Positions 1-64,000 of a stretch of 64,000 nucleotides of DNA are shown one piece after another (the first letter of the stretch is position 1; each line of letters starts with the position of its first letter). Source of the stretch: Trichodesmium erythraeum GBRTRLIN201 (lineage in GTDB: Bacteria; Cyanobacteriota; Cyanobacteriia; Cyanobacteriales; Microcoleaceae); NCBI GenBank assembly GCA_018457135.1, contig JAGGDU010000195.1, positions 22,315 to 86,314 of the forward strand. Direction: 5' to 3'. The notes beneath the pieces were generated by a model, which saw only the letters and a list, made by a program, of their open reading frames with translations, made no database searches and was not told the DNA's origin. The translations under genes were made by a program, and so were the position numbers.

Positions 1-328
1 GGCTAATACATTCACTAATTCATCCCAGAAAATTAGATGATTTTCTAATTCCTGATTTCCGGAATTATGGGGTTGAGATAAATCTAATTTTTCGGAGTCA
101 AAATTTTGATTGTCTGATGGAAGGTTCTCCATATTTGCCAGAATATTTTTTCTACAGATAGTCTCAGTAGTAGTTAAGTTCTCAGAATTTTTAGGAGAAT
201 TTCTTTTGGTAGTTCTATTTTTTAGAGACTGATTTTTAGATGCGGCAAATTTGGCTAATACATTCACTAATTCATCCCAGAAAATTAGATGATTTTCTAA
301 TTCCTGATTTCCGGAATTATGGGGTTGA
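1..328 (-). repeat. 252-bp in-frame direct repeat inside the intein
   Basis: Bases 1-76 recur almost exactly at 253-328, a period of 252 bp or 84 codons, so the repeat keeps the intein frame open. Beyond about 76 bases the copies diverge (70-115 versus 322-370). The encoded core includes NSGNQELENHLIFWDELVN twice. The left copy is cut by the window edge, so more units may follow. Confidence 0.85.
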
Positions 329-1092
329 AGTAAATCGAATAGATAAAAATTTTTAGAATCAAAACCACCAATATCTTCCATCAAATTTTTCTGAGATAAA
401 GCATCAGTAATTGTCAAATGCCATTTCCCATCACAATAACAATTTCTGTAGGTTGCAAATGTGAATTCCTCCCTATGTGACCTCTGACTTTTAACTTCTT
501 TAACGACTTTTATTTTTTCAGTTCTCTTCTCTTCAAATTTTTCAATACCACTAACAATTCCAAACCTAAGCAAAATATGTTGTATTTGCCTAATCAACTT
601 TTCACTAACTGTAGAATAACCAAAACATACTATCTTGTTCTGATATATTTTCACCCATCCATCTAAGGAAAATAGATATCTAATAAATAAAGCTAATTGG
701 GATCTCTCTAACTGAAATACAAGAGGAAAAAGATATAAATTGTCAAAATTAATCAGGGAAGAAAACTTACTTTCTGAAATAGTTTCATTACCAAAAATAT
801 TTAACCGACGGGGTACAGCTATTTTTTCTCCAACCTGTAATTTGGATAAAGGTTTCCAACCATTAACCGTCAAAAAAGGATGAGTAATTGTGGTCTCTAC
901 AAATCTTCCTAATTTTGTGGTTACTCTAAATATAGGTTTAATTCCATCATCAATAAAAGCACTAGGTTTAGTCAAATAAAACTTGCTATTTTTTCCCAAA
1001 GTTAATAATTCTATTTCCTGCCTTTTATAAACCTCTGCTAAAGTAACTAAACTACCATCTTTTTGCAAAACTAAAGTATCATAAGCAGCACA
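1..1092 (-). other. Intein in the DnaB P-loop (N-terminal and central part)
   Basis: This is a self-splicing protein insert beginning at DnaB residue 213 with CAAYDTLVLQ, right after GRPSMGK. The starting Cys is the expected first splicing nucleophile. About 65 residues later comes TTITHPFLTVNGW, a block-B-like motif with the conserved Thr-x-x-His. The C-terminal splicing motif (His-Asn) is not reached, so 364 intein residues are visible and the total is longer. The central part after about residue 230 of the intein is low in recognisable endonuclease motifs and contains an in-frame 84-residue direct repeat. P-loop insertion means unspliced protein cannot hydrolyse ATP; this is inferred from the insertion site. 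Confidence 0.88.
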
Positions 1093-1728
1093 TTTTCCCA
1101 TAGAAGGTCTACCTGCAACAATAATCAAATCAGACCGTTGAAAACCTCCAGTCATTGCATCCAAATCGTAAAAACCACAAGGAAGACCAGGTAAAGCAAC
1201 CCCTTCATTTCTATCTTCAATTTCCTGAAAAGTATTAATTAAAGTCTCAGAAATAGGAACTAAATCTTGTTGTGGTTTATCCTGAGTCAGAGCAAAAATT
1301 TTTTGTTCTGCTTGGTCAAGAATAATTTCTAATTTAGTAGCGGTTTGAAATCCTAAATCAAAAATTTCATTTCCAGCTTGAATTAATTTTCTACGGATAT
1401 ATTTATCGAGAACTAAAGCTGCATATTGGTCAATATTAACTGCAGAAACTGTTCGTTCTAATAGTTGAACTATTTTGACTCGCCCACCAATTTTTTCTAA
1501 TTGATTATGATCAGAAAGCCAACTGGTAACAGTCATTAAATCAGTAGGTTTGCCTTGACTATAAAGTTGGCACATTGCTTTATAAATAATTTGATGAGCT
1601 TGAATAGCAAAAAATTCTGGGTGTAACAATTCTGTGACTCGATTAATAGCTTCTGGATCAAGAAGAATACCGCCTAAAATAGCTTCTTCTGATTCAATAT
1701 TTTGGGGGGGTAAGCGATCGCTCTGCAT
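1..1728 (-). CDS. dnaB: Replicative DNA helicase DnaB, intein-containing, partial
   Basis: This is the ring helicase that unwinds DNA ahead of the replisome. The minus-strand frame opens at ATG 1728 and runs without a stop for 576 codons to the left edge, so the 3' end lies outside the window. The N-terminus reads MQSDRLPPQNIESEEAILGG, the typical DnaB N-domain start. The RecA-like domain begins near residue 190 and reaches the Walker A motif GRPSMGK at residues 206-212. At residue 213 the frame passes directly into an intein starting with Cys, so the Walker A Thr/Ser and everything after it must follow the intein beyond the edge. Identification is from the N-domain and the P-loop. rplI lies upstream on the same strand, separated by an opposite-strand gene. 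Confidence 0.93.
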   Translation of the reverse strand, partial: MQSDRLPPQNIESEEAILGGILLDPEAINRVTELLHPEFFAIQAHQIIYKAMCQLYSQGKPTDLMTVTSWLSDHNQLEKIGGRVKIVQLLERTVSAVNIDQYAALVLDKYIRRKLIQAGNEIFDLGFQTATKLEIILDQAEQKIFALTQDKPQQDLVPISETLINTFQEIEDRNEGVALPGLPCGFYDLDAMTGGFQRSDLIIVAGRPSMGKCAAYDTLVLQKDGSLVTLAEVYKRQEIELLTLGKNSKFYLTKPSAFIDDGIKPIFRVTTKLGRFVETTITHPFLTVNGWKPLSKLQVGEKIAVPRRLNIFGNETISESKFSSLINFDNLYLFPLVFQLERSQLALFIRYLFSLDGWVKIYQNKIVCFGYSTVSEKLIRQIQHILLRFGIVSGIEKFEEKRTEKIKVVKEVKSQRSHREEFTFATYRNCYCDGKWHLTITDALSQKNLMEDIGGFDSKNFYLFDLLQPHNSGNQELENHLIFWDELVNVLAKFAASKNQSLKNRTTKRNSPKNSENLTTTETICRKNILANMENLPSDNQNFDSEKLDLSQPHNSGNQELENHLIFWDELVNVLA

Positions 1729-2080
1729 TTATCTAAGATTTACTAAAAATCATTTTGTAAGTATTCAACTATCAGCTTCATTGCTTTTAAAAGAAGAAAA
1801 AGCAATTGAGAGATTGCTAATAATTATACTATTTATCAAAAAATTTTCTACATTTTATTGACGAGGGGGTAGGAGAGCAGGGGAGAGATAAAAAAATATT
1901 ATGTTTGTCTGAATATTTATCGGTTTAGTTTTCAAACTAAAGAGAAAATAGGGTTTGGATATTAAACCTCTGGAGTACACAAAAAACTGAACAAATAATT
2001 AAAATTAACCCGAGAAAAACATAATCATGATAACTTCGATGTAAAATCAATTATTTATATAATTTTGGAGGGCAAAGACA
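1729..2080. other. Intergenic region between dnaB and the PPC gene
   Basis: This is a divergent gap with both flanking genes reading away from it, so it should hold both promoters. The only clear signal is GGAGG at about 2067-2071, a good ribosome binding site for the gene at 2081. I see no RNA gene or mobile remnant. Confidence 0.6.
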
Positions 2081-4228
2081 ATGGATATTGAACGTGAGAT
2101 AAACTCATTTTTTTCTGATTTATTCGGCACAAAAGCTGATAGTAAAAGTGATTTATTTTCACTTTCAAATCATAAGATTAATTATTTCGATTCTACTTCA
2201 GATATTACCATAAAAAATTCAACTTTAGAGGATAATATAAACTCTACTGAATATTCGCTTGGTTCTTATAATTTCCTAGGAAATGAATTAGAATCTATCT
2301 CTATTAGAGATTCTGCAAGTGTTGAAAATACAGAAGAAATTGATAAAATTACAGGTGATAATTTTGATACAAATATTCAGTTAAGAGCTGGTCAAAAGTC
2401 AGATAATAAGATTGATACTGCAACTGAAATAGATATAGTTTCTGGTGAGAAAGTTAAGATAAACGATAGAATTGGCTACAAAGAAAAGGGCAAGGTTGAT
2501 AAATATGACTACTATAGTTTCGGCATATCTGAAAATATGGAAGTAAGTATTGATATGGATAAACTCCAGAAAAATGCTAATCTTCACTTATTTGATGAAA
2601 GTGGTAAAAAAGTATTGGCAAAGTCGAATAAAAGAGGTAAAAAATCAGAAAATATTACTGAATATTTAGATGCAGGAGATTATTATCTGCGGGTATCTGC
2701 TGTGGGAAATGCAAAAACTCCTTATCGCTTGATTTTAGAAAAAGTTCCTGATGATAAAAATATAGATGGAGCGAATGATTTAGGAAAATTATCTCAGAAA
2801 GAACTGAAACTTAATGATAAAATTGGCTACAAAAAAAAGGGCAAGGTTGATAAATATGACTACTATAGTTTCGGCATATCTGAAGATATGAAAGTAAATA
2901 TTGAGATGGATAAACTCCAGAAAAATGCTAATCTTCACTTATTTGATGAAAGTGGTAAAAAAGTATTGGCAAAGTCGAATAAAAGAGGTAAAAAATCAGA
3001 AAATATTACTGAATATTTAGATGCAGGAGATTATTATCTGCGGGTATCTGCTGTGGGAAATGCAAAAACTCCTTATCGCTTGATTTTAGAAAACGTTCCT
3101 GATGATAAAAGTATAGATGGAGCGAATAATTTAGGAAAATTATCTCAGAAAGAACTGAAAGTTAATGATAAAATTGGCTACAGAGAAAATGGTAAACGAG
3201 ATGGAATAGATTTGTATTTTTTTGAGATTAACGAAGAACAAGAAGTAGATATTAATCTGAATAAACTGAAGCAAAACTCTAATCTAAGATTAATTGATGA
3301 AGACGGTGAAACAGTTTTGGATAAATCGACTAACAAGGGTAAAAATTCAGAAAAAATTACAGAAGTTTTAGAACCAGGAATTTATTATGTAGAAGTTTAT
3401 GCTCAAGGTAATGCTAAAACAAATTATGAACTTAGTTTGAGTTCTCAGGAGGTTAATACAGTTTTTCCATCGGTATTAGAAACTTATGAATCAGGTACAC
3501 GAGTAGGGTTTGAAAACCGAGTTTCTTTGGAAATACCTGAAGGATGGGTTGGTAAACAAAAATCAATGTTTGAAACAATATTTGAAGGAAGATCGTTTGT
3601 TGATGGTCAGTATTTTCCATTTACACTAACCTCTACAAAGTATCCAGATGTCTATGTAGAATTAAGCGTCAGATCGAATTATTTGACAGGGCTTATACAG
3701 AACTTGGCTAATACCTGGGCAATTGACGAAACCACCTATGAACCACAAGGAAAAGCAAAGGTAAAAGGTAATCAAATTACTAATACTTATACTGCCAAAA
3801 ATTCAATATCTCAAGAAAAGTATTATGTGGTTAGTACTGTAGGGCCTAATGATGAAATTGCTACTGTGACAGTGGGTGGTTCTGTTAATAAACTAAAAGA
3901 CTATAAAGATATCGCAAATGATGTAGTTGAAAGTCTAGATTTTCCTGAACCTACTGACTGGGAAGAATTCTTTAGTGATCATTGGTTAGCTTACGCTCCG
4001 TATGGGAGCATATATGAAGGAATTTTCCTGGACGATGATCGTTCATTTTATCACATTTATGATTATTCAACGAATCGTTTTGGTACTTGGGATATTACTC
4101 AAAAAGATGAGCTAGTATTAAGATATGAAAATGGTGAAGAAAAGGTTGGGCAACTTGATGGTCCTAGTGTATCTAATAATATTATTTACGGTGAATTTGT
4201 TTATCAGGCGATAGAGAAAAATAGCTGA
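2081..4228 (+). CDS. PPC-repeat (pre-peptidase C-terminal domain) protein
   Basis: This 715-residue acidic protein has no clear signal peptide. After a Ser/Asn-rich N-terminus (1-100) come three tandem beta-rich units of 117 residues at about 130-480. Each has the PPC pattern of DYYSFGI, a helix-like L.KNANL segment, LDAGDYYLRV and YRLILE. PPC domains usually accompany secreted proteases or adhesins, but I see no protease domain here. The C-terminal 230 residues (SLEIPEGWVG onward) form a separate domain I do not recognise, ending in a beta-rich module. Units 1 and 2 are nearly identical at DNA level and unit 3 is divergent. The gene lies on the opposite strand between rplI and dnaB. Its function is unknown; extracellular or surface binding is a guess. 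Confidence 0.85.
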   Translation: MDIEREINSFFSDLFGTKADSKSDLFSLSNHKINYFDSTSDITIKNSTLEDNINSTEYSLGSYNFLGNELESISIRDSASVENTEEIDKITGDNFDTNIQLRAGQKSDNKIDTATEIDIVSGEKVKINDRIGYKEKGKVDKYDYYSFGISENMEVSIDMDKLQKNANLHLFDESGKKVLAKSNKRGKKSENITEYLDAGDYYLRVSAVGNAKTPYRLILEKVPDDKNIDGANDLGKLSQKELKLNDKIGYKKKGKVDKYDYYSFGISEDMKVNIEMDKLQKNANLHLFDESGKKVLAKSNKRGKKSENITEYLDAGDYYLRVSAVGNAKTPYRLILENVPDDKSIDGANNLGKLSQKELKVNDKIGYRENGKRDGIDLYFFEINEEQEVDINLNKLKQNSNLRLIDEDGETVLDKSTNKGKNSEKITEVLEPGIYYVEVYAQGNAKTNYELSLSSQEVNTVFPSVLETYESGTRVGFENRVSLEIPEGWVGKQKSMFETIFEGRSFVDGQYFPFTLTSTKYPDVYVELSVRSNYLTGLIQNLANTWAIDETTYEPQGKAKVKGNQITNTYTAKNSISQEKYYVVSTVGPNDEIATVTVGGSVNKLKDYKDIANDVVESLDFPEPTDWEEFFSDHWLAYAPYGSIYEGIFLDDDRSFYHIYDYSTNRFGTWDITQKDELVLRYENGEEKVGQLDGPSVSNNIIYGEFVYQAIEKNS
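2471..3523 (+). repeat. Three 351-bp tandem repeats encoding PPC units
   Basis: The period is 351 bp (117 codons). Units start at 2471, 2822 and 3173, each with the same ATTGGCTACA. Units 1 and 2 differ at only a few positions, which indicates a recent duplication; unit 3 is an older, divergent copy. Confidence 0.9.
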
Positions 4229-4416
4229 TAGTTAGTGTTTTTGAGTAAGCCCTATTTAGACAAAACTTCCGCATTTTTTAGTTCTAAATACTATATATCT
4301 ATAAAGTAAAAGTTGTTAGTCAACTATTAATAACGGTTAATATTTTTAATATCTAGTCAATCAGATATCAGTTATTCGTTTTGATAATTCAACCAATAAC
4401 TGATAACTGATAACTA

Positions 4417-4875
4417 TTAATGACCTACTACTTGAATTTCCACTTCAGCAATTACCTCTGGATGAAGTTTAATTTCAGCTTTGTAAAAACCAATTTTGCT
4501 AATCTCTGGTAAAGTAACACCGCGTCTATCAATTTCTTGACCTGTACTTTCCTTAATTACTTCTACTAATTCTCTATCAGTAACTGTACCAAAAATTGCA
4601 TCATTTTCACCTACTTGTTTGGCAATTTTAAAGCGACCAACTGTTTCCAAAGCAGTCTTTTGAGCTAATGCTCCCTGCTTTAATTCTATTTGTCTTTGCC
4701 GCTCTTGTTCTTGACGACGTTCTACTTGTTTAAGAACACCTGGAGTAGTACGAAAAGCAATTTTATTCGGAATCAAATAGTTACGGGCATAACCAGGAGC
4801 TACATCTACAACATCTCCTGATTTTCCTAACTTGTTAACATCTTTATTCAATACTACCTGTAATTTTTTGGCCAT
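4417..4875 (-). CDS. rplI: 50S ribosomal protein L9
   Basis: L9 binds 23S rRNA at the base of the L1 stalk. The 152-residue length is normal for the family. The N-terminal rRNA-binding domain begins [20 protein letters not shown] and contains the signature [14 protein letters not shown] long Gln/Glu/Arg-rich connecting helix follows (about 50-75), then a C-terminal domain ending in [10 protein letters not shown]. The start is the ATG at 4875. In many bacteria rplI precedes the replicative helicase gene. Here dnaB is the next gene on this strand, but a 2.1-kb opposite-strand gene separates them. Confidence 0.97.
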
Positions 4876-5396
4876 GACTATAATTATAAATCTTTTACTG
4901 CAAATTTATATTATATCCTAATTTTAAGAATAGAATAGGAGCTGACTATAGATTAATTGAGGGTATAGTATTTCTTTTGGAAATATTAACTAGGACTAAT
5001 AATAATTAGGAAATACTGGATATGATAATAGGTAACTGTATGATATCGTTCTGGGTATTTTTTCGAGCCATAAAAAATAATGATTCTGTTTGAGATATCG
5101 AAAATTATATCAAGTTATAATTAAAAGCTAAATATTCATCCATCAGCCATTAGCTATGATTTATCAATCATTAAGTTTTCGAGGAAGTAAAAAGGTGATT
5201 TTAGCTATCAATTATTAGTCTTTCATTCATATTGTTTGAGTAGCATTATGCTGTTTTTTATAGTTGAAGATTTTAAGTTAAAGCTTAATTCTAAGTTATG
5301 TTCCCTAAACTATAAAACTGATAGCTGTTTATCAACCAAAAAATTATCAGAAAATTAAATATTTAATAAATAGTAAAATTTCCCAATCAAATCGAA
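4876..5396. other. Intergenic region, rplI to first ProX-like gene
   Basis: This is an AT-rich divergent region. I find no reading frame, RNA gene or mobile remnant. It must contain promoters for rplI and for the binding-protein gene at 5397, but no box is convincing enough to place. Confidence 0.5.
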
Positions 5397-6407
5397 ATGA
5401 AACAAAAAAACCTAAAAATTATCTTAGGAACAATTTTAACGAGCATATTAATAATTTTTACATCTTGTCAACAAGTTCCTAATTCTCAAACGGTAACTAT
5501 TCGGACTGCCCATAGTACTTGGATAGAAGAGTCATTTCAAACTAATATTGTTAATATTGGTCTAGAAAAACTCGGGTATAAGGTCGAAGAACCAAAACAA
5601 ATTGAATACACAGCTATCTATATTTCTATTGCTAATGGAGACTTAGAATATAGTACTATTTACTACCAACCATCTCATGAAAAATTCTTTGAAAAAGCTG
5701 GTGGTGAAGAAAAGTTAGAGGCAGTTGGAATTTTGACACCTGATGGGATAGCTGGATATCAAATAGACAAAAAAACAGCGGATAAATATCAAATTACTAA
5801 CATTAAAGAATTAAAAAATCCAGAAATAGCCAAGCTTTTTGACTGGGATAAAAACGGTAAGGCAAATTTAGTTGGTTGTAATCCTGGTTGGGCTTGTGAG
5901 TTAAATATAGACCATCACATCGAAGCTTATGGACTAGAAAATACAGTAGAACATAGTCGAGGTCAATATAATATTCTATTAGTAGATGCTATAACTCGCT
6001 ATAAACAAGGGCAACCTATTCTTTATTTTGCCTATAATCCTCATTGGATATCTGCTATCTTAAAACCAGGTAAAGATGTAGTTTGGTTAGAAGTGCCTTT
6101 TACCTCTTTACCAGATATGAGAAATATCACAAAAAAAGATACATTACTAGATGGAAAAAATATTGGTTTTTCTAGAACTCAACAGAGCATTGTGGCTAAT
6201 AAAAAATTTTTAGAGTCTAACCCAGTGGCTAAAAGGTGGTTTGAATTAGTAGAAATTCCAGTTGCAGATATGAATACTGAAAGTTTACGAATTAAAGAAG
6301 GTGAAGACAAAGAAGAAGATATTTTACGTCATGCTCAAGAGTGGATAAAAAATAATCAAGAAAAATATAATAATTGGTTAGAAATAGCAAAAAAAGCAGC
6401 TAATTAA
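5397..6407 (+). CDS. Glycine betaine/proline ABC transporter binding lipoprotein (ProX-like), copy 1
   Basis: This 336-residue protein has a lipoprotein signal: MKQKNLK, a hydrophobic stretch, then FTSC with the acylated Cys at 24. The mature part follows the ProX/OpuAC class II binding fold. Landmarks are ANGDLEYSTIYYQPSHEKFF, where the family recruits betaine or similar quaternary ammonium compounds, VGCNPGWACELNIDH with a Cys pair, and YNPHWISAILKPGKDVVWL. The aromatic residues in these motifs fit a cation-pi cage for a trimethylammonium ligand; the exact ligand cannot be read from sequence. No permease or ATPase gene is adjacent, so the transporter core must be elsewhere. A close paralog follows at 7035. 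Confidence 0.9.
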   Translation: MKQKNLKIILGTILTSILIIFTSCQQVPNSQTVTIRTAHSTWIEESFQTNIVNIGLEKLGYKVEEPKQIEYTAIYISIANGDLEYSTIYYQPSHEKFFEKAGGEEKLEAVGILTPDGIAGYQIDKKTADKYQITNIKELKNPEIAKLFDWDKNGKANLVGCNPGWACELNIDHHIEAYGLENTVEHSRGQYNILLVDAITRYKQGQPILYFAYNPHWISAILKPGKDVVWLEVPFTSLPDMRNITKKDTLLDGKNIGFSRTQQSIVANKKFLESNPVAKRWFELVEIPVADMNTESLRIKEGEDKEEDILRHAQEWIKNNQEKYNNWLEIAKKAAN

Positions 6408-7034
6408 GCTGCCTGGTGAACTAAAAAAGGGATTAGGAGAAAAGATAAATAATAATTTTTTACTGTAAATTGAGGATGAGATGATACTTTGTCAAGCAAT
6501 GATATTTTAATCACTTGAAGTCTTTCCACTTGAAGATATTTACTATTTTTATAATATCTTAATAATAATTTTATAAAGAGAATCTTAACTATCAGGAATT
6601 TGTTTTTTTAAGGGGTAAAATACGAAGTCATTGATATTTTGAAGTTAAGGAAATATCCAGGTTTTCCTAAAAATAGCTTAAACAAAGGATAGAGCAGAAA
6701 ACAGGTAGATAAAATGTAAAATAATTAATTATTGTATAATGGTTTTATGTTATTTTTAATTTATGCTTTGTCAAAGTACGGAGCTTAACCTGATAATATG
6801 GAGATAGAACTTATTATCTTCTTAAGATAGCAGTTTTTTTTGATGACAAAAAAATTAGGTTTCAAGACTGTCCTTTTGAGGGGATGAAAAAAATACTTGC
6901 CTTATGTATTTCAAACATCTGGCTTTAGGGGCCAATAATGATAACTGAAATGACTTTCTTTTCTGATAACCAGGAACAAAATTTCTCACTACTAAATAAA
7001 ATTGTTATCTTGAAGTTTATTTAATCTAAGCAAA
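6408..7034. other. Intergenic region between the two ProX-like genes
   Basis: A 627-bp AT-rich spacer between two same-strand paralogs. I see no coding signal. Its length suggests the two genes are transcribed separately. Confidence 0.5.
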
Positions 7035-8051
7035 ATGAAAAAAACACCGCTAAAAATAATCTTAGGCACAATTATAACTAGCTTATTAATAATTTTTACC
7101 TCCTGTCAACAAGTACCCAATCCCTCAAGTGTCATTATTAGTAGTGCTTATAATAGTGGTTGGATAGAAGAATTATTTCAAACTGAAATTGTTAATATTG
7201 GTCTAAAACAATTAGGCTACAAAGTCAATAAACCAAAACAAAGTGATTATCCAGTAATTTATATTTCTATTGCCAATGGAGACTTAGAATACAGCACAGT
7301 TTACTATCAACCAGGGCATGAAAAATTCTTCACAAATGCTGGTGGAGAAAAAAAATTAGAGGGAGTTGGATTTTTAACACCCCCAGGAAAGCAAGGATAT
7401 CAAATTGACAAAAGAACGGCAGATAAATATAATATTACTAATCTTAAACAATTAAAAGATCCAGAAATAGCCAAACTTTTTGATTCAGATAAAAATGGCA
7501 AAGCAAATTTAGTTGGTTGTAATCCTGGTTGGGCTTGTGAGTTAAATATAGACCATCAACTTGAAAAGTATGAACTGGAAGATACAGTAGAACATAATAG
7601 TGGACAATATACAGTGCTTCTGGCAGATGCTATTACTCGTTATAAGAAAGGCGAATCTATTCTCTATTATGCCTATAATCCCCACTGGATATCTGCAGTT
7701 TTAAAACCAGGGGAAGATGTAGTCTGGTTAACAGTTCCTTTCACATCTTTACCAAATAATATGGCAAGTCTAAGTGAAAAAGATACGTCAGTAGATGGAA
7801 AAAATCTTGGTTTTCCAAGAAGTAAACAGAGCATTGTGGCTAATAAAAAGTTTATAGAATCTAATCCAGTAGCTAAAAAGTGGTTTGAATTAGTAGAAAT
7901 TCCAATAGCAGATATGAATAGGGAAAGTTTACGCATTAAAGAGGGTGAAGACAAAGAAGAAGATATTTTGCGTCATGCTCAAGAATGGGTAAAAAATAAT
8001 CAGGAAAAATATGATACTTGGTTAAAAATTGCTAGACAAGCATCTAATTAA
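7035..8051 (+). CDS. Glycine betaine/proline ABC transporter binding lipoprotein (ProX-like), copy 2
   Basis: This 338-residue paralog of the preceding gene has the same layout: MKKTPLK, a hydrophobic core, FTSC with Cys24, ANGDLEYSTVYYQPGHEKFF, VGCNPGWACELNIDH and YNPHWISAVLKPGEDVVWL. The binding-site motifs are kept, so both copies should bind a similar compound. Changes cluster in loops (for example SSAYNSGW for RTAHSTW), so affinity or ligand range may differ. No transporter partner gene is nearby. The two genes clearly come from a tandem duplication, and the stub of a third copy lies downstream at 8336. Confidence 0.9.
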   Translation: MKKTPLKIILGTIITSLLIIFTSCQQVPNPSSVIISSAYNSGWIEELFQTEIVNIGLKQLGYKVNKPKQSDYPVIYISIANGDLEYSTVYYQPGHEKFFTNAGGEKKLEGVGFLTPPGKQGYQIDKRTADKYNITNLKQLKDPEIAKLFDSDKNGKANLVGCNPGWACELNIDHQLEKYELEDTVEHNSGQYTVLLADAITRYKKGESILYYAYNPHWISAVLKPGEDVVWLTVPFTSLPNNMASLSEKDTSVDGKNLGFPRSKQSIVANKKFIESNPVAKKWFELVEIPIADMNRESLRIKEGEDKEEDILRHAQEWVKNNQEKYDTWLKIARQASN

Positions 8052-8335
8052 TGACATAATTTTTGTCGTTTTGGAATTGATTTCAGTTATCATTAATTAG
8101 TCGCTTTAGCTGAAGTATTATGCTTACAATATTTATGGATGTATGGCAACTTTTTTTATTCCTGGGAAATATGATGCTTTCAAGCTAATTTTTTTGTCGA
8201 TTTGGGGGTATTAGGGAACAGCAAAAAAGTAAAATAGATGAATATTAAGATGGAGTTTGCTATCCTAAAATAGGCTGTAAATATTATGTTATTTAGTTGT
8301 ACTTACACATCTATTTTTTTTTAAATCCAATTTAA

Positions 8336-8479
8336 ATGAAACCAAAATACCTAATTTTTTTTTGAGGAATAATTATAGTCAGTATGTTAGTAACTTTTAC
8401 CTCTTGTAAAAAATTTTCTATTCGTAGTACTGATATTTTTGGTACTTTTCTGAAATTAAGATACCACTACTTAAACTGA
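8336..8479 (+). pseudogene. Stub of a third ProX-like lipoprotein gene
   Basis: From ATG 8336 the frame reads MKPKYLIFF, then TGA at 8363, then GIIIVSMLVTFTSCKK, which matches the signal peptide and lipobox of the two genes upstream. After the Cys the frame loses similarity and ends at TGA 8477. The early stop follows a run of nine T, and the body of the gene is gone. Confidence 0.75.
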
Positions 8480-8663
8480 TGTATTATCAAGATTCTATAT
8501 TTATTCAGTAAGCTCTAGATATAGTAATCAAAACTTCTATTATAATATATATGTATTAGTTTTTAAAACTTCAAACTCCTACATTGTGATAACCTAACTA
8601 AAATTCAATCTAAGTCCATCTCTGTAAAAATATACAATATTAAAACCTCAGAATAAATAACTA

Positions 8664-10490
8664 ATGTCCAGTTCAGAATCTAGTTCTTCCCCTGAAAAAT
8701 CAGAAAAAATTCATTTACCCCGCACTAGCGAGTCACAAACTCTCAAAAAAATTCGTCATACCACATCTCATGTCATGGCTATGGCGGTACAAAAGCTATT
8801 TCCCAAAGCCCAAGTAACAATCGGTCCATGGATTGAAAATGGCTTCTACTACGACTTTGATACCCTAGAATCATTTACAGAAGCTGACCTAAAAGCCATC
8901 AAAAAAGAGATGGTAAAAATCATTAAACGTAATCTACCCGTAATTAGAGAAGAAGTCAGCCGGGAAGAGGCTAAACGTCGAATTGAAGAAATTAAAGAAC
9001 CTTATAAATTAGAAATTCTTGAAGATTTAGAAGACCCAATTACCATTTATCATCTTGGTGAAGACTGGTGGGATTTATGTGCAGGCCCTCATATTGAAAG
9101 TACAAAGCAAATTAATCCCAAGGCAATTGAGTTAGAAACTGTGGCAGGTGCTTACTGGCGTGGAGATGAAACCAAAGCCCAATTGCAACGTATTTATGGT
9201 ACTGCTTGGGAAACTCCAGAACAACTGACTGAGTATAAAAGACGTAAGGAAGAAGCTCTCAAAAGGAACCATCGTAAACTAGGTAAAGAATTAGGACTAT
9301 TTATTTTTTCCGATCTTGTTGGACCAGGGTTGCCTCTTTGGACTCCTAAAGGTACAATGTTAAAAAATTCACTGAAAGACTTTCTTCAACAAGAACAACT
9401 GAAACGGGGTTATTTACCTGTAGATACTCCCCATATTGCCAGAATAGATTTATTCAAAACTTCCGGACATTGGCAAAAGTACAAAGAGGATATGTTCCCG
9501 ATGATGGCTGAGGATGAACAAGCAGAAGCTCTGGAACAGGGTTTTGTTTTAAAACCAATGAACTGTCCCTTTCATATCCAAATCTATAAAAATGAACTAC
9601 GTTCTTATCGAGAGTTGCCAATACGACTTGCCGAGTTTGGTACTGTTTACCGCCATGAAAAATCTGGGGAATTAGGTGGTTTAACCCGAGTCCGGGGTTT
9701 CACTCAAGATGATTCTCATTTATTTGTGACACCCGAACAACTTGATGCTGAGTTTCTCAGTGTGGTGGACCTAACTCTATTTGTATTTAAAAGTCTACAA
9801 CTACAGAACTTTAAGGCTAGATTAAGTTTCCGAGACCCTAATTTAGATAAGTATATTGGTTCTGATGAAGCTTGGGAAAAAGCTGAAGGTGCAATTCGTC
9901 GAGCTGTGGAAAAAATGGGTATGGATCATTTTGAGGGTATTGGTGAAGCTGCATTTTATGGTCCAAAGTTAGATTTTATTTTCCAGGATGCTTTGGAGCG
10001 AGAATGGCAGCTGGGGACTGTGCAGGTAGACTATAATTTACCGGAACGATTTGATTTAGAATATGTAGCAGAAGATGGTACAAGAAAACGTCCGGTGATG
10101 ATTCATCGGGCACCTTTTGGTTCCTTGGAAAGGTTGATTGGAATTTTAATTGAGGAGTATGCAGGAGATTTTCCTGTGTGGTTGGCTCCTACCCAGGTTA
10201 AACTTTTACCAGTTAATTCTGAATTTTGGCCTTTTGCTCAAGAAGTTGCGGAGCAGATGCTTCAAGTAGGTATTCGTGCTGAAGTGGATATGAGTAATGA
10301 GCGTTTGGGTAAGTTGATTCGTAATGCTGAGAAGGCAAAAATTCCTATTATGGCTGTTGTGGGTGCTAAGGAAGTTGAGTCTAATAGTTTGAGTATTCGT
10401 ACTCGTAGTACTGGTGAATTGGGAAGTATACCTGTGATGGAGGTAATTCAGAAGATGACAAAGGCGATCGCCAATTATGAAAATTTCTAG
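8664..10490 (+). CDS. thrS: Threonine-tRNA ligase
   Basis: ThrRS charges tRNA-Thr in the cytoplasm. At 608 residues it lacks the N-terminal TGS domain of the 640-residue E. coli type; shorter forms are usual in cyanobacteria. The editing domain starts at about 25 with HTTSHVMAMAV (the HxxxH motif) and continues through YDFD to CAGPHIEST. The class II catalytic core follows: motif 2 around GTVYRHEKSGELGGLTRVRG, the zinc ligand Cys in MNCPFH, and motif 3 in HRAPFGSLERLIGILIEEY. The C-terminal anticodon-binding domain is at about 495-600. The first 20 residues are a Ser/Glu-rich tail. The start is the ATG at 8664, and nothing suggests an operon with its neighbours. Confidence 0.97.
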   Translation: MSSSESSSSPEKSEKIHLPRTSESQTLKKIRHTTSHVMAMAVQKLFPKAQVTIGPWIENGFYYDFDTLESFTEADLKAIKKEMVKIIKRNLPVIREEVSREEAKRRIEEIKEPYKLEILEDLEDPITIYHLGEDWWDLCAGPHIESTKQINPKAIELETVAGAYWRGDETKAQLQRIYGTAWETPEQLTEYKRRKEEALKRNHRKLGKELGLFIFSDLVGPGLPLWTPKGTMLKNSLKDFLQQEQLKRGYLPVDTPHIARIDLFKTSGHWQKYKEDMFPMMAEDEQAEALEQGFVLKPMNCPFHIQIYKNELRSYRELPIRLAEFGTVYRHEKSGELGGLTRVRGFTQDDSHLFVTPEQLDAEFLSVVDLTLFVFKSLQLQNFKARLSFRDPNLDKYIGSDEAWEKAEGAIRRAVEKMGMDHFEGIGEAAFYGPKLDFIFQDALEREWQLGTVQVDYNLPERFDLEYVAEDGTRKRPVMIHRAPFGSLERLIGILIEEYAGDFPVWLAPTQVKLLPVNSEFWPFAQEVAEQMLQVGIRAEVDMSNERLGKLIRNAEKAKIPIMAVVGAKEVESNSLSIRTRSTGELGSIPVMEVIQKMTKAIANYENF

Positions 10491-10824
10491 GTCTATGTAT
10501 ACAGAAAATCTAAATCTTCAACTAGGGTAATTTTGCCTTATACTTTGAAGCTAACCTTATGAGGTTATTTCAGTTATCAGTTATTATTACTCTGATTTGA
10601 AATACTGAAGTTAATTTTTGAGTCCCTATCTAAAAGGAGGTTATTCACCTGATTCAGTAGTTAAGGTTTTAAAATCTATGTTTATAACCATTGATCCGCC
10701 TCTGGACAAATTGAAAATTGAAAGTAGGTCTATTTATTTGATCTTTTGTTTGATAAGCTCTTGATAGTATATGAAACTTTTGACCTCAGATTAGTTTGTT
10801 GGCCATTAAATCAGTAATGGGTTG
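10491..10824. other. Intergenic region after thrS
   Basis: No reading frame of note. The end of this stretch may hold further decayed TnpB sequence running into the remnant at 10825. I see no strong terminator after thrS. Confidence 0.4.
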
Positions 10825-11018
10825 AGGAAAATCAGTCAAGATGGAGTGGCCAAAGACTGAAAAGAGGACTGTATCGTACAGGAAGTGGAAGATTAATTAA
10901 TGCTGATATAAGTGGTTATTTAAACATAATGAAAAAAATGGTCCCAAATGCTTTGAGCTATGGAAATTAGGGTGTTATAGTTCACCTAGTCTGGGTCAAA
11001 CCGACAAGACAAAGATAG
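10825..11018 (+). pseudogene. C-terminal remnant of a TnpB-type transposon nuclease
   Basis: The frame containing 10827 reads ENQSRWSGQRLKRGLYRTGS, then GRLINADISGYLNIMKK and VPNALSYGN, a TAG stop, and GVIVHLVWVKP. This is the typical tail of IS200/IS605 TnpB, with LINAD carrying the last RuvC aspartate. Only the tail survives and it has an internal stop. It lies 330 bp after thrS. Confidence 0.8.
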
Positions 11019-11327
11019 AATCTTATGTGAGTATGTTTTGATGAGTTATATTTCCTATTTTATTATCTAGAGCCAAGGCGGGCGGTAATCTGAACTATTT
11101 TTTTGCGAAAGGCGCTGGAACATGAAAGCATCTAATTTAAAGGAAGTATATGAGGCCTCCTGGTTTCAAAATAAAAAAATTACAACTAAAAACGATTAAT
11201 ACCTTTAAGGTTCCTCTGAGAGGAGGTGTGTTTTTCGCTTTTTTATGTCTGGAAAGCCAGATAATAGAACACACTAAATGTCGCTGTCCAGTGGATCATG
11301 TACACCTAGGAACAGTGACTTAATAAT
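11019..11327. other. Intergenic region before the toxin-antitoxin pair
   Basis: This stretch contains CCTCTGAGAGGAGG with T-rich sequence after it at about 11211-11245, a possible small hairpin. It should also contain the promoter of the toxin-antitoxin operon. Nothing else is seen. Confidence 0.4.
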
Positions 11328-11525
11328 ATGAACTTTATGAATACCGCTAAGAAAAAAGTAGAATCTCTATTAAGCAAATTGCCAGATAATTGCTCCCTTG
11401 AAGATGTTCAATATCATTTATATGTGATTGAAAAAGTTCTTCATGGTTTAGAAGTAGCTGATAAAGAAAGAAAAATTACACAAGAAGAAGCTGAAGGGCT
11501 TTTGAGTAAATGGGTTATAAAGTAG
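11328..11525 (+). CDS. Antitoxin of a ParE/RelE-type toxin-antitoxin pair
   Basis: This 65-residue charged helical protein begins MNFMNTAKKKVESLLSKLPD and contains a Glu-rich helix ending in EEAEGLLSKWVIK. The call rests on size, charge and position directly ahead of a ParE/RelE-family toxin, with a 16-bp overlap that couples translation. It resembles short cyanobacterial antitoxins with no separate DNA-binding domain, so operon autoregulation cannot be confirmed. It should bind and neutralise the toxin. Confidence 0.82.
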   Translation: MNFMNTAKKKVESLLSKLPDNCSLEDVQYHLYVIEKVLHGLEVADKERKITQEEAEGLLSKWVIK

Positions 11526-11797
11526 TTTGGTCTTCTAAAGCTATAGATGATGTTGATGCGATCGCTTCCTATATAGCGCGTGACTCTGTTTCCTATGCTG
11601 CGGCAGTAGTCCACAGGGTAATTAATGTCACTAGAAATTTGATTAATAATCCTTTAGGGGGAGAGGTAGTCAAAGAGTTTGGTGACGACAGTTATCGACA
11701 AAATTATGCTTACAGTTACCGAGTCCTTTATAAGATTAAAGGTGATCTGGTAACAGTGGCTGCAGTTATTCATGGAAAAAGGTTATTAAATTTGTAG
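11510..11797 (+). CDS. ParE/RelE-family toxin
   Basis: This 95-residue protein of the RelE/ParE fold begins MGYKVVWSSKAIDDVDAIAS, with the typical N-terminal strand and helix, and has the C-terminal signature YRVLYKIKGDLVTVAAVIHGKRLL. Conserved features are the Arg in SYRVLYKI and the His-Gly-Lys-Arg end. ParE members poison gyrase and RelE members cut mRNA on ribosomes; sequence alone does not settle which applies. The reading frame overlaps the antitoxin gene by 16 bp. A HIP1 site (GCGATCGC) lies inside the gene. It appears intact. Confidence 0.88.
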   Translation: MGYKVVWSSKAIDDVDAIASYIARDSVSYAAAVVHRVINVTRNLINNPLGGEVVKEFGDDSYRQNYAYSYRVLYKIKGDLVTVAAVIHGKRLLNL

Positions 11798-11830
11798 GTA
11801 ATGGCGATTACGCTTCATCTAATATCAGTT

Positions 11831-11870
11831 CAGAACCGAGTTTCACTAAAAGCTCGGTTTTCTGGCTTTT
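11831..11870 (+). terminator. Probable terminator of the toxin-antitoxin operon
   Basis: CAGAACCGAG (11831-11840) pairs with CTCGGTTTTCTG (11853-11864) around a 12-nt loop and is followed by GCTTTT. It lies 34 bp after the toxin stop. Confidence 0.7.
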
Positions 11871-12599
11871 CAAACAAGAGATTATGGTTTTATTCTCATT
11901 TTTTTTCTCACCTGAGTTTTTATTAAAAATATATTTTTATTGTCTATTTAAGTAGAGAGTGCTAAAACTTGATCCCAATTATTACCCAACCAATATATTC
12001 TTTCTGTTATTGAGTTGAAAGCAACACTGGGGATGGAGGTGGGTACTGAGGTTTATTTCATGAAAAATTGATTAATATCTCTGACTTTCTTGCTCCCATT
12101 ATAAATCTCCTAGTTTTACTATATGAAGGTTACTTTTTTGATGGTAGGTTTAAGCTATTTATCAGTTTTATAACGATTAATGTTACTAAACAATTAATCT
12201 GTTTATAACTACTATTTATTGTTAAAATACTTAAGATTGATACTACCAAAATTTGATGTATTTTACCATATTTTGACGAAAATAATTTACTTTTTTCAAG
12301 TTATCAAATATATTGTTAGTTATAATATCTTTACAGTAAAAACTAAGCACTCTTTTTTCATTTTACCACTTCTTATTGATCCCTTTGATTTTTTTTGCGA
12401 TCGCCTTTAATAAAAATGCCCTACTGCCATGGGATGGCAGAAAATACTAATTTTTTTTGAAGTTTACTAGACCCAAAACCAGGAACTTTTTCAAAGCTCC
12501 AAAAAAGCTAAAATCTTTACTTATATTTCAATACTTTGATATTTAATCATCCACCCATAATTATTAAAAAGGTTCTTCGTTCTGTGTTAATTGCTTAAT
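11871..12599. other. Non-coding AT-rich region
   Basis: No convincing gene. A short hairpin, CTGCCAT-GGG-ATGGCAG, sits at 12424-12440 and is followed by A-rich then T-rich sequence. Short open frames here have no recognisable protein features. Confidence 0.4.
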
Positions 12600-12689
12600 A
12601 ACTGAAATGGAAACAGATTTGTCATAAACAAATCCAAATAAAATTCAGGGTGCAAGTAGATAATGTTCCGACTCGAAGTGCGCAGATAG

Positions 12690-12903
12690 ATGATTTCTGC
12701 TTTTGATTAATTTGCTTAAAGGACTGATAATTGATCTGTTCTAGAACTGCTAAAAATCTACAAACTTCACCAAATCTCACTTGTAGAATATATTTCAACT
12801 GTGGGAGGTGGAGCAATAGGAACGTTGCCTGATGCAGCAGCAGATTTTAAAACAGCAGTTGCTAATGTCTTCCCAGTAAGTGCGCACATAAATTGTTTCT
12901 CCT
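12690..12903 (+). pseudogene. Possible decayed coding fragment, family unknown
   Basis: The frame ending at TGA 12901-12903 reads VEYISTVGGGAIGTLPDAAA, then DFKTAVANVFPVSAH, a protein-like composition unusual for this region's spacers. Upstream another frame reads RVQVDNVPTRSAQIDDF near 12650 before stops. This looks like the end of an old frameshifted gene. I do not recognise the family. Confidence 0.3.
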
Positions 12904-13030
12904 GATATTATTTAATGTTTTCTGTGTCAAAAAATTTGAAAGGAAATTTCAACTCGAATCTCTCCAAGTTCAGTTCCGAAGTCAATTTTACTTCCCAACG
13001 CTAAGTCCTGGTTCAACATCTTTTGAGCTC

Positions 13031-16027
13031 TTATTGACTTCTTTTATAACCCCGAACCTCAGAAACAGACTTAACAGAAATTGGCAAAGAAACCTCTGGA
13101 TAACTATTATGAATTTTCAACATAATTTCGATCGCCTTTGCCTTATCCCCAATAGCAATAGTCAGAGATTGCCTAGTTAAAATTTCAGCCACAGTTCGCG
13201 CCGCAGCCTCACTTTTTTCTGCCTCCTGCTCTAAAAAAGTAAATACTCGCTGCTTTGCTACCCGACCCTTATTTACCTGACACAAAACACTAATAAAATA
13301 AGGTTGTAAATCTCGTAATCTTTCCAGATTATCTGCTGCATAATCTGACAAAAAGTTCGTCGCAAAAACCTGCATATCTCCTGAAGGATGTTCGCTAAAC
13401 TTTAACAAATAATCTTGACCGTAACTATCCTCAAAATAACGAATCACTAATTGACGCCCAAACTCTCTTACATCATCTCGTAAACTATCACAAATACTCA
13501 CCATTATTTCCGGAGACCAATCAATTTTATCAAAATAAGATTGAAATATTTCCCAAGCAAAATTACGAGAATCTTCCCAATCAGATTCTAACAATTTAAC
13601 TGCAGCTAACATCTCCTGAGAATTGCTCCGAAAATGAGGAATATTTTCCAAAAATATTTGCCATGCAGCTTGTCTAACTGCTACAACTTTATAATTTGCC
13701 AACTTCACAATTTCAATTGCTTTAAAATCTCCTGCCCATTGCCGATAATTTGCCTTTAATATTAAACCTGCTAATTCTTGAGCGAGTTCAGATTTAGTTC
13801 TTAATAACTGCAGATTTTTTTCTAAACTAATATTCTCTTGCCATCCCGGAATATCATTCCTCAATAAATTCACTAAATAATCGTGAACTCCTTCTGACTT
13901 TTCTGGTATTACCAAAATATCAATAAATTCCCTGGCTAAGTGATTGGCAAAATTTGAATATTTATTTGTCAAATCCTGAATAATAGGTTGAGTTAAACTC
14001 CGAATATCCTCCTCATAACTAACTGCCATAGCAATAATTAAATCTCTTTGAGAACTTATCAAAACTTCCTCTGGTAACTGCCAAAATATTCTAATTCCAA
14101 TTTCCCGAATTTTTGGATAGGGAGATTCAATCAATGATTCAATTAAATTAGTAGGTAATTCAGCCGGAGGAGTTTCATGTTTTTCTAGAATATTTGCTCC
14201 TAATTCTTTAATTTCTACTAGTGGATGTTGGAGTAAATCTATAATAACTCCCATCCCTAATTGTTTTAGGCGATCGCTGAAATAACTCAACAATATATTA
14301 GCAATTTCTAGGGCGACTTCTTCTATCCAGGGGGTTTCTTCTTTGAAAGTTAATAACTCAGCAATAACCTTGCCAATTAATACTTTAGCAGTACCCTCCG
14401 TAAGACTATGTGACCTGAGTAATGTTTCAGAAAATTCACGAGTTTCTGGTTCTTGACTAGTGATTAAACCCGCCAGAAAATTAGCATTCATAAATCTATT
14501 TGGTTGTGCATTTATCCAGCGATAAGCTGCTGTATGTGCTTTAGGTAAAACACTATTTGCTGATGCTAAAACTAAGTCAATATCTGGTTCTATTTTTTTA
14601 TATCTTTCTATAGCTAATTCAAATCCAAATCTAGCTGTAACATCATAAGGTTTTTTGATAAATTCTATGAGAGTTTTAATATCAAATTTGGGATGAAAAC
14701 TGTGGCAATTTTCCAATATTCTGACAGCAAAATTATGTACGGCGTGACAGTTACTTTCCAATAATAATTTTACCAATATTTCCGGTTGTTGTTCCCATAA
14801 TTCTGGAAAAGCTTCTCCCCGTTGTTTTACCTCCTTATTACTTCTTCCAAAGTAGCCACCAAAGGACCAATTTAGTCGATCATAAGATAAATAATAACGA
14901 GAATGATTTGTGTAAAGAATATGAGATAAGATTAAAAAATGAACAAATTTATTTTCTAGTTGAGAATAATAGATAGCATCAGTATCAGAATATTGCAGTA
15001 AAACACCTACCGCCAAATTAATATATTCAATATCATTATCTATGCCAAGTTTCTCTAAAGTTCGCCAAATTCGTTTACGTAAATAATTACGAGTTTTTTC
15101 AGTATAAACTTTCCAGCCAGTTGTATTTTCTTTGTCAAATCTATAAGTAAGAATGGCAAAAACATCTGGGTCTCGACGATATTCAGCTATTTTAAAAATA
15201 TGACGAATAGGTTGAAAAAAGTTTTCTTCAAATGGAGCGGTGCGGAGAAAATTTAAAAGTGCAGGTCGCACATATTTATTATCTATTTGATATAGCCTTT
15301 CTATGTCAGAGAAACTGTTACCTTCCCCCAGAAGTTGGTTAAATACTTCCTCAAATTTTTCTGCCGTTCCATGACGAGCCAAATCTCTTAATTCTGGGGA
15401 TAAAAAATTGATTATTTCTGTCTGCAATTTTACTCTAACTTCAGGGTCAGACAATTTCAAAATTCCTTCAAAAACTATCCGACTAACAAACCCTGAAGTT
15501 GCTGGATTTTCATACAGTTTAATTAAAGCTGCGAGGGCATCTTTTCCACCACACCAACCCAAAGACCAAGCAATACAATAATCTCTGAAATTTGTACCAG
15601 TACCGATAAAATTAATTAACATGGGAGTAGCTTCAGCTATTTTTAATTCTCCGGCTCGCCAAATAATTTTTTCCAGAGGACGACTAGTTTTTTCTCTAGC
15701 TAAATGTTGCAAAATTGCTTGTTTGCGGAGGTGATATTGAGATGGAATTTCTGTTTTTTTGGGGAGAGAATTTAGGGAAACTCCAGTAATGTCACGATAA
15801 CCACCTTTAATTTTTTCTTGTACTAATTTCTGGAAAACTTTTTCAGCTTCTACCAAGGGAACATAGCCATCTGTTTTGATACCATTTCTTAATCGTGAAC
15901 CGCGACGACCGTAGTGAAAATTTACCATATAATGCTGATTTTTGGTAACTTCAAATAGCTCGACTTCATAAATTTTATCTGAGCGATCGTCTTGATAATG
16001 GAGGGTAGTTATTTTAACTACTTTCAT
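13031..16027 (-). CDS. WGR-domain protein with long HEAT-like repeat array
   Basis: This is a 998-residue soluble protein. Residues 1-85 form a WGR domain: strands around VVKITTLHYQD, then FHYGRRGSRLRNG and VEAEKVFQKLVQEKIKGGY. WGR domains occur in poly-ADP-ribose polymerases and bind nucleic acid ends there. The rest is helical and repetitive (LLESNCHAVHNFAVRILEN, IESPYPKIREIGIRIFWQLP, LESDWEDSRNFAWEIF), an alpha-solenoid of HEAT-like repeats suited to protein or nucleic acid binding. I see no catalytic motif. Related WGR proteins in bacteria often accompany MoxR-vWA genes, but those in this window are 30 kb away. The start is the ATG at 16027 with only a weak ribosome site. No operon partner. 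Confidence 0.85.
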   Translation of the reverse strand: MKVVKITTLHYQDDRSDKIYEVELFEVTKNQHYMVNFHYGRRGSRLRNGIKTDGYVPLVEAEKVFQKLVQEKIKGGYRDITGVSLNSLPKKTEIPSQYHLRKQAILQHLAREKTSRPLEKIIWRAGELKIAEATPMLINFIGTGTNFRDYCIAWSLGWCGGKDALAALIKLYENPATSGFVSRIVFEGILKLSDPEVRVKLQTEIINFLSPELRDLARHGTAEKFEEVFNQLLGEGNSFSDIERLYQIDNKYVRPALLNFLRTAPFEENFFQPIRHIFKIAEYRRDPDVFAILTYRFDKENTTGWKVYTEKTRNYLRKRIWRTLEKLGIDNDIEYINLAVGVLLQYSDTDAIYYSQLENKFVHFLILSHILYTNHSRYYLSYDRLNWSFGGYFGRSNKEVKQRGEAFPELWEQQPEILVKLLLESNCHAVHNFAVRILENCHSFHPKFDIKTLIEFIKKPYDVTARFGFELAIERYKKIEPDIDLVLASANSVLPKAHTAAYRWINAQPNRFMNANFLAGLITSQEPETREFSETLLRSHSLTEGTAKVLIGKVIAELLTFKEETPWIEEVALEIANILLSYFSDRLKQLGMGVIIDLLQHPLVEIKELGANILEKHETPPAELPTNLIESLIESPYPKIREIGIRIFWQLPEEVLISSQRDLIIAMAVSYEEDIRSLTQPIIQDLTNKYSNFANHLAREFIDILVIPEKSEGVHDYLVNLLRNDIPGWQENISLEKNLQLLRTKSELAQELAGLILKANYRQWAGDFKAIEIVKLANYKVVAVRQAAWQIFLENIPHFRSNSQEMLAAVKLLESDWEDSRNFAWEIFQSYFDKIDWSPEIMVSICDSLRDDVREFGRQLVIRYFEDSYGQDYLLKFSEHPSGDMQVFATNFLSDYAADNLERLRDLQPYFISVLCQVNKGRVAKQRVFTFLEQEAEKSEAAARTVAEILTRQSLTIAIGDKAKAIEIMLKIHNSYPEVSLPISVKSVSEVRGYKRSQ

Positions 16028-16670
16028 AATTTTTTTTAAGTTTTATTGGTAAAGATGGGTAGATTGAATCAATAATTTATATATAGTAACTGATGTCCTC
16101 GCAAAAATAGAATTAGTTGTTAATTTAAGGTATCAAGTGTCAGGTGTCAGGTTAAAAATTTAACAAGTTGATCACAACTTACTACCAAATCAATTGATTT
16201 TTGCCTAGGTTTTTATGGATAACTTTTGACTGCAATTATTTTGTATCTCTGCTCTCTACCACCAAACCTGAAACCACTAAACCTACTAATTATCTTTGCT
16301 CTCAACCTGAAACCACCAAACCAGCAAATCTACTAAAACTTAAGATATTTGGGAGTGCTAATGGTCAGATAGTCATCCTTCTGATGGGTGAAAGAAATAG
16401 TTTGCATGAAGGCAGGAGGTAATTGAGCTGGAGTAATAGGAGTTGGAGCTATTTTTTAATAAATCATGATTTTAGATGTAGGATTTAGGATTACTATAGA
16501 ATCTAATTATATAGTATGTGTTGATGATTCTATAATTACTTCAATCTTCAATCTTCCCACCTCCGGACCTCCGGACCTTTCCACCCATAAAATAAGTATT
16601 CAACTGGATTTAAACTATACAGTTTTTCTGGGCACTAGGGCTGGTTTGAGACTTAGCTCAAAGTTTAATT
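16028..16670. other. Intergenic region with short CCTGAAACCAC repeats
   Basis: A short element containing ACCTGAAACCAC(T/C)AAACC occurs at about 16266 and 16308, giving a small imperfect tandem repeat. CTCCGGACCTCCGGACC occurs near 16560. No gene is supported; the short open frames lack start signals and family features. Confidence 0.45.
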
Positions 16671-17441
16671 TTATTGAACATATTCAATAGTATTAATAAC
16701 TGAATCTATCTCCACCTCTGCACCTACGCGAACTACATATTCACTTGCTCCTATTTCTGTAGTAATACTTCCCCAATCATAAGTATAGCCTAACCTTGTC
16801 CAAGGATAACCATTCTTGCCATAAGAAGTGAGTATTTTTTCATTTACCCATTCCTGATATTGGGGTTCAACATTAGAAGGAAATTTCAAGCTACAGCTAG
16901 TATCGATAATTTCTGGATCTGGGCAAGGACGGAATAAGTCTTTAGGTTCAACCCACATCTGCACAAATTTGGTTTTACCATTTTCAGGAGGTAAGCCCAG
17001 ATATTGTTCCAGTCTGAGGGTTAAATTATCTTCATTGAGGTTAAATTGGGATATAAAGGTTTGTAACTGGGGAACAGGAGTAGTCCAGACTTCTCGGGTT
17101 AACTGCATTTTTTCACCTATTTTGTCATCATAGCCATCCCAGGAAGTCCAGGTTACCATCAATACCTGGGGTTTTCCGTCTACTTTTTGCCATATTAGAT
17201 CGGTATTATCTAAAGTAATTGACCATAAGGAGTTGTCTATTTCATCAATTCTTGCATCAACAGCATCTTCAACTGATTGTTGATAGGATCGTACAAGTTG
17301 GGTTTCAAGTAGTTGTTGTAATTCCTGTAAATCTTCTGGGGATGCTGCTAATGACTGTTGAATGGGTAAATTAATAATAAGGATGATTCCTAATATTAGG
17401 GTTATTAATTTTTTAGAGACCGCGATCAGTTGTTTTTTCAT
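16671..17441 (-). CDS. Exported protein of unknown function
   Basis: This 256-residue protein has a classic signal peptide: MKKQLIAVSKK, a hydrophobic stretch (about 12-26), and a cleavage site near QSLAAS (31-34). The mature part has Trp-rich strands (SLWSITLDNTDLIWQK, VLMVTWTSWDGYDD, EVWTTPVPQL) and Cys residues in LFRPCPDPEIIDTSCS that may form a disulfide. It ends in a beta segment with EYVVRVGAEVEIDS. It is predicted periplasmic or secreted. I do not recognise the family beyond cyanobacterial exported hypotheticals. It stands alone with long flanking spacers. Confidence 0.75.
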   Translation of the reverse strand: MKKQLIAVSKKLITLILGIILIINLPIQQSLAASPEDLQELQQLLETQLVRSYQQSVEDAVDARIDEIDNSLWSITLDNTDLIWQKVDGKPQVLMVTWTSWDGYDDKIGEKMQLTREVWTTPVPQLQTFISQFNLNEDNLTLRLEQYLGLPPENGKTKFVQMWVEPKDLFRPCPDPEIIDTSCSLKFPSNVEPQYQEWVNEKILTSYGKNGYPWTRLGYTYDWGSITTEIGASEYVVRVGAEVEIDSVINTIEYVQ

Positions 17442-18539
17442 AGTTGTATTAGTTGACTATTTACTAATATAGCGTTTCTTGGGGGGATGTAAGCATAATG
17501 TATTCAATAATGAGAATATATAATTGTTATTTGACAGGAAAAATATATATTTTGGTAGGTCAAGCATAAGAAAAGAAATGCATGAATTAGTTAGTTGTAT
17601 GAATCAAAATTTAACAGAGAGAGGAATAGTGGAAAGTCATCTGTTAACTATTTTCTCCTAATGCTCCGGAAAAAAATCAGATTTAGGGAGTTTGGTTACA
17701 GCTAAAAAAATTACTGATAAGGTGTTATCGAAAAGTATAATTTTTAATGTTATTAAGGGTTGATTTAAGCTTTTGGTTGGCTTGAAGTTATTCAGTTTTC
17801 TTAGTATTGAAAAGTCTGATATTTTTTGATATCTCATTTACAAATGCTTAAGTGGTTAAGAATTATTTGATAAGAGATTTTTGTAGAGAGTTAAGGAAGC
17901 GATCGCCTACTTTTGCTGGAATATTTTCCAATATTGAAGCAAAAGTAGCTATTTTTTTCTGGGTGCCGACTAGTATGCTTAAGTTATTGTTTGACTTGCA
18001 GTTTACTCGCTCTAAACACTTGAAGTGTAACTAAATTTCTGTAAATCATTATCACTCCTGGTACTCAACAATATTTTTAACTTCAAAGCATACCCTTGCT
18101 TAGAAGAGAGGATAGAGTTAAAATAATAAATTTTACTTTACTAAAAATCAAGAGAATATAGAGAAGTTTGGAAAAATATTTTAAAAAATATTACAATTTA
18201 TATTGTTAATTAAAAAAAATCCTGTTAGCATAAAATGCTAGTGTAAAAGTAAGTTGGAGAGCTTTTTTATAGAAGCTAAATTTAATCAAGGCTCAATTTT
18301 ACAATTTATCTAAAGTAAAATTTATACAACTTGTTTTTATATAGCTCCTAAGAACAACTTGAATCTCAATATCCTAACCATTAATAAAATTTAGTTAATT
18401 GGGTGCGCTACATATTTATCGGGTGAATTATAGGTTAGGACAAAGGGAATAAAAGGGAAAAAGTATGGAATATCAAGGGTGCCAGTCCAAACATATTTGG
18501 ATCTAATAGTAAGCTGATCTGGGAAGCAAAATCACAATG
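17442..18539. other. Long AT-rich intergenic region with one strong hairpin
   Basis: About 1.1 kb with no supported gene. The main structure is an inverted repeat at 17907-17948 where CTACTTTTGCT pairs with AGCAAAAGTAG, enclosing a second pair AATATT/AATATT. It follows a HIP1-type GCGATCGC. Confidence 0.5.
17907..17948. repeat. Inverted repeat able to form a 42-nt hairpin
   Basis: CTACTTTTGCT at 17907-17917 is matched by AGCAAAAGTAG at 17938-17948, with an inner stem formed by AATATT on each side of TTCC. There is no T-run on either side, so it looks like a palindromic repeat rather than a terminator. Confidence 0.6.
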
Positions 18540-18958
18540 GACACAAATTGTGCTCCTTAATTTGTATCTTATCCTCAAACTCAAAAAAAAAGTATAGGGA
18601 TGATGCTCGTCAAATATGCTGGAAAATGTATGTTAATGGTACAGGCTTTCCGGAGATAGAGATATTAATAGGAGCTGACTACTGTGATTTGATCCCTCAA
18701 GTCAGATTTGAAAACAGTTACCACATACCTAAGACCCTGAATAAATTATTACATTTGGGGAGCTTAACGAAATTCCTTTAAACTTTTCTCGGCTCAAAAA
18801 AAAGAAAACTTAGATTTCGAGAGCAGTTAAGCACTAAGGAAAGGAGATCAATGTTTTGGTAGTAGGAGACGATATCGCGGAAACCTTTTTACCTTAGCCG
18901 ACAAGTAGTTAGGCGATGGAAGTGCAACTTCAATGTTCCTTGTTTGGAGATATATTTT
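18540..18958 (+). pseudogene. Remnant of an IS1-type transposase gene
   Basis: The frame from about 18548 reads KKYRDDARQICWKMYVNGTG and FPEIEILIGADYC, matching the helix-turn-helix of cyanobacterial IS1-family transposases. After a stop it continues in other frames with TFLGSKKRKL, FREQLSTKERRSMFW and RQVVRRWKCNFNVP, the decayed catalytic domain (normally DELQTFVGSKKNKIW and later WKCYFYV). Several stops and frameshifts are present. The end runs into the start region of the next gene. Confidence 0.72.
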
Positions 18959-18962
18959 AGAC

Positions 18963-20309
18963 ATGACTTTAGAAAAAAAAACAGATCACCAACGAAATTT
19001 AGGTCCCACCATCTTAGCTGGTTGTATGGGCTTTATGACTATTTTTGCTTGGGCTTGTAGTCCGAACCCTTTTAAACCCCTCACTCTTAATGTTGAATTA
19101 ACTGAAAATGTAGGTTCAAAAAATTCAGATCATACAATTTCCACAGAAGGAATTACTGAACAAACAATTCGACTAGGTTCTGTCCTCGCTTTAGAAGGAC
19201 AAGAAGAGATTTTAGGCAATAGAATGAAATCTGGCTTAGAAGCTGCACTTGATGGTCAATTAGTACAGGAAAAAAAAATTCAATTAATCTTTAAAAATGA
19301 TTATTATGAGCCTTTAGTTGCTCGTAAAAAAGCACAAAGGTTGATTAAGTCTGGAATTTTTTTGATGATTGGAAATGTTGGTACACCGACCGCAAAAGAA
19401 ACATTGCCAATTTTAAAGAAAAACAATGTTCCTGCCGTTGGTTTTTTTACAGGTTCTGAACTTTTGCGTTCGCGATCTGAACTAATCATTAATTATCGTG
19501 CGACTTATGCAGAGGAAATAGAAGCTGTGGTAAAAATCGCTTTAAATGCTGGGGTAAAACCCTATGAAATTTGTGCTTATGTTCAAGATGACAGCTATGG
19601 AATGTCAGGATTAAAAGGGCTTATATATGCTTTAGTAAAAGCAGAAGTTGATCAGAGTATATTACGCCCATATGAAAAAGTTTTAGAGTATAAAGAAAAA
19701 GGAAATCAAGGCAATTCTTTACTTGGCCCCATAGGGTTTTATCCCCGTAATACTCCCTATACAAAGGAAGGTTATAACTCATTAAAACAGTGGGAAAAAA
19801 ATACGGGAATAAACTGTAGATTAGTCGTAACAGCAGCAACTTCTACTAATGCTGCACGATTTATTAATGTAGCTAAAAAGGAAGGAGAGCCTTGGGTTAT
19901 TTCCTCACTATCATTTGCCCATAAAGAAGAATTACAGTTTGATTTAGAAGAATACGGGATCACAGATCAAGTAATTATTACAGAAGTTGTTCCTCAATTA
20001 GATTCTGATCTACCTATTGTTCAGGAGGCAAAATCTAAGCTAAATAGTAAGTTTGATCATGTATCTTTAGAAGGATATATTATAGGAAAAATGACTTTAA
20101 AAATTCTCAAAGCAATACCAGGAGAAATCAATCGTGAGAGTTTTTTAAAACAAGCTGCTATGTCAAAGTTTGATTTAGGTGGTGTTGTAATTGATTTTAC
20201 TAAAGGTCTAAATAATTCCTCTAATCTAGTTTTAATAAGTATTTTAACTCCTCAAGGATTTAAAGATTTCCATAAATATGATTCAGAAAAATTGTTCAAT
20301 AATTATTAA
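18963..20309 (+). CDS. Periplasmic amino-acid/ligand-binding lipoprotein (type 1 binding fold)
   Basis: This is a branched-chain-amino-acid-type substrate-binding protein (Peripla_BP_6-like). I place the start at ATG 18963 (MTLEKKTDHQRN). An in-frame ATG at 18933 would add ten residues that come from the transposase remnant. The signal is RNLGPTILAGCMGFMTIFAW followed by Cys32, probably lipidated. The fold shows in IRLGSVLALEGQEEILGNRM, MIGNVGTPTAKETLPILKKN, VPAVGFFTGSELLR and YVQDDSYGMSGLKGLIYALV. The length of 448 residues is usual. No permease genes follow. The next gene starts 34 bp downstream on the same strand and also carries a periplasmic binding fold, so the pair may act together as sensors rather than in transport. 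Ligand unknown. Confidence 0.82.
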   Translation: MTLEKKTDHQRNLGPTILAGCMGFMTIFAWACSPNPFKPLTLNVELTENVGSKNSDHTISTEGITEQTIRLGSVLALEGQEEILGNRMKSGLEAALDGQLVQEKKIQLIFKNDYYEPLVARKKAQRLIKSGIFLMIGNVGTPTAKETLPILKKNNVPAVGFFTGSELLRSRSELIINYRATYAEEIEAVVKIALNAGVKPYEICAYVQDDSYGMSGLKGLIYALVKAEVDQSILRPYEKVLEYKEKGNQGNSLLGPIGFYPRNTPYTKEGYNSLKQWEKNTGINCRLVVTAATSTNAARFINVAKKEGEPWVISSLSFAHKEELQFDLEEYGITDQVIITEVVPQLDSDLPIVQEAKSKLNSKFDHVSLEGYIIGKMTLKILKAIPGEINRESFLKQAAMSKFDLGGVVIDFTKGLNNSSNLVLISILTPQGFKDFHKYDSEKLFNNY

Positions 20310-20343
20310 TTTTTATAGATTAATTTAATAGGAAAAATTACTA

Positions 20344-22320
20344 ATGGATAAAAAAGAAAAAAACTTACCAAAAGAAATGAGTAACTCTGAGTTTATCAAT
20401 CATGAAAATTCTCAAAGAATTTATCAAAAACTTAGGCTCAAAAAATCTACACTCTTGAAGCCTATTTCTCTTTTAGATACAAAAATTTCTGATTGTGTTG
20501 AATGGCTGCAAAATATTTCTTTAATTAAGTTAGCAGCTATTTTAAGTCAGAGCGCACTGTTGTTTGCCGTGGTATCTTATGTGATTACCATACCTAGTCG
20601 ACAAAAACAGGAGATACAAAATGCTCGAAAAGTTCTACGGGAGGAATCTAGCTATGAGTATAGTGATAGCAGAATTGCTGCCCTGAAAGTTTTAAATAAA
20701 GGCTGCAAAAGTAATCCAGGATTAAAAGCAGTTAGTGCGAATATGGCTAATCTTACCCTTAGTCCTTGTCAATCTTTATCTTTCACTCAAGGCTCACTTA
20801 AGGTTAATAAATATTCAATGGATCTCTCCTATTCAAATTTAACAGGAGCAAATCTCTCAGGTGCTAATCTTGCCGGAATTAATTTACAGGGGAGTAATCT
20901 TCAAGGTGCAAACTTGGTAAATGCTAATTTAGAAGGTGCGAATTTAAAGGACGTCAATTTAGAAGGTGCTAATTTAGCACGCGCTAACTTAAAGAAAGCC
21001 ATACTTCAAAATAGTAATTTAGATAATAGTAATTTGTATGGATCTGACCTTCAAGCAGCTGATTTCTCTGAAGCTAATCTCGTCAATATGAAAGCTTTAT
21101 GGGCTAATTTTCATAATGCTATTTTCCATCGGGCAAACTTAGAATCAGCGAATTTTAATCGAGCAAATTTAAGAGGGGCTGATTTTTATAAAGCTAATCT
21201 AGAGAATGCCTCCTTGCGTTTTACCGATTTTGGTAGCACGACTAACGTGATCGAAGCTAAATTAAACCCCACTAATTTCCGAGAAACTCAGTTAAAAGGT
21301 GCTGATCTGTGGGGAGCAAAAATGTGGTCAATATTTCAAATTAAACAGGCTAAAAATTGGCAGGAAACCAATAGGATGCCTAATTGGGAACAGCAAATCA
21401 AACAAGCACGCTTACCCCGTTTAAGGATAGCTTTGCTCAAACCAGAAAATGCTGACAGTATTTCTGATACCTATGAATTTGGGATGCGTCGTGCTGCTAA
21501 CCGTCGTGTGGAAATTTGGGGTATTTCTTATCCCGGTGGTGTGAAGAACGAAGCGAAAATAATTAGGCAGTTGATTAAGGATGGCATGGATGGGATTATC
21601 TTAACGCCTGAAGATCCTGTTCAGTCCCTTGATGCCCTGAAACTGGCAAGGGATGCTGGAGTAGCTATTACCACTGTTGATTTCTGCTTTAATCCTATAG
21701 ATGCAGAAGATTTAGCTATTGCTTGCTATAATACAAATAGTTTTCAAATGGGCTATGATTCAGGCCAATATATAGCAGAATGGGCTCAAAAGAATTTACA
21801 GTCAAAATCGGTTCAAATTGGTTTAGTTGATGGTGCTGTATATGATCGCTACTATCCCTATCTTCAAGGAGTCTTAAAAGCGATCAACCATTCGGGTATC
21901 CCTTTTCAAATTGTTGACTCTGTTAGCATTGCTTTTGGTAGTGATATTATAAAAGTTAAAAAACTACTTGAAGATAATCCTGATGTTCAGATACTTTGGG
22001 GGGGATCAAATATAGCAACGGAGGTTACAGTTGCAGCAGTAGCAGAATCTGCCTTGAAGAATAAAGTTAAGGTTTTTGGAATTTTAGACCTCTCAAGAAA
22101 TAAAGCTACAAAATTACTTAATCCCAATAGTCCTTTACAGTTGATTATTGAGCAGTCTAGTATTCAGATTGGTTATGAGGCTGTGAAAACAACAATTTCT
22201 GTCTTGAGAAAAGAAATAGACGGAGCAGATTATCAGGTTTACCCCGTTAAGCACCGTCTATTAACTCAAAATGACCCAGACATTGTAAGTGATATACTCA
22301 ACGACTCAAGTTTAGAATAA
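20344..22320 (+). CDS. Membrane-anchored pentapeptide-repeat protein fused to a TorT/sugar-type binding domain
   Basis: This is a 658-residue three-part protein. The N-terminus is Lys-rich and cytoplasmic, followed by one membrane helix at about 61-83 (IKLAAILSQSALLFAVVSYV). Residues 155-335 are a pentapeptide-repeat solenoid, A(N/D)LXX repeated (GANLSGANLAGINLQGSNLQ and so on). Residues 350-650 are a type 1 periplasmic binding domain of the sugar/TorT kind: RIALLKPENADSISDTYEFG, GMDGIILTPEDPVQSLDALK, QIGLVDGAVYDRYYPYLQG and VFGILDLSRNKA. Topology predicts the repeats and binding domain face the periplasm. It is 34 bp downstream of another binding-protein gene, probably in one operon. No transporter or kinase is adjacent. 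The domain order is unusual and its function is unknown; a periplasmic ligand sensor or scaffold is an inference. Confidence 0.82.
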   Translation: MDKKEKNLPKEMSNSEFINHENSQRIYQKLRLKKSTLLKPISLLDTKISDCVEWLQNISLIKLAAILSQSALLFAVVSYVITIPSRQKQEIQNARKVLREESSYEYSDSRIAALKVLNKGCKSNPGLKAVSANMANLTLSPCQSLSFTQGSLKVNKYSMDLSYSNLTGANLSGANLAGINLQGSNLQGANLVNANLEGANLKDVNLEGANLARANLKKAILQNSNLDNSNLYGSDLQAADFSEANLVNMKALWANFHNAIFHRANLESANFNRANLRGADFYKANLENASLRFTDFGSTTNVIEAKLNPTNFRETQLKGADLWGAKMWSIFQIKQAKNWQETNRMPNWEQQIKQARLPRLRIALLKPENADSISDTYEFGMRRAANRRVEIWGISYPGGVKNEAKIIRQLIKDGMDGIILTPEDPVQSLDALKLARDAGVAITTVDFCFNPIDAEDLAIACYNTNSFQMGYDSGQYIAEWAQKNLQSKSVQIGLVDGAVYDRYYPYLQGVLKAINHSGIPFQIVDSVSIAFGSDIIKVKKLLEDNPDVQILWGGSNIATEVTVAAVAESALKNKVKVFGILDLSRNKATKLLNPNSPLQLIIEQSSIQIGYEAVKTTISVLRKEIDGADYQVYPVKHRLLTQNDPDIVSDILNDSSLE

Positions 22321-22600
22321 TTTCGGTTTGTTGACATTTGTTTAATAAATGGGAAAAGTGGTCTAATAGTATACTTTTTAACCTATATTTTTTGATTAAG
22401 TCAATGCTCATGTCGTTCTTTTGATATTTGTTCAGTTTCTGCGACCGTTAATATATCTGAAACAAAATTAGACAACTATTTAGTCTAAACTCCAAAAATG
22501 AGAAAGTGTTAAAGTTTATTAAAACCCCCTAACTACAAAAAAATATGCTAGATTGAATTAGTCAAAAAAAAAGAGATAAAGTTTAGAGGTTAAGTGTATA

Positions 22601-25354
22601 ATGATAGTAGCTCACAATAATAATGCTACAGCTTCCTCAGTTATATCAACATTCACTAAGGAAGTAAGAACGGAAAAGTCTTTAGTAGCAATAGATAAAT
22701 CTCTAGAACATTACCCTCAATTAGTCAGAGGGATAGCAGGGCAAAAGTCTATAGTTTTATTAGATGGAGATAGGGACGCGATATCTCAAATCTCCGAAGC
22801 ACTATCCCAAACAAATGCAGAAAGTCTGAGTATTATCTGTCACGGCGAGCCTGGTACTTTGTATCTTGGCAACAAGCTGCTTAAAGCTAGCAACATAGAT
22901 GAATACAACTACTTACTCTCGGAATGGGGAGTCAAGGAAATTCAACTATATGCCTGTAGCGTTGCCAGAGATGAAGAATTTATAGGCCGCCTCCAGCAGT
23001 TAACGGGAGCGAATATAGCTGCATCCAGAGACAAAGTGGGAAATATAGCTCTTGGTGGAACTTCTCAACTGGAAAATCAAATAGGGGAAAATCAACTTGT
23101 ATCAGAGGCGATCGCCAACTACCCGGGACTTTTGGAGATAAAATTTATCCCATCCCAAGACTCTCCAGTCTTCTATGAATTCGAAGATCTACCAGCTTAT
23201 TTTGCCTTTGGAGACTTCAACAAAGATGAAAAATTAGACCGCATAGTTCTGGAAGGATCTATAGACCCAGATACATTATCCCCCATTACAACAGTCTTCA
23301 TCGAATTCGGAAATGGAAAAGGCAAATTTCCAAAGCGTAGCAAAAGTCTGGAGTTGCTAGGTAATCCCACTGACATCCAAATAGGAGAACTCGACGGAAA
23401 TGGCAACCTAGACGCAGTAGCAGTTACCAGTGCATATAACACAAAAACTAATGAGACTTTCGGCAAAATTACGGCTTTAAAGGTAGACGATACAGGGAAA
23501 CTAACCGTCGATACCCAACTTAATGTCATAAATACCGATTTGATATCCTTTGCAGATGTTAATAACGACGGTTTAGATGATTTGTCTTTAAGCAATTACT
23601 CATCCTCATTCTCTACCCCAAGCAAGATCGAGATACGATTAAGAAAAAACCAAAAGTTTGAGGCGGTTGATAATTCTCCTTTTGCAGCTTTCGACGCCAA
23701 ATTTAATCCAGTAGCGCTCGGAGACTTCAACGGTGACGGTTTGATGGATCGGGTGAAGAGCGTTTTCAACTACTCCTCTGGAAAAACTACAATTTCTATA
23801 GACTTGGGGCAGAAAAATGGCAAGTTTAAACCCTTAAAAACATCCAGCATTATGTTAGAAGATGATGGACTGGTAGGAGTAGGTGAATTTAACGGCGATG
23901 GCAACCTCGATCTAGCCATTCTGTCATATTCGGGATCTTCGGGATATTATGATTATTCTGATCTTGGCCCCAGCAAGCAAAAAATTTCCTTACTTCTGGG
24001 AGACGGTAAAGGTAAATTTACTCTGGATACAGAAGTTGCTTTTGAGGAAGATAGTTTCCCCTTCCTCTCCATTGAAGACGTCAACAATGATGGATTAGAC
24101 GATATAACAGTCAGTTCAACTGAAACATCTAGAGAAAGCTCGATCCGCATTGACCTGAGCAAGACAAACGGCAAATTGGATAAATCTGTTGATGTTAAAG
24201 TAGAAAATCTGATTGACCTTGTAGGAGGAGGTGACATTAACAAGGACGGCAAACAAGATTTAGTGGTACGGACAGGAGGAATGGATCCTGACGAATCTCA
24301 AAAAATTCAGGTGTTGTTAGGTCAAGGTAAGGGTAAATTTAAGGAAGGAAAAACCGTCAAATTGGAAGAGCAGATCGATGATGCCATCGTAGGAGATTTT
24401 AATGGCGACGGTAACTTCGACATAGCAACGTTCAAGAATAATTTTTCGTTTGGTCCATATTCCCCAGATTTGCCTGGTCCATATTCCCCATATTCCTCCC
24501 CTAAAACAATATCCGTATTTTTAGGGAATGGCAAAGGCAATTTTTCTACTACTCCCAAGACCTTAGAAACCAAAAGTGAAAGTTTTCTTCAAAGTAACAA
24601 TTTTGCTTTGGGAGATTTCAATGAGGATGGCAACATAGATATAGCTCAGGCTCAATTCTCCACTGAGACTACTAATCAATTCTCTGTGCTTTATAATCAA
24701 GGTGAGAAGCCTCCCGAAGCTATCAAGTCGAACAAAAACCATACCCTCAAAGACGAAGAAGTAGATTTGAGATTGATTGGTAAGGGCAATATTAATGGTA
24801 CTGGTAACGAGTTAGATAACAATATTACTGGTAATACAAAGCGAAACCGGCTCAAAGGTTTGGATGGTAACGATACTCTTACTGGGGGTCAGGGTAATGA
24901 CATGTTGATGGGAGGTAATGATGATGACATCCTGACTGGGGGTAAGGGTAATGACATGTTGATGGGAGGTAATGACGATGATACCTTAACTGGAGGTCAG
25001 GGTAAAGATCGTTTTAAGTTTAGTAGCAATAGCTCTTTTAAGCCTGAAGACTTTGGCCTAGATACCATAACTGATTTTAAAAGTGGCCAGGATGCTATTC
25101 TTTTAAGCCAAAAAACTTTTGATAAGTTAGAAAGCACTTTAGGTAAAGGTTTTAGCGTTATCGCTGAATTTGATGCCGTTGCTAACAATGAGGAGGCTGA
25201 AACTAGTGACGCATTTATCGTTTACAGCAAAGAAACCGGTGATTTGTTCTACAATGAGAATGGTAGCGAGGCTGGCTTTGGTAGTGGCGGTAATTTTGCT
25301 ATTCTGGAAGGGAAACCGAACCTAAAAGGAACTGATTTCTCTATTGTTAAGTAG
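22601..25354 (+). CDS. Secreted DUF4347 / FG-GAP repeat / RTX calcium-binding protein
   Basis: This 917-residue protein has no N-terminal signal peptide. Residues 28-165 are a DUF4347 domain (SIVLLDGDRDAISQISEALS, LSIICHGEPGTLYLGN, LYACSVARDEEFIGRLQQLT), common at the start of large cyanobacterial surface proteins. About nine FG-GAP/VCBS-like blocks follow, with calcium-loop motifs such as DFNGDGLMDR, EFNGDGNLDLA and DINKDGKQDLV, suggesting a beta-propeller. At about 760-815 are RTX nonapeptides (GGQGNDMLMGGNDDDILTGG), then a C-terminal segment typical of type I secretion substrates (LDTITDFKSGQDAILLS). The RTX part contains a 54-bp DNA repeat near 24890-25000. Export by a type I system is inferred; no secretion genes are adjacent. 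Confidence 0.88.
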   Translation: MIVAHNNNATASSVISTFTKEVRTEKSLVAIDKSLEHYPQLVRGIAGQKSIVLLDGDRDAISQISEALSQTNAESLSIICHGEPGTLYLGNKLLKASNIDEYNYLLSEWGVKEIQLYACSVARDEEFIGRLQQLTGANIAASRDKVGNIALGGTSQLENQIGENQLVSEAIANYPGLLEIKFIPSQDSPVFYEFEDLPAYFAFGDFNKDEKLDRIVLEGSIDPDTLSPITTVFIEFGNGKGKFPKRSKSLELLGNPTDIQIGELDGNGNLDAVAVTSAYNTKTNETFGKITALKVDDTGKLTVDTQLNVINTDLISFADVNNDGLDDLSLSNYSSSFSTPSKIEIRLRKNQKFEAVDNSPFAAFDAKFNPVALGDFNGDGLMDRVKSVFNYSSGKTTISIDLGQKNGKFKPLKTSSIMLEDDGLVGVGEFNGDGNLDLAILSYSGSSGYYDYSDLGPSKQKISLLLGDGKGKFTLDTEVAFEEDSFPFLSIEDVNNDGLDDITVSSTETSRESSIRIDLSKTNGKLDKSVDVKVENLIDLVGGGDINKDGKQDLVVRTGGMDPDESQKIQVLLGQGKGKFKEGKTVKLEEQIDDAIVGDFNGDGNFDIATFKNNFSFGPYSPDLPGPYSPYSSPKTISVFLGNGKGNFSTTPKTLETKSESFLQSNNFALGDFNEDGNIDIAQAQFSTETTNQFSVLYNQGEKPPEAIKSNKNHTLKDEEVDLRLIGKGNINGTGNELDNNITGNTKRNRLKGLDGNDTLTGGQGNDMLMGGNDDDILTGGKGNDMLMGGNDDDTLTGGQGKDRFKFSSNSSFKPEDFGLDTITDFKSGQDAILLSQKTFDKLESTLGKGFSVIAEFDAVANNEEAETSDAFIVYSKETGDLFYNENGSEAGFGSGGNFAILEGKPNLKGTDFSIVK

Positions 25355-25513
25355 ACCATTGACTTAATTAAAAAGCTTACCCAGAACTTACTCATCACCA
25401 CCATATATAGTAGGAACTTTACAGCAGTTGAAATCACTGCAATTCTCTAACTTCTCAAAGTTTTATCCCTCTGTGGTAGTTACCATTTATGCTTAGGGAA
25501 GTCAGAAATAAAA

Positions 25514-25562
25514 TGTCAAAGTAATTACAAAACAACAGAGTGATTATGTAATTACTTTGACA
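25514..25562. repeat. 16-bp perfect inverted repeat
   Basis: TGTCAAAGTAATTACA at 25514-25529 is perfectly repeated in inverse at 25547-25562 with a 17-nt loop. Read on the minus strand the stem is followed by TTTTATTT, so it could act as a terminator for leftward transcription out of the IS element that starts at 25567. Confidence 0.7.
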
Positions 25563-25566
25563 AAAA

Positions 25567-27454
25567 GTATCCACTCAATATGGTGGGGTAAGCAATGATT
25601 TCTAGTTGCTAAGAACAAGCAAAGGAATGAATAAAGGAGCGATATGGCTAACGCCACGCTCCGCGAACATAAATAATAGTTGCCACAGCAGGAATATTCA
25701 TGGTCTGAGAAATGCGATCGTGTACATATTCAAAAAAGCTTAATCCTAGCTTACGGGTAGTAGCAACCCGGAACATAAAAGTATCCCAAGATGCAGTCCC
25801 ATCCATCGTCTGAGTTCCATAACTGATATGCTTTTTAGCTAACATAGCTCAAGCAGCTAATTGCACCTGGTTATTATGGAATGGCAATTGGGGATGCTCT
25901 AACACCAACAGCAACTCTCAAATGAAGAGTAACAGTTAATCGTTTTGGTTCTACCAAGCTGCTGATTACCTACTCACATTTGTGAAAAGTTCTAAAAATT
26001 CAGAGGGTAGTCTTAAGGCAGTCGAAAGTATGGGAGCATCTGTTAAAGGCTAGTAACTTTTAATATTATACCAAAAATAATCCAAGAATTGTTGGAGGAG
26101 TTTTTGATGATAATTAACCTTGGGAGTTAACTTTTGATAATGTGGTTCCTGATGTACCCAACACAAAGCAAACTCTATACTGAAAGTAACTTAAACTGAG
26201 GCGCATCATCACTTATGAGAGTTTTTCTGACTTGCGAGTCAGAAAGCTGATGATCAAAAGCTATTCCTGCCAGTTCTAAAATAGGTTTAGGCAAAAGTAA
26301 CCCTAATAATGGTAAATATCTATCTAGTAACCCATTAAACTTTATGGAATTCAATTACATTACTGGAGCAATAATTTCAGAGATTTTTGCCATTTATCTG
26401 GTAGATGTAAGGTCTCCAACAGTGAGAACGGAAAAAAGTTGAGAATAAACTCATGTTCTGGTCTATTTACGTAAACTTTGAAGTCAACTTAATTGCTCTT
26501 TGTTGGGAGTAGTAAAGTAGATGGTATAAAGAAGGCTACACACTAGATTTGTAGTATAGTTGGGTGCTCCTATACCGGCTCCTGTTTGGTCAAAATGCTG
26601 CCAGGAACTACTTAATGATAAATTTCGCTTTTTGGAGTCTCAAAAAAAGACTGGTTTTTGATGAAAAAAATTGACTCCCTTCCCCGGTGATATAGAGATG
26701 CCCAAAACCGCCCTCCGAAAATCTAATAGTTGGTCTTGGGTCATATTTCCCCCATAGTACAAACCTTAGATTAAACTTTTTATTCGAGGAGCAAATTCTG
26801 ATAGCCTACCTGGTGGTAATTTTGCCATTAGGGGTTTTTCCCTTTTGAGGTCAGTAGTATTTCTTTTTAAGGAATAATACCTTATCTGTTCTGTTGGTAA
26901 GATCTTGAATGATTACTTCAACTAAATCTTTAAACTGTGCATCAATAGGCAGTAATTCCATCAAATACTCTAGTATTTGTTCTCTATCTATTTTGAGCTG
27001 AGATTTTTTAGTACTCGATAAATGGTTTTGAGGTAGCTTTCGTTCTTTTTGTACTCAATAGTTGTGAGAAAATCTTCAAGGTGTTTTAACTTTGAAAATG
27101 GGCTGTTGTTGTTCTCACTTCAGAAAGTTGTTTTCGTCTTTTAGGGATTGTTTTTTTCTTGTAATTCTTTGAGTTGTGTTAGAAGGCGCTCACACAGATT
27201 CAATATTACCTCTACTTTTTAAGACAAAGACTTGTCTTCAATGACCCTTGAGTTGATTGTTTGCAGAATCTGAGTAACTAATTTTTGACACTTCTAGATG
27301 CTTGTCTCATATTTCATATTTGATCACCAACTGTATTCCACTGTCGTTATTTTTTATCCTTTATTCTTTTTTGTGATTCGCCCAATACACTCCATTGCTC
27401 TTGTGGTGAGGGTAGTGATCAATCATTACCTACCCCATTATATTGAGTAGATAC
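25567..27454 (-). mobile_element. Degenerate IS66-like insertion sequence with 34-bp terminal inverted repeats
   Basis: The left end GTATCCACTCAATATGGTGG (continuing to 25600) matches the reverse complement of the right end GTATCTACTCAATATAATGG (27454 leftward to 27421) over 34 bp with a few mismatches. Between them lies one decayed transposase gene on the minus strand, giving an element of 1888 bp. The family call comes from the transposase motifs; the target duplication is not evident because both flanks are A-rich. Confidence 0.75.
25648..27350 (-). pseudogene. Decayed IS66-like transposase gene
   Basis: Read leftward across several stops and frameshifts, the gene shows in order: KLPPGRLSEFAPRIKSLI, LYYGGNMTQDQLLDF, SWQHFDQTGAGIGAPNYTTN (around the first catalytic Asp), FALCWVHQEPHYQKLTPKV, LQQFLDYFWY, DAPILSTALRLPSEFLELF, LLVLEHPQLPFHNNQVQLAA, and the best-preserved C-terminus SYGTQTMDGTASWDTFMF with LGLSFFEYVHDRISQTM. 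The order matches cyanobacterial transposases of this type. The last segment forms an open frame at 25648-25845. Not functional. Confidence 0.75.
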
Positions 27455-27489
27455 AAAAAACATCACGGTTATTTTTATTAAAAGGTAAA

Positions 27490-27980
27490 AAAATTGCTAA
27501 ATAAATTATCTAAAAATGAAGGAAAAGAAAGGACACAAAGTGATTATTGTCAACTAGAATTATCTCATGGTTGTCAGGAATATCTATACTATTATATGGT
27601 GAGTAATATTGCTGAATAAGTAGACCCATTTGGGGAATGAAAAAATATCAAGTCAATTGGCTTTGTGGATTATCTTCGTTATCAAAAAGATGGAAAATTA
27701 CTAGGGATACGAAGATATTACATTAGTAGTTTAGATAATAATTCTGAACTTTTAGCTGAAGCTATTCGTGGCTATTGGGGAATTTAAAATCAATTAAACT
27801 GGGTTCTGGATGTTCAATTTCAAAAAGATAATTCTAGAAGTAGAACAAATAATGCTCTAGAAAATTTTGCAGTAATTAGACAAATAGTTGGCAATTTATT
27901 AAATCAAGAAAAAATTGTAAAAACTGGAATAAAAAATCAACAAAAAAGAGATATATGAAACAATAATTACCTCTCCATAT
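27490..27980 (+). pseudogene. Remnant of an ISAs1-family transposase gene
   Basis: The plus strand reads in broken frames SHGCQEYLYYYMVSNIAE, DYLRYQKDGKLLGIRRYYIS, SLDNNSELLAEAIRGYWGI, a stop in place of Glu, NQLNWVLDVQFQKDNSR, and NALENFAVIRQIVGNLLNQE. This is the C-terminal half of ISAs1 (H-repeat associated) transposases, where the motif is normally RGHWGIENQLHWVLDV with the catalytic Glu. That Glu is replaced by a stop here. Confidence 0.82.
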
Positions 27981-28196
27981 CGGTTTGCTGCTTGAGGGAA
28001 AATGTTAACTATTAAGGTTCTAAATTTGAGCATTATTTTGTTTTTGATAATTGAATTATGTTGTTTCCTAAAACCGATAAATTAAAATGATTTTCTCTTG
28101 AATTTGTTTCATTACAAATAATCATAGTTTGGTTTTTGGGAATAGGTAAAATGTGAAGTAAACTTTCACCTTCAATTTTATTAGAAACCGGGTTGC

Positions 28197-28605
28197 TTGG
28201 AAAGAAAAGTAAGTATAGTAAGGGGTCTAAATACAAATCCGGTTTCTACCATTGAAAAATAATAATGTGATATTTTTTCCCCCTGAGAATTAACCTAGAA
28301 AAAATATGACATTTTTTTCACCTCAGTATTAAGCCAGAAGATAGGTGAAAATATAATTCACGTTTTGAATATTCATCTAAACATCTATACAATAATTATT
28401 GTAATTTTCTACTGCATCCCTTTTCTGTTTCTCTCTATTCCCCAAATACTAAAAATATATTAATAAGCAAAATTCTTGTGCCACTAAGCTATTAATATCA
28501 TCTCAAAAAAAGGCAAAATACCAGTGTTATATTTAGATATAAAAAATATTAATAAAGAAGTATTTTAACATATTTTTATACTATTAATTAACAGATAATG
28601 AGTCA
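28197..28605. repeat. 409-bp tandem duplication, copy A
   Basis: This copy is identical to 28606-29014 apart from one base (G at 28204, T at 28613). It contains no gene. Near its start it carries a GGTTTCT/AGAAACC-type motif common in this genome's spacers. Confidence 0.92.
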
Positions 28606-29014
28606 TTGGAAATAAAAGTAAGTATAGTAAGGGGTCTAAATACAAATCCGGTTTCTACCATTGAAAAATAATAATGTGATATTTTTTCCCCCTGAGAATT
28701 AACCTAGAAAAAATATGACATTTTTTTCACCTCAGTATTAAGCCAGAAGATAGGTGAAAATATAATTCACGTTTTGAATATTCATCTAAACATCTATACA
28801 ATAATTATTGTAATTTTCTACTGCATCCCTTTTCTGTTTCTCTCTATTCCCCAAATACTAAAAATATATTAATAAGCAAAATTCTTGTGCCACTAAGCTA
28901 TTAATATCATCTCAAAAAAAGGCAAAATACCAGTGTTATATTTAGATATAAAAAATATTAATAAAGAAGTATTTTAACATATTTTTATACTATTAATTAA
29001 CAGATAATGAGTCA
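28606..29014. repeat. 409-bp tandem duplication, copy B
   Basis: Second copy, directly abutting the first. The near-perfect identity in otherwise eroding DNA indicates a very recent event, or an assembly artefact. Confidence 0.92.
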
Positions 29015-29079
29015 TAAGTACTAAAGTTATTTTTGGCTGGTTATCAAAACAAAAAAAATCTGATTATATGAATTAGTAG

Positions 29080-31262
29080 ATGACAAATATCAGTAAAAAA
29101 TTAAAGGCGATCGCTGTTAAATTTGGTTTTTCAAAAAACTATAGTTATGCTCAATAGTCTCAAGATTTTTTAGTAGAAATATTCAATAAATATCAACCCT
29201 ACTTAGTTTGTCAGAAGTTGAAAGATAAATATTTTTCTAGTGCTCGCAAAATTGTAATTCCTGGTAGACAAGAAAAACTAGATTCTGCTTTTTATATAGA
29301 AAGTTATCGAATTAGAAAATGTTATATCGAAGAAAAATACTATAAAAATATAGAAGTTCCTGATTGTTTAATCAAAATTAAAATGCCAAAACAAATGGGT
29401 ATAAATTCTCTATTAACGCAGATAGAAGCTCATGCAATTAAAAATAAATATAAATCTATTTATCTCAGATTTGACAAACTAATTGAACTAGAAAATATTA
29501 AAAATATTAATAATTTTATTAAAGCATTCAGTAAAAATATTAAACGTCAGTTTCCTGATGCTCCTAACAGGAATAGATGGGACGACAAAAATGGTAAAAT
29601 ATCTTGAACTGAAAAAATTGAGGATCTCTTATATCATTAAGATAAAGTAGTAGTTTTAATCTTAGATGAAGTCGATAAAATTTTTAACTATCCAGAAATA
29701 TCTAGAGACTTTTTTCTCATATTAAAAAGTTGGTATGAGGCGAGCAACCATAAAGAAATTTTGGAAAATTTACGAATGGTAATTGCTTATTCTACAGAAT
29801 ATTATGGCAAATTAGATATTCATCTTTCTCCTTTTAATGTTGGTTTACCTATAGAATTAAAAGAATTTATACCAGAGCAAGTCACTAAGTTAGCAGATTT
29901 ATATAAATTACCAATAACAGTAGTAGTTTCTTTGATGTCTATAATAAGAGGTCATCCCTATTTAATCAGATTAGAATTGTATAAAATGTTGGAGGATGAA
30001 TTAACAATTGAAGAGCTATTAAAATATACTACTACTACTGAAAGTGGAATCTATCAACAACATTTAAGTGCACATTTAAAAATTTGTCTAATCAGAAAAA
30101 TATTAAAGCAGTTTTTAGTCAAATATTAAAAGCTATTTCACCTTTAAGTTTACCAAATAAAAATATTGAATTACATCAATTAGAAGCTATAAAATTAATT
30201 ACAATGGTTAGTTTTTGTTTTTTTGGAGCAGCAACTCCAGAAGATTTGGTTATAGATAGCAAACAGACTCCTTTTAATATTAATAATGGGATTGAATTAA
30301 GACAGTTAACTTTTAAAGATGAAAAAAATTAACTGAGGTTTTAAAAGGAGTGGTTGATGAACTAGAAGCTGTTTGATAAAAAGTTTTTGATAGGAGTGGT
30401 AATCAACCTTTTTTAAGTCAAAAAATTTGTAAAATTATTATTGATTTTTTAGGTACTAATCAACTAGATATTGATAGTTTGATAAAATAACATATTTTGA
30501 CAGATTGGAAGGATAAAAATCAGTCTACTCATTTAAAATATACTCGCCATTATTTACTCAGTAAAATTCTACTCGCACATCAATTATTTAGGCCATATCA
30601 AAAAAAATTATTACAGGTAGAAATTAAAGTTAATAATGGCACCATACAAATGAATTTTAGGTTGTCAATGATAGTTATTAAAAAACGAGATAAGTTAGTT
30701 ATTTTTAATAAAAAATATCAGAAAATTGTTAATCAAGATTGCGTATAGTAGCAGTTAGCAAGTTTAAGAAATAAGAGTTTAAAAAAACTGGTTCCTAATT
30801 GGAAATAAGTTGCTACTTTAGTAGTGTGAATAGGAATTAGTTGGCAGTTATCGGCGCAGAAATTTTTGTCAGACAGGCGGTTTTTTGGTACAAGCTATTT
30901 ATCGTCAATATACTCATCAAAATTTAACAAATAATATTCGACCTGTGTTATTAGTAAAAATAGATAATGAGTCAATTATAAAAGCAAAAAAATCTGAACC
31001 TAATCCTATGATGTGAGGTTATTTAGCTAGTTTATTTAAACGAATTTATGATTTATAACCTAGGGTAATTGGAATTGATTACTTGTTAGATTGATATCAC
31101 AAAAAAAAGGATATAAGGGTCGGTAATTAGCTCTTAAAATAATCTATTCAAAATGCATTAAAGATAACAAAAATGGATTGTTTTTGTTCAAAAAAATTGG
31201 TTTGGTGCAATTCCTAAAATTGCTGGTTTAAATTGGAGTTTATAAGTAAATATGACTGTATT
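29080..31262 (+). pseudogene. Decayed AAA_35 (AAA-like) - CHASE2 protein gene
   Basis: From ATG 29080 (MTNISKKLKAIAVKFGFSKN) the gene continues across about ten stops and shifts. The AAA-like domain shows DSAFYIESYRIRKCYIEE, then LIKIKMPKQMGINSLLTQI, a Walker A in which the GKT/S of normal homologs is lost, then VVVLILDEVDKIF (Walker B) and PFNVGLPIELKEFIPEQ, VSLMSIIRGHPYLIRLELY. The domain ends with GNQPFLSQKICKIIIDFLGT and NKKYQKIVNQDCV. After 30840 a CHASE2-like sensor region follows (RPVLLVKIDNESIIK, LASLFKRIYDL, PRVIGIDYLLD). Intact homologs in cyanobacteria have this order. It ends where an IS630 remnant begins. The smaller open frames within are pieces of this gene. Confidence 0.78.
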
Positions 31263-31347
31263 TGGTGGTAGCAGATATGATCATTTAACTTAAGAATAAA
31301 ACAAAAAGAGTATAAGATTGAACAGAGAAAGTATAGGAGTAGAAATC

Positions 31348-31850
31348 ATGGCTTATGGTTTAGATTTAAAACAAAGAGTAATAGTAATAATAGAAAATGC
31401 TAGTAGAATCGCCAAAGTGGTGCAAGTTTTTGGAATAGGAAAAGGGTAAATCTACAGATTGTTTAAGAGAAATGAACTAGCAGCAACAAAGGTAAAATAT
31501 CGTCATCAAGCGCTAGATATAAGAGAATTATCAATAGATTAACAAGAAAATTCTGAGGCTGTATTAAAACACACAGCTGAAAAATTAGCTGTAAGTATAA
31601 CTGTAATTTTTAAGGCTATCAAAAAGATGAAAATAACCAGAAAAAAAAGAAGTATGTTATCGCGCAAAGTATTAGATTATAATGGATAAAGTATTATCAG
31701 GATTTACCGAAACTAATCAAAATATATGGGAGTCAAAGTTTAGTATTTGTTTTGAAGTCAGGACTTAAATAATTTCTAAATGAATGTTTGCCTAAATGGG
31801 CTATTACTATTGGACCTATCTAACTGGTAAGCTATTTTTTTGCTACTCCC
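31348..31850 (+). pseudogene. Decayed IS630-family transposase gene (5' part)
   Basis: From ATG 31348 the frame reads MAYGLDLKQRVIVIIENASR, IAKVVQVFGIGKG, a stop, IYRLFKRNELAATKVKYRHQ, LAVSITVIFKAIKKMKITRK and IYGSQSLVFVLKSG. That is the N-terminal DNA-binding region and first catalytic strand of IS630 transposases, normally IYGSQSLVYIDESGF. Stops and a damaged DES motif make it inactive, and the 3' half is missing. A related 5' stub occurs at 63021. Confidence 0.82.
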
Positions 31851-31932
31851 TAATACGTTCCTCATTCTTATATGTATATTCTCTTAACCATACTTTACCC
31901 CATGTGAGCTTTTTTACTCTCTCTCATACTTT

Positions 31933-32139
31933 TTAAAGAGACTCTAAGATTGATTGGTATCCATTCCGATACTCCCCTGCGGAAAATTGCGGGTCTTCTC
32001 CCAAATTTTTGATAAAAGTATTTCCTGTACGATTATTTTTGTTCCAAGTACCTTCAGGGCCGCGACGACCAGGTGTAATTTCTGGTATTCCCCGATCGTT
32101 GAGTGGCATTATCCCAAAGTCGGCCAACTTTTTTCCCAC
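31933..32139 (-). CDS. Small open frame, possibly the tail of a lost gene
   Basis: A 68-codon frame with GTG as the only early start. The composition is protein-like rather than random: FGIMPLNDRGIPEITPGRRG, PEGTWNKNNRTGNTFIKNLG, AGEYRNGYQSILESL. It looks like the C-terminal fragment of a larger exported protein, but I cannot name the family and see no ribosome site. It lies in the transposon-rich stretch. Confidence 0.35.
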   Translation of the reverse strand: MGKKLADFGIMPLNDRGIPEITPGRRGPEGTWNKNNRTGNTFIKNLGEDPQFSAGEYRNGYQSILESL

Positions 32140-32159
32140 GGATGACTCACTTTTGATTC

Positions 32160-32687
32160 AATAGCAATTGTAATCTGCCTGTTGAGATATTAAGTAAAAA
32201 TGCTGCTTCTGTTCTACTCGGATATAAAACGGTTATAACTATAACGTTATACTTTTTAGACTTTAGACAATTTTTTTACAAATTCATTGTTTAACTATAA
32301 AACCTGAGAACTTTGTTTATAATATAAGTTAATATTTCTTAATATATTTATTTGGCCATATATATCAGATAAGTAAAAAATGAAGTAATCACTGTTTCAG
32401 TTATCAGTAACTACTACTGAAACTTGGTTTTGGAAGTAGACATCTCCGATCATAAAAAATCGAATTAATGATCCTACTTTTATTTATCAATTCTTTTCCC
32501 CCATATCATACTCCCTCTTTTTTGCAGTTAAAATTAAACTCAATAAATCCCTAAGTTTACAAATAAAATAGGCTAGGAAAGAGCGATAAATGATAAATTT
32601 TCATCTAAGAAAGTAGAAAAAAATGCATTTTTACTCTAATATTAATTGGCTAAATAATTATTAAAAAAAATCAAAATAAAATAAAAA
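32160..32687. other. Intergenic region before the efflux adaptor gene
   Basis: AT-rich with no coding signal or repeat recognised. It should hold the promoter of the gene at 32688. Confidence 0.4.
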
Positions 32688-34592
32688 ATGCTAACTCATA
32701 ATTCATCAAATTCAGCTGTTCAAGAAAAACTTAGATCCATAGAAAATTTACAAGAAAATACTAAAACAGAATTATATCAAGAGGAAAAAAATACGATTCC
32801 TCAATGGTATCGATCTGACAAAAAGAATTTTTCTGTTCTACTTTTGGCAACAATAATTACTACAACTCTCGGAGTAGGATTCGTGGGAGGACAATGGTGG
32901 CAATCTCATAGCAATAAAACACCAAACGAAACATCAGCAGTACCGCCAAGTAGACGAAGAAGTACTCTGGTTAAAGTAATGCCAATAAAAACTATCTCCC
33001 TCCAAGAAACTTCAGAATTTGTGGGAACGATGGAGGCAACGCGGTCTATTAAAATTAAGCCAGAAATAGATGGTAGGGTGGTAGAAATTTTAGTAAAGGA
33101 AGGAACTTTTGTCTCTGAAGGGCAGGCGATCGCTAAACTCAAAAGTGATAATGTGGAAGCCAACTTAAAGAGAGCCAAAGCTAACCTCCAACAAAGTGAA
33201 GCACGTTTAGCACAACTGAGAATAGGAGCAAGACCAGAAAAAATTGCAGCAGCTAGAGCCCGTCTCCAACAATCTCAGGCTAGGTTGGCTGAAATGAAAA
33301 GAGGCACGCGACCAGAAAAAATTGCAGCAGCCAGAGCCCGTCTCCAGCAATCTCAGGCTAGGTTAGCTGAACTGCGGGCGGGTACTCGTGATGAAGAGAT
33401 TGCTCAAGCAAAAGCAGAATTACAAGAGGCAAAAGTACGATTAGAAAATGCTAGATCCGGTGGTCTTTTAGAAGAAATTGCCCAAGCAAAAGCGCAAATA
33501 AAAGTACAACAGGCAGAATTAGAATTAGCTAGTGAACAAGTCAAGCGAAACCAAAACTTAAGAGCAGAAGGAGCGATCGCTGAGTTAACTTTTCAGGAAA
33601 TTTTTCAAGAAGAGAAAGCAGCTCAGGCAAGGGTAGAAGAAGCAAAAAGACGAGTGACGCAATTGCAAAGAAATAGAGAATCTACAATTCAAACATTAGA
33701 AGCAGCGGTAGAACAACAACGCCAGATATTGAGAAGGCTAAAAAATGGTACTCGCCCTGAAGAAATTACTAGGGTAGAGGCGGAGGTAGGGGAGGCTCGC
33801 AATAATTTAGAGGAGTTGCAAAATGGCACTCGCCTTGAAGAAATTGCTAGGGCAGAGGCGGAGGTAGCGGAGGCTCGTAGTAATTTAGAAGAGTTGCAAA
33901 ATGGCACTCGCCCTGAAGAAATTGCTGAGGGCTTGGCAGAGGTAGCAGCAGCATTAGCAGAGGTAGATAGTTGGCAGGCTGAGTTTGAGGAGACAGTAGT
34001 TGTAGCTCCTTTTGCAGGTGTGATTGGAGATATGATTGTGAAGATTGGGGATTTTGTTAATGATGGTGACATTATGACTACTGTGACGGCAAATCAGGTA
34101 TTGAGTGTAAATTTACTAATTCCGTTAGAGCGACTAGGAGATTTGTGGTTGGGTTTACCTGTGGAGGTTAGGAGTCCTGAAGGTAAGGTTTTGGGAATGG
34201 GTAAGGTTAGTTTTATTTCTCCTACTGTTAGTGATTCTCAAACTGTTTTGGTTAAGGTAGATGTGGATAATAGTTCTGGAAAGTTACAAGACGGTCAGTT
34301 TGTGCAAACTAATGTGATTTGGGAGCAGCGTCAAGCTGTAGTTGTGCCGATGACAGCAGTGGGTTTTGAAGGGGAAACACGGTTTGTGTATTTGTTGGAG
34401 GGAGAAGGTGAAGAGCAAAAGGCAAGGCGTCAAATAATTGAGTTGGGTTTGGTTAAGGGTGATATGACTGAGGTAATGTCTGGTTTAGAGCCTGGGGATA
34501 ATTTGATTGTTTCGGGTTTACAGAAGTTGAATGATGGAGCTACTGTGAAGATTTTGAATTCAGGGAAAAGAGATGGGAAGTCAAAATTATAG
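32688..34592 (+). CDS. Periplasmic adaptor (HlyD/RND membrane fusion protein) with amplified coiled coil
   Basis: This 634-residue protein links an inner-membrane pump to a TolC-type outer membrane channel. It has a cytoplasmic N-terminus, a membrane helix at about 48-68, and a first lipoyl half with EFVGTMEATRSIKIKPEIDG and GTFVSEGQAIAKLKSDNVEA. A very long alpha-hairpin of about 28-residue repeats follows on both arms: RPEKIAAARARLQQSQARLA several times, later NGTRPEEIARAEAEVAEAR-like units. The tip reads RNQNLRAEGAIA, matching the TolC-docking R-x3-L-x6-S motif except Ala for Ser. The second lipoyl half (VVAPFAGVIGDMIVKIGDFV), beta-barrel and membrane-proximal domains follow. No pump gene is adjacent. 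Most adaptors are 370-450 residues, so the hairpin is unusually long. Confidence 0.9.
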   Translation: MLTHNSSNSAVQEKLRSIENLQENTKTELYQEEKNTIPQWYRSDKKNFSVLLLATIITTTLGVGFVGGQWWQSHSNKTPNETSAVPPSRRRSTLVKVMPIKTISLQETSEFVGTMEATRSIKIKPEIDGRVVEILVKEGTFVSEGQAIAKLKSDNVEANLKRAKANLQQSEARLAQLRIGARPEKIAAARARLQQSQARLAEMKRGTRPEKIAAARARLQQSQARLAELRAGTRDEEIAQAKAELQEAKVRLENARSGGLLEEIAQAKAQIKVQQAELELASEQVKRNQNLRAEGAIAELTFQEIFQEEKAAQARVEEAKRRVTQLQRNRESTIQTLEAAVEQQRQILRRLKNGTRPEEITRVEAEVGEARNNLEELQNGTRLEEIARAEAEVAEARSNLEELQNGTRPEEIAEGLAEVAAALAEVDSWQAEFEETVVVAPFAGVIGDMIVKIGDFVNDGDIMTTVTANQVLSVNLLIPLERLGDLWLGLPVEVRSPEGKVLGMGKVSFISPTVSDSQTVLVKVDVDNSSGKLQDGQFVQTNVIWEQRQAVVVPMTAVGFEGETRFVYLLEGEGEEQKARRQIIELGLVKGDMTEVMSGLEPGDNLIVSGLQKLNDGATVKILNSGKRDGKSKL

Positions 34593-35075
34593 ATTTCATA
34601 TTAAATTAGACTTATGCAAAATATTAAGATATCAAGTTATATAGTGTTTGTAGGACTTGAAAGAGCTAGATAGTGGTAAAACGCTTTCTTTTGCTGATGG
34701 TAAAATTCAGCAGTTGCTAAAGTTAATGGTTTGATTCTAGTAATGAATAATTTGTCAAATTATCAGGATTTTTTGGAGGTTACATTTGTGAATTGGTTTG
34801 TTATATGAATGTTGCGATCGCTCTTTTTGAATAGTTGGGAGATGAGGTAGTAAAGCATTTGGTTATAATATTTTCTATTAAGTCACATACATCTCTGTTT
34901 TGCTAACTTAAAAAAATGTGAATTAGTGAAAAAAAATAATTTTTTTTATAACTATTTTTTATAACTATTTTTTATAACTAATTTATTGTTAAAAAGTGCT
35001 ATTTAATTTTTCCAGTGATAAAAAGTGTGATAAAGTCATACGAGGCATAACTAAACTACCAATCTACCTGTAGCT
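34593..35075. other. Intergenic region with short AT tandem repeat
   Basis: No gene. Near 34945-34985 the unit TATAACTATTTTT occurs about three times in tandem. I see no sign of an RND pump gene or its remains after the adaptor. Confidence 0.5.
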
Positions 35076-36470
35076 ATGGACATTGACACATTAGTAGAAT
35101 TAGCAGACAATTTAATATTCACCAAAACTAGAGAACATTTAACCTCTCTACAAAAGGAAGTATTAAAAGGTACTTTAAATGGTAAAAAATACCCCCAAAT
35201 AGCAGATGATTGTCAACGTCATCCCGACCATATCAAACAGGTAGGTACAAAATTATGGAAACTTCTTTCGGATATTTTAGGAAAAAATATCAAAAAATCT
35301 AATGCTCGTTCCATATTAGAAAAAATCCACTTTTCACATATTTCAAATACAGGTGATGACTGCGTAAATATTAATAGTAATCATATAAATATCTGTGGAG
35401 AAAACAAACAATCTCCCACCCCTAAAAACAAATCTTCCCCCACTCTCATTGACCAAAACCAAGACAACACTAACCCAGAAAATTATTATGATTTATCTGA
35501 AGCTCCTGATTTATATCCCCTGTGCGATCGCCACTCCGAAGTTACCACCCTCAAACAATTGATACTACAAAATCACAGCCGCATCATCACCATATTAGGA
35601 TTAACTGGCATCGGCAAAAGTACTCTCACTGTAGAATTAATTGCACAAATAAAAAATAAATTTGATTATATAATCTGGCGCAATATTGACAACTACTCCT
35701 CCTGTGAATCTCTACAAATAAACATTCTTAAATTTTTATCTCAAACAGATTTTACATCCCAAAAAAAAGAAAAAATTTCTAAGTCTCAAACCATCAACAA
35801 TCAATTAATAGATTACCTCCGGAAATATCGTTGTTTACTTATTTTTGATAATTTACAAGAAATTTTTGCTAGTGGAAAACTAGCTGGTACTTATCTGCAA
35901 GAACATGAAAATTATGGTAAATTTTTCCAACAAATAGCTACATTATCTCATCAAAGTTGTTTGTTACTTCTGAGTCAAGAAAAACCAAAAATAATATCAA
36001 CTAATAATCATTGTCAGACTTTAAAAATTGATGGTTTAGGAAAGTCAGCAGTAGCAATTTTAAAAGATATAAACTTAACAGATGAAGAGCAATCCTTAGA
36101 GTTGATTAATCTCTATAGCGGAAATCCTTTGTGGTTAAATATTATTGCTGATGCGGTCGAAGATTTATTTAATGGAAATATAGCTCAAATTTTATCTTGC
36201 CCTAGTATATATTTAGGAGATTTAGAACCGATATTAGACAAATATTTTCAGCGTTTGTCAGAGCTAGAAAAGCAAGTAATATTATGGATGGCAAGTCAAG
36301 AAACAGCAGTAGATATTTATAATACTTCCCCAGACTTTCCACTTTTACACTCAGATTTATGGAAAGGAATACAATCATTAAAAAGACGTTGTTTAGTAAC
36401 AAAACAAGATAATTTATTTGCTGTTTTAGCTGTGCTGAAGCAGTATATAATATCAAATTATTTGCATTAA
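35076..36470 (+). CDS. STAND (NB-ARC-type) NTPase lacking a sensor repeat domain
   Basis: This 464-residue protein starts with a helical HTH-like domain (about 15-80, SLQKEVLKGTLNGKKYPQIA), the N-terminal module common in cyanobacterial STAND proteins. A variable Asn/Pro-rich linker (90-140) precedes an NB-ARC domain. Walker A is GLTGIGKST at 175-183 and Walker B lies in CLLIFDNLQEI near 255. GNPLWLNIIADAVEDL is the GxP motif region, followed by a winged-helix segment (LSELEKQVILWMASQETAVD). Homologs usually continue into WD40 or TPR sensor repeats; here the protein stops right after the winged helix, and I see no repeat remnants downstream. Role inferred: NTP-dependent switch in signalling or defence. 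Confidence 0.85.
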   Translation: MDIDTLVELADNLIFTKTREHLTSLQKEVLKGTLNGKKYPQIADDCQRHPDHIKQVGTKLWKLLSDILGKNIKKSNARSILEKIHFSHISNTGDDCVNINSNHINICGENKQSPTPKNKSSPTLIDQNQDNTNPENYYDLSEAPDLYPLCDRHSEVTTLKQLILQNHSRIITILGLTGIGKSTLTVELIAQIKNKFDYIIWRNIDNYSSCESLQINILKFLSQTDFTSQKKEKISKSQTINNQLIDYLRKYRCLLIFDNLQEIFASGKLAGTYLQEHENYGKFFQQIATLSHQSCLLLLSQEKPKIISTNNHCQTLKIDGLGKSAVAILKDINLTDEEQSLELINLYSGNPLWLNIIADAVEDLFNGNIAQILSCPSIYLGDLEPILDKYFQRLSELEKQVILWMASQETAVDIYNTSPDFPLLHSDLWKGIQSLKRRCLVTKQDNLFAVLAVLKQYIISNYLH

Positions 36471-36511
36471 CTAGTTTTAATTCTCTAGAATACTATCTAG
36501 CTATAGCAATC

Positions 36512-37825
36512 CTATAATTGCTTGTGGCAAAATTCTATACTGAAAAAGTTTAGGAAAATCAAATATTTGACCAGAACACCAAAAACTTCTAATAACTTAA
36601 ATACTTTAAAATAACTGCAAAGATGATGAAATTTTCTGATTAAATTTTTGCCTGAAAAATACATATCTTCAACCGGGTTTTGTTCAGAGAAATTTGGAGC
36701 AAATTTTGTACAATTTATCAACTATTCTTCTTCTGGTAAATTTTGATTAATTAACATCAAATACTCTCGAAATTATTAAGAGTTATGATCAGTTGCACCT
36801 CCCCCAAATATTACAAATTTTTTTTTCTTATTTTTGCTCTTGTAAATATTTAACAAATTTAATGATATTTTCAGTATTTTTACTCTTTAATTATTGCATA
36901 ATAAATCCCTTATTTTTATAGTCTAACGCTCTATAATAAGCTTGTATTTTCCAATCATTTTTAATCGGAATTTATATTGTTTTATCTTTTCTTACCAAAA
37001 TATAGCCTGAAAGATAACCTCATAAAATATGGCATTAGTAAATCACAAAAACTGTTAGGTTTTCAGCTTCTATTTATGGTTACTATTTAGTCAATAATTC
37101 CTCCCTAACTTTTTTTACTTTCACTAATTCATCATTTTTAGCTAGATTCTTTTTTTGAGTTTTTTTTCAACTTATTTCAGCTTATTTGAGCAAATTATAA
37201 TATTTTTTTAAGAACTCAAATACTAAATTATATTGCTTCTTTAAATATTTTTGTAAATTTGTAAATTTGTAAATATAATTGATAATTTCAGATAATATTG
37301 TGCCTTCAATAACTCAATTATTTGCTCTTTTTCGACAGCATTTAAATGACATTTTACTACTTGATATTTAAGCATTTAGCAGTCAGCTATCAGCCATCAC
37401 CTATGAGTCATTAACTCATTATATTAGAAAGACGAATTAGTTAGTATCCAAAGAAAATTAAAAAGTTATGTTTGCACATAATTCCTGTTAAGTAGCATTC
37501 CGTATGTTAGGAAAGGAAAAGAAAGGAAAGGAAAGTTTGTTATGTAATTAGTCATCAGGTAGCCTTAGTAGTTGTTTGCATATACTAAAAAACTCAGAGC
37601 TGACTGCTAATATCTGAATGCTTACCTTTATATTGAAGCCTTAAACTTTCTACGCCATGAAATAGTGCTTGGTTTTTCCATTCCCTAATAAAACTGTGAG
37701 AAACATTTAATAATTCTTTGACTTCATGTTAGGATTTTCCCGACAAAATCATTTTGACCGCTTAGGCTCTTTTTATTTCTTTAGACTATGCATATTTGAT
37801 TGATAAAATCATCTAGTTCATCCAT
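36512..37825 (-). pseudogene. Decayed IS630-family transposase gene interrupted by a MITE
   Basis: Read leftward: EIKRA, AVKMILSGKS, HEVKELLNVSHSFI, EWKNQALFHGVESLRLQYKG (DNA-binding part), then after the MITE, YQVVKCHLNAVEKEQIIELL. Much later come FVIFGGGATDH, FREYLMLINQNLPEEE, INCTKFAPNFSEQNPVEDMY and KFHHLCSYFKVFKLLE. This is the order of IS630 transposases whose catalytic core ends in NPVED. Many stops and frameshifts are present. Removing the MITE with one TA restores the codon phase across the junction. Confidence 0.82.
37369..37624. mobile_element. MITE-like element, copy 1 (256 bp)
   Basis: The ends are TAAGCATTTAG (37369-37379) and CTGAATGCTTA (37614-37624), inverted repeats differing at one base and starting with the TA expected of Tc1/mariner-IS630 target sites. 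Internal sequence is shared with 46456-46666, including TTGGTTATGT-like and CAGGTA(G/A)CCTTAGTAGTT segments. A purine tract of repeated GGAAA at about 37510-37540 makes this copy longer. No open frame. Confidence 0.82.
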
Positions 37826-37849
37826 AACGCTTATTTTTTTTATTTTGAC

Positions 37850-38140
37850 TGGATATGCTATTCTTACTATTATATCTGTCGCGACCTACCCACGGATTAC
37901 TATATTTGGAATTTAGAAATTATCATCACCCATTTGAATAAATTCCTATCAGTAAACTAAACCTATTATAAAAATCATTGAACATCTTTAAATTCTAGAA
38001 TAATTTTGAGAAAATATTATGGAAATAATCCATGTTCGGCGTTCGTGAATTAAACTATAAATTAAGATATTTGCGCGTTTCATGATGCATTATGATGAAT
38101 TATGATTACCCCAAAAATTGTTGGCTCCTGTTCCTAAAAA
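37850..38140. other. Spacer between the IS630 pseudogene and the lyase gene
   Basis: No gene seen. AT-rich spacer after the stop of the lyase gene. Confidence 0.4.
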
Positions 38141-39391
38141 TTAGGGATGTTGCAGAATATCTCTACTACTCCCTACTGCCTTAATAGCCGCCTCCAGAGC
38201 GATCGCAACATGAGTCCAATGAGTCCCCCCCTGACAAAAAACCACATAAGGTTCCCTCAAAGGTCCATCTGCCGAAAATTCAGAAGTAGACCCATCAATA
38301 AAAGTTCCACCTGCCATAACCAACTGACTGTCATATCCAGGCATCGGCCCCGGTACCGGATCTAAATAAGACCCTACAGGGGAATATTGCTGAATAGCTC
38401 GACAAAAGGCAATTAACTTTTCCGGGGAACCCAACTTAATCCCCTGAATAACATCCCGTCGTTTTTCAAAAGGAAGAGGATTAACAGCATAACCCAACTT
38501 ATCAAAAACATAAGCCGTCAAATGATTTCCCTTCATCGCTTCCCCCACCATTTGTGGTGCCAAAAATAAACCTTGAAACAATAATCTATTTTGCTCAAAA
38601 GTTGCTCCCCCACTACTACCAATACCAGGAGCAGTTAACCGACAAGTTGCAGCTTCCACCAAATCTGCTCTACCTGCTACATAGCCCCCCGCCATAACAA
38701 TTGTGCCACCAGGATTTTTAATTAAAGACCCCGCTACTAAATCTGCTCCCACTGCGATCGGTTCCCGGTCTTCAATAAACTCTCCATAACAGTTGTCTAC
38801 AAAACAAACCGTTTCAGAATTTTTTTGCTTAACTATCTTGACAATTTTCTCAATCTCTGAAATAGCTAAACTAGCTCGCCAAGAATAACCACAAGAACGT
38901 TGAATTAAAGCCAGACGAGTTTTTTCAGTAACAGCAGATTCTAACCCTTGCCAATTTATTGTCCCAGTTTCGGTCAGGGGTAATTCTCGGTAACTAATAC
39001 CAAATTCTTTCAGAGAACCTTGGCCTTCTTCTCTGAGACCAATTACTTCCTCTAAAGTATCATAAGGAGGGCCCACAACAGACAACATTTCATCCCCTGG
39101 CCTTAGAGTCCCAAATAAAGCACAGGCGATCGCATGAGTTCCAGAAACAAATTGGATTCTTACTGCTGCTGCCTCAGCCCCCATAATCTCTGCAAAAACC
39201 TTGTCCAAAGTCTCCCGGCCAATATCGTCATGGCCATAACCAGTAACTCCAGAAAAATGATGGACACCTACTCGATGATGACGAAAAGCATCTATTACCC
39301 CCCTGAGATTTTGCTTAACCAAGCTATCAATTTCCGAAAATATGGGATATAGCTCTTGTTCTCCAGCTTGTAGATATTCAATACTATTCAT
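38141..39391 (-). CDS. Methionine gamma-lyase family protein (aluminium resistance protein family)
   Basis: This 416-residue PLP-fold type I enzyme belongs to the family often named aluminium resistance protein or methionine gamma-lyase-like. Supporting motifs are VHHFSGVTGYGHDDIGRETL, QFVSGTHAIACALFG, LSVVGPPYDTLEEVIG, CFVDNCYGEFIE (Asp199, PLP ring nitrogen) and GSLIKNPGGTIVMAGGYVAG (Lys225, Schiff base). The length is normal. The true substrate is not established from sequence; carbon-sulfur lyase activity is an extrapolation from the family name. The start ATG at 39391 gives MNSIEYLQAGEQEL. It stands alone, divergent from desC downstream. Confidence 0.9.
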   Translation of the reverse strand: MNSIEYLQAGEQELYPIFSEIDSLVKQNLRGVIDAFRHHRVGVHHFSGVTGYGHDDIGRETLDKVFAEIMGAEAAAVRIQFVSGTHAIACALFGTLRPGDEMLSVVGPPYDTLEEVIGLREEGQGSLKEFGISYRELPLTETGTINWQGLESAVTEKTRLALIQRSCGYSWRASLAISEIEKIVKIVKQKNSETVCFVDNCYGEFIEDREPIAVGADLVAGSLIKNPGGTIVMAGGYVAGRADLVEAATCRLTAPGIGSSGGATFEQNRLLFQGLFLAPQMVGEAMKGNHLTAYVFDKLGYAVNPLPFEKRRDVIQGIKLGSPEKLIAFCRAIQQYSPVGSYLDPVPGPMPGYDSQLVMAGGTFIDGSTSEFSADGPLREPYVVFCQGGTHWTHVAIALEAAIKAVGSSRDILQHP

Positions 39392-40121
39392 ATTTATTTT
39401 TTTAAATTTGTTTTTGTTTTATTTGTGATATAATAAAAAAAAAAATAAAATCTATCTTATTAATATTGCTATTAATAAAATCTAAGTTTCTTTATAAATA
39501 CAAAAAAAATTAATTTTAGATAGATATTAAGGCTGATTGTAATTATAAAGAAAAAAGTTTCATTAAAAGGTTATGACAATTTTGAGGAAAATAATCAAGA
39601 ATCTTAAAAAACAAAGCATTGTTTAGCTTAGTATCAACATTATAGTTGACTTTTCTTATTAATCAAATTTTCCGAGTCAATTAATTACCAAAATTTATAA
39701 ATTTTACTATATTTATTTACTATATTTATAGTCCTATTTTTTTATAAAAATTTCCTGTTTTATAAACTTGTAATTTTAGACTTAAACACTTAAAGAAGCA
39801 TTCAACAATAACCAATCAGCCATCAGTTAAGATCACTTTTTTAAGGTCTTTTAAGGAAACTTTAACTCCCCCATTACCATTCGGTTTATACAAAATGGAT
39901 ATTTGAGGCCATATCTATAAAAGCTATTAAGCCAGTTTCTATTGAGGAAGCTAGCTTAATTCCAAAAGCTGATAGCTTATTAATAACATCCAGGTTCTAG
40001 TATGAGAAAATATTTTTTACTTTCTTAAAAAATATTTTCTATATCCTATGCAAAAATATACACCTGCTTTGATTAAGCTAGTTTCTTTGGAGCTATCTAC
40101 TTATTAACTTAAAGATTTTTT
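39392..40121. other. Divergent intergenic region, lyase family gene / desC
   Basis: 730 bp, very AT-rich, with a long A-run near 39436-39450. It should hold both divergent promoters. No RNA gene or mobile remnant identified. Confidence 0.45.
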
Positions 40122-40934
40122 ATGACAATTTCAACATCAAAAACACTTTCTCTTGATTGGAGTATAATAGGCTTTATGGCGTTCCTGCATATTGGAGCCT
40201 TGTTCGCCCTATTTCCCAGTAACTTTAGTTGGACTGCAGTTGGCCTAGCCCTACTCTTACACTGGGTTACAGGTGGTCTAGGTATTACCTTAGGCTTTCA
40301 TCGTATGCTTACACACCGCAGCTTTAAAACTCCTAAATGGCTTGAATATTTTTTTATTTTTTGCGGTACACTTGCCTGTGAAGGTGGAGTTTGTGATTGG
40401 GTAGGCTTACACCGTATTCATCACCAGCATTCAGATAATGAACAAGATCCTCATGACTCTCATCGTGGTTTTTGGTGGAGTCATATGGGTTGGATGCTCC
40501 ATAAATTACCAATGAAGTCTGAAATATCTCGCTACACAAAAGATATAGCAAACGACCCTGTTTACAAGTTTTTGCAAGCTAATTTTATTCTCATTCAATT
40601 TGCTTTTGGTATTTTGCTTTTCTTTATAGGAGGTTGGTCTTTTGTAGTTTGGGGTATTTTTGTAAGGATAGTAGCTGTTTTTCACTGTACTTGGTTAGTT
40701 AATAGTGCCACTCATAAGTTTGGTTATCGTACTTATGATTCTGGTGATTCTTCGACTAATTGTTGGTGGGTAGCTGTGTTAACTTATGGTGAAGGTTGGC
40801 ACAATAACCATCATGCTTTTCAGTATTCAGCACGTCATGGTTTGAAATGGTGGGAAATTGATACAACTTGGATGATGATTCAATTATTGCAAGCTTTTGG
40901 TTTAGCTACTAACGTGAAATTAGCAACAAAATAG
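40122..40934 (+). CDS. desC: Acyl-lipid delta-9 fatty acid desaturase (DesC type)
   Basis: This 270-residue membrane di-iron enzyme introduces the first double bond into lipid-bound acyl chains. The three histidine boxes are intact: HRMLTH (60-65), HRIHHQH (97-103) and HNNHH near 231. Hydrophobic stretches flank them (IIGFMAFLHIGALFALF, AVGLALLLHWVTGGLGIT, FILIQFAFGILLFFIGG). HRGFWWSHMGWMLH, typical of the delta-9 group, follows the second box. The length matches cyanobacterial DesC. The start ATG at 40122 gives MTISTSKTLSLDW. Monocistronic. Cyanobacterial desaturases are often cold-regulated, but nothing in the sequence confirms that here. Confidence 0.93.
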   Translation: MTISTSKTLSLDWSIIGFMAFLHIGALFALFPSNFSWTAVGLALLLHWVTGGLGITLGFHRMLTHRSFKTPKWLEYFFIFCGTLACEGGVCDWVGLHRIHHQHSDNEQDPHDSHRGFWWSHMGWMLHKLPMKSEISRYTKDIANDPVYKFLQANFILIQFAFGILLFFIGGWSFVVWGIFVRIVAVFHCTWLVNSATHKFGYRTYDSGDSSTNCWWVAVLTYGEGWHNNHHAFQYSARHGLKWWEIDTTWMMIQLLQAFGLATNVKLATK

Positions 40935-41214
40935 TTTTAAGCTAATAGTTCGTTATGAGATATCTCTAGAAAAGATTCTCTAAACTTTACCCCGTCATTT
41001 TAAAATTGGCATTTTTGGAGAGGTCTATTCTAGAGTAGTTATTTATAGCTAAAATTTGAGGTGTAAGGTATTTAGGCTCTGTCGTAACCCATCATTGAAG
41101 AGCAATTTAGTAGTTTCGTAAATTGTCTTGTTCACCCTTTTACTTTGTACCAAAAAATTGGATTTAAAACTTAGCCCTTCTAGGGCGATTTTTTAGTCTT
41201 TTTTAAACATATAT
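40935..41214. other. Spacer after desC
   Basis: No gene. It may include decayed 5' sequence of the IS982-like gene that becomes recognisable at 41215. GCCCTTCTAGGGC at about 41177-41190 is a short hairpin. Confidence 0.4.
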
Positions 41215-41517
41215 TTGTCATAATAAAAGACCAAAAAGAAATAAAGTTTTTAAGGAATTAGCAAGATGGGGTAAAAGTTCAGTAGATTGGTATTTTGAAT
41301 GTTTCACTCCACTTAATTATTAATGAAATTTGAGAAATCTTAGCTTTTACAGTAACATTAGGTAAACTATAGGAACGGAAACCAGTTCCCTTTTGATATC
41401 AAAATTTATGGGTAAGTTTATTTGGATATCAAAGCTATATCTATCAAAAATTATTTAAGAAATTAAACGCAAGTAATCTAAAGTTAGTAACTCCTTATCA
41501 GAAAAATATAAAAAATA

Positions 41518-42338
41518 GGTAGTCCTGCATAGTAATGATCAAGTACAAATTGTGTCGTTATAATAATATATGAAGTTCCATATAGCTCCAATGTGATTGC
41601 TTAACTTTTTATAAAAAGATCATGCTTTTCTTACTAACCTTCCAACACGCTTTCCCATCATATTGTTAAGCCTTTCTATATAGCTAGTTTTTCCTATATC
41701 CTTACCAATAGCTCAATGTCGCTTTAAAAGTAAAACTTCCTCAGACTAGCTCCCCAAAAATCTGTATAGCAAATAGCACATTGACCATATACTGAGGGTA
41801 ATGATTCCCAAAAACCTTGAGCTAATTGTTTAGAGCAATGTAGCTGTCGCACTTGCTCCCTTACGCCAATATATACTCCTACAATTGAGCGATCGTTAAT
41901 ATCTTAAGCATGCCAAATCTATTGATTATTGCTTTTAGACTCGACATAAGACCACATTTCATTTATAGGAAATTGTCAATTTGCCTGTTTTTTTTGGGTA
42001 ACATTAATTTCCTGTTGAATTTGCTCATGTTTATTATTGACGTACATCTGTAACCATAAGTGCGGAAACGCCAGTCGTTCTAGCTATCGCAGCCAATGCT
42101 AATCGCTCTAGCAACATTTTATCAATCAATATTCTTTTGGCTTCATTAATAGGCTGTTTGCTAGGATGTTCCACAAATTGTCGACCAGAATGCTAACAAG
42201 GGATGCGACGTTTACCAAAGTGAGTATGTTTACGCTTTATAATTTTAGTAGACTGGTATTTAGAACAATTCATCTGGTACAAACTGAATTTTATTACTCT
42301 AAACATCTTATATCTTACCATTATTATGCAAGACTACC
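41518..42338 (-). mobile_element. IS1-like insertion sequence nested in the IS982-like gene
   Basis: This is an 821-bp element. The left end GGTAGTCCTGCATAGTAATG matches the reverse complement of the right end GGTAGTCTTGCATAATAATG with two mismatches. AAAAATA lies directly before the left end (41511-41517) and one base beyond the right end (42340-42346), consistent with a target duplication. The transposase gene inside is decayed, so the element is immobile by itself. Confidence 0.82.
41539..42273 (-). pseudogene. Decayed IS1-family transposase gene
   Basis: Read leftward from ATG 42273: MNCSKYQSTKIIKRKHTHFG, a stop, HSGRQFVEHPSKQPINEAKR, KMLLERLALAAIARTTGVSA (helix-turn-helix). In shifted frames there follow FPINEMWSYVESKSNNQ (first catalytic Asp region, usually CDEMWSFV), RSIVGVYIGVREQVRQL, WESLPSVYGQCAICYTDFW (second Asp) and KKLSNHIGAIWNFIYYYND. 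The order matches IS1-family DDE transposases of cyanobacteria. Multiple stops and shifts. Confidence 0.8.
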
Positions 42339-42550
42339 GAAAAATAAATTAGTAAATTTATGGGAGAAATTAATGTGTAGGAAAACCTTCATTAATTGAA
42401 ACTGTCAATGACAAATTACAAAATATTTCATAACTTGTTCACTCTTGATATCGAAGTGTGCCGAATTTTATAGTGAATATAATTGCGGGGTTAATTGCTT
42501 ATAGTTTCCCAGAGAAAAAGCCAGCAATTCAATTAGATAAAAATGAATAA

Positions 42551-42841
42551 ATAATGTTACTGTAACCAAAAGTATTTATTGAAAAAGTATTTTGAAAAAA
42601 TATTATCCAAAACTTGAGATTGATTATATTATTGCAATTCAAGCCTCTATTAAACTAGAACCTGACTCAACAGTTTATGCTAGCCATACTTTATGACAAA
42701 ATCTTCTGCTGTGAGTCGTAGAATTATATTATGGTTAACTGATAGATGATAAATGATTTTTGATAAATAAATATAGTACTCATAATATTCCTATAGTATT
42801 TTTTCAAAAATATAGTATAAAATATTTTATAGTTTTAGTTA
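42551..42841. other. Spacer between the IS982-like pseudogene and tRNA-Gly
   Basis: AT-rich with no gene. It may contain decayed IS sequence, but nothing is recognisable. Confidence 0.4.
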
Positions 42842-42913
42842 AGCGGGTAACGCGATTCGAACGCGCGACATCAACCTTGGCAAGGTTGCGCTCTACCACT
42901 GAGCTATACCCGC
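42842..42913 (-). tRNA. tRNA-Gly (anticodon GCC)
   Basis: The minus strand folds as a full cloverleaf: acceptor GCGGGTA/TACCCGC, D arm GCTC..GAGC, anticodon stem CAACC/GGTTG with loop TTGCCAA (anticodon GCC), and T arm GCGCG-TTCGAAT-CGCGT. The discriminator is U, as in tRNA-Gly. CCA is not encoded. A short open frame drawn across it is spurious. Confidence 0.96.
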
Positions 42914-43011
42914 AATTTTTGACTACTTCTTATATAATTTCATAAATAATTTTATTTGTCAACCTCTAAGCAAAAATTTTTTTTTTGAGAGTAAATCTTT
43001 GATGAACTTAG

Positions 43012-43593
43012 TTATACTTCTGGAGATATATCAGACTCTATAAAATCGTTTGAAGTTATTGGGAGTGCTTGAGTTTTACCAGTAATACTATAATTATTTG
43101 GTGAAGAATTAATACTACCCTTAATTTGACGCATCAAACTTCCCATCTCTAGGGCATTCATCGCATATTCCCAACCTTTATTACTTTTAATGCCAGCTCT
43201 CTCCAAAGCTTGCTGCATAGTATCTGTGGTCAAAACTCCAAAGATTACAGGTGTTCCTGTTTGAAATGCTGCGGCAGCAATTCCTTTAGAGACTTCAGCA
43301 GCTACATAATCAAAATGAGGAGTTTGGCCTTTAATTACAGCTCCTAGACAAATTACTGCATCATAGCTATTACTCATAGCCAATTGACGTGCTACTAGAG
43401 GAATTTCAAAACTGCCTGGTATCCAAACATAATCAACTTGAGTACCATCTGGATCTGGATCGACACCGTGGCGTTTCAAACAATCTTGACAACCTTCAAG
43501 CAGCTTGCCAGTAATTAAGTCGTTGAAACGAGCAATTACAATAGCAAAGCGTAAAGAGTCAACTTGAGTAAACGTTCCCTCGAAAACTGTCAT
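43012..43593 (-). CDS. ribH: 6,7-dimethyl-8-ribityllumazine synthase
   Basis: The enzyme condenses 5-amino-6-ribitylaminouracil with dihydroxybutanone phosphate in riboflavin synthesis and normally assembles as a capsid-like oligomer. Motifs are [18 protein letters not shown] (substrate pocket), [37 protein letters not shown] (catalytic His region) and [19 protein letters not shown] with the phosphate-binding Arg. The core covers 1-155. The last 38 residues ([20 protein letters not shown] and on) are a nonconserved tail, making it longer than the usual 155-160. psbZ lies upstream on the same strand, as in other cyanobacteria, but 780 bp away. Confidence 0.96.
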
Positions 43594-44373
43594 ATCAGAA
43601 TTTTTTTTTAATGTTAATTATTGGGGTCAAAGGTGATAGTTATTTGTTTTAAGAGTCTAGAGATAGTAAGTAATAACCAACTTCCTATCTCCTGTCTCTT
43701 AAAATTCATTGTTTCCTATCTTACATTTTGTATATTGCCAATTTAGATTAATTTCACATACTCCTAGACTAACCAGTTGAGTGATGGACTTTTGGTTATA
43801 CCATCCCAGAATTCTATCGGACTGGGGCATGCTTTAAGAAGGAAATGTCCTATTGCTATATGTTTGATATTTCTGGCTGGGTTTTGTTCCAGACACATCA
43901 CAATGTTGCTTTGAAGGACAAGATTGACACTTCCCGGACTAAGGTCGCAAGAATTTTTAAGGGGAATATAATCGACGGACTTGAAATCACGGCAATTTTA
44001 ACTCTTAATGGCATAGCCAAAAATACCTCTAGTCTGTCTGGTATAAATCTATTCAGATTACTTTTGTTAAACTAAGCCAAGTAGTTTAACCTAAAAGAAT
44101 ACAGGTTTAAACCCGCGCCTGTAGTTTTCCTCGAGCTGTTCAAACAGACTTATTTCCAACTCCTTGATTTTACCTGATGAATTTTGTCTGATGGCCCATA
44201 ATGGAAAGGTTAGCTTGATTAGGGTTATGATTATGTCAATTTTTGGCCAAGAGTGCAAAAAACAATATCTATTAATTCATGGGGTTTAATGGCCATTAAT
44301 TTACAGCCGATTCATTTCAGGCAAAATTCAGATTATGGCTTAGAGATTTCTTGATGCTCTAGCTAAACCTGGA
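43594..44373. other. Spacer between ribH and psbZ
   Basis: 780 bp. A 76-codon frame at 43845-44075 has no ribosome site and no recognisable family. An inverted motif ACAGG..CCTGT near 44101-44131 could be a small hairpin. The region may be old mobile DNA, but I cannot prove it. Confidence 0.4.
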
Positions 44374-44574
44374 CTAAACGACTAAAAAGTTCAGAACACC
44401 TACTGAGATTACCAGTAATAACCACAAACCAGAACCAATAAAAATTAAAGGTTTACCTTTAGACCAGATTTGAGGAGAAGCATAGGCAACAGGTACCCCA
44501 ACTACTAAGATAAAGGATAAGACTACTAATAGAAGTAGTAAAAATTGAAATAGTAATGTTAGAAACGTTAGCAT
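44374..44574 (-). CDS. psbZ: Photosystem II reaction centre protein Z (Ycf9)
   Basis: This 66-residue protein has two membrane helices and belongs to the photosystem II core periphery, where it stabilises the supercomplex. The first helix is [18 protein letters not shown], then [16 protein letters not shown] in the loop, then [20 protein letters not shown], ending in FLVV. The loop PVAYASP is diagnostic of PsbZ. A good ribosome site (GAGGG) precedes the ATG at 44574. The usual length is 62, so the start is slightly extended. ribH follows on the same strand. Confidence 0.95.
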
Positions 44575-45806
44575 TTTTTTTCCCTCTGTACAACAGCAAA
44601 TTTATCGTATAAAAAATTAGATTATCATATACTGGGCGATTGTAATTTTAATTTGAGTTAATAAATTTTCAGTAATGATAGGTGTTTGGTAATTTCAAGG
44701 AAAGCAAATTTATAGAATTTATCCTAGTTTATAGATAGAATGATATAAATGTCTTTGAGTAATAATTACTATGCTCCTATATTATGTTCTGCGCTTATAA
44801 GTATAGGTCTATACTATAGATAAAAATTTACCAGATTGAGTAGGCTATTGAAATTAGCGAATAGGAATAGGATAACTCTGAGAAATATAATCGAATATCC
44901 ACAGAAGAGATAATAATAGATTTTTCAGATTATTGTAGGTTTTTTTGAAGAGTATTTTGGTTAGTTGAATACAATATTCTTTGATTGGGTATTTGAGGGC
45001 ATGTAAGCTGTTGGCTATAATCTGTTATTCTCTATGATAGTCTGTAATTATCTTTATTCATGCTACTTGAATTCAAAACTGAATTGCACCCCAATAACTA
45101 CCAAAAAACCTTGCCAGAGTGAAGCACTGAATAGAATTGATATAGGGTGAGGATCTTCAGATATTTATGTAGATAATTGTAAGTTTCTCAGAAGGTTGAG
45201 GACAGCTTGTTTGGGTACATTTATGGTGGGGTTACAGGATTACTTAGAATCTACTGTATATAGTATATATCTGTTGATTGGTTAACTAGACTTTCTGATG
45301 TGGCTAAAAGCAGCGATCGCTCAGATTTTTTCCTAGTTTTATAGCAGTTTTCATTAATCTAGAATAGGGATATTTTTGGCTTGACAGCAGAAGGCAGAAG
45401 TTTTGTATTTGAAAAGTAAAAATTGCTATTTTAACCCAGGAGTCACTTATGTTGAAGTCACAGGAGTTAAAGCTATTTTAATTGAAGGCGTGTGATTTTA
45501 CATAAGAAATACGGATGGCTATATTAAAGTATTATTCAGTAAATAATTCTGCTTTTATAAATTGTTTGTTAACTCATAAAAAAACCTCTCTCCAAACCAC
45601 TCTTCATGGAAAAGAGAGGGTGTGAAAATCCCGTTTTTTTTGTGGGGAAGGGGTGAGTTTTTAGATTTTATCAATCCTTAAAAGTATTTTTTAAACATTT
45701 TCTTGAAATTAGATTTTTTTTGATTCTAATCCTGATTTTAACTAATAGTCAAATATTCTCATAATCGTCTAAGTTTATCTTAATTATTAAGAATAAAAAT
45801 TGCAAT
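44575..45806. other. 1.2-kb intergenic region upstream of psbZ
   Basis: No gene or recognisable mobile remnant. At 45582-45620 CCTCTCTCC and GAGAGGG flank a loop, a possible terminator-like hairpin followed later by TTTTTTTT. A HIP1-type GCGATCGC occurs at about 45313. Confidence 0.45.
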
Positions 45807-46358
45807 TTATCGACCTTTAGCTAGATCGGCATAAATGATAATTTCTATGGCTAGAACTGCTAATAGAAGAAGTTCAAAGGTACAAAATATATGAATTACT
45901 AAGGGAAGATTTGTCTCTAGAGACCAGAAAGTAAATAAAGCTACTAAACCAGAGAAAACAAAGGTAATTTCATCAATAATTAACTGCTCTATTTTGCGCC
46001 TTTTTCTTCTTTTATCACTTCTATGAGCAATTTCCCAACTAAATATAGATTCTATATCTGAATAATCTGTTTGTGTTTTGACTTTTTCAGTGAGAGTCAG
46101 TCGAATATATTTTCCGATAGCTGAAATTTTTTCGTCATTAACTATATAAGTCCAACCGAGAATTAGGCAAACCCAAGGAATAACTAAGAGGGCATACAAA
46201 TTAGTTTTGTTTGATAGAGCAAAGGAGAGAATGCTACCAAATATTCCTAGGGTTATATAAATCATTTGGTCTCGGAATTCAATACGTTTTAGTTGCTCTT
46301 CTTTCAATTTTTCATATTCGAGTAGAAAAGCTTGAAGTATGGTTTTTTTGTCGTTCAT
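45807..46358 (-). CDS. Small four-helix membrane protein, possible conflict-system effector
   Basis: This 183-residue protein starts with an amphipathic helix (ILQAFLLEYEKLKEEQLKRI). Two membrane helices follow at about 30-50 (MIYITLGIFGSILSFALS) and 55-70 (LYALLVIPWVCLILGWTYI), then a charged cytoplasmic stretch with DKRRKRRKIEQ, and two more helices near 130-175. The pattern recalls small bacterial membrane proteins of the SLATT/4TM kind linked to conflict systems, but I cannot assign a family firmly. It reads away from the MoxR-vWA island, whose first gene starts 447 bp away on the other strand, with a MITE between. Confidence 0.7.
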   Translation of the reverse strand: MNDKKTILQAFLLEYEKLKEEQLKRIEFRDQMIYITLGIFGSILSFALSNKTNLYALLVIPWVCLILGWTYIVNDEKISAIGKYIRLTLTEKVKTQTDYSDIESIFSWEIAHRSDKRRKRRKIEQLIIDEITFVFSGLVALFTFWSLETNLPLVIHIFCTFELLLLAVLAIEIIIYADLAKGR

Positions 46359-46805
46359 GGATTTTTTTGACGGCTAAAATTACTGGGTTAATATAATTAT
46401 CAATTAGGCAATATTATTTTATGCGATCGCCTGAATATAATATTCACTCTAATAGTAAGCATTCAGGGATTAGAATTCAGCTATTAGCTATGAGTTATTC
46501 ACTGATTATATTGGAAGTAGGAATTAGTCTCTAAGGAGAATTAAAAAGTTTGTTTAGACAGCATCCGTATATTAGGTATGTTATGTAATTGGTCATCAGG
46601 TAACCTTAGTAGTTACTTGCATAAATTCAAAACCTGAGAGCTGATTTTTTAAGTGCTGAATGTTTACCTTTAATAAGTTGGTAATAGAGTCTATTGAGCA
46701 ATATTTTAAATCAGTTAAAGTTTCTTGAAAAATTGTTCTATTTTTACACTTTTAAAAATAAATTACCATAATACAAAGCAATTCAATTACAACTAGGTAA
46801 AAGCT
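46359..46805. other. Divergent intergenic region at the head of the conflict island
   Basis: Besides the MITE at 46456-46666 it has a GCGATCGC site at about 46423. Promoters of the island operon and of the membrane-protein gene should lie here. The ribosome site for 46806 is weak (CTAGGTAAAAGCT before ATG). Confidence 0.45.
46456..46666. mobile_element. MITE-like element, copy 2 (211 bp)
   Basis: The ends are TAAGCATTCAG (46456-46466) and CTGAATGTTTA (46656-46666). It shares interior sequence with copy 1 at 37369-37624 (for example GTTATGTAATT(A/G)GTCATCAGGTA). No open frame. It sits between the divergent genes at 45807 and 46806. Confidence 0.8.
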
Positions 46806-47885
46806 ATGGTTTGTGCGGTTATTTTAACAGCAATTCGTATCGAATATATGGCGGTATCTGCTCATCTTAGTGATTTGAGGGAGGAGATACACCCTAATGG
46901 GACAATTTATGAGAGGGGCCAATTTTCTGTTGGTGGCCAAGAGTGGGAAGTGGGTATTGTCCAGACTGGTGCTGGAAATTCTCCTGCAGCGATGGAGGCT
47001 GAGAGAGCGATCGCTTATTTTAAGCCTGATGTGATTCTATTTGTTGGGGTAGCTGGAGGAATTAAGGATGTCCAATTGGGAGATGTGGTTGCTGCTACTA
47101 AGGTTTATGGTTATGAGTCGGGAAAGGTGGCTGAGACTTTTAGGCCAAGGCCGGATGTTGGCCGTTCAACTTATAATTTGATTCAACGGGCAAAAGCTGA
47201 GGCAAGAAAAAGAGATTGGTTAGCTAGATTTTCTGATTCAGCTCAACCTAATGTATTTGTTGAGCCTATTGCTGCGGGAGAAAAGGTGGTTACTAATAAG
47301 AAATCAGATTTATTTGAGTTTCTTCAGCACAATTATGGTGATGCTTTAGCAGTGGAAATGGAAGGTCATGGTATTTTAAAAGTTGCTCATGCTAATCAAC
47401 AGGTTTCGGCTTTAATTATTCGGGGTATTTCTGATTTAATTGATGGGAAAAGTAGGGCGGATGAAGGGGGTTTTCAAGAAATAGCTGCTCGTCATGCTAG
47501 TGCTTTTGCTTTTGAGGTTTTAGGGAAGTTTTGGTTAAGTAGAAATCAAGAATATAATGGGGAAAGTCATCCAAAGTCTTCTAATTTTTTGGCTGATAAT
47601 TTTGAGGAAAGTATGAAATTACAAGAGGTTTTAATTGACTATTTTAATGCTCGGCAGAAACCTGGTCAACATTTAAAGTCATTAGTAAATATTAGTCAGA
47701 TACAGGTTGATACAGCGGCAATAGATTACAATTTACCTGTGAGAGAGTTAATTCCTAATTTTTATCCTGAAATTTTTAAAAGTAGGGAGAATTCTCTATC
47801 TTTTCTGAGAGTTTTTCGGAGTCATTTACTTAAAGATTCTGATGAACAATTATTTGTTAATAAAATCATTGCAATGATTCGGTAA
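46806..47885 (+). CDS. Nucleoside phosphorylase/nucleosidase-fold effector with C-terminal effector-associated domain
   Basis: This is a 359-residue protein. Residues 1-245 are a phosphorylase/MTA-SAH nucleosidase fold: VGIVQTGAGNSPAAMEAERA, PDVILFVGVAGGIKDVQLGD, ALAVEMEGHG (183-187, Glu for the ribose) and IRGISDLIDGK with the catalytic-type Asp210. Residues 262-359 form a helical domain (LQEVLIDYFNARQKPGQHLK, IDYNLPVRELIPNFYPEI) that is clearly homologous to the N-terminus of the next protein. This is the signature of effector-associated domains, adaptor modules in vWA-MoxR conflict systems. I infer that the enzyme cleaves a nucleoside or nucleotide as a toxic effector. It is the first gene of a co-directional block to 53637. 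Confidence 0.85.
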   Translation: MVCAVILTAIRIEYMAVSAHLSDLREEIHPNGTIYERGQFSVGGQEWEVGIVQTGAGNSPAAMEAERAIAYFKPDVILFVGVAGGIKDVQLGDVVAATKVYGYESGKVAETFRPRPDVGRSTYNLIQRAKAEARKRDWLARFSDSAQPNVFVEPIAAGEKVVTNKKSDLFEFLQHNYGDALAVEMEGHGILKVAHANQQVSALIIRGISDLIDGKSRADEGGFQEIAARHASAFAFEVLGKFWLSRNQEYNGESHPKSSNFLADNFEESMKLQEVLIDYFNARQKPGQHLKSLVNISQIQVDTAAIDYNLPVRELIPNFYPEIFKSRENSLSFLRVFRSHLLKDSDEQLFVNKIIAMIR

Positions 47886-47955
47886 TGATGGGGATATTTA
47901 CCACTCTATATCAATAGTAAATTATAGTTAAAGTAAAACCGGTATAAGCTGATTT

Positions 47956-49029
47956 ATGTTCAAGTTGAGTATTGATGAAAAAATTAAGTTAGAGGAAATT
48001 TTAACTGACTATTTTAATGGGCTAGAAAAACCTAGCGAAGGTTTAAAAGCAATGATAAATATTAGTGAGGTACAAATTGATATAACGACAATAGATTACA
48101 AGTTACCTGTGAAAGAGTTAGTCACTAATTTTTATAGCTTAATTTTAAAGAAACCAGAAGATTTAGAATCTTTTTTGATATATTTGCAAAATAAATTAGA
48201 TCCAGATGAAAGATTGACTATCAAAGGATATATTGAAAAACTTAAGCCCAAGCGATCGCGAATAAACCAAATTCCTGATCATCGTTCACGTATGTCTAAA
48301 AAAAGGCAACAAAACCATGAAATACCGACATCTAAAACACCTATCAAAATAAAAGATAATAATAAAGATAATAATAAAGATAACAATATAATTGTTAAAT
48401 ATGATTTAGATGAGTTAGTCTACAAATTTAGAAAAGCATTAGATTATCAAGGAGTTTTTGCTTTTAGTCTTGGGGAAGAGTACACAATTTTAAAGAATTA
48501 TATTATTGAGAGAATTCTCCACGAATTACAGGAGAAAACTCAACGTGATTATTGGTCTCGTGAGATTAGATTGAGTCGGAATTTAAAATCAATTGATGAT
48601 GACTTAAAAAATAACAACATAAATCAAATAACTGATTTATTAGCTGAGACTGATCCTTTAGATGTTGTATTAATAATTTGGAATTACAATATCAATAAAA
48701 AAAATTTAAATTCGATGACAGATATTTTTTTATCAGAAATAAAAACGAAATGTAATTGCTATTTAGAAAATAAAAGTCGCTGTTTAATTATTATTTTTGC
48801 TAATGTTAAGATAAAACAATCTATTCAGGGTTGTATTAACCTGAGCATACCTAAATCATTTCAAATTAATGAATTATGTGACTGGTTTAGGGGTTATCTT
48901 CAAAAATTACAGATACAAGATGATATGATAAATACATGCCTTAGAAAGTTAAGAAATGCTGATGGTCATTTGCTTTCTACTTATAATACTCTTGAAGGAA
49001 TTATTGACGAACTACGAGCAATTAATTGA
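47956..49029 (+). CDS. EAD - inactive-STAND-like adaptor protein
   Basis: This is a 357-residue protein. Residues 1-95 repeat the effector-associated domain of the preceding protein (LEEILTDYFNGLEKPSEGLK, IDYKLPVKELVTNFYSLILK). A basic linker (KPKRSRINQ, then DNNKDNNKDNN) leads to a C-terminal domain from about 150 (DELVYKFRKALDYQGVFAFS, PLDVVLIIWNYNINKK, KSRCLIIIFANVKIK, FQINELCDWFRGYLQKL). The strand order resembles a STAND NTPase, but the P-loop position reads FSLGEEYTILKN without GK(S/T), so it should not hydrolyse NTP. That fits the inactive-STAND modules described in these systems. Inferred role: link the phosphorylase-type effector to the MoxR-vWA core. It is 16 bp before the MoxR gene. 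Confidence 0.8.
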   Translation: MFKLSIDEKIKLEEILTDYFNGLEKPSEGLKAMINISEVQIDITTIDYKLPVKELVTNFYSLILKKPEDLESFLIYLQNKLDPDERLTIKGYIEKLKPKRSRINQIPDHRSRMSKKRQQNHEIPTSKTPIKIKDNNKDNNKDNNIIVKYDLDELVYKFRKALDYQGVFAFSLGEEYTILKNYIIERILHELQEKTQRDYWSREIRLSRNLKSIDDDLKNNNINQITDLLAETDPLDVVLIIWNYNINKKNLNSMTDIFLSEIKTKCNCYLENKSRCLIIIFANVKIKQSIQGCINLSIPKSFQINELCDWFRGYLQKLQIQDDMINTCLRKLRNADGHLLSTYNTLEGIIDELRAIN

Positions 49030-49044
49030 AAAAATATTGAAAAA

Positions 49045-50082
49045 ATGAACGACTTAGCAAATAGACAATATGAAGGTCAAGGTAATGACCAAAAGTATGA
49101 ACGATTAAAAGACGAAAAGGGGAAAGAATTTCTAGATATACCCATAAAAAAAGAACCTTATATTGCTTCTAAAAATTTGGCTGAGGCAGTCAATGATGCT
49201 CTCTATTTACGCCGCCCTTTATTGTTGGAAGGTGAACCTGGTTGTGGTAAAACTCGTCTTGCTTATTCTATTGCTTATGAGTTGGGTTATCCTTTGAAAG
49301 AATGTTATATTCGTTCTACGATTCGGGCTGAAGAATTACTCTATACTTATGATAATATTCGCCGTTTATATGACCTTCAAGAATATAGATTGATTCAGGG
49401 TAAATTAGAGGAGAAAGATATTAATAATTCACCTCAAGTAACTAATGTTATTGACCGGGAAACATATATAGAGTTGGGCAAGTTAGGAGAGGCTATTGAG
49501 CTTTCTGATAAAAATAATATTCCTTCGGTGGTTTTGGTTGATGAAGTTGATAAGGCTGATATTGATTTTCCTAATGATTTACTGTTGGTTTTAGATAGGT
49601 TACAGTTTGAAGTAAAGGAGGTAAAAAACTTGAAATATGATGCTCTTCGAGGAGAGGAGCGGGAAGACAGAAAGGATTTTTTGCCTTTGATTATTATTAC
49701 GAGTAATCAAGAGAAAGAATTACCTAAGGCTTTTTTACGTCGCTGTCTGTTTTATTATATTGGCTTTCCGAATAAGGAGGATTTGAGGAAGATTATTATT
49801 AATCATTTTCAACAGGATGTTTCTCCTCTTTTTGAAGTTGCTTTAACTAAATTTGTAGAACTTCGTGACGATATTTCTTGGCGGAAAAAACCTAGTACGG
49901 GAGAGTTTATTAATTGGTTGCGACTTTTAGAAAGAGGATTGCCAAATAATACAACTCAGGAGTATCAGGAAATCAAAGCTGAAGTTTTAAGGGAGACTAA
50001 ATTATATCAACTTCCTTTTCTCCATACTTTAGTAAAAAATCAAAGTGACCAAAATACTATAGAAAAGTTAAAAAATGATTGA
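49045..50082 (+). CDS. MoxR-family AAA+ ATPase
   Basis: This 345-residue AAA+ protein has Walker A GEPGCGKT at 63-70, Walker B SVVLVDEVDKAD at 161-172, sensor 1 LIIITSNQEKELP and the arginine-finger region KAFLRRCLFYYIGFP. A Glu-rich insertion (ELGKLGEAIELSDKNN) precedes Walker B. MoxR ATPases act as chaperone-like remodelers, paired with vWA proteins. Here the vWA gene follows directly, and a duplicated 5' stub of it overlaps the MoxR stop codon. It starts 16 bp after the inactive-STAND gene, so it is in the same operon. No key residue is missing. Confidence 0.92.
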   Translation: MNDLANRQYEGQGNDQKYERLKDEKGKEFLDIPIKKEPYIASKNLAEAVNDALYLRRPLLLEGEPGCGKTRLAYSIAYELGYPLKECYIRSTIRAEELLYTYDNIRRLYDLQEYRLIQGKLEEKDINNSPQVTNVIDRETYIELGKLGEAIELSDKNNIPSVVLVDEVDKADIDFPNDLLLVLDRLQFEVKEVKNLKYDALRGEEREDRKDFLPLIIITSNQEKELPKAFLRRCLFYYIGFPNKEDLRKIIINHFQQDVSPLFEVALTKFVELRDDISWRKKPSTGEFINWLRLLERGLPNNTTQEYQEIKAEVLRETKLYQLPFLHTLVKNQSDQNTIEKLKND

Positions 50083-50146
50083 TTTTGAATTATTAATTGT
50101 TGAATTTGAAGCTCTTTTATTGCCTTTATTTAATAGGTTGAGGTAA
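50075..50146 (+). pseudogene. Duplicated 5' stub of the vWA gene
   Basis: ATG 50075 opens a 23-codon frame MIDFELLIVEFEALLLPLFN-RLR, ending at TAA 50144. It is nearly identical in DNA and protein to the first 23 codons of the gene at 50238. Its ATG overlaps the MoxR stop by eight bases, the spacing expected for the original coupled start. The functional vWA start is now 155 bp further on. Confidence 0.88.
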
Positions 50147-50237
50147 AAGAGCTTAGATTTGGTTGATTCGCGAAACTAAACACTAATAAAGCAACAAAAT
50201 CCAATACCAAACCAGTAGATAAGCTGAAAATTAATAA

Positions 50238-51398
50238 ATGGTTGACTTTGAATTATTAATCGTTGAATTTGAAACTATTTTATTGCCTTTATTTAATAGG
50301 TTGAGGCAAAAGGATATTCCCGTGGGAATTTCTGAATATTTACTGGCGATTAAAATGATTCAATCTCGAGGGGCGTGGCAGGATATTGAACGTTTAAAAC
50401 GACTTTTATGTTTGTTATGGGTTAAGTCTTTAGAAGACCAATATATTTTTAATCAATTGTTTGAGGAGTTAGTTAGACCTGAGTTAGAAAAGCAATTACT
50501 AGAAGCTGATAAATCTCCATTGCCTAAAATTGATGAGGATTCTACTTCTCCTCCTCAAAAGACTGAAAATTTAGATATTAATAGTAATCCTATTTCTCAA
50601 GTTTCATCTAAAGTTCAAAAGGAAAATAAACCTCAACCTAATCAACCAACTAATTCAATCCCAATTCGCGATTTTTCGAGAAAATCTCTGTCAGAAATAA
50701 CCCCAATAAAACTGAGATTTAGACAAAGTTATAATTTGATTCCCCGTTTACCAATAACTCGCCGAGAAATGACTAGTATTTGGCGTAATTTAAGGTTGTT
50801 AAAACGAGAGGGTGCGCCGGAAAATTTAGATGTTCAAGGAACAATTAATCTATTTTATAAAATGGGTTTTTTCTCTGGTGTGGTTTTACAACCTTCTAGA
50901 AAAAATCAAGTTAAGTTGGTTTTGTTAATTGACTGTGAAGGTTCCATGTCTCCTTTTAAATTGTTGATTGATACTTTACAGGAAAGTATTGAAAAAGTAG
51001 GGTTGTTAAATCAAAAGAATATTTTTTATTTTCACAATGTGCCGAGGGGTTATCTATTTACTAAACCTAATTTAACTAAGCCTTTGCCTATTGAGGAAAT
51101 TTTATCTCAGGAAGTTGGTAATAATAGTGTGGTTATTGTTAGTGATGGGGGGGCGGCACGGCGCACTTATGATAGTGAAAGATTCCATCAAACTAAGGAA
51201 TTTATACGGCAATTATCTGATAAAACTTATTTATATGGATGGTTAAACCCTGTTCCAGAATTTCAGTGGAGGATGACCACTGCTGAAGATATTGCTACGT
51301 TTATTCCTATGTATTCTTTAAATCCACAAGGATTAAATGATTTGGTTAAAATATTGTTAGGATATCCTTTTCCAATGGGAGTTAATTTGCATGGTTAA
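50238..51398 (+). CDS. vWA-domain protein of the MoxR-linked type
   Basis: This is a 386-residue protein. The N-terminal helical region (VDFELLIVEFETILLPLFNR, GISEYLLAIKMIQSRGAWQD, RLLCLLWVKSLEDQYIFNQL) is like CoxE/SAV_2336-type proteins. A low-complexity Pro/Asn/Ser linker spans 95-145. The vWA domain runs 220-386. The metal site reads DCEGSMS at 232-238, Asp232-x-Glu-x-Ser, so the usual second residue Ser is Glu. VVIVSDGGAARRTYDSERF continues the fold, with YLYGWLNPVPEFQW after it. Partner of the MoxR ATPase. The stop overlaps the start of the next gene by eight bases. The start ATG at 50238 is chosen because the upstream copy is truncated. Confidence 0.88.
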   Translation: MVDFELLIVEFETILLPLFNRLRQKDIPVGISEYLLAIKMIQSRGAWQDIERLKRLLCLLWVKSLEDQYIFNQLFEELVRPELEKQLLEADKSPLPKIDEDSTSPPQKTENLDINSNPISQVSSKVQKENKPQPNQPTNSIPIRDFSRKSLSEITPIKLRFRQSYNLIPRLPITRREMTSIWRNLRLLKREGAPENLDVQGTINLFYKMGFFSGVVLQPSRKNQVKLVLLIDCEGSMSPFKLLIDTLQESIEKVGLLNQKNIFYFHNVPRGYLFTKPNLTKPLPIEEILSQEVGNNSVVIVSDGGAARRTYDSERFHQTKEFIRQLSDKTYLYGWLNPVPEFQWRMTTAEDIATFIPMYSLNPQGLNDLVKILLGYPFPMGVNLHG

Positions 51399-53637
51399 AA
51401 CTATTGAGGCGGTTGTTAGAAAGCTATGGCTATCTCCGGAGAATGCCGTGGAAGAGGTGGTAAGATTTGAGCGTCGTTTTGGAGAAGAAAATTTTAAGCT
51501 TGCTTGTCATTGTGGGTTGTTTTTGATTTTAACTCCTGAATTAGTTAATTTAATTCGGATTAATTTTTTGGATGAGGAAAATATTCCTTGGATAGGAGAA
51601 AGTAATTTTTTGTTGTCTTCTTTATGTCGTCCTTTACAAGAGGGAGTTTATGAGGTTGAGCCTTGTGTGAGGGAAGTTTTGTTGGAGGAATTGGAGGATA
51701 AATTTGGTTGGCGACGACCTTTTGAATTGGCTGAATTTTTGTGGTTTTATTTGGATAAACAAGGGGAGAGAAAACCATCTGGAGAGTTAAGAATGGTTCA
51801 AGAATGGATTGCTCAAGCTTATTTAGATCCCGATAGGACAATTCGGGAAATGGAGAGCTTTTTATCTGAAAGTTTGCCGGAAGATAATCCGGTTTTGGGG
51901 TTAGCTGGTCAAGAAAAAATTCCTTATTTAGTGGAGATTTTGGCTCAACCTTTGGAGCAGACTAATTTATGGAAAGAGTATCAAAATTTGGTGCTTAATT
52001 CTCATGTTTTGGCAAAGTTATTGGTTGATGAAAAGGAGGGGTTAGGGGAGGAAATTGAGGAGTTAAAAGAAGAGTTTGGAGATGGGGAGGAGGTCAAATT
52101 AGGTAATGAGAAGTTTTTCTTAATTCATCCTGTTATTAAAAAGTTTTTGGCAGAGTTTCCTCCAGAAAAAGGAATAGATTATATCTGTGAAGCTAAATTA
52201 CTAATTGTTGGAGAAGCTGGAGCTGGTAAAACAGCTTTAGCTAATAAAATTATCAACCCAAACTATCAACTCAAAGATGAAGATACAACCAAAGGAATTG
52301 AAGTTTATCAGTACAACTTTAAGACAAAAAACCAAAATGACTTTCAAATAAATATTTGGGATTTTGGCGGACAAGAAATTTATCACGCTACCCACCAATT
52401 TTTCCTGACCAAACGCTCCCTATATACCCTTGTCGCTGATACCCGCAAAGAAGATACAGACTTTTATTATTGGCTCAATGTAGTAGAATTATTAAGCGAT
52501 AATAGCCCCTTATTAATTGTGAAAAATGAGAAACATGAACGGCAACGAGAAATTAATCAACGGGGATTGCAAGGGCAATTTACTAACATTAAAGAAATCT
52601 TAGCTACCAACCTTGAAACTAATCGCGGTTTAGAAGAAATTATCAGAGAAATCGAACATCATATTAGTGAATTACCCCATATTGGCAGTAGTTTACCTAA
52701 AACTTGGAAACAAGTCCGGGAAATCTTAGAATTAGACTCCCGTAACTATATTAGTCTAGAAGAATATTTATCTATTTGTAAACAAAATGGCTTGACAAAA
52801 TTGGAGTATAAATTACAGTTAAGTCGCTATTTACATGACTTAGGAATTTGTCTTCATTTTCAGGATAACCCACTGTTAAATAAAACAGTTATTCTCAAAC
52901 CAGAATGGGGAATAGCGGCAGTTTATAAAATCTTAGATAATCCGACAGTTTATAATAACTTCGGCAAATTCACCAAAGATGATTTAACCAATATCTGGAA
53001 TGAAGAAAAATATGTGGATATGCGCGATGAACTACTCCAGTTAATGATTAGATTTAAACTATGTTATAAAATTCTTGGTAATTCTCAGACCTATATTGCC
53101 CCTCAACTTTTAACAGAAAATCAACCAGAATATGACTGGGATGAAAATAACAATTTGATTTTACGTTACACCTACAAATTTATGCCCAGAGGAATTATCA
53201 CTCAGTTTATTGTAGATATGCACCGAGATATTGAACAACAGAAATATGTTTGGAAAAGGGGAGTTATTATCAAGCAAAATGAAACCAGAGCAGAGGTAAT
53301 TGAATATTACGACAGAAGAGAAATAAAAATTAGGGTTTCTGGACGACAAAAACGGGCTTTAATGACTCTCGTAACTTACCTATTAGATAAAATTCACAGT
53401 TCCTATAATAATCGACTCAAATATAATCACTTATTTCCTTGTACTTGTGCTGCTTGTAAAAATAGCCAGAATCCACATTTTTATAAACTTGAAAAATTAA
53501 AAGAATGGATTCGTAATGGTAGACTAAAAACTACCTGTGAGAATCATCCTTATAATGAAGTTAATATAAAGAGTTTAATTGATAATGTAATAAATATAGA
53601 TTTATTATCAAAACTTAGATATATGGTACGCGATTAA
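51391..53637 (+). CDS. Roc-COR (ROCO) GTPase with vWA-MoxR-linked N-terminal domain
   Basis: This is a 748-residue protein. Residues 1-160 (VEEVVRFERRFGEENFKLAC, LFLILTPELVNLIRINFLDE, VREVLLEELEDKFGWRRPFE) are the helical region normally encoded right after vWA genes in these loci, ahead of a variable domain. Here the variable part is a Roc-COR GTPase: P-loop GEAGAGKTA at 274-282, switch II IWDFGGQEIYHATHQFF with DFGGQE at 324-329, and ADTRKED. The COR region at about 445-660 includes YISLEEYLSICKQNGLT and VILKPEWGIAAVYKIL. The last 90 residues carry CTCAACK and a later Cys-His pair that could bind zinc. It overlaps the vWA gene by eight bases. The stop codon lies in the duplication seam with the next segment, so the C-terminus may be truncated. 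Confidence 0.9.
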   Translation: MVKTIEAVVRKLWLSPENAVEEVVRFERRFGEENFKLACHCGLFLILTPELVNLIRINFLDEENIPWIGESNFLLSSLCRPLQEGVYEVEPCVREVLLEELEDKFGWRRPFELAEFLWFYLDKQGERKPSGELRMVQEWIAQAYLDPDRTIREMESFLSESLPEDNPVLGLAGQEKIPYLVEILAQPLEQTNLWKEYQNLVLNSHVLAKLLVDEKEGLGEEIEELKEEFGDGEEVKLGNEKFFLIHPVIKKFLAEFPPEKGIDYICEAKLLIVGEAGAGKTALANKIINPNYQLKDEDTTKGIEVYQYNFKTKNQNDFQINIWDFGGQEIYHATHQFFLTKRSLYTLVADTRKEDTDFYYWLNVVELLSDNSPLLIVKNEKHERQREINQRGLQGQFTNIKEILATNLETNRGLEEIIREIEHHISELPHIGSSLPKTWKQVREILELDSRNYISLEEYLSICKQNGLTKLEYKLQLSRYLHDLGICLHFQDNPLLNKTVILKPEWGIAAVYKILDNPTVYNNFGKFTKDDLTNIWNEEKYVDMRDELLQLMIRFKLCYKILGNSQTYIAPQLLTENQPEYDWDENNNLILRYTYKFMPRGIITQFIVDMHRDIEQQKYVWKRGVIIKQNETRAEVIEYYDRREIKIRVSGRQKRALMTLVTYLLDKIHSSYNNRLKYNHLFPCTCAACKNSQNPHFYKLEKLKEWIRNGRLKTTCENHPYNEVNIKSLIDNVINIDLLSKLRYMVRD

Positions 53638-54536
53638 ATATAGCAGCAGCTCGTCCTGTAGAAATGGGAGAAAACTACACTAATAATCTAGTCACTCGAC
53701 TTATTTCAGAATTAAAACCTCGTTGTTTAGCAATGACCGGAGTTTGTGCAGGTAATAAAAAAAAGACTTTTTTAGGTGATGTAATTGTTGCAAATCGAGT
53801 CTTTAAATTTGACTATGGTAAACTTGTTACTCATTACGAATCAATAGGTGATAAACAAATTTTTACTGAAGAAATATTCCATGATATTCGCACTTATAAC
53901 TTGAAACGCCAATGGGAATTTATCATTCAAGAATTTCCCCAAGATTGGCTAAATACTATTCAAACTCCTAGACCAAAATCTGACTATCATCAAGAACGTT
54001 GGTTACTCCACAAACTCTATGATTTTAAACAACAACCATACAAATATTCACGTCCTGACCAGCACCCAGAAAGACCAACAGAATGCCCAGATTAGAGAAA
54101 AGTAATTCAACAATTAAGAGAAAAAGAATTATTAAAAACAGACTCCTTGGAATTAACCGAAAAAGCTCAGAAAGAAATTAACAATGAACGACTAGAATAT
54201 TTAGAAGAACAACGCTATAAAGACCCATCATATCCACAAATTCATACAGGGGTAATTGCTACTACAAATAAAGTACAAAAAGACCCCCAACTTTTCCAAC
54301 GTATCGAAAAATTACAACGGAAAATATTAGGAGTAGAAATGGAAGGTGCAGCTATTGGTGCAGTAGCAGAAATTGAGGAAATTCCCATCATTATTGTTAA
54401 GGGAGTTCAAGATTATGCTGATGATGATAAAAGTGACCAATTTCGTCAATATGCAGCGGAAGTTTCCGCCCGCTTTTTATTAGCTTTTTTGACTACAATA
54501 GAATTAGCAAGATTTCGGAAAAAAGGAGACTTATAA
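53632..54536 (+). pseudogene. Truncated, nonsense-bearing copy of the EAD-phosphorylase gene
   Basis: From ATTAAATATAG at 53632 to about 54530 the DNA is nearly identical to 57688-58583, the C-terminal two thirds of the gene at 57105. The EAD and the start of the phosphorylase fold are missing. TGG (Trp) of the intact gene is TAG at 54093-54095, splitting the frame into two open pieces (53664-54095 and 54147-54536). EMEGAAIGAVAEIEE and VKGVQDYADDDK are preserved. The last bases (54511-54570) instead resemble 56405-56453 of the neighbouring EAD gene, so the copy is a mosaic. Confidence 0.9.
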
Positions 54537-54627
54537 ATTAAAAAATATCTGCAAAGTCAATATAATATAAATCTCAAAGAGCTACGCTGTTAATATTTAG
54601 TGTAAATAATTGATAGGACTCAAAAAA

Positions 54628-55935
54628 TTGAAACTAAGATATAAATATAGGTGCTATCCAAACCTTATACAAAAAATTAATTTAGCTAAATTATTTGGAT
54701 GTACAAGAGTAGTTTGGAATGATGGGTTAGCCTATTGTATTCAAGAATTTAAATCAACTAAGAAAAAGCCAACTAATTCCGAACTTCAAAAAGTCTTTAT
54801 TACTCAAGCTAAAAAGACAATTGAGAGAAGTTGGCTAACCGAAATATCCGTAGTTCCATTGCAACAATCCTTAAACGATTTACATCAAGCTTATCAAAAC
54901 TTTTTTAACTCAGCAACAGGTAAGCGTAAAGGAATGAAAATTAAATCTCCTAAATTCAAGAAGCGCAAGTCAAAACAGACTGCTAGGTTTACAAAAATAG
55001 GGTTTAAGCTAAGTCAAGATAAGGTATATTTAGCCAAAATAGGTAAAATAAAAGTTGCTTGGTCAAGACCCTTACCTATTGAACCTACATCAGTCACAAT
55101 AATTAAGGATTCAGCTAATAGATATTTTCTGAGTTTTGTAATAGAAACATCTGCTGAAACATTACCCAAAACTGATAATTCTATTGGAATTGATTTGGGA
55201 ATTTCTACTTTTGCTACATTGAATAATGGTCAGAAATTTGAAGCTCCTAAACCACTTAAGAAAAATCTCAAAAAATTAGCTAAGTTTCAACGCCAGCTTG
55301 CTCAGAAAATACCAGGTAGTAAGCGTAGAGAAAAAGCTAAATTAAGGGTAGCTAAACTTCATGCTAAAATCACAGACATTAGAACTGATTTTCTTCATCA
55401 ACTATCCACTAAGTTAATTCGCGAATACGACACAATAGTATTAGAAGACTTAAATGTTTCTGGTATGGTTAAAAACAGAAAACTAGCTAAGGCTATTTCT
55501 GATTTAGGATGGAGAATGTTTAGGACATTATTAGAAACTAAATGTCAAAAATATGGTCGTGAGTTTAGAGTTATTAACAGATGGGAACCTACGAGTCAAA
55601 AATGCTCTCATTGTGGGTTTCGTGGAGGTAAAAAGGAATTAAATGTTAGAGAGTGGAATTGTTTGAAATGTGGCACACACCATGACCGTGATGTTAATGC
55701 TGCTGTAAATATTTTAGAAGTTGTTCAACTGAGAACCAAGGTTGAAGTAATTGAAACTAAAGTATTAGAAAATCCTGTACAATTATCTCTTTTCAATATA
55801 GTCGCCGACGGTCAGTCGGAGACTGAACAAAAACGAGCATTGAGCAAAGGTAAGACTTGCCGTAAAAAGCCAGCTAATTGTGATGAAATGCTAACCCGCT
55901 TTGAGTCTTTCAAGCAGCTTAATCTGTTTGATTGA
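54628..55935 (+). CDS. tnpB: TnpB-type RNA-guided nuclease (IS200/IS605, solo)
   Basis: About 435 residues. The family N-terminus is LKLRYKYRCYPN, so I prefer TTG 54628 as start; another TTG at 54610 adds six residues and no ATG is near. The RuvC residues are intact (numbering from 54610): IGIDLGISTFATL (Asp195), IVLEDLNVSGM (Glu279) and HDRDVNAAVNIL (Asp361). The zinc ribbon is CSHCGFRGGKKELNVREW, then CLKC. TnpB cuts DNA with a guide RNA made from the element's right end. No TnpA gene is adjacent, so the unit would need one in trans to move. It sits between the phosphorylase pseudogene and the next island genes. Confidence 0.93.
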   Translation: MKLRYKYRCYPNLIQKINLAKLFGCTRVVWNDGLAYCIQEFKSTKKKPTNSELQKVFITQAKKTIERSWLTEISVVPLQQSLNDLHQAYQNFFNSATGKRKGMKIKSPKFKKRKSKQTARFTKIGFKLSQDKVYLAKIGKIKVAWSRPLPIEPTSVTIIKDSANRYFLSFVIETSAETLPKTDNSIGIDLGISTFATLNNGQKFEAPKPLKKNLKKLAKFQRQLAQKIPGSKRREKAKLRVAKLHAKITDIRTDFLHQLSTKLIREYDTIVLEDLNVSGMVKNRKLAKAISDLGWRMFRTLLETKCQKYGREFRVINRWEPTSQKCSHCGFRGGKKELNVREWNCLKCGTHHDRDVNAAVNILEVVQLRTKVEVIETKVLENPVQLSLFNIVADGQSETEQKRALSKGKTCRKKPANCDEMLTRFESFKQLNLFD

Positions 55936-55976
55936 TAGATAAGAATCTCCTCGGCTTTAGGCAGGAGAGGATGTCA
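55936..55976 (+). ncRNA. Probable right end of the TnpB element and 3' end of its guide RNA
   Basis: A hairpin, TCTCCT(55946-55951)-loop-AGGAGA(55963-55968), lies 11 bp after the tnpB stop and is followed by GGATGTCAA. Structured right ends of this kind terminate IS200/IS605 elements and their guide RNAs. If the end is near 55976, the guide would be the following bases starting AAACAATCCC. The exact border is uncertain. Confidence 0.5.
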
Positions 55977-56062
55977 AAACAATCCCAGAGTCAATCTCTC
56001 AACTCTCTAATTTACAGAGCTTGATTTAGAAGATAATTAATACCCTAATTAAGGAGAAAATA

Positions 56063-57028
56063 ATGAGTTCAACTGAAGCAATAATATTTTCTATTTTAAA
56101 CCGAGATAACATTACACAACTGGAATTAATTTTCCAAAGATTATTTCAGCAATTTGATTCTATTTCTGGAAGGCGAGCATTTTTACAGTTAGCGGGAATA
56201 GATGACTATTTTATAAATGGCCGAGATTTTAATTTACCTCCTCAGCAATTTATAACTATATTAGTTGCTGACTTAAAAAGTTATAGAATCTCTCGACAAA
56301 ATCCTTATTATCATCCACTGTTATTCATTATAGACTATGTAATTAATCAACCTAGAGAAAAATTTTATCATTTAGATGATCGAGATATTGAATATTTAGC
56401 AACGTTTCGGAAAAGGGGAGATTTACAAATTAAAATATATCTGCAAAATCAATCTCCTGAAACAATAAAACGTAATACTCAAAATTTAGATATTTACTTG
56501 AATAAAATTGAGAAAAATCTCAAAAATCAAGGTGCTTTAGATATACAAAATAACGTTCTAAGTAAAGATAGAAAGTTTGAATTTGAGCGTGTAGCAAAAA
56601 TCACTGATTTTGAACTTCATTTCGATGCATTTAATATGAGAGGAGATGCGTTTTTTATCATCGATTATTTTCCCTCTATAAATACAAAAAGTTTAAGACA
56701 GTATTCTACTCAATGCCTAGAATATGGAAAAGATAAAGCTACTTCATCTGTTGGCACACAAATTTTAAATGCTAGGGTACCTTGTAATATTTGTTTTGCT
56801 ATAGCTGTGGTTAAAAACTTAGACAAAGAAACTAAAATTAAAATACGTCAAGAAAATCCTTTCGATCAAAATCTAGATTTATTATGGTACGAAGTTCCTG
56901 TTATTTATTGTTTAGATGAAAAAATACTTTATTTTTATGACCAACCTTCATCATTCTGGGAAAAATTTAAGGGAGAAGTAGTATGGACAAGGTTGAGAGA
57001 AGTCATTGAAACGACTTTAACACCTTAA
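56063..57028 (+). CDS. EAD-containing protein with unrecognised C-terminal domain
   Basis: This is a 321-residue protein. Residues 1-120 are a helical domain (LFQQFDSISGRRAFLQLAGI, FNLPPQQFITILVADLKSYR, YYHPLLFIIDYVINQ) that is homologous to the start of the next protein, so it is an effector-associated domain of a second family, distinct from that at 46806-48240. A short linker follows. The C-terminal 150 residues (FELHFDAFNMRGDAFFIIDY, LRQYSTQCLEYGKDKATSSV, NICFAIAVVKNLD, DLLWYEVPVIYCLDEKILYF) look like an alpha/beta domain I do not recognise, perhaps the effector. A strong ribosome site AAGGAG precedes ATG 56063. The next gene starts 76 bp on. Confidence 0.72.
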   Translation: MSSTEAIIFSILNRDNITQLELIFQRLFQQFDSISGRRAFLQLAGIDDYFINGRDFNLPPQQFITILVADLKSYRISRQNPYYHPLLFIIDYVINQPREKFYHLDDRDIEYLATFRKRGDLQIKIYLQNQSPETIKRNTQNLDIYLNKIEKNLKNQGALDIQNNVLSKDRKFEFERVAKITDFELHFDAFNMRGDAFFIIDYFPSINTKSLRQYSTQCLEYGKDKATSSVGTQILNARVPCNICFAIAVVKNLDKETKIKIRQENPFDQNLDLLWYEVPVIYCLDEKILYFYDQPSSFWEKFKGEVVWTRLREVIETTLTP

Positions 57029-57104
57029 TATACTTCTTAGGTCAACAATTTATTTTGTAGATAGCTGCTAAAATTTAAAACATCAATAATGGAAGAAAAG
57101 TCAA

Positions 57105-58586
57105 ATGCCAAACACCCGTATATTCTCAGATATATCACAGGACGATTTGATTAAAATAGAGAGATTATTGGAAAATATTTTGATAAATATTGATGGTATA
57201 GCAGGAAGAAAAGCTATTTTGAAAAATGCTGGATTTGCTCAATATTTTATCGCTGGTCTTGATTTTAACTTAAATATTTATGAATTTATTACTATTTTAG
57301 TCTCCAAATTTAAAGACTATCGAGTTTCTAGTCAAAGATTAGATTATCATCCTTTAATAGCTTTGTTAGATTATCTTTTGAAGCAACCAGAAAGATATAA
57401 CTTAGAGAATACAGATATAAAGTTTGCTCGGAAAATTATTAATATCGGTAAAATCAAAATCCAAGAATTAAAAGCAGAATTCAAAACCCAAGAATTAAAA
57501 CCAGAATTCAAAATAGAAATACCTCATGAAACACCTACTATTGATATTCTAATTATTACAGCCCTAAAAGATGAATTAAACGCTCTGAAAAACTGTGATA
57601 ATCAATCTGGAAAGAGTTGGCAAGAATTGAAAGACAGTTCCAATTATTCCTACTACAAAACTACTTTCAACCATAAAAACGGTACTCAATTAAATATAGT
57701 AGCGGCTCGTCCTGTAGAAATGGGAGAAAACTACACTAATAATCTAGCCACTCGACTTATTTCAGAATTAAAACCTCGTTGTTTAGCAATGACCGGAGTT
57801 TGTGCAGGTAATAAAAAAAAGACTTTTTTAGGTGATGTAATTGTTGCAAATCGAGTCTTTAAATTTGACTATGGTAAACTTGTTACTCATTACGAATCAA
57901 TAGGTGATAAACAAATTTTTACTGAAGAAATATTCCATGATATTCGCACTTATAACTTGAAACGCCAATGGGAATTTATCATTCAAGAATTTCCCCAAGA
58001 TTGGCTAAATACTATTCAAACTCCTAGACCAAAATCTGACTATCATCAAGAACGTTGGTTACTCCACAAACTCTATGATTTTCAACAACAACCAGACAAA
58101 TATTTACGTCCTGACCAGCACCCAGAAAGGCCAACAGAATGCCCAGATTGGAGAAAAGTAATTCAACAATTAAAAGAAAAAGAATTATTAAAAATAGACT
58201 CCTTGGAATTAACTGAAAAAGCTCAGAAAGAAATTAAGAATGACCGAATAGAATATTTAGAATACCAACATTACAAAGACCCCTTAAATTCTCAAATTCA
58301 TACAGGGGTAATTGCTACTACAAGTAAAGTACAAAAAGACCCCCAACTTTTCCAACGTATCGAAAAATTACAACGGAAAATATTAGGAGTAGAAATGGAA
58401 GGTGCAGCTATTGGTGCAGTAGCAGAAATTGAGGAAATTCCCATCATTATTGTTAAGGGAGTTCAAGATTATGCTGATGATGATAAAAGTGACCAATTTC
58501 GTCAATATGCAGCGGAAGTTTCCGCCCGCTTTTTATTAGCTTTTTTGACTACAATAGAATTAGCAATATTTCGGAAAAAAGGTTGA
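57105..58586 (+). CDS. EAD - nucleoside phosphorylase-fold effector
   Basis: This is a 493-residue protein. Residues 1-125 share the effector-associated domain of the preceding protein (ILINIDGIAGRKAILKNAGF, FNLNIYEFITILVSKFKDYR, DYHPLIALLDYLLKQ). A linker with repeated (F)KTQELKPEFK-type units follows. The phosphorylase/nucleosidase fold starts at about 147 (IDILIITALKDELNALKNCD). It has RPVEMGENYTNNLATRLISE, PRCLAMTGVCAGNKKKTFLG, VEMEGAAIG at 429-437 (Glu for the ribose) and IIIVKGVQDYADDDK with Asp455. An insertion with RPKSDYHQERWLLHKLYDF sits mid-domain. The C-terminal end IFRKKG lies at a recombination seam: the DNA after it matches the 3' end of the gene at 56063 in another frame. A partial copy is at 53632. 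Confidence 0.86.
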   Translation: MPNTRIFSDISQDDLIKIERLLENILINIDGIAGRKAILKNAGFAQYFIAGLDFNLNIYEFITILVSKFKDYRVSSQRLDYHPLIALLDYLLKQPERYNLENTDIKFARKIINIGKIKIQELKAEFKTQELKPEFKIEIPHETPTIDILIITALKDELNALKNCDNQSGKSWQELKDSSNYSYYKTTFNHKNGTQLNIVAARPVEMGENYTNNLATRLISELKPRCLAMTGVCAGNKKKTFLGDVIVANRVFKFDYGKLVTHYESIGDKQIFTEEIFHDIRTYNLKRQWEFIIQEFPQDWLNTIQTPRPKSDYHQERWLLHKLYDFQQQPDKYLRPDQHPERPTECPDWRKVIQQLKEKELLKIDSLELTEKAQKEIKNDRIEYLEYQHYKDPLNSQIHTGVIATTSKVQKDPQLFQRIEKLQRKILGVEMEGAAIGAVAEIEEIPIIIVKGVQDYADDDKSDQFRQYAAEVSARFLLAFLTTIELAIFRKKG

Positions 58587-58765
58587 GAGAACTCATTGAA
58601 ACTACTTTGAAACTTACTTTATCTAAAATGTCAATAGTTCAATGGTTGAATTAATACTCAACTAAAATGAAATTAGGCGATCGCTACCCTATCTATTTTA
58701 TCTAAAATCTAAAAACTATAACGTTATAGTTTAATTAATACTCGACCAAATAATGGCCATTCTTT

Positions 58766-59356
58766 CTATTCTCCCTGGACAGTATCAGTTTCCAAGTTAA
58801 CTCCTGCATATAAAACTTCAATAGCAGAAGTAAACTCAATACTAGATAATGTAATTGACTCACCTTCTATATATTCGCAATAATGCCAAAAATTTCCCTC
58901 GCCGCGTTGAAAAACTTCTACAGATATTGATTCTGAGTCTACTAAAACATATTCTGGCAAACTGGAAATTTGACCATAATATTTAAACTTATTGCCGCGA
59001 TCGTATTTTTCTGTACTGGGGGAAAGAACTTCAAAAATTACTGTAGGATGTTCGATAAACTGACGGGACTTTAAATCTTCAGTATTACAAGAAATAACTA
59101 AATTTGGATAGAAATAACGATCACTTTTACTATCGCGAACTTTCACATCCGACATATTAACTCAACATCCTTTTTGACGGAGATGAGGTACGAGAGCTGT
59201 ACAAAAGTTAATCGCAATATCATTATGAGGAATACTTGCTCAAGCCATAGCTAAAATTTCACCATCTACATATTCATGGCGAAATTCCTGTTGAGCTTCC
59301 CATTCTAGGTATTCTTCTAGGGTAATTTTTTGATAATCTTGGGGTTGAGCGATCAT
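58766..59356 (-). pseudogene. Uma2-family (DUF820) nuclease gene with two nonsense codons
   Basis: From ATG 59356 the minus strand reads MIAQPQDYQKITLEEYLEWE, FRHEYVDGEILAMA, TGA (59242-59240), ASIPHNDIAINFCTALVPHL, GC, TGA (59164-59162), [73 protein letters not shown]. At 197 codons it has the usual Uma2 length. The stops replace Gly and probably Arg, each a single-base change. The restriction-like core (Asp/Glu/Lys region) is otherwise kept, suggesting recent death or a sequencing issue. Confidence 0.85.
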
Positions 59357-59927
59357 AAGTTTTGTCTGGTTCAATGAAGATTTATTAAAAACAAGGACTT
59401 ACTCTAGAAACCTGGTTTCTTTGGGTGGACTTACCCAGGCAAACCCAGAAACCGGGGTTTTTCCTCAATACTTATTCTTACTAGACAGTGGGAAGTTCTG
59501 GGAGTAACCATTGCTAACTAAAGCTGACAGCAATAATCAGGTATTAAACTCTCTCCAAAGAACTATAAGTGCTGTAAACCAATTCCTGTAATTCTCTCAG
59601 TCTTTCAAGTAAATGTTTTTTTACGATAACTTCTTACCCTCTACCTAGTATAACACATTCAAAAATAACTAACAGAAGCGATCGCCAAGTAAAACCTACC
59701 TTAGATGGCCAATAACCAAAAAATTCTGTTTCATTTTTGTTTCGTCTTCATAAATCCTGAATATAATACAATTAAGGAAATAAAATACTTTTTTATTACC
59801 CATAGGACTTATCCAGTACCCCTATATGTAGTGTATTTTGAATAATTAACTCAGATACCGAACCACAACTAGATCCTTTGCATCAGTCCTGACCTAATCT
59901 TAAATTCAAATATTTAACTTCCCAGAA
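59357..59927. other. Intergenic region with a large inverted repeat
   Basis: It contains the inverted repeat at 59409-59460, a GCGATCGC site at about 59680, and the promoter region of the gene at 59928. No gene recognised. Confidence 0.45.
59409..59460. repeat. Imperfect palindrome of the GAAACCNGGTTTCT type
   Basis: AAACCTGGTTTCTTTGGGT at 59409-59427 pairs with ACCCAGAAACCGGGGTTT at 59443-59460. The arms themselves contain a short palindrome, GAAACCTGGTTTC. Similar GGTTTCT and AGAAACCGGGTT motifs occur at about 28185 and 28240, so it may be a dispersed repeat. Confidence 0.65.
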
Positions 59928-62657
59928 ATGGACCTAATTCTATGCCACACAACAGCAGACTTTGACGGTCTCGGCGCCGCCGTCGGACTCACCCACCTCC
60001 ACCCAGGTAGTCGCCTCCTACTAACTGGCGGTTGCCACCCCACCGTCAAAGAATTCCTGGCCCTCCATCGAGACGAATTTGCCATCATCGAGCGCCGCTC
60101 CGTCAACCCAGAAAAAATCAGATCTATATATATAGTAGATACCCAAACACGCTCCCGACTTGGAAAAACCGCCGAATGGTTAGACTTACCCCACCTATCA
60201 GAAATTGTCATCTACGACCATCACTGTGAAACTCAAACCGACATTCCAGCCACCCAAACTTATATAGAAGCAGTTGGAGCCAGTACAACCCTAATAGTAG
60301 AAAAACTTCAGACTCTAAAAAATAATTCTTCCCCGATCTTAACTCCAGCAGAAGCAACAATTATGGCTCTTGGTATTCATCTTGATACTGGTTCACTAAC
60401 TTTTGACAATACAACACCACGAGACGCAACAGCTTTAGCATGGTTAATGCAGCAAGGGGCAAGTTTATCCGTCATCGGCGAATATGTAGAACCAGGCCTA
60501 TCACCCCAACTCCAAGATTTATTGAAACTAGCTCTAGAAAACTTACAACGTTCCACCGTGAGAACCTATCAAATAGGATGGATACTATTAAACACTGATC
60601 AACATGTTCGTGGTTTATCCAGTCTAGCTTCTAGCTTAATTGACCTCACAGAAATAGATGCTCTCTTACTAGCTCATACCCACTCCCTCAAAAACACAAC
60701 AGAAAAAAGCCTAAATATCATCGGGCGATCGCGCATCCCAGAAACCAACTTCAACCAACTATTCCAACCTCTAGGGGGTGGTGGTCATAGCCGAGCAGCA
60801 GCAGTTAGTCGCCGAGACACCAACCCCCAAGCAACATTAGAAAAACTCGTAGACCAACTCAAAAATCAAATTCCTCACCCACCGACTGCTAAAGATTTAA
60901 TGTCATCTCCAGTTCGGACTATTCCTCCAGAGACATCCATAGAAGAAGCTCACCGAATACTACTACGCTATAACCATTCTGGTTTATCAGTAGTAGACTC
61001 ATCTGGAAAATTAGTCGGAATTATTTCTCGGCGAGATATCGACATTGCTCTCCATCATGGTTTTAGCCATGCTCCAGTTAAAGGTTACATGACACCCCAA
61101 CTTAAAACTATTTCCCCAGAAACAAATCTCCCAGAAATTGAAAGGTTAATGGTTACTTACGATATCGGGCGGTTACCTGTCTTAGAAAATAATTCCTTAG
61201 TCGGAATAGTTACCCGCACCGACGTTTTACGGGAATTGCATCAACAACAACGTCCCCAATATCAACAACTAGGTTGCATTCCTGGTGAAACTTGTAAATC
61301 AGTTGCCGAACTTCTACAAGAACGTCTCGCACCCCAACTATGGCAACTTCTCAGTTGTGTTGCTGAGTTAGCAGAAAAACGAGGTTGGCAACTATACCTG
61401 ATCGGAGGAGGAGTCAGAGATTTACTGTTATCAGAATTTGACGAAACTCTATTATTAACAGATATAGACTTAGTTGTAGATACTTGCCGCTCTAAGTCAG
61501 TAGCTAATGCTCCAGCGGTAAACTTGGGAAAAGCACTGCAAAAAATTTACCCAACAGCACGTTTAGAAATTCATGGTCAATTTCAAACTGCTGCTCTTCT
61601 CTGGCACCATGATTTAGTTTTAGACTCCCTTTGGATAGATATTGCTACTGCTCGTACAGAATTTTATCCCTATCCAGCAGCTAACCCAGAAGTTGAGGTA
61701 AGTTCAATTCGCCAAGATCTATATCGTCGAGATTTTACTATTAATGCTTTAGCAGCACGGCTTACTAAACCAGGCACTGGAGAATTACTTGATTTTTTTG
61801 GTGGGTTATTAGATTTGCAACAGAAACAAATTCGGGTATTACACGCTAATAGTTTTATTGAAGACCCGACTCGTATTTATCGGGCAGTCAGGTTTGCGGT
61901 AAGATTGGGTTTTGAGATCGAGTCAAAAACAGAGGAATATATTCGTTATGCAATTAATAGTGGAGTATATGACCGCGAAAATGTTAAAAAGGGAGAAAAG
62001 AATAGAAGAGCGCCGGCTTTAGAAACTCGACTCAAAAGTGAGTTGAAATATATTTTGCAAGCTCCCTACTGGAAACCTGCTTTAAGGTTATTAGGAAATT
62101 TGGGAGCGTTGCGTTGTATTCATCGCACCTTGGTGTTAGATAGGAACTTATGGCGACAGGTGTGTCTACTTGATAGGTGTTTACAAGGTTTTGATCCTGA
62201 CAAGAAATTGTCTCATTGGCAAATGCGCTTAGAGGTTTTGATAGTTAGTTTAGAGTCTGGGTATCGGAGTTTGGTTGGAAAAAATTTACAGTTGTCTGTG
62301 GATAGTGTGAAGAGGTTGGAGGAGTTGGAGTTGGCAAAAGTTATGGTTATGGAGAATTTGCCAAAGTGTGATACTCCGAGTCAGGTGGTGTGGTTGTTGA
62401 GGGAATATGATTTAGGAATGTTGATTTTGATTATTGTGCAATGTGACCGTTGGATGCGACGCCAAATTTGGCAATATTTGACTCAGTGGGCAAATGTTAA
62501 ACCTGTTTTTAATGGAAATGATTTAAAATTGATGGGGTATAAGCCGGGGCGTCAGTTTAAGTTGATGTTGGATGATATTTTGGCTGCGACTTTGGATGGG
62601 AAGGTGAGCGATCGCTCTGAGGCTGAGAAGTTTTTAGCTCAATATTATCCTCAATAG
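59928..62657 (+). CDS. DHH-CBS-tRNA nucleotidyltransferase fusion (CCA- or A-adding enzyme)
   Basis: This is a 909-residue fusion. Residues 1-300 are a DHH/DHHA1 phosphoesterase (ILCHTTADFDGLGAAVGL with the metal Asp, IYIVDTQTRSRL, IVIYDHHCE, GIHLDTGSLTFDNTTPRDA, GGGGHSRAAA). Two CBS domains follow at about 312-440 (AKDLMSSPVRTIPPETSIEE, VKGYMTPQLKTISPETNLPE), a likely adenylate-binding regulatory unit. Residues 470-905 are a class II tRNA nucleotidyltransferase: LYLIGGGVRDLLLSEFDETL, LTDIDLVVDT with the catalytic Asp pair, and RRDFTINALAARL. This fused layout is known in cyanobacteria and some other bacteria, where the enzyme may add only A or the full CCA. The tRNA-Gly gene in this window lacks CCA, so such an enzyme is needed. 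Confidence 0.92.
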   Translation: MDLILCHTTADFDGLGAAVGLTHLHPGSRLLLTGGCHPTVKEFLALHRDEFAIIERRSVNPEKIRSIYIVDTQTRSRLGKTAEWLDLPHLSEIVIYDHHCETQTDIPATQTYIEAVGASTTLIVEKLQTLKNNSSPILTPAEATIMALGIHLDTGSLTFDNTTPRDATALAWLMQQGASLSVIGEYVEPGLSPQLQDLLKLALENLQRSTVRTYQIGWILLNTDQHVRGLSSLASSLIDLTEIDALLLAHTHSLKNTTEKSLNIIGRSRIPETNFNQLFQPLGGGGHSRAAAVSRRDTNPQATLEKLVDQLKNQIPHPPTAKDLMSSPVRTIPPETSIEEAHRILLRYNHSGLSVVDSSGKLVGIISRRDIDIALHHGFSHAPVKGYMTPQLKTISPETNLPEIERLMVTYDIGRLPVLENNSLVGIVTRTDVLRELHQQQRPQYQQLGCIPGETCKSVAELLQERLAPQLWQLLSCVAELAEKRGWQLYLIGGGVRDLLLSEFDETLLLTDIDLVVDTCRSKSVANAPAVNLGKALQKIYPTARLEIHGQFQTAALLWHHDLVLDSLWIDIATARTEFYPYPAANPEVEVSSIRQDLYRRDFTINALAARLTKPGTGELLDFFGGLLDLQQKQIRVLHANSFIEDPTRIYRAVRFAVRLGFEIESKTEEYIRYAINSGVYDRENVKKGEKNRRAPALETRLKSELKYILQAPYWKPALRLLGNLGALRCIHRTLVLDRNLWRQVCLLDRCLQGFDPDKKLSHWQMRLEVLIVSLESGYRSLVGKNLQLSVDSVKRLEELELAKVMVMENLPKCDTPSQVVWLLREYDLGMLILIIVQCDRWMRRQIWQYLTQWANVKPVFNGNDLKLMGYKPGRQFKLMLDDILAATLDGKVSDRSEAEKFLAQYYPQ

Positions 62658-63020
62658 TTAGGAAGTAGGAGAGTAGGGGGTGGGAGCATCTGGCTCTCGT
62701 ACTTGTGGGTAAGGTACTTTCAATTTCAGAAGTCAAAATTTAGCGATCGCTACTTTGACATTTCTATCTTCTAAGTAGTAGAAGATTTTAACAGAGATTA
62801 TCTTGCCTATTTAGGGTTTGCTGAAAAAGTCTTTTAATGAGCAGAGGAGTAGGTAGGGAGCTAACGCGAATGCGACATGAACGCATTTTTGTTATGGAAC
62901 GTCCCTACGGAGGAACAGGGAAGGTATAGATGAGGTAGTCGGCTCTATAGTCGTTTTAATTAAGATTGAAACAAAAATTGAGTACAATAAAATTAAGTCA
63001 ACTAGAAACTATTTTGAGCT
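62658..63020. other. Intergenic region after the nucleotidyltransferase gene
   Basis: No gene. GGGTTTGCTGAAAAAGTC near 62814 resembles the ends of some IS elements. ACGCGAATGCGACATGAACGCATTTTTGTTATGG at 62869-62900 region contains the inverted pair AATGCG/CGCATT. A GCGATCGC site occurs at about 62743. Confidence 0.4.
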
Positions 63021-63167
63021 ATGTCTTACAGTTTAGACTTCAGACAAAAAGTAATAAATTTTGCAGAAAATGGCGGTAAAATTACCAAAGCAGCTCATAC
63101 ATTTGGGATAGGAAGAGCTTCGATATATAGATGGTTATTTCGCCCAAATATTGAGCTTACACGATGA
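63021..63167 (+). pseudogene. 5' stub of an IS630-family transposase gene
   Basis: ATG 63021 opens MSYSLDFRQKVINFAENGGK, ITKAAHTFGIGRASIYRWL, then FRPNIELTR and TGA at 63165. This is the helix-turn-helix of IS630 transposases, related to the remnant at 31348 but less decayed. The rest of the transposase is absent. Confidence 0.85.
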
Positions 63168-63369
63168 CAATATAGTGGTAATATATATAGTGTCTTTGTG
63201 TAAGACCTGTTATCTTTAAATGTAGTACAAATTTATGCTACTACTACCAATACCTTCAAATATATTACATCAGTAGTAATTTGTATTGTGCAAACATACT
63301 AGCCCATGTTGCTATAAGTCCCTTAATGTCCAACTTTTCTACTCCCCAACTCTCCCAATCTCCTACTCC
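63168..63369. other. Spacer before the sulfotransferase gene stop
   Basis: AT-rich with no gene. Confidence 0.4.
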
Positions 63370-64000
63370 CTAAATTAACCAAGATGAAAGGTCTCTTTGA
63401 ATCAAATTTTGTAGCTTAAGAATATCTTCACGGTAGAAATCAATTAATAGCTGACGTTCTTCTGAAGAAAGAGGTTTGAGTTCTTTTCCTCCTGAATTGA
63501 AATTGATTAAGCTAGAGCGTAATTTTTGTCTCATTTCCCGAGGCATTACCACCCTTAAAATAGATGAAACTGCTGCTCTGACAGGATTTTTAGTTTTGAT
63601 TAAATTATTCAGAGATTGGTTCTTAGGAACTGCAGCAACTTGTTGACGTTTTGAGGTGTCTGGAATAAAGTTACTATTTACTCCAATAAATTGATACATA
63701 TCCTGCATCATTCCCAAAGAATTTTCAGACAAGTTATCATACAGATAAATTTTCACTCTTTCTTTCCCAAAAGTATCAAAATAATGCTTAACTGGAGTAA
63801 AGTAAAATCCTTTTTTAAGAGTGAAAGAAGTATCAGCACGAAATCTAACTTGTTCAGTTAAAGAATGAAGTTTTTCCATATTTATAGAATCACGAAGGTG
63901 CATTAAATAGTCAGAATAAGCTCTATCTACTGGATTTCTAAGTATAGCTATCATTTTCACATCAGGAACGTATTTAATAATCCTTAAGGATGAAAATTTA
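63370..64000 (-). CDS. Sulfotransferase-family protein, partial
   Basis: The frame is open from the right edge to the stop at 63370. Beyond the internal Met at 63960 it continues upstream as KFSSLRIIKYVPDV, so the start is outside the window. KMIAILRNPVDRAYSDYLMH is the 3'-PAPS-binding motif RNPVDRAYS of sulfotransferases (Arg and Ser contact the 3'-phosphate). VKIYLYDNLSENSLGMMQDM with FIGV and the C-terminal ELKPLSSEERQLLIDFYRED also fit the family. The P-loop-like PSB motif near the N-terminus lies beyond the edge. It would transfer sulfate from PAPS to an unknown acceptor, possibly a glycan or lipid. Confidence 0.88.
   Translation of the reverse strand, partial: KFSSLRIIKYVPDVKMIAILRNPVDRAYSDYLMHLRDSINMEKLHSLTEQVRFRADTSFTLKKGFYFTPVKHYFDTFGKERVKIYLYDNLSENSLGMMQDMYQFIGVNSNFIPDTSKRQQVAAVPKNQSLNNLIKTKNPVRAAVSSILRVVMPREMRQKLRSSLINFNSGGKELKPLSSEERQLLIDFYREDILKLQNLIQRDLSSWLI

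Follow-up and report, generated by a model that had tools for sequence, protein, structure and literature searches.

Why does an intein that interrupts the P-loop of the essential helicase DnaB carry a tandem repeat in its interior, and what, if anything, does the repeat do there? We addressed this in a window of 64,000 nucleotides, the whole stretch of DNA analysed (C195:22315-86314 of the source genome G000, a 7.2-Mb assembly in 241 contigs), at the start of which a sequence-only reading had placed an intein exactly after GRPSMGK, with an expanded in-frame repeat reaching the window edge. Related genomes were labelled by genus: g1, to which the window belongs, is Trichodesmium, and g10 and g4 are related genera, g4 being the sister genus.

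The intein and its repeat array

The locus reads from the start of DnaB into the array as follows.

1093-1728, minus strand: DnaB N-extein up to the P-loop, with GRPSMGK at 1093-1113 (PF00772, E 7.1e-32; PF03796, residues 181-216)
793-1092, minus strand: N-terminal splicing half, aa 1-100, with Cys1, block A (CAAYDTLVL) and block B (TTITHPF) (TIGR01445, PF14890)
535-738, minus strand: half endonuclease, aa 119-186, with the second LAGLIDADG motif FIRYLFSLDGWV kept and the first missing (PF14528, E 1.2e-11; alignment with repeat-less relatives)
280-420, minus strand: first, diverged copy of the unit (unit positions 34-84), which is the tail of the endonuclease remnant plus the linker to block F (unit HMM 25.5 bits)
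28-279, minus strand: complete 84-aa repeat unit of 252 bp (unit HMM 115.7 bits; profile E 2.5e-39)
1-27, minus strand: start of the next unit, cut by a 100-N scaffold gap beyond which the sequence continues the array

The dnaB frame opens with an ATG at window position 1728, and Cys1 of the intein, at 1092, directly follows GRPSMGK, the protein reading on as CAAYDTLVL; the proposed insertion point is thus borne out. A domain scan (Pfam, NCBIfam) returned the DnaB N-terminal domain, the N-terminal splicing region and one LAGLIDADG_3 domain. The intein has its nucleophile at position 1 and a block B of the TxxH form (Cys1, TTITHPF; TIGR01445 35.1 bits, cutoff 24.5). The C-terminal His-Asn, predicted to lie in adjoining sequence, was found past the scaffold gap, where block F and the terminal residues, VYDLTVPETHNFVANDICLHN, are followed by TSFA with Thr at +1 (TIGR01443 58.5 bits, cutoff 15.6); the splice motif HNFVANDICLHN before TSFA is intact. 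This C-terminal splicing half is outside the window, its last residues HN falling at C195:22004, 311 bases below, with the C-extein TSFA next. Splicing blocks A, B, F and G and the +1 Thr are intact in all eight complete inteins of the clade, and equally in the source genome when its C-terminal part is read beyond the gap. Since the P-loop of an essential protein is interrupted and the splice residues are intact, we infer that the intein is splicing-competent.

The same DnaB carries a second intein of 177 aa, without repeats (L009:4970-5500 on C195, minus strand; boundaries SG/C and HN/SIEQDAD), which is too short for a full endonuclease. Across both intein sites, dnaB was uninterrupted in 3 of the 17 genomes queried (G011, G017, G029).

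The interior block was confirmed as described: a 252-bp period, in frame, encoding 84 residues and reaching window base 1, so that large tandem units lie inside a DnaB intein. Window positions 1-84 and 253-336 agree at 82 of 84 bases and similarity beyond this is at background, so the duplication is plain as DNA over about 84 bp only, the remainder being recognisable as protein. The repeat is real, but the window itself holds only one full unit and the diverged first copy. A run of exactly 100 N (read in L009, C195:16000-26500) immediately precedes the first base of the window. Past this gap the array resumes with another copy, which agrees with window 19-133 at 105 of 115 bases, and a last partial unit before the splice motif. 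Reading on into adjoining sequence, as had been advised, therefore established that the array continues and how it ends, but the gap prevents a count of units; because it lies inside the array, the number in the source genome is a lower bound, at least two duplicated copies.

Taken as written, the 100 N give a frame with 37 stops. A gap of 119 or 371 (119+252) nucleotides gives none in 1094 or 1178 codons, any length of 119+252k keeps the frame, and 119 nucleotides would make the intein 474 aa long. By register, the missing sequence is the equivalent of window 134-252, and the likeliest cause is that the assembler collapsed a near-identical stretch there. Where no gap intervenes, as in G004, G006 and five genomes of g10, intein and host protein form one continuous frame.

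Other repeats occur in the surroundings. Another 100-N gap, adjoining short repeats, lies just downstream of dnaB (L009:4494-4593). Upstream, at window 1822-1861, is a dispersed short repeat that some twenty further contigs of this genome match at about 88-97%, and the 715-aa protein adjoining dnaB has a 351-bp in-frame tandem repeat of about 2.6 copies (window 2465-3388). A perfect-looking tandem duplication of 409 bp, 99% identical, occupies window 28197-29015. Elsewhere in the genome (G000:C4:565-1377; L013, L014) another intein-like protein has splicing and endonuclease parts that resemble those of the dnaB intein.

The half endonuclease and the origin of the unit

The repeat was said to lie in the interior, where an endonuclease is often found, and this holds; moreover, the repeat derives from the tail of this same endonuclease. 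A two-motif LAGLIDADG enzyme is not encoded here, only motif 2. In all nine clade inteins aligned, motif 1 (YLIGDG in relatives) and the stretch after it are absent and motif 2 (FIRYLFSLDGW) is present, and among the other family inteins read, the motif-1 pattern occurs in 13 of 14 and motif 2 in 14 of 14. The endonuclease is, on this sequence evidence, probably dead for homing.

The unit profile matches the endonuclease tails of the clade over unit positions 4-84, in a stretch that starts directly behind LLLRFG and runs up to the WDE preceding block F (hhalign E 4.2e-26), and these tails in turn match the tails of repeat-less relatives (E 3.2e-7; WxLTITDALSxKxFIxDIG). Compared directly with the repeat-less tails, the units align over their last 15 columns only (E 0.0033; reversed control 0.088), which is too weak by itself; the origin of the unit is therefore traced over a bridge, the first copies of the clade itself. 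In g4 (G009), the single-copy intein scores 53.9 bits with the unit HMM at its endonuclease tail, and in a tree of the DnaB N-part and N-splicing half this intein, with motif 1 already lost, branches outside g1 and g10 (supports 0.98 and 0.96).

The simplest order of events is loss of motif 1, in-frame duplication and then growth. An ancestral intein with both LAGLIDADG motifs would have lost motif 1 and the intervening DNA, a region in which relatives hold motif 1 and some also an HTH. In the common ancestor of Trichodesmium and g10, the piece of the half endonuclease from LLLRFG to WDE would then have been duplicated in frame to give the 84-aa unit. A short stretch is common to block F (GAA ATT GTT) and the endonuclease tail (GGA ATT GTT or GGA ATT ATT), and GAA ATT GTT is still found at some unit junctions, which is suggestive of a founding junction. 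Possibly G009 instead lost its repeats; this is the less simple course, and one genome is the evidence that bears on it here.

Copy number and constraint on the units

Of 61 genomes of the family, 37 matched at E 1e-30 or better, and besides the source genome we fetched stretches from 27. Six of 7 Trichodesmium genomes and all 5 of g10 show the array, without a counter-example among the readable ones; the seventh Trichodesmium, G005, is uninformative, its dnaB stopping after residue 128 of the query. Units were counted with an 84-position HMM built from 26 units. Comparing repeat number among relatives, a check that had been proposed, gave between 1 and 17 duplicated copies in addition to the endonuclease-tail copy that comes first.

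Gap-free arrays: G004, 1; G006, 3; G046, 3; G048, 6; G050, 8 (one chimeric); G049, 11; G047, 17 (two with an insertion)
Broken arrays: G000, at least 2; G001, at least 2, on two contigs both ending in the array; G002, some 12 or more, split by a 10-N gap; G003, a partial unit at a contig edge

Complete inteins accordingly range from 394 to 1739 aa in Trichodesmium and g10, with 327 aa in the one-copy G009. The array of G002 (L043) also has sub-repeats of about 42 aa, units within units. A contig of Trichodesmium sp. MAG_R02 has the same intein, identical to that at G006:C279.

In the rest of the family, 14 repeat-less loci were read and none had a unit above 10 bits (hits of at most 7.0 bits, mostly at the endonuclease tail), a result that covers these loci, with 16 further matching genomes of the 37 outside it. 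A search of 388 genomes from the same order with the unit profile gave matches in 13. In 12 of these the match is at the dnaB intein; in the other, G237, it is a weak stretch with six stops that we took as chance. Searching viral contigs gave 107 pattern matches, none confirmed. Repeat growth, which had been called unusual, is a standing feature of this lineage, and a T. erythraeum case has reportedly been published (see below), so that the description holds in part.

For 32 of 48 units, the closest unit at DNA level came from their own genome, against 7.8 on average and 19 at most in permutations; the set leaves out incomplete or odd-length copies. Identities between units reach 0.996 in G047, and other units have their nearest match in another species. 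The pattern is one of inherited unit types overlaid by recent duplication or conversion, as would arise if copies grew and shrank by recombination between units that partly homogenised them. Under codon models, the 48 units had a dN/dS of 0.665. Values were lower in the half endonuclease (0.305) and in the two splicing halves (N-terminal 0.163, C-terminal 0.050), with the reservation that conversion between units can bias such estimates. By genome, unit omega (with twice the log-likelihood difference from omega 1) was 0.703 in G047 (4.8), 0.599 in G050 (7.6), 0.621 in G002 (6.1), 0.692 in G048 (1.87) and 1.117 in G049 (0.29). Simple counting ranked the values alike, except for a lower one, 0.28, in G006. 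Since unit omega lies below 1 and neutrality is rejected over all units (27.3), the array is not fully free of constraint.

We put the probability at about 0.8 that this is a splicing-competent DnaB P-loop intein with a decayed homing endonuclease and an array that is near-neutral padding at a tolerant loop; an intein kept by vertical descent, with non-adaptive in-frame growth, is the best account. The endonuclease belongs to neither splicing half, and an in-frame insertion at its loop would for this reason be tolerated. The array would be removed with the intein at splicing, leaving normal DnaB. It had been thought that the repeats may affect the splicing rate; near-neutral units beside strongly conserved splicing halves suggest that any such effect is small.

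It is unlikely, in our estimation, that the array has a selected role, as a helical arm that binds DNA or protein or that adjusts how fast, or under which conditions, an essential helicase is spliced. Such a role would fit the retention of the array in all 11 g1 and g10 genomes where this part of dnaB is assembled, the rejection of neutrality over the units, and near-invariant unit columns (Leu78 in 48 of 48, Asn72 in 47 of 48). It sits poorly with a copy number that runs from 1 to 17 among related species and with an omega that does not differ from 1 in G049 and G048. The units also match no Pfam family: a scan of 12 units found no shared family, with nothing for member 1 and scattered weak hits in single members, and on this ground we rejected the idea that the repeat is a known domain. 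An AlphaFold run on the MAG_R02 intein with two rows had a mean pLDDT of 31 and gave no usable structure. A narrower version, to which we give slightly less credence still, is that the array is a fast-changing, length-variable control arm of weakly purified units whose number sets the rate or conditions of DnaB maturation; if so, species would differ in helicase supply by repeat number.

The endonuclease could also still be working, the repeats serving it as a new DNA-binding extension; in favour are the retention of motif 2 with its Asp and the constraint on the half endonuclease. We regard this as very improbable, given the loss of motif 1 and the DNA following it in all aligned clade inteins, a half shorter than the single-motif LAGLIDADG enzymes that act as dimers, and an array that follows the species tree and is not patchy. 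Least credible is an assembly artefact, for which one could cite the 100-N gap and the breaks inside the array in 4 of the 6 Trichodesmium assemblies with the intein (G000, G001, G002, G003); we rejected it for the existence of the repeat, since the unit is found in 10 further genomes, with gap-free arrays in seven of the relatives, one within an 855-kb contig, since a gap is what an unresolved true repeat gives, and since the copies in the source genome differ from each other, none being a misplaced duplicate, so that uncertainty is limited to copy number there.

Known DnaB inteins and significance

Padding that is near-neutral has to be set beside what is known of such inteins. Yang, Meng and Liu reportedly described the Ter DnaB-1 intein in 2004 under the title 'Intein harbouring large tandem repeats in replicative DNA helicase of Trichodesmium erythraeum'. 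It is reported to be like the present one in genus, host protein and large tandem repeats, and the kind of intein is thus already known; the source genome may even belong to this species. What may, to our knowledge, be new is where the unit came from, in which order the events took place, that the array spans two genera, and how widely its copy number ranges. Our literature search returned no account of a repeat inside an intein and did not bring up the 2004 paper, and the excerpts available of PMC1635734, PMC4649490, PMC12702839, PMC10127266, PMC5784728 and PMC1508164 hold nothing on intein repeats.

The P-loop DnaB inteins of other Microcoleaceae (L079-L092) share the insertion site, the splicing halves and the second LAGLIDADG motif, but differ in length (374-497 aa), in having for the most part both motifs, in a longer tail after the endonuclease and in the absence of the unit. 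The N-splicing half also aligns with the DnaB mini-inteins of solved structure 1mi8, 4o1r and 6frg (phmmer E 1.7e-11 to 2.2e-10), of which 1mi8 and 6frg differ as short chains of 142-169 aa without endonuclease or repeat. PMC3620165 counts natural Ter DnaB-1 among the inteins shown to splice in E. coli, and for an engineered Ter DnaB-1 mini-intein its table records no detected splicing. Should the present intein be Ter DnaB-1, the place of the deletion or the remnant itself may have a bearing on this, a result that counts against the array as simple, removable padding.

For annotation, the array explains the broken or gapped dnaB genes of several Trichodesmium draft genomes. With 1 to 17 units, the arrays also form a natural series on which one could test how large an insertion is tolerated by an intein whose host protein is essential. 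More generally, the locus would give a stepwise view of an intein after homing fails: first an endonuclease motif is lost, then what remains of the tail is duplicated, and the intein grows, up to 1739 aa, with strong selection still acting on its splicing halves.

What the first reader, a model, noticed from the sequence alone, without database searches (positions are those of the whole stretch)
51391..53637. ROCO GTPase as the variable third component of a vWA-MoxR system
The first 160 residues look like the region normally translated directly after the vWA gene in these loci, fused here to a Roc-COR module with intact P-loop and DFGGQE switch. That would couple GTP state to MoxR-vWA action, two NTPase switches in one system.
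Basis: partly seen in the sequence, partly recalled or inferred. Interest (0 to 1): 0.75.

Follow-up and report, generated by a model that had tools for sequence, protein, structure and literature searches.

The report
Roc-COR GTPase captured by vWA-MoxR system
In a filamentous cyanobacterium a predicted multi-protein immune system has had its replaceable working end swapped, apparently recently, for a GTPase module cut from an ordinary leucine-rich-repeat Roco receptor gene, and the broken remains of the old working end still lie right behind it.

Summary
ORF 51391-53637 (748 aa) is an intact Roc-COR protein with an N-terminus that no other Roco examined has. Residues 1-~258, not only 1-160, are the domain normally encoded directly after a vWA gene. 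I found it in 113 ORFs: 12 fused to vWA, 99 behind a vWA gene, and usually joined to FGE, TPR or NB-ARC modules. Profile-profile comparison makes it homologous to the post-vWA linker of VMAP systems (94.7%), i.e. most likely the published 'vWA-L'. Of about 67 sampled cyanobacterial Rocos none has it; nearly all have LRRs.

'Third component' is a misnomer. That role belongs to the upstream EAD plus inactive-STAND protein (47956-49029). The Roco sits in the interchangeable effector slot.

DNA junctions show how it arose. vWA-L aligns with Okeania relatives up to 52159-52166. From 52164 to ~53600 the DNA is 90% identical to LRR-Roco genes, including one in this genome. From 53625 it is a truncated, stop-containing remnant of the nucleoside-phosphorylase effector still intact behind vWA-L in a relative. 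Roc-COR behind vWA is published for VMAP systems, and I found such a case on a Nostoc plasmid. This is therefore a new, recently assembled variant of a known kind. GTP coupling to MoxR/vWA is untested.

The parts
46806..47885 (+). PNP/nucleosidase-fold protein (res 5-238) with C-terminal helical domain 'EADx' (res ~264-359): candidate EAD-coupled signalling or effector enzyme
   Evidence: PF01048 9.3e-27; motifs VEMEG and RGISDLIDG present; EADx shared with the next gene
47956..49029 (+). Third (constant) component: N-terminal EADx (res 1-97) plus inactive-STAND-like domain (res ~142-357), no Walker A motif
   Evidence: Profile-profile match to PF19995-positive iSTAND proteins, 83.5%, score 48.7 against a shuffled maximum of 18.4; predicted model's Foldseek hits are led by Apaf-1/CED-4/NRC resistosomes, Orc/RFC
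49045..50082 (+). MoxR-type AAA+ ATPase, Walker A GEPGCGKT and Walker B LVDEVDKAD intact; lacks the N-terminal motifs typical of VMAP-system MoxR
   Evidence: PF07728 6.1e-11; NCBIfam MadB-like AAA 1.9e-25; motifs
50238..51398 (+). vWA protein, CoxE-type, MIDAS-like DCEGS
   Evidence: PF05762 4.1e-5; NF041121 SAV_2336-related 5.1e-10; family profile
51391..53637 (+). The finding: vWA-L + Roc + COR protein, 748 aa; its start overlaps the vWA stop by 8 nt
51391..52164 (+). vWA-L domain, residues 1-258: winged helix (16-124), helical arm (131-211), small second winged-helix-like unit (218-254)
   Evidence: 113 homologous ORFs; AlphaFold pLDDT 89.6, pTM 0.86; best VIA matches are STAND proteins; hhalign to VMAP-system vWA linker 94.7%
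52164..53600 (+). Captured Roc-COR-A-COR-B module (res 258-~737)
   Evidence: 90.1% DNA identity without gaps over 1435 bp to the LRR-Roco of contig C241; 90.5% over 1438 bp to the LRR-Roco of Trichodesmium MAG_R02
52210..52233 (+). P-loop GEAGAGKT (res 274-281)
52360..52377 (+). Switch II DFGGQE (res 324-329)
53625..54526 (+). Remnant of the displaced PNP effector: N-terminus missing, in-frame TAG at 54093 (TGG in the intact paralogue); the Roco stop codon (53635-53637) lies inside it in another frame
   Evidence: 86.8% identity to the PNP fused to vWA-L in L197; 96.9% to own EAD8-PNP 57681-58582
54610..55935 (+). TnpB/OrfB (IS200/IS605) inserted between the PNP remnant and the EAD8 module
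   Evidence: PF01385 2.5e-32, PF07282 2.8e-24
56063..57028 (+). EAD8 plus uncharacterised domain; [quoted passage not shown]
   Evidence: PF19961 2.4e-11; DNA 81.6% to L197 7312-6313
57105..58586 (+). EAD8-PNP protein, intact paralogue of the remnant
   Evidence: PF19961 5.9e-16, PF01048 2.1e-18

Best explanation
SHOWN BY SEQUENCE: this is the effector-slot protein of an inactive-STAND-type MoxR-vWA ternary conflict system. Its vWA-L domain (res 1-258), encoded in an ORF overlapping the vWA gene, carries a Roc-COR GTPase module that replaced an older PNP-EAD8 effector. The module comes from the resident LRR-Roco family; the LRR sensor was left behind. INFERRED: vWA-L docks on the vWA protein, so the Roc-COR module is held by the MoxR-vWA machine instead of by LRRs. 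When the EADx/inactive-STAND component (with its EADx-linked PNP enzyme) signals invasion, MoxR remodels vWA/vWA-L. This changes the orientation of the arm that now replaces the alpha-0 helix/LRR swivel in front of Roc, and so the nucleotide-dependent COR dimer-monomer state. With no enzymatic domain behind it, Roc-COR probably acts as a GTP-gated assembly switch. It may act by pairing with other Roc-COR proteins of the cell, not as an enzyme on a target.
For: Operon order and domains. vWA-L association with vWA in 111 of 113 ORFs; two more such loci in the same genome with FGE and TPR. vWA-L homologous to the VMAP-system linker. Base-level junctions with an Okeania relative (L199), G423 (L197) and LRR-Roco (C241), and the decayed PNP remnant. 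Same slot filled by PNP-EAD8, a VWA_2 domain, NB-ARC-TPR and PNP-TIR-like-NTPase in orthologous loci. GTPase core conserved, closest solved relatives MbRoco, CtRoco and LRRK2. CtRoco's GTP-driven dimer-monomer cycle and alpha-0 swivel between LRR and Roc are published (PMC11052575). Separate vWA-L gene is published for iSTAND2 and a minority of iSTAND systems (PMC8195603).
Against: No experiment. vWA-L binding to vWA and any GTP coupling are inferred from fusion and gene order. The fusion junction is seen in one assembly only: the Trichodesmium MAG_R02 contig ends at window position 52088, just before it. A single domain swap could be a dead-end allele; dN/dS of about 0.4 on Roc-COR includes time before the fusion.
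Confidence: 0.62

Rival explanations
1. Roc-COR is a decoy or dominant-negative or recruiting module: through COR-COR pairing it draws resident LRR-Roco receptors (84% identical Roc-COR, with LRR and a likely membrane segment) into, or out of action at, the MoxR-vWA complex.
For: The closest homologues are in the same genome and its sister genome; COR-B mediates dimerisation in CtRoco and LRRK2 (PMC11052575); ternary systems are argued to take up modules for dominant-negative interactions (PMC7159879).
Against: No interaction data; the module's own P-loop and switches look active, whereas a pure decoy need not keep them.
Confidence: 0.22
2. Non-functional relic: random recombination put a Roc-COR fragment behind vWA-L, and the gene is on its way to decay like the PNP remnant.
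For: Neighbourhood full of remnants and a TnpB insertion; C-terminal residues come from out-of-frame remnant DNA; only one genome shows the fusion.
Against: No stop or indel in 1435 bp of Roc-COR against relatives at 10% DNA divergence; 109 of 110 conserved columns kept; recurrent fusion of the same domains in VMAP systems.
Confidence: 0.13
3. Assembly chimera between a vWA-L locus and an LRR-Roco gene.
For: Roc-COR is a multi-copy repeat in these genomes, and the sister assembly breaks just before the junction.
Against: The Roc-COR copy differs by 10% from the other copy in the assembly; both ends are fused, the 3' end into a PNP remnant that is itself truncated; 94 kb contig, genome 99.97% complete.
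Confidence: 0.05

Closest known systems
VMAP ternary systems with AP-GTPase(Roc)-COR fused to the vWA component (Kaur et al. 2020, PMC7159879); example examined here: Nostoc sp. UHCC 0926 plasmid pn3 (L247)
   Same: MoxR, vWA, vWA-L, then Roc-COR in the effector slot
   Different: There the third component is EAD10-VMAP-M1-VMAP-C and vWA-L-Roc-COR is fused to vWA; here the third component is inactive-STAND-like, vWA-L-Roc-COR is a separate overlapping gene, and the Roc-COR is only 33% identical to the plasmid's
iSTAND / iSTAND2 MoxR-vWA ternary systems (PMC7159879, PMC8195603)
   Same: Inactive STAND third component with N-terminal EAD, CoxE-type vWA, vWA-L with effectors on a separate adjacent gene
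   Different: The 2020 survey names AIG GTPases, not AP-GTPase-COR, as the GTPase effectors of iSTAND systems; the EAD here matches no Pfam EAD model
LRR-Roc-COR 'AP-GTPase' proteins of bacteria; CtRoco, LRRK2
   Same: Roc-COR module 84% identical to the resident LRR-Roco; same G motifs
   Different: LRR replaced by vWA-L; no domain after COR-B
Orthologous vWA-L loci in Okeania and related filamentous cyanobacteria (L197, L199, L198, L111, L112)
   Same: Same operon type, same vWA-L, break at about the same point (residue ~258)
   Different: Other effectors: PNP-EAD8, a VWA_2 domain, PNP-TIR-like-NTPase-TPR, NB-ARC-TPR

Membership tests
MoxR-vWA ternary conflict system (iSTAND or iSTAND2 type) | MoxR AAA+ gene followed by vWA gene | tested here: met
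   49045-50082 and 50238-51398
MoxR-vWA ternary conflict system (iSTAND or iSTAND2 type) | Third component = inactive STAND module encoded 5' of MoxR | tested here: met
   hhalign 83.5%, score 48.7 against a shuffled maximum of 18.4, to proteins that hit PF19995; STAND/AAA+ fold of the model; no Walker A. No direct Pfam hit, so iSTAND versus iSTAND2 versus TERNS3 is not settled
MoxR-vWA ternary conflict system (iSTAND or iSTAND2 type) | Effectors joined through vWA-L, here on a separate gene next to vWA | tested here: met
   definition in PMC8195603
[quoted passage not shown]
   EADx shared by 46806-47885 and 47956-49029, 44% identical; a relative fuses PNP directly to the third component (L110 2754-4388). 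Membership of a named EAD family not established
VMAP ternary system | VMAP-C domain in the third component; WxhapG/PsWRxa motifs in MoxR | tested here: not met
   No PF20028 hit and no such motif in the window; VMAP-C and a PSWR motif present in the Nostoc pn3 control
Roco (Roc-COR) protein | Roc GTPase domain followed by COR with intact G motifs | tested here: met
Ordinary bacterial LRR-Roco | N-terminal leucine-rich repeats | tested here: not met
   No LRR hit in residues 1-265; LRR-type N-termini in nearly all of about 67 other Rocos sampled
vWA-L domain (PMC8195603) | Helical linker between vWA and effectors in VMAP and iSTAND systems | tested here: met
   Position and homology to the post-vWA linker of VMAP-type vWA proteins, 94.7%; the authors' own alignment was not available
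MoxR-vWA ternary conflict system (iSTAND or iSTAND2 type) | Anti-invader function | not testable with these tools
   Prediction in the literature; no assay here

The most novel reading that the evidence does not exclude
vWA-L is a STAND winged-helix/arm unit acting in trans. The inactive STAND core (47956-49029) and vWA-L (51391-52164) together would form a split STAND receptor powered by MoxR, and here its output arm has been rewired to a Roc-COR GTPase cut out of an LRR receptor. The result would be a hybrid of the two receptor classes (STAND and Roco) in one complex.
Probability: 0.18. Interest if true: 0.8.

Novelty: new variant of a known kind. Interest (0 to 1): 0.5.

Why it matters
It catches effector replacement in a predicted bacterial immune system nearly in the act. 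Donor family, both breakpoints and the remains of the displaced effector are all readable. It shows vWA-L (res 1-~258) as the plug-in socket and Roc-COR, torn from its LRRs, as a module that can be plugged in. It gives a natural construct for asking whether Roc-COR, the LRRK2-type switch, works when driven by a AAA+ chaperone instead of LRRs. The likeness of vWA-L to STAND winged-helix domains suggests a testable link between MoxR-vWA systems and NLR/STAND receptors.

Tried and rejected
'Second vWA-L-Roc fusion in G423': the tblastn match 1-322 was an alignment overrun; the protein is vWA-L-PNP-EAD8. 'Third component' label for the Roco: rejected. VMAP type: rejected (no VMAP-C, no MoxR motif). 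Reverse order of events (vWA-L-PNP derived from a vWA-L-Roc ancestor by deletion): unlikely, because the window's PNP lacks its N-terminus, which the relative has in full. EADx as a known EAD: no Pfam hit; hhalign to EAD8 only 38%, left open. Foldseek on vWA-L gave no match at E<=0.001; only VIA-align pointed to STAND winged helices. Other members of the genus for the junction: none resolves it.

Full report
Observation. ORF 51391-53637 encodes 748 aa. Pfam gives Roc, COR-A and COR-B over residues 269-732 and nothing before. P-loop GEAGAGKT and DFGGQE are intact. In an alignment with 48 other cyanobacterial Rocos it departs from one of 110 strongly conserved columns. Solved relatives are MbRoco (4wnr), CtRoco (3dpu, 6hlu) and LRRK2.

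Locus. Upstream lie PNP-EADx (46806-47885), EADx plus inactive-STAND-like protein (47956-49029), MoxR (49045-50082) and vWA (50238-51398). The vWA stop overlaps the Roco start by 8 nt. Two further vWA-L genes in the same genome follow vWA genes and carry FGE and TPR modules.

The N-terminal domain. A profile from residues 1-215 finds 113 ORFs in the loci collected by a search for this domain alone. Twelve are fused behind vWA, 99 are separate and behind vWA on the same strand (median gap 5 nt, 76 within 100 nt), and 2 are exceptions, one at a contig end and one (L104) on the strand opposite its neighbouring vWA. Pfam on 106 C-terminal parts: FGE-sulfatase in 58, then TPR, AAA/NB-ARC, CHAT, caspase. 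A Roc-COR profile found no member with Roc other than the window's. Conversely, of about 67 Rocos sampled none has this domain, and nearly all have LRRs (one short one, L227, has neither). Compared with nine VMAP-type vWA proteins from plasmids, residues 15-121 match the region behind vWA at 94.7% probability, score 56.3 against at most 23.9 for 40 column shuffles. This fits the 'vWA-L' of Kaur et al. 2021, described as a helical linker that is a separate gene in iSTAND2 and some iSTAND systems (PMC8195603). AlphaFold (pLDDT 89.6) shows a winged helix, a helical arm and a second small winged unit. The seven best VIA-align rows are all STAND/NLR proteins (MalT 8bob Z 9.5, 115 aligned, rmsd 3.2; 6mfv Z 8.4; Dark; ADR1; NLRP3; NLRP9), aligned mostly through what I take to be their winged-helix region. 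Foldseek alone was not significant, so this is a lead.

Third component. ORF 47956-49029 has no convincing Pfam hit. Its family matches PF19995-positive iSTAND proteins found at the same place in other loci (score 48.7 against at most 18.4 shuffled). Its model resembles Apaf-1, CED-4, NRC resistosomes and Orc/RFC. There is no Walker A. Its N-terminal EADx is shared with the PNP gene before it, and an Okeania relative fuses PNP directly to this component. It is therefore the constant third component; the Roco is in the effector slot.

How it arose. DNA identity to Okeania SIO3I5 (L199) and to G423 (L197) runs from the vWA gene through vWA-L and stops at window 52159 and 52166. From 52164 to 53598 the DNA is 90.1% identical without gaps to the LRR-Roco on contig C241 of this genome, and 90.5% to one in Trichodesmium MAG_R02. 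From 53625 to 54490 it is 86.8% identical to the PNP that is fused to vWA-L in L197, and after a TnpB insertion 56042-57035 matches the EAD8 part of that same L197 protein. The window's PNP lacks its N-terminus and has an in-frame TAG at 54093 where the intact paralogue has TGG. The Roco's own stop codon lies within this remnant in another frame. The remnant is also 96.9% identical to the EAD8-PNP gene at 57105, with tracts of full identity, so gene conversion or a partial duplication has acted. The simplest history is insertion of a Roc-COR segment into a vWA-L-PNP-EAD8 gene with loss of about 120-170 bp. Orthologous loci carry a VWA_2 domain, NB-ARC-TPR and PNP-TIR-like-NTPase behind the same vWA-L.

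Known background. Kaur et al. 2020 (PMC7159879) report AP-GTPase-COR linked to vWA in VMAP systems and AIG GTPases in iSTAND systems. On Nostoc plasmid pn3 I find EAD10-VMAP-M1-VMAP-C, MoxR with the PsWR motif, and vWA-linker-Roc-COR. The kind is thus known. What is new is the inactive-STAND setting, the split gene, the recent origin and the visible swap.

Mechanism. Inferred: vWA-L docks on vWA. The Roc-COR module, whose dimer-monomer cycle in CtRoco is GTP-driven with an alpha-0 helix linking LRR and Roc as swivel (PMC11052575), now hangs on the vWA-L arm at that point. MoxR action on vWA/vWA-L would set its state. Doré et al. 2024 (PMC10907252) propose that the variable module is a sensor and the third component carries the effector; with Roc-COR, which lost its LRR sensor, a switch role fits better than a sensor role. 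No step of this is tested.

Limits. One assembly shows the fusion; the 98% identical sister contig ends at 52088. Roc-COR dN/dS is about 0.4 against both nearest relatives, but this includes time before the fusion. The donor need not be the C241 gene itself: its tree position next to the window copy has only 0.67 support.

Noticed in passing
50064-50149 and 50227-50312: 86-bp direct repeat (90.7%) that duplicates the start region of the vWA gene behind MoxR.
   Followed up: no
50553-50636: Repeat of about 80 bp in the vWA linker that differs in copy number between relatives (window 1, Trichodesmium MAG_R02 2, Okeania L199 3).
   Followed up: partly
L200 (Trichodesmium MAG_R02), opposite window 48340-48980: The sister operon lacks about 640 bp, leaving an EADx-only ORF of 178 aa instead of the EADx/inactive-STAND protein.
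   Followed up: partly
53711-54010 and 54311-54510 versus 57105-58586: Tracts of full identity between the dead PNP remnant and the intact EAD8-PNP gene 4 kb away suggest gene conversion.
   Followed up: partly
46806-47885 res 264-359 and 47956-49029 res 1-97: Helical domain shared by adjacent genes that behaves like an effector-associated domain but hits no Pfam EAD model; weak likeness to EAD8.
   Followed up: partly
54610-55935: TnpB/OrfB gene without a TnpA neighbour seen, inserted between the old effector's PNP and EAD8 parts.
   Followed up: no
L247 3751-9827 (Nostoc sp. UHCC 0926 plasmid pn3): Complete VMAP ternary system with vWA-Roc-COR on a conjugative plasmid, with an EAD10-WD40 protein downstream.
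   Followed up: yes
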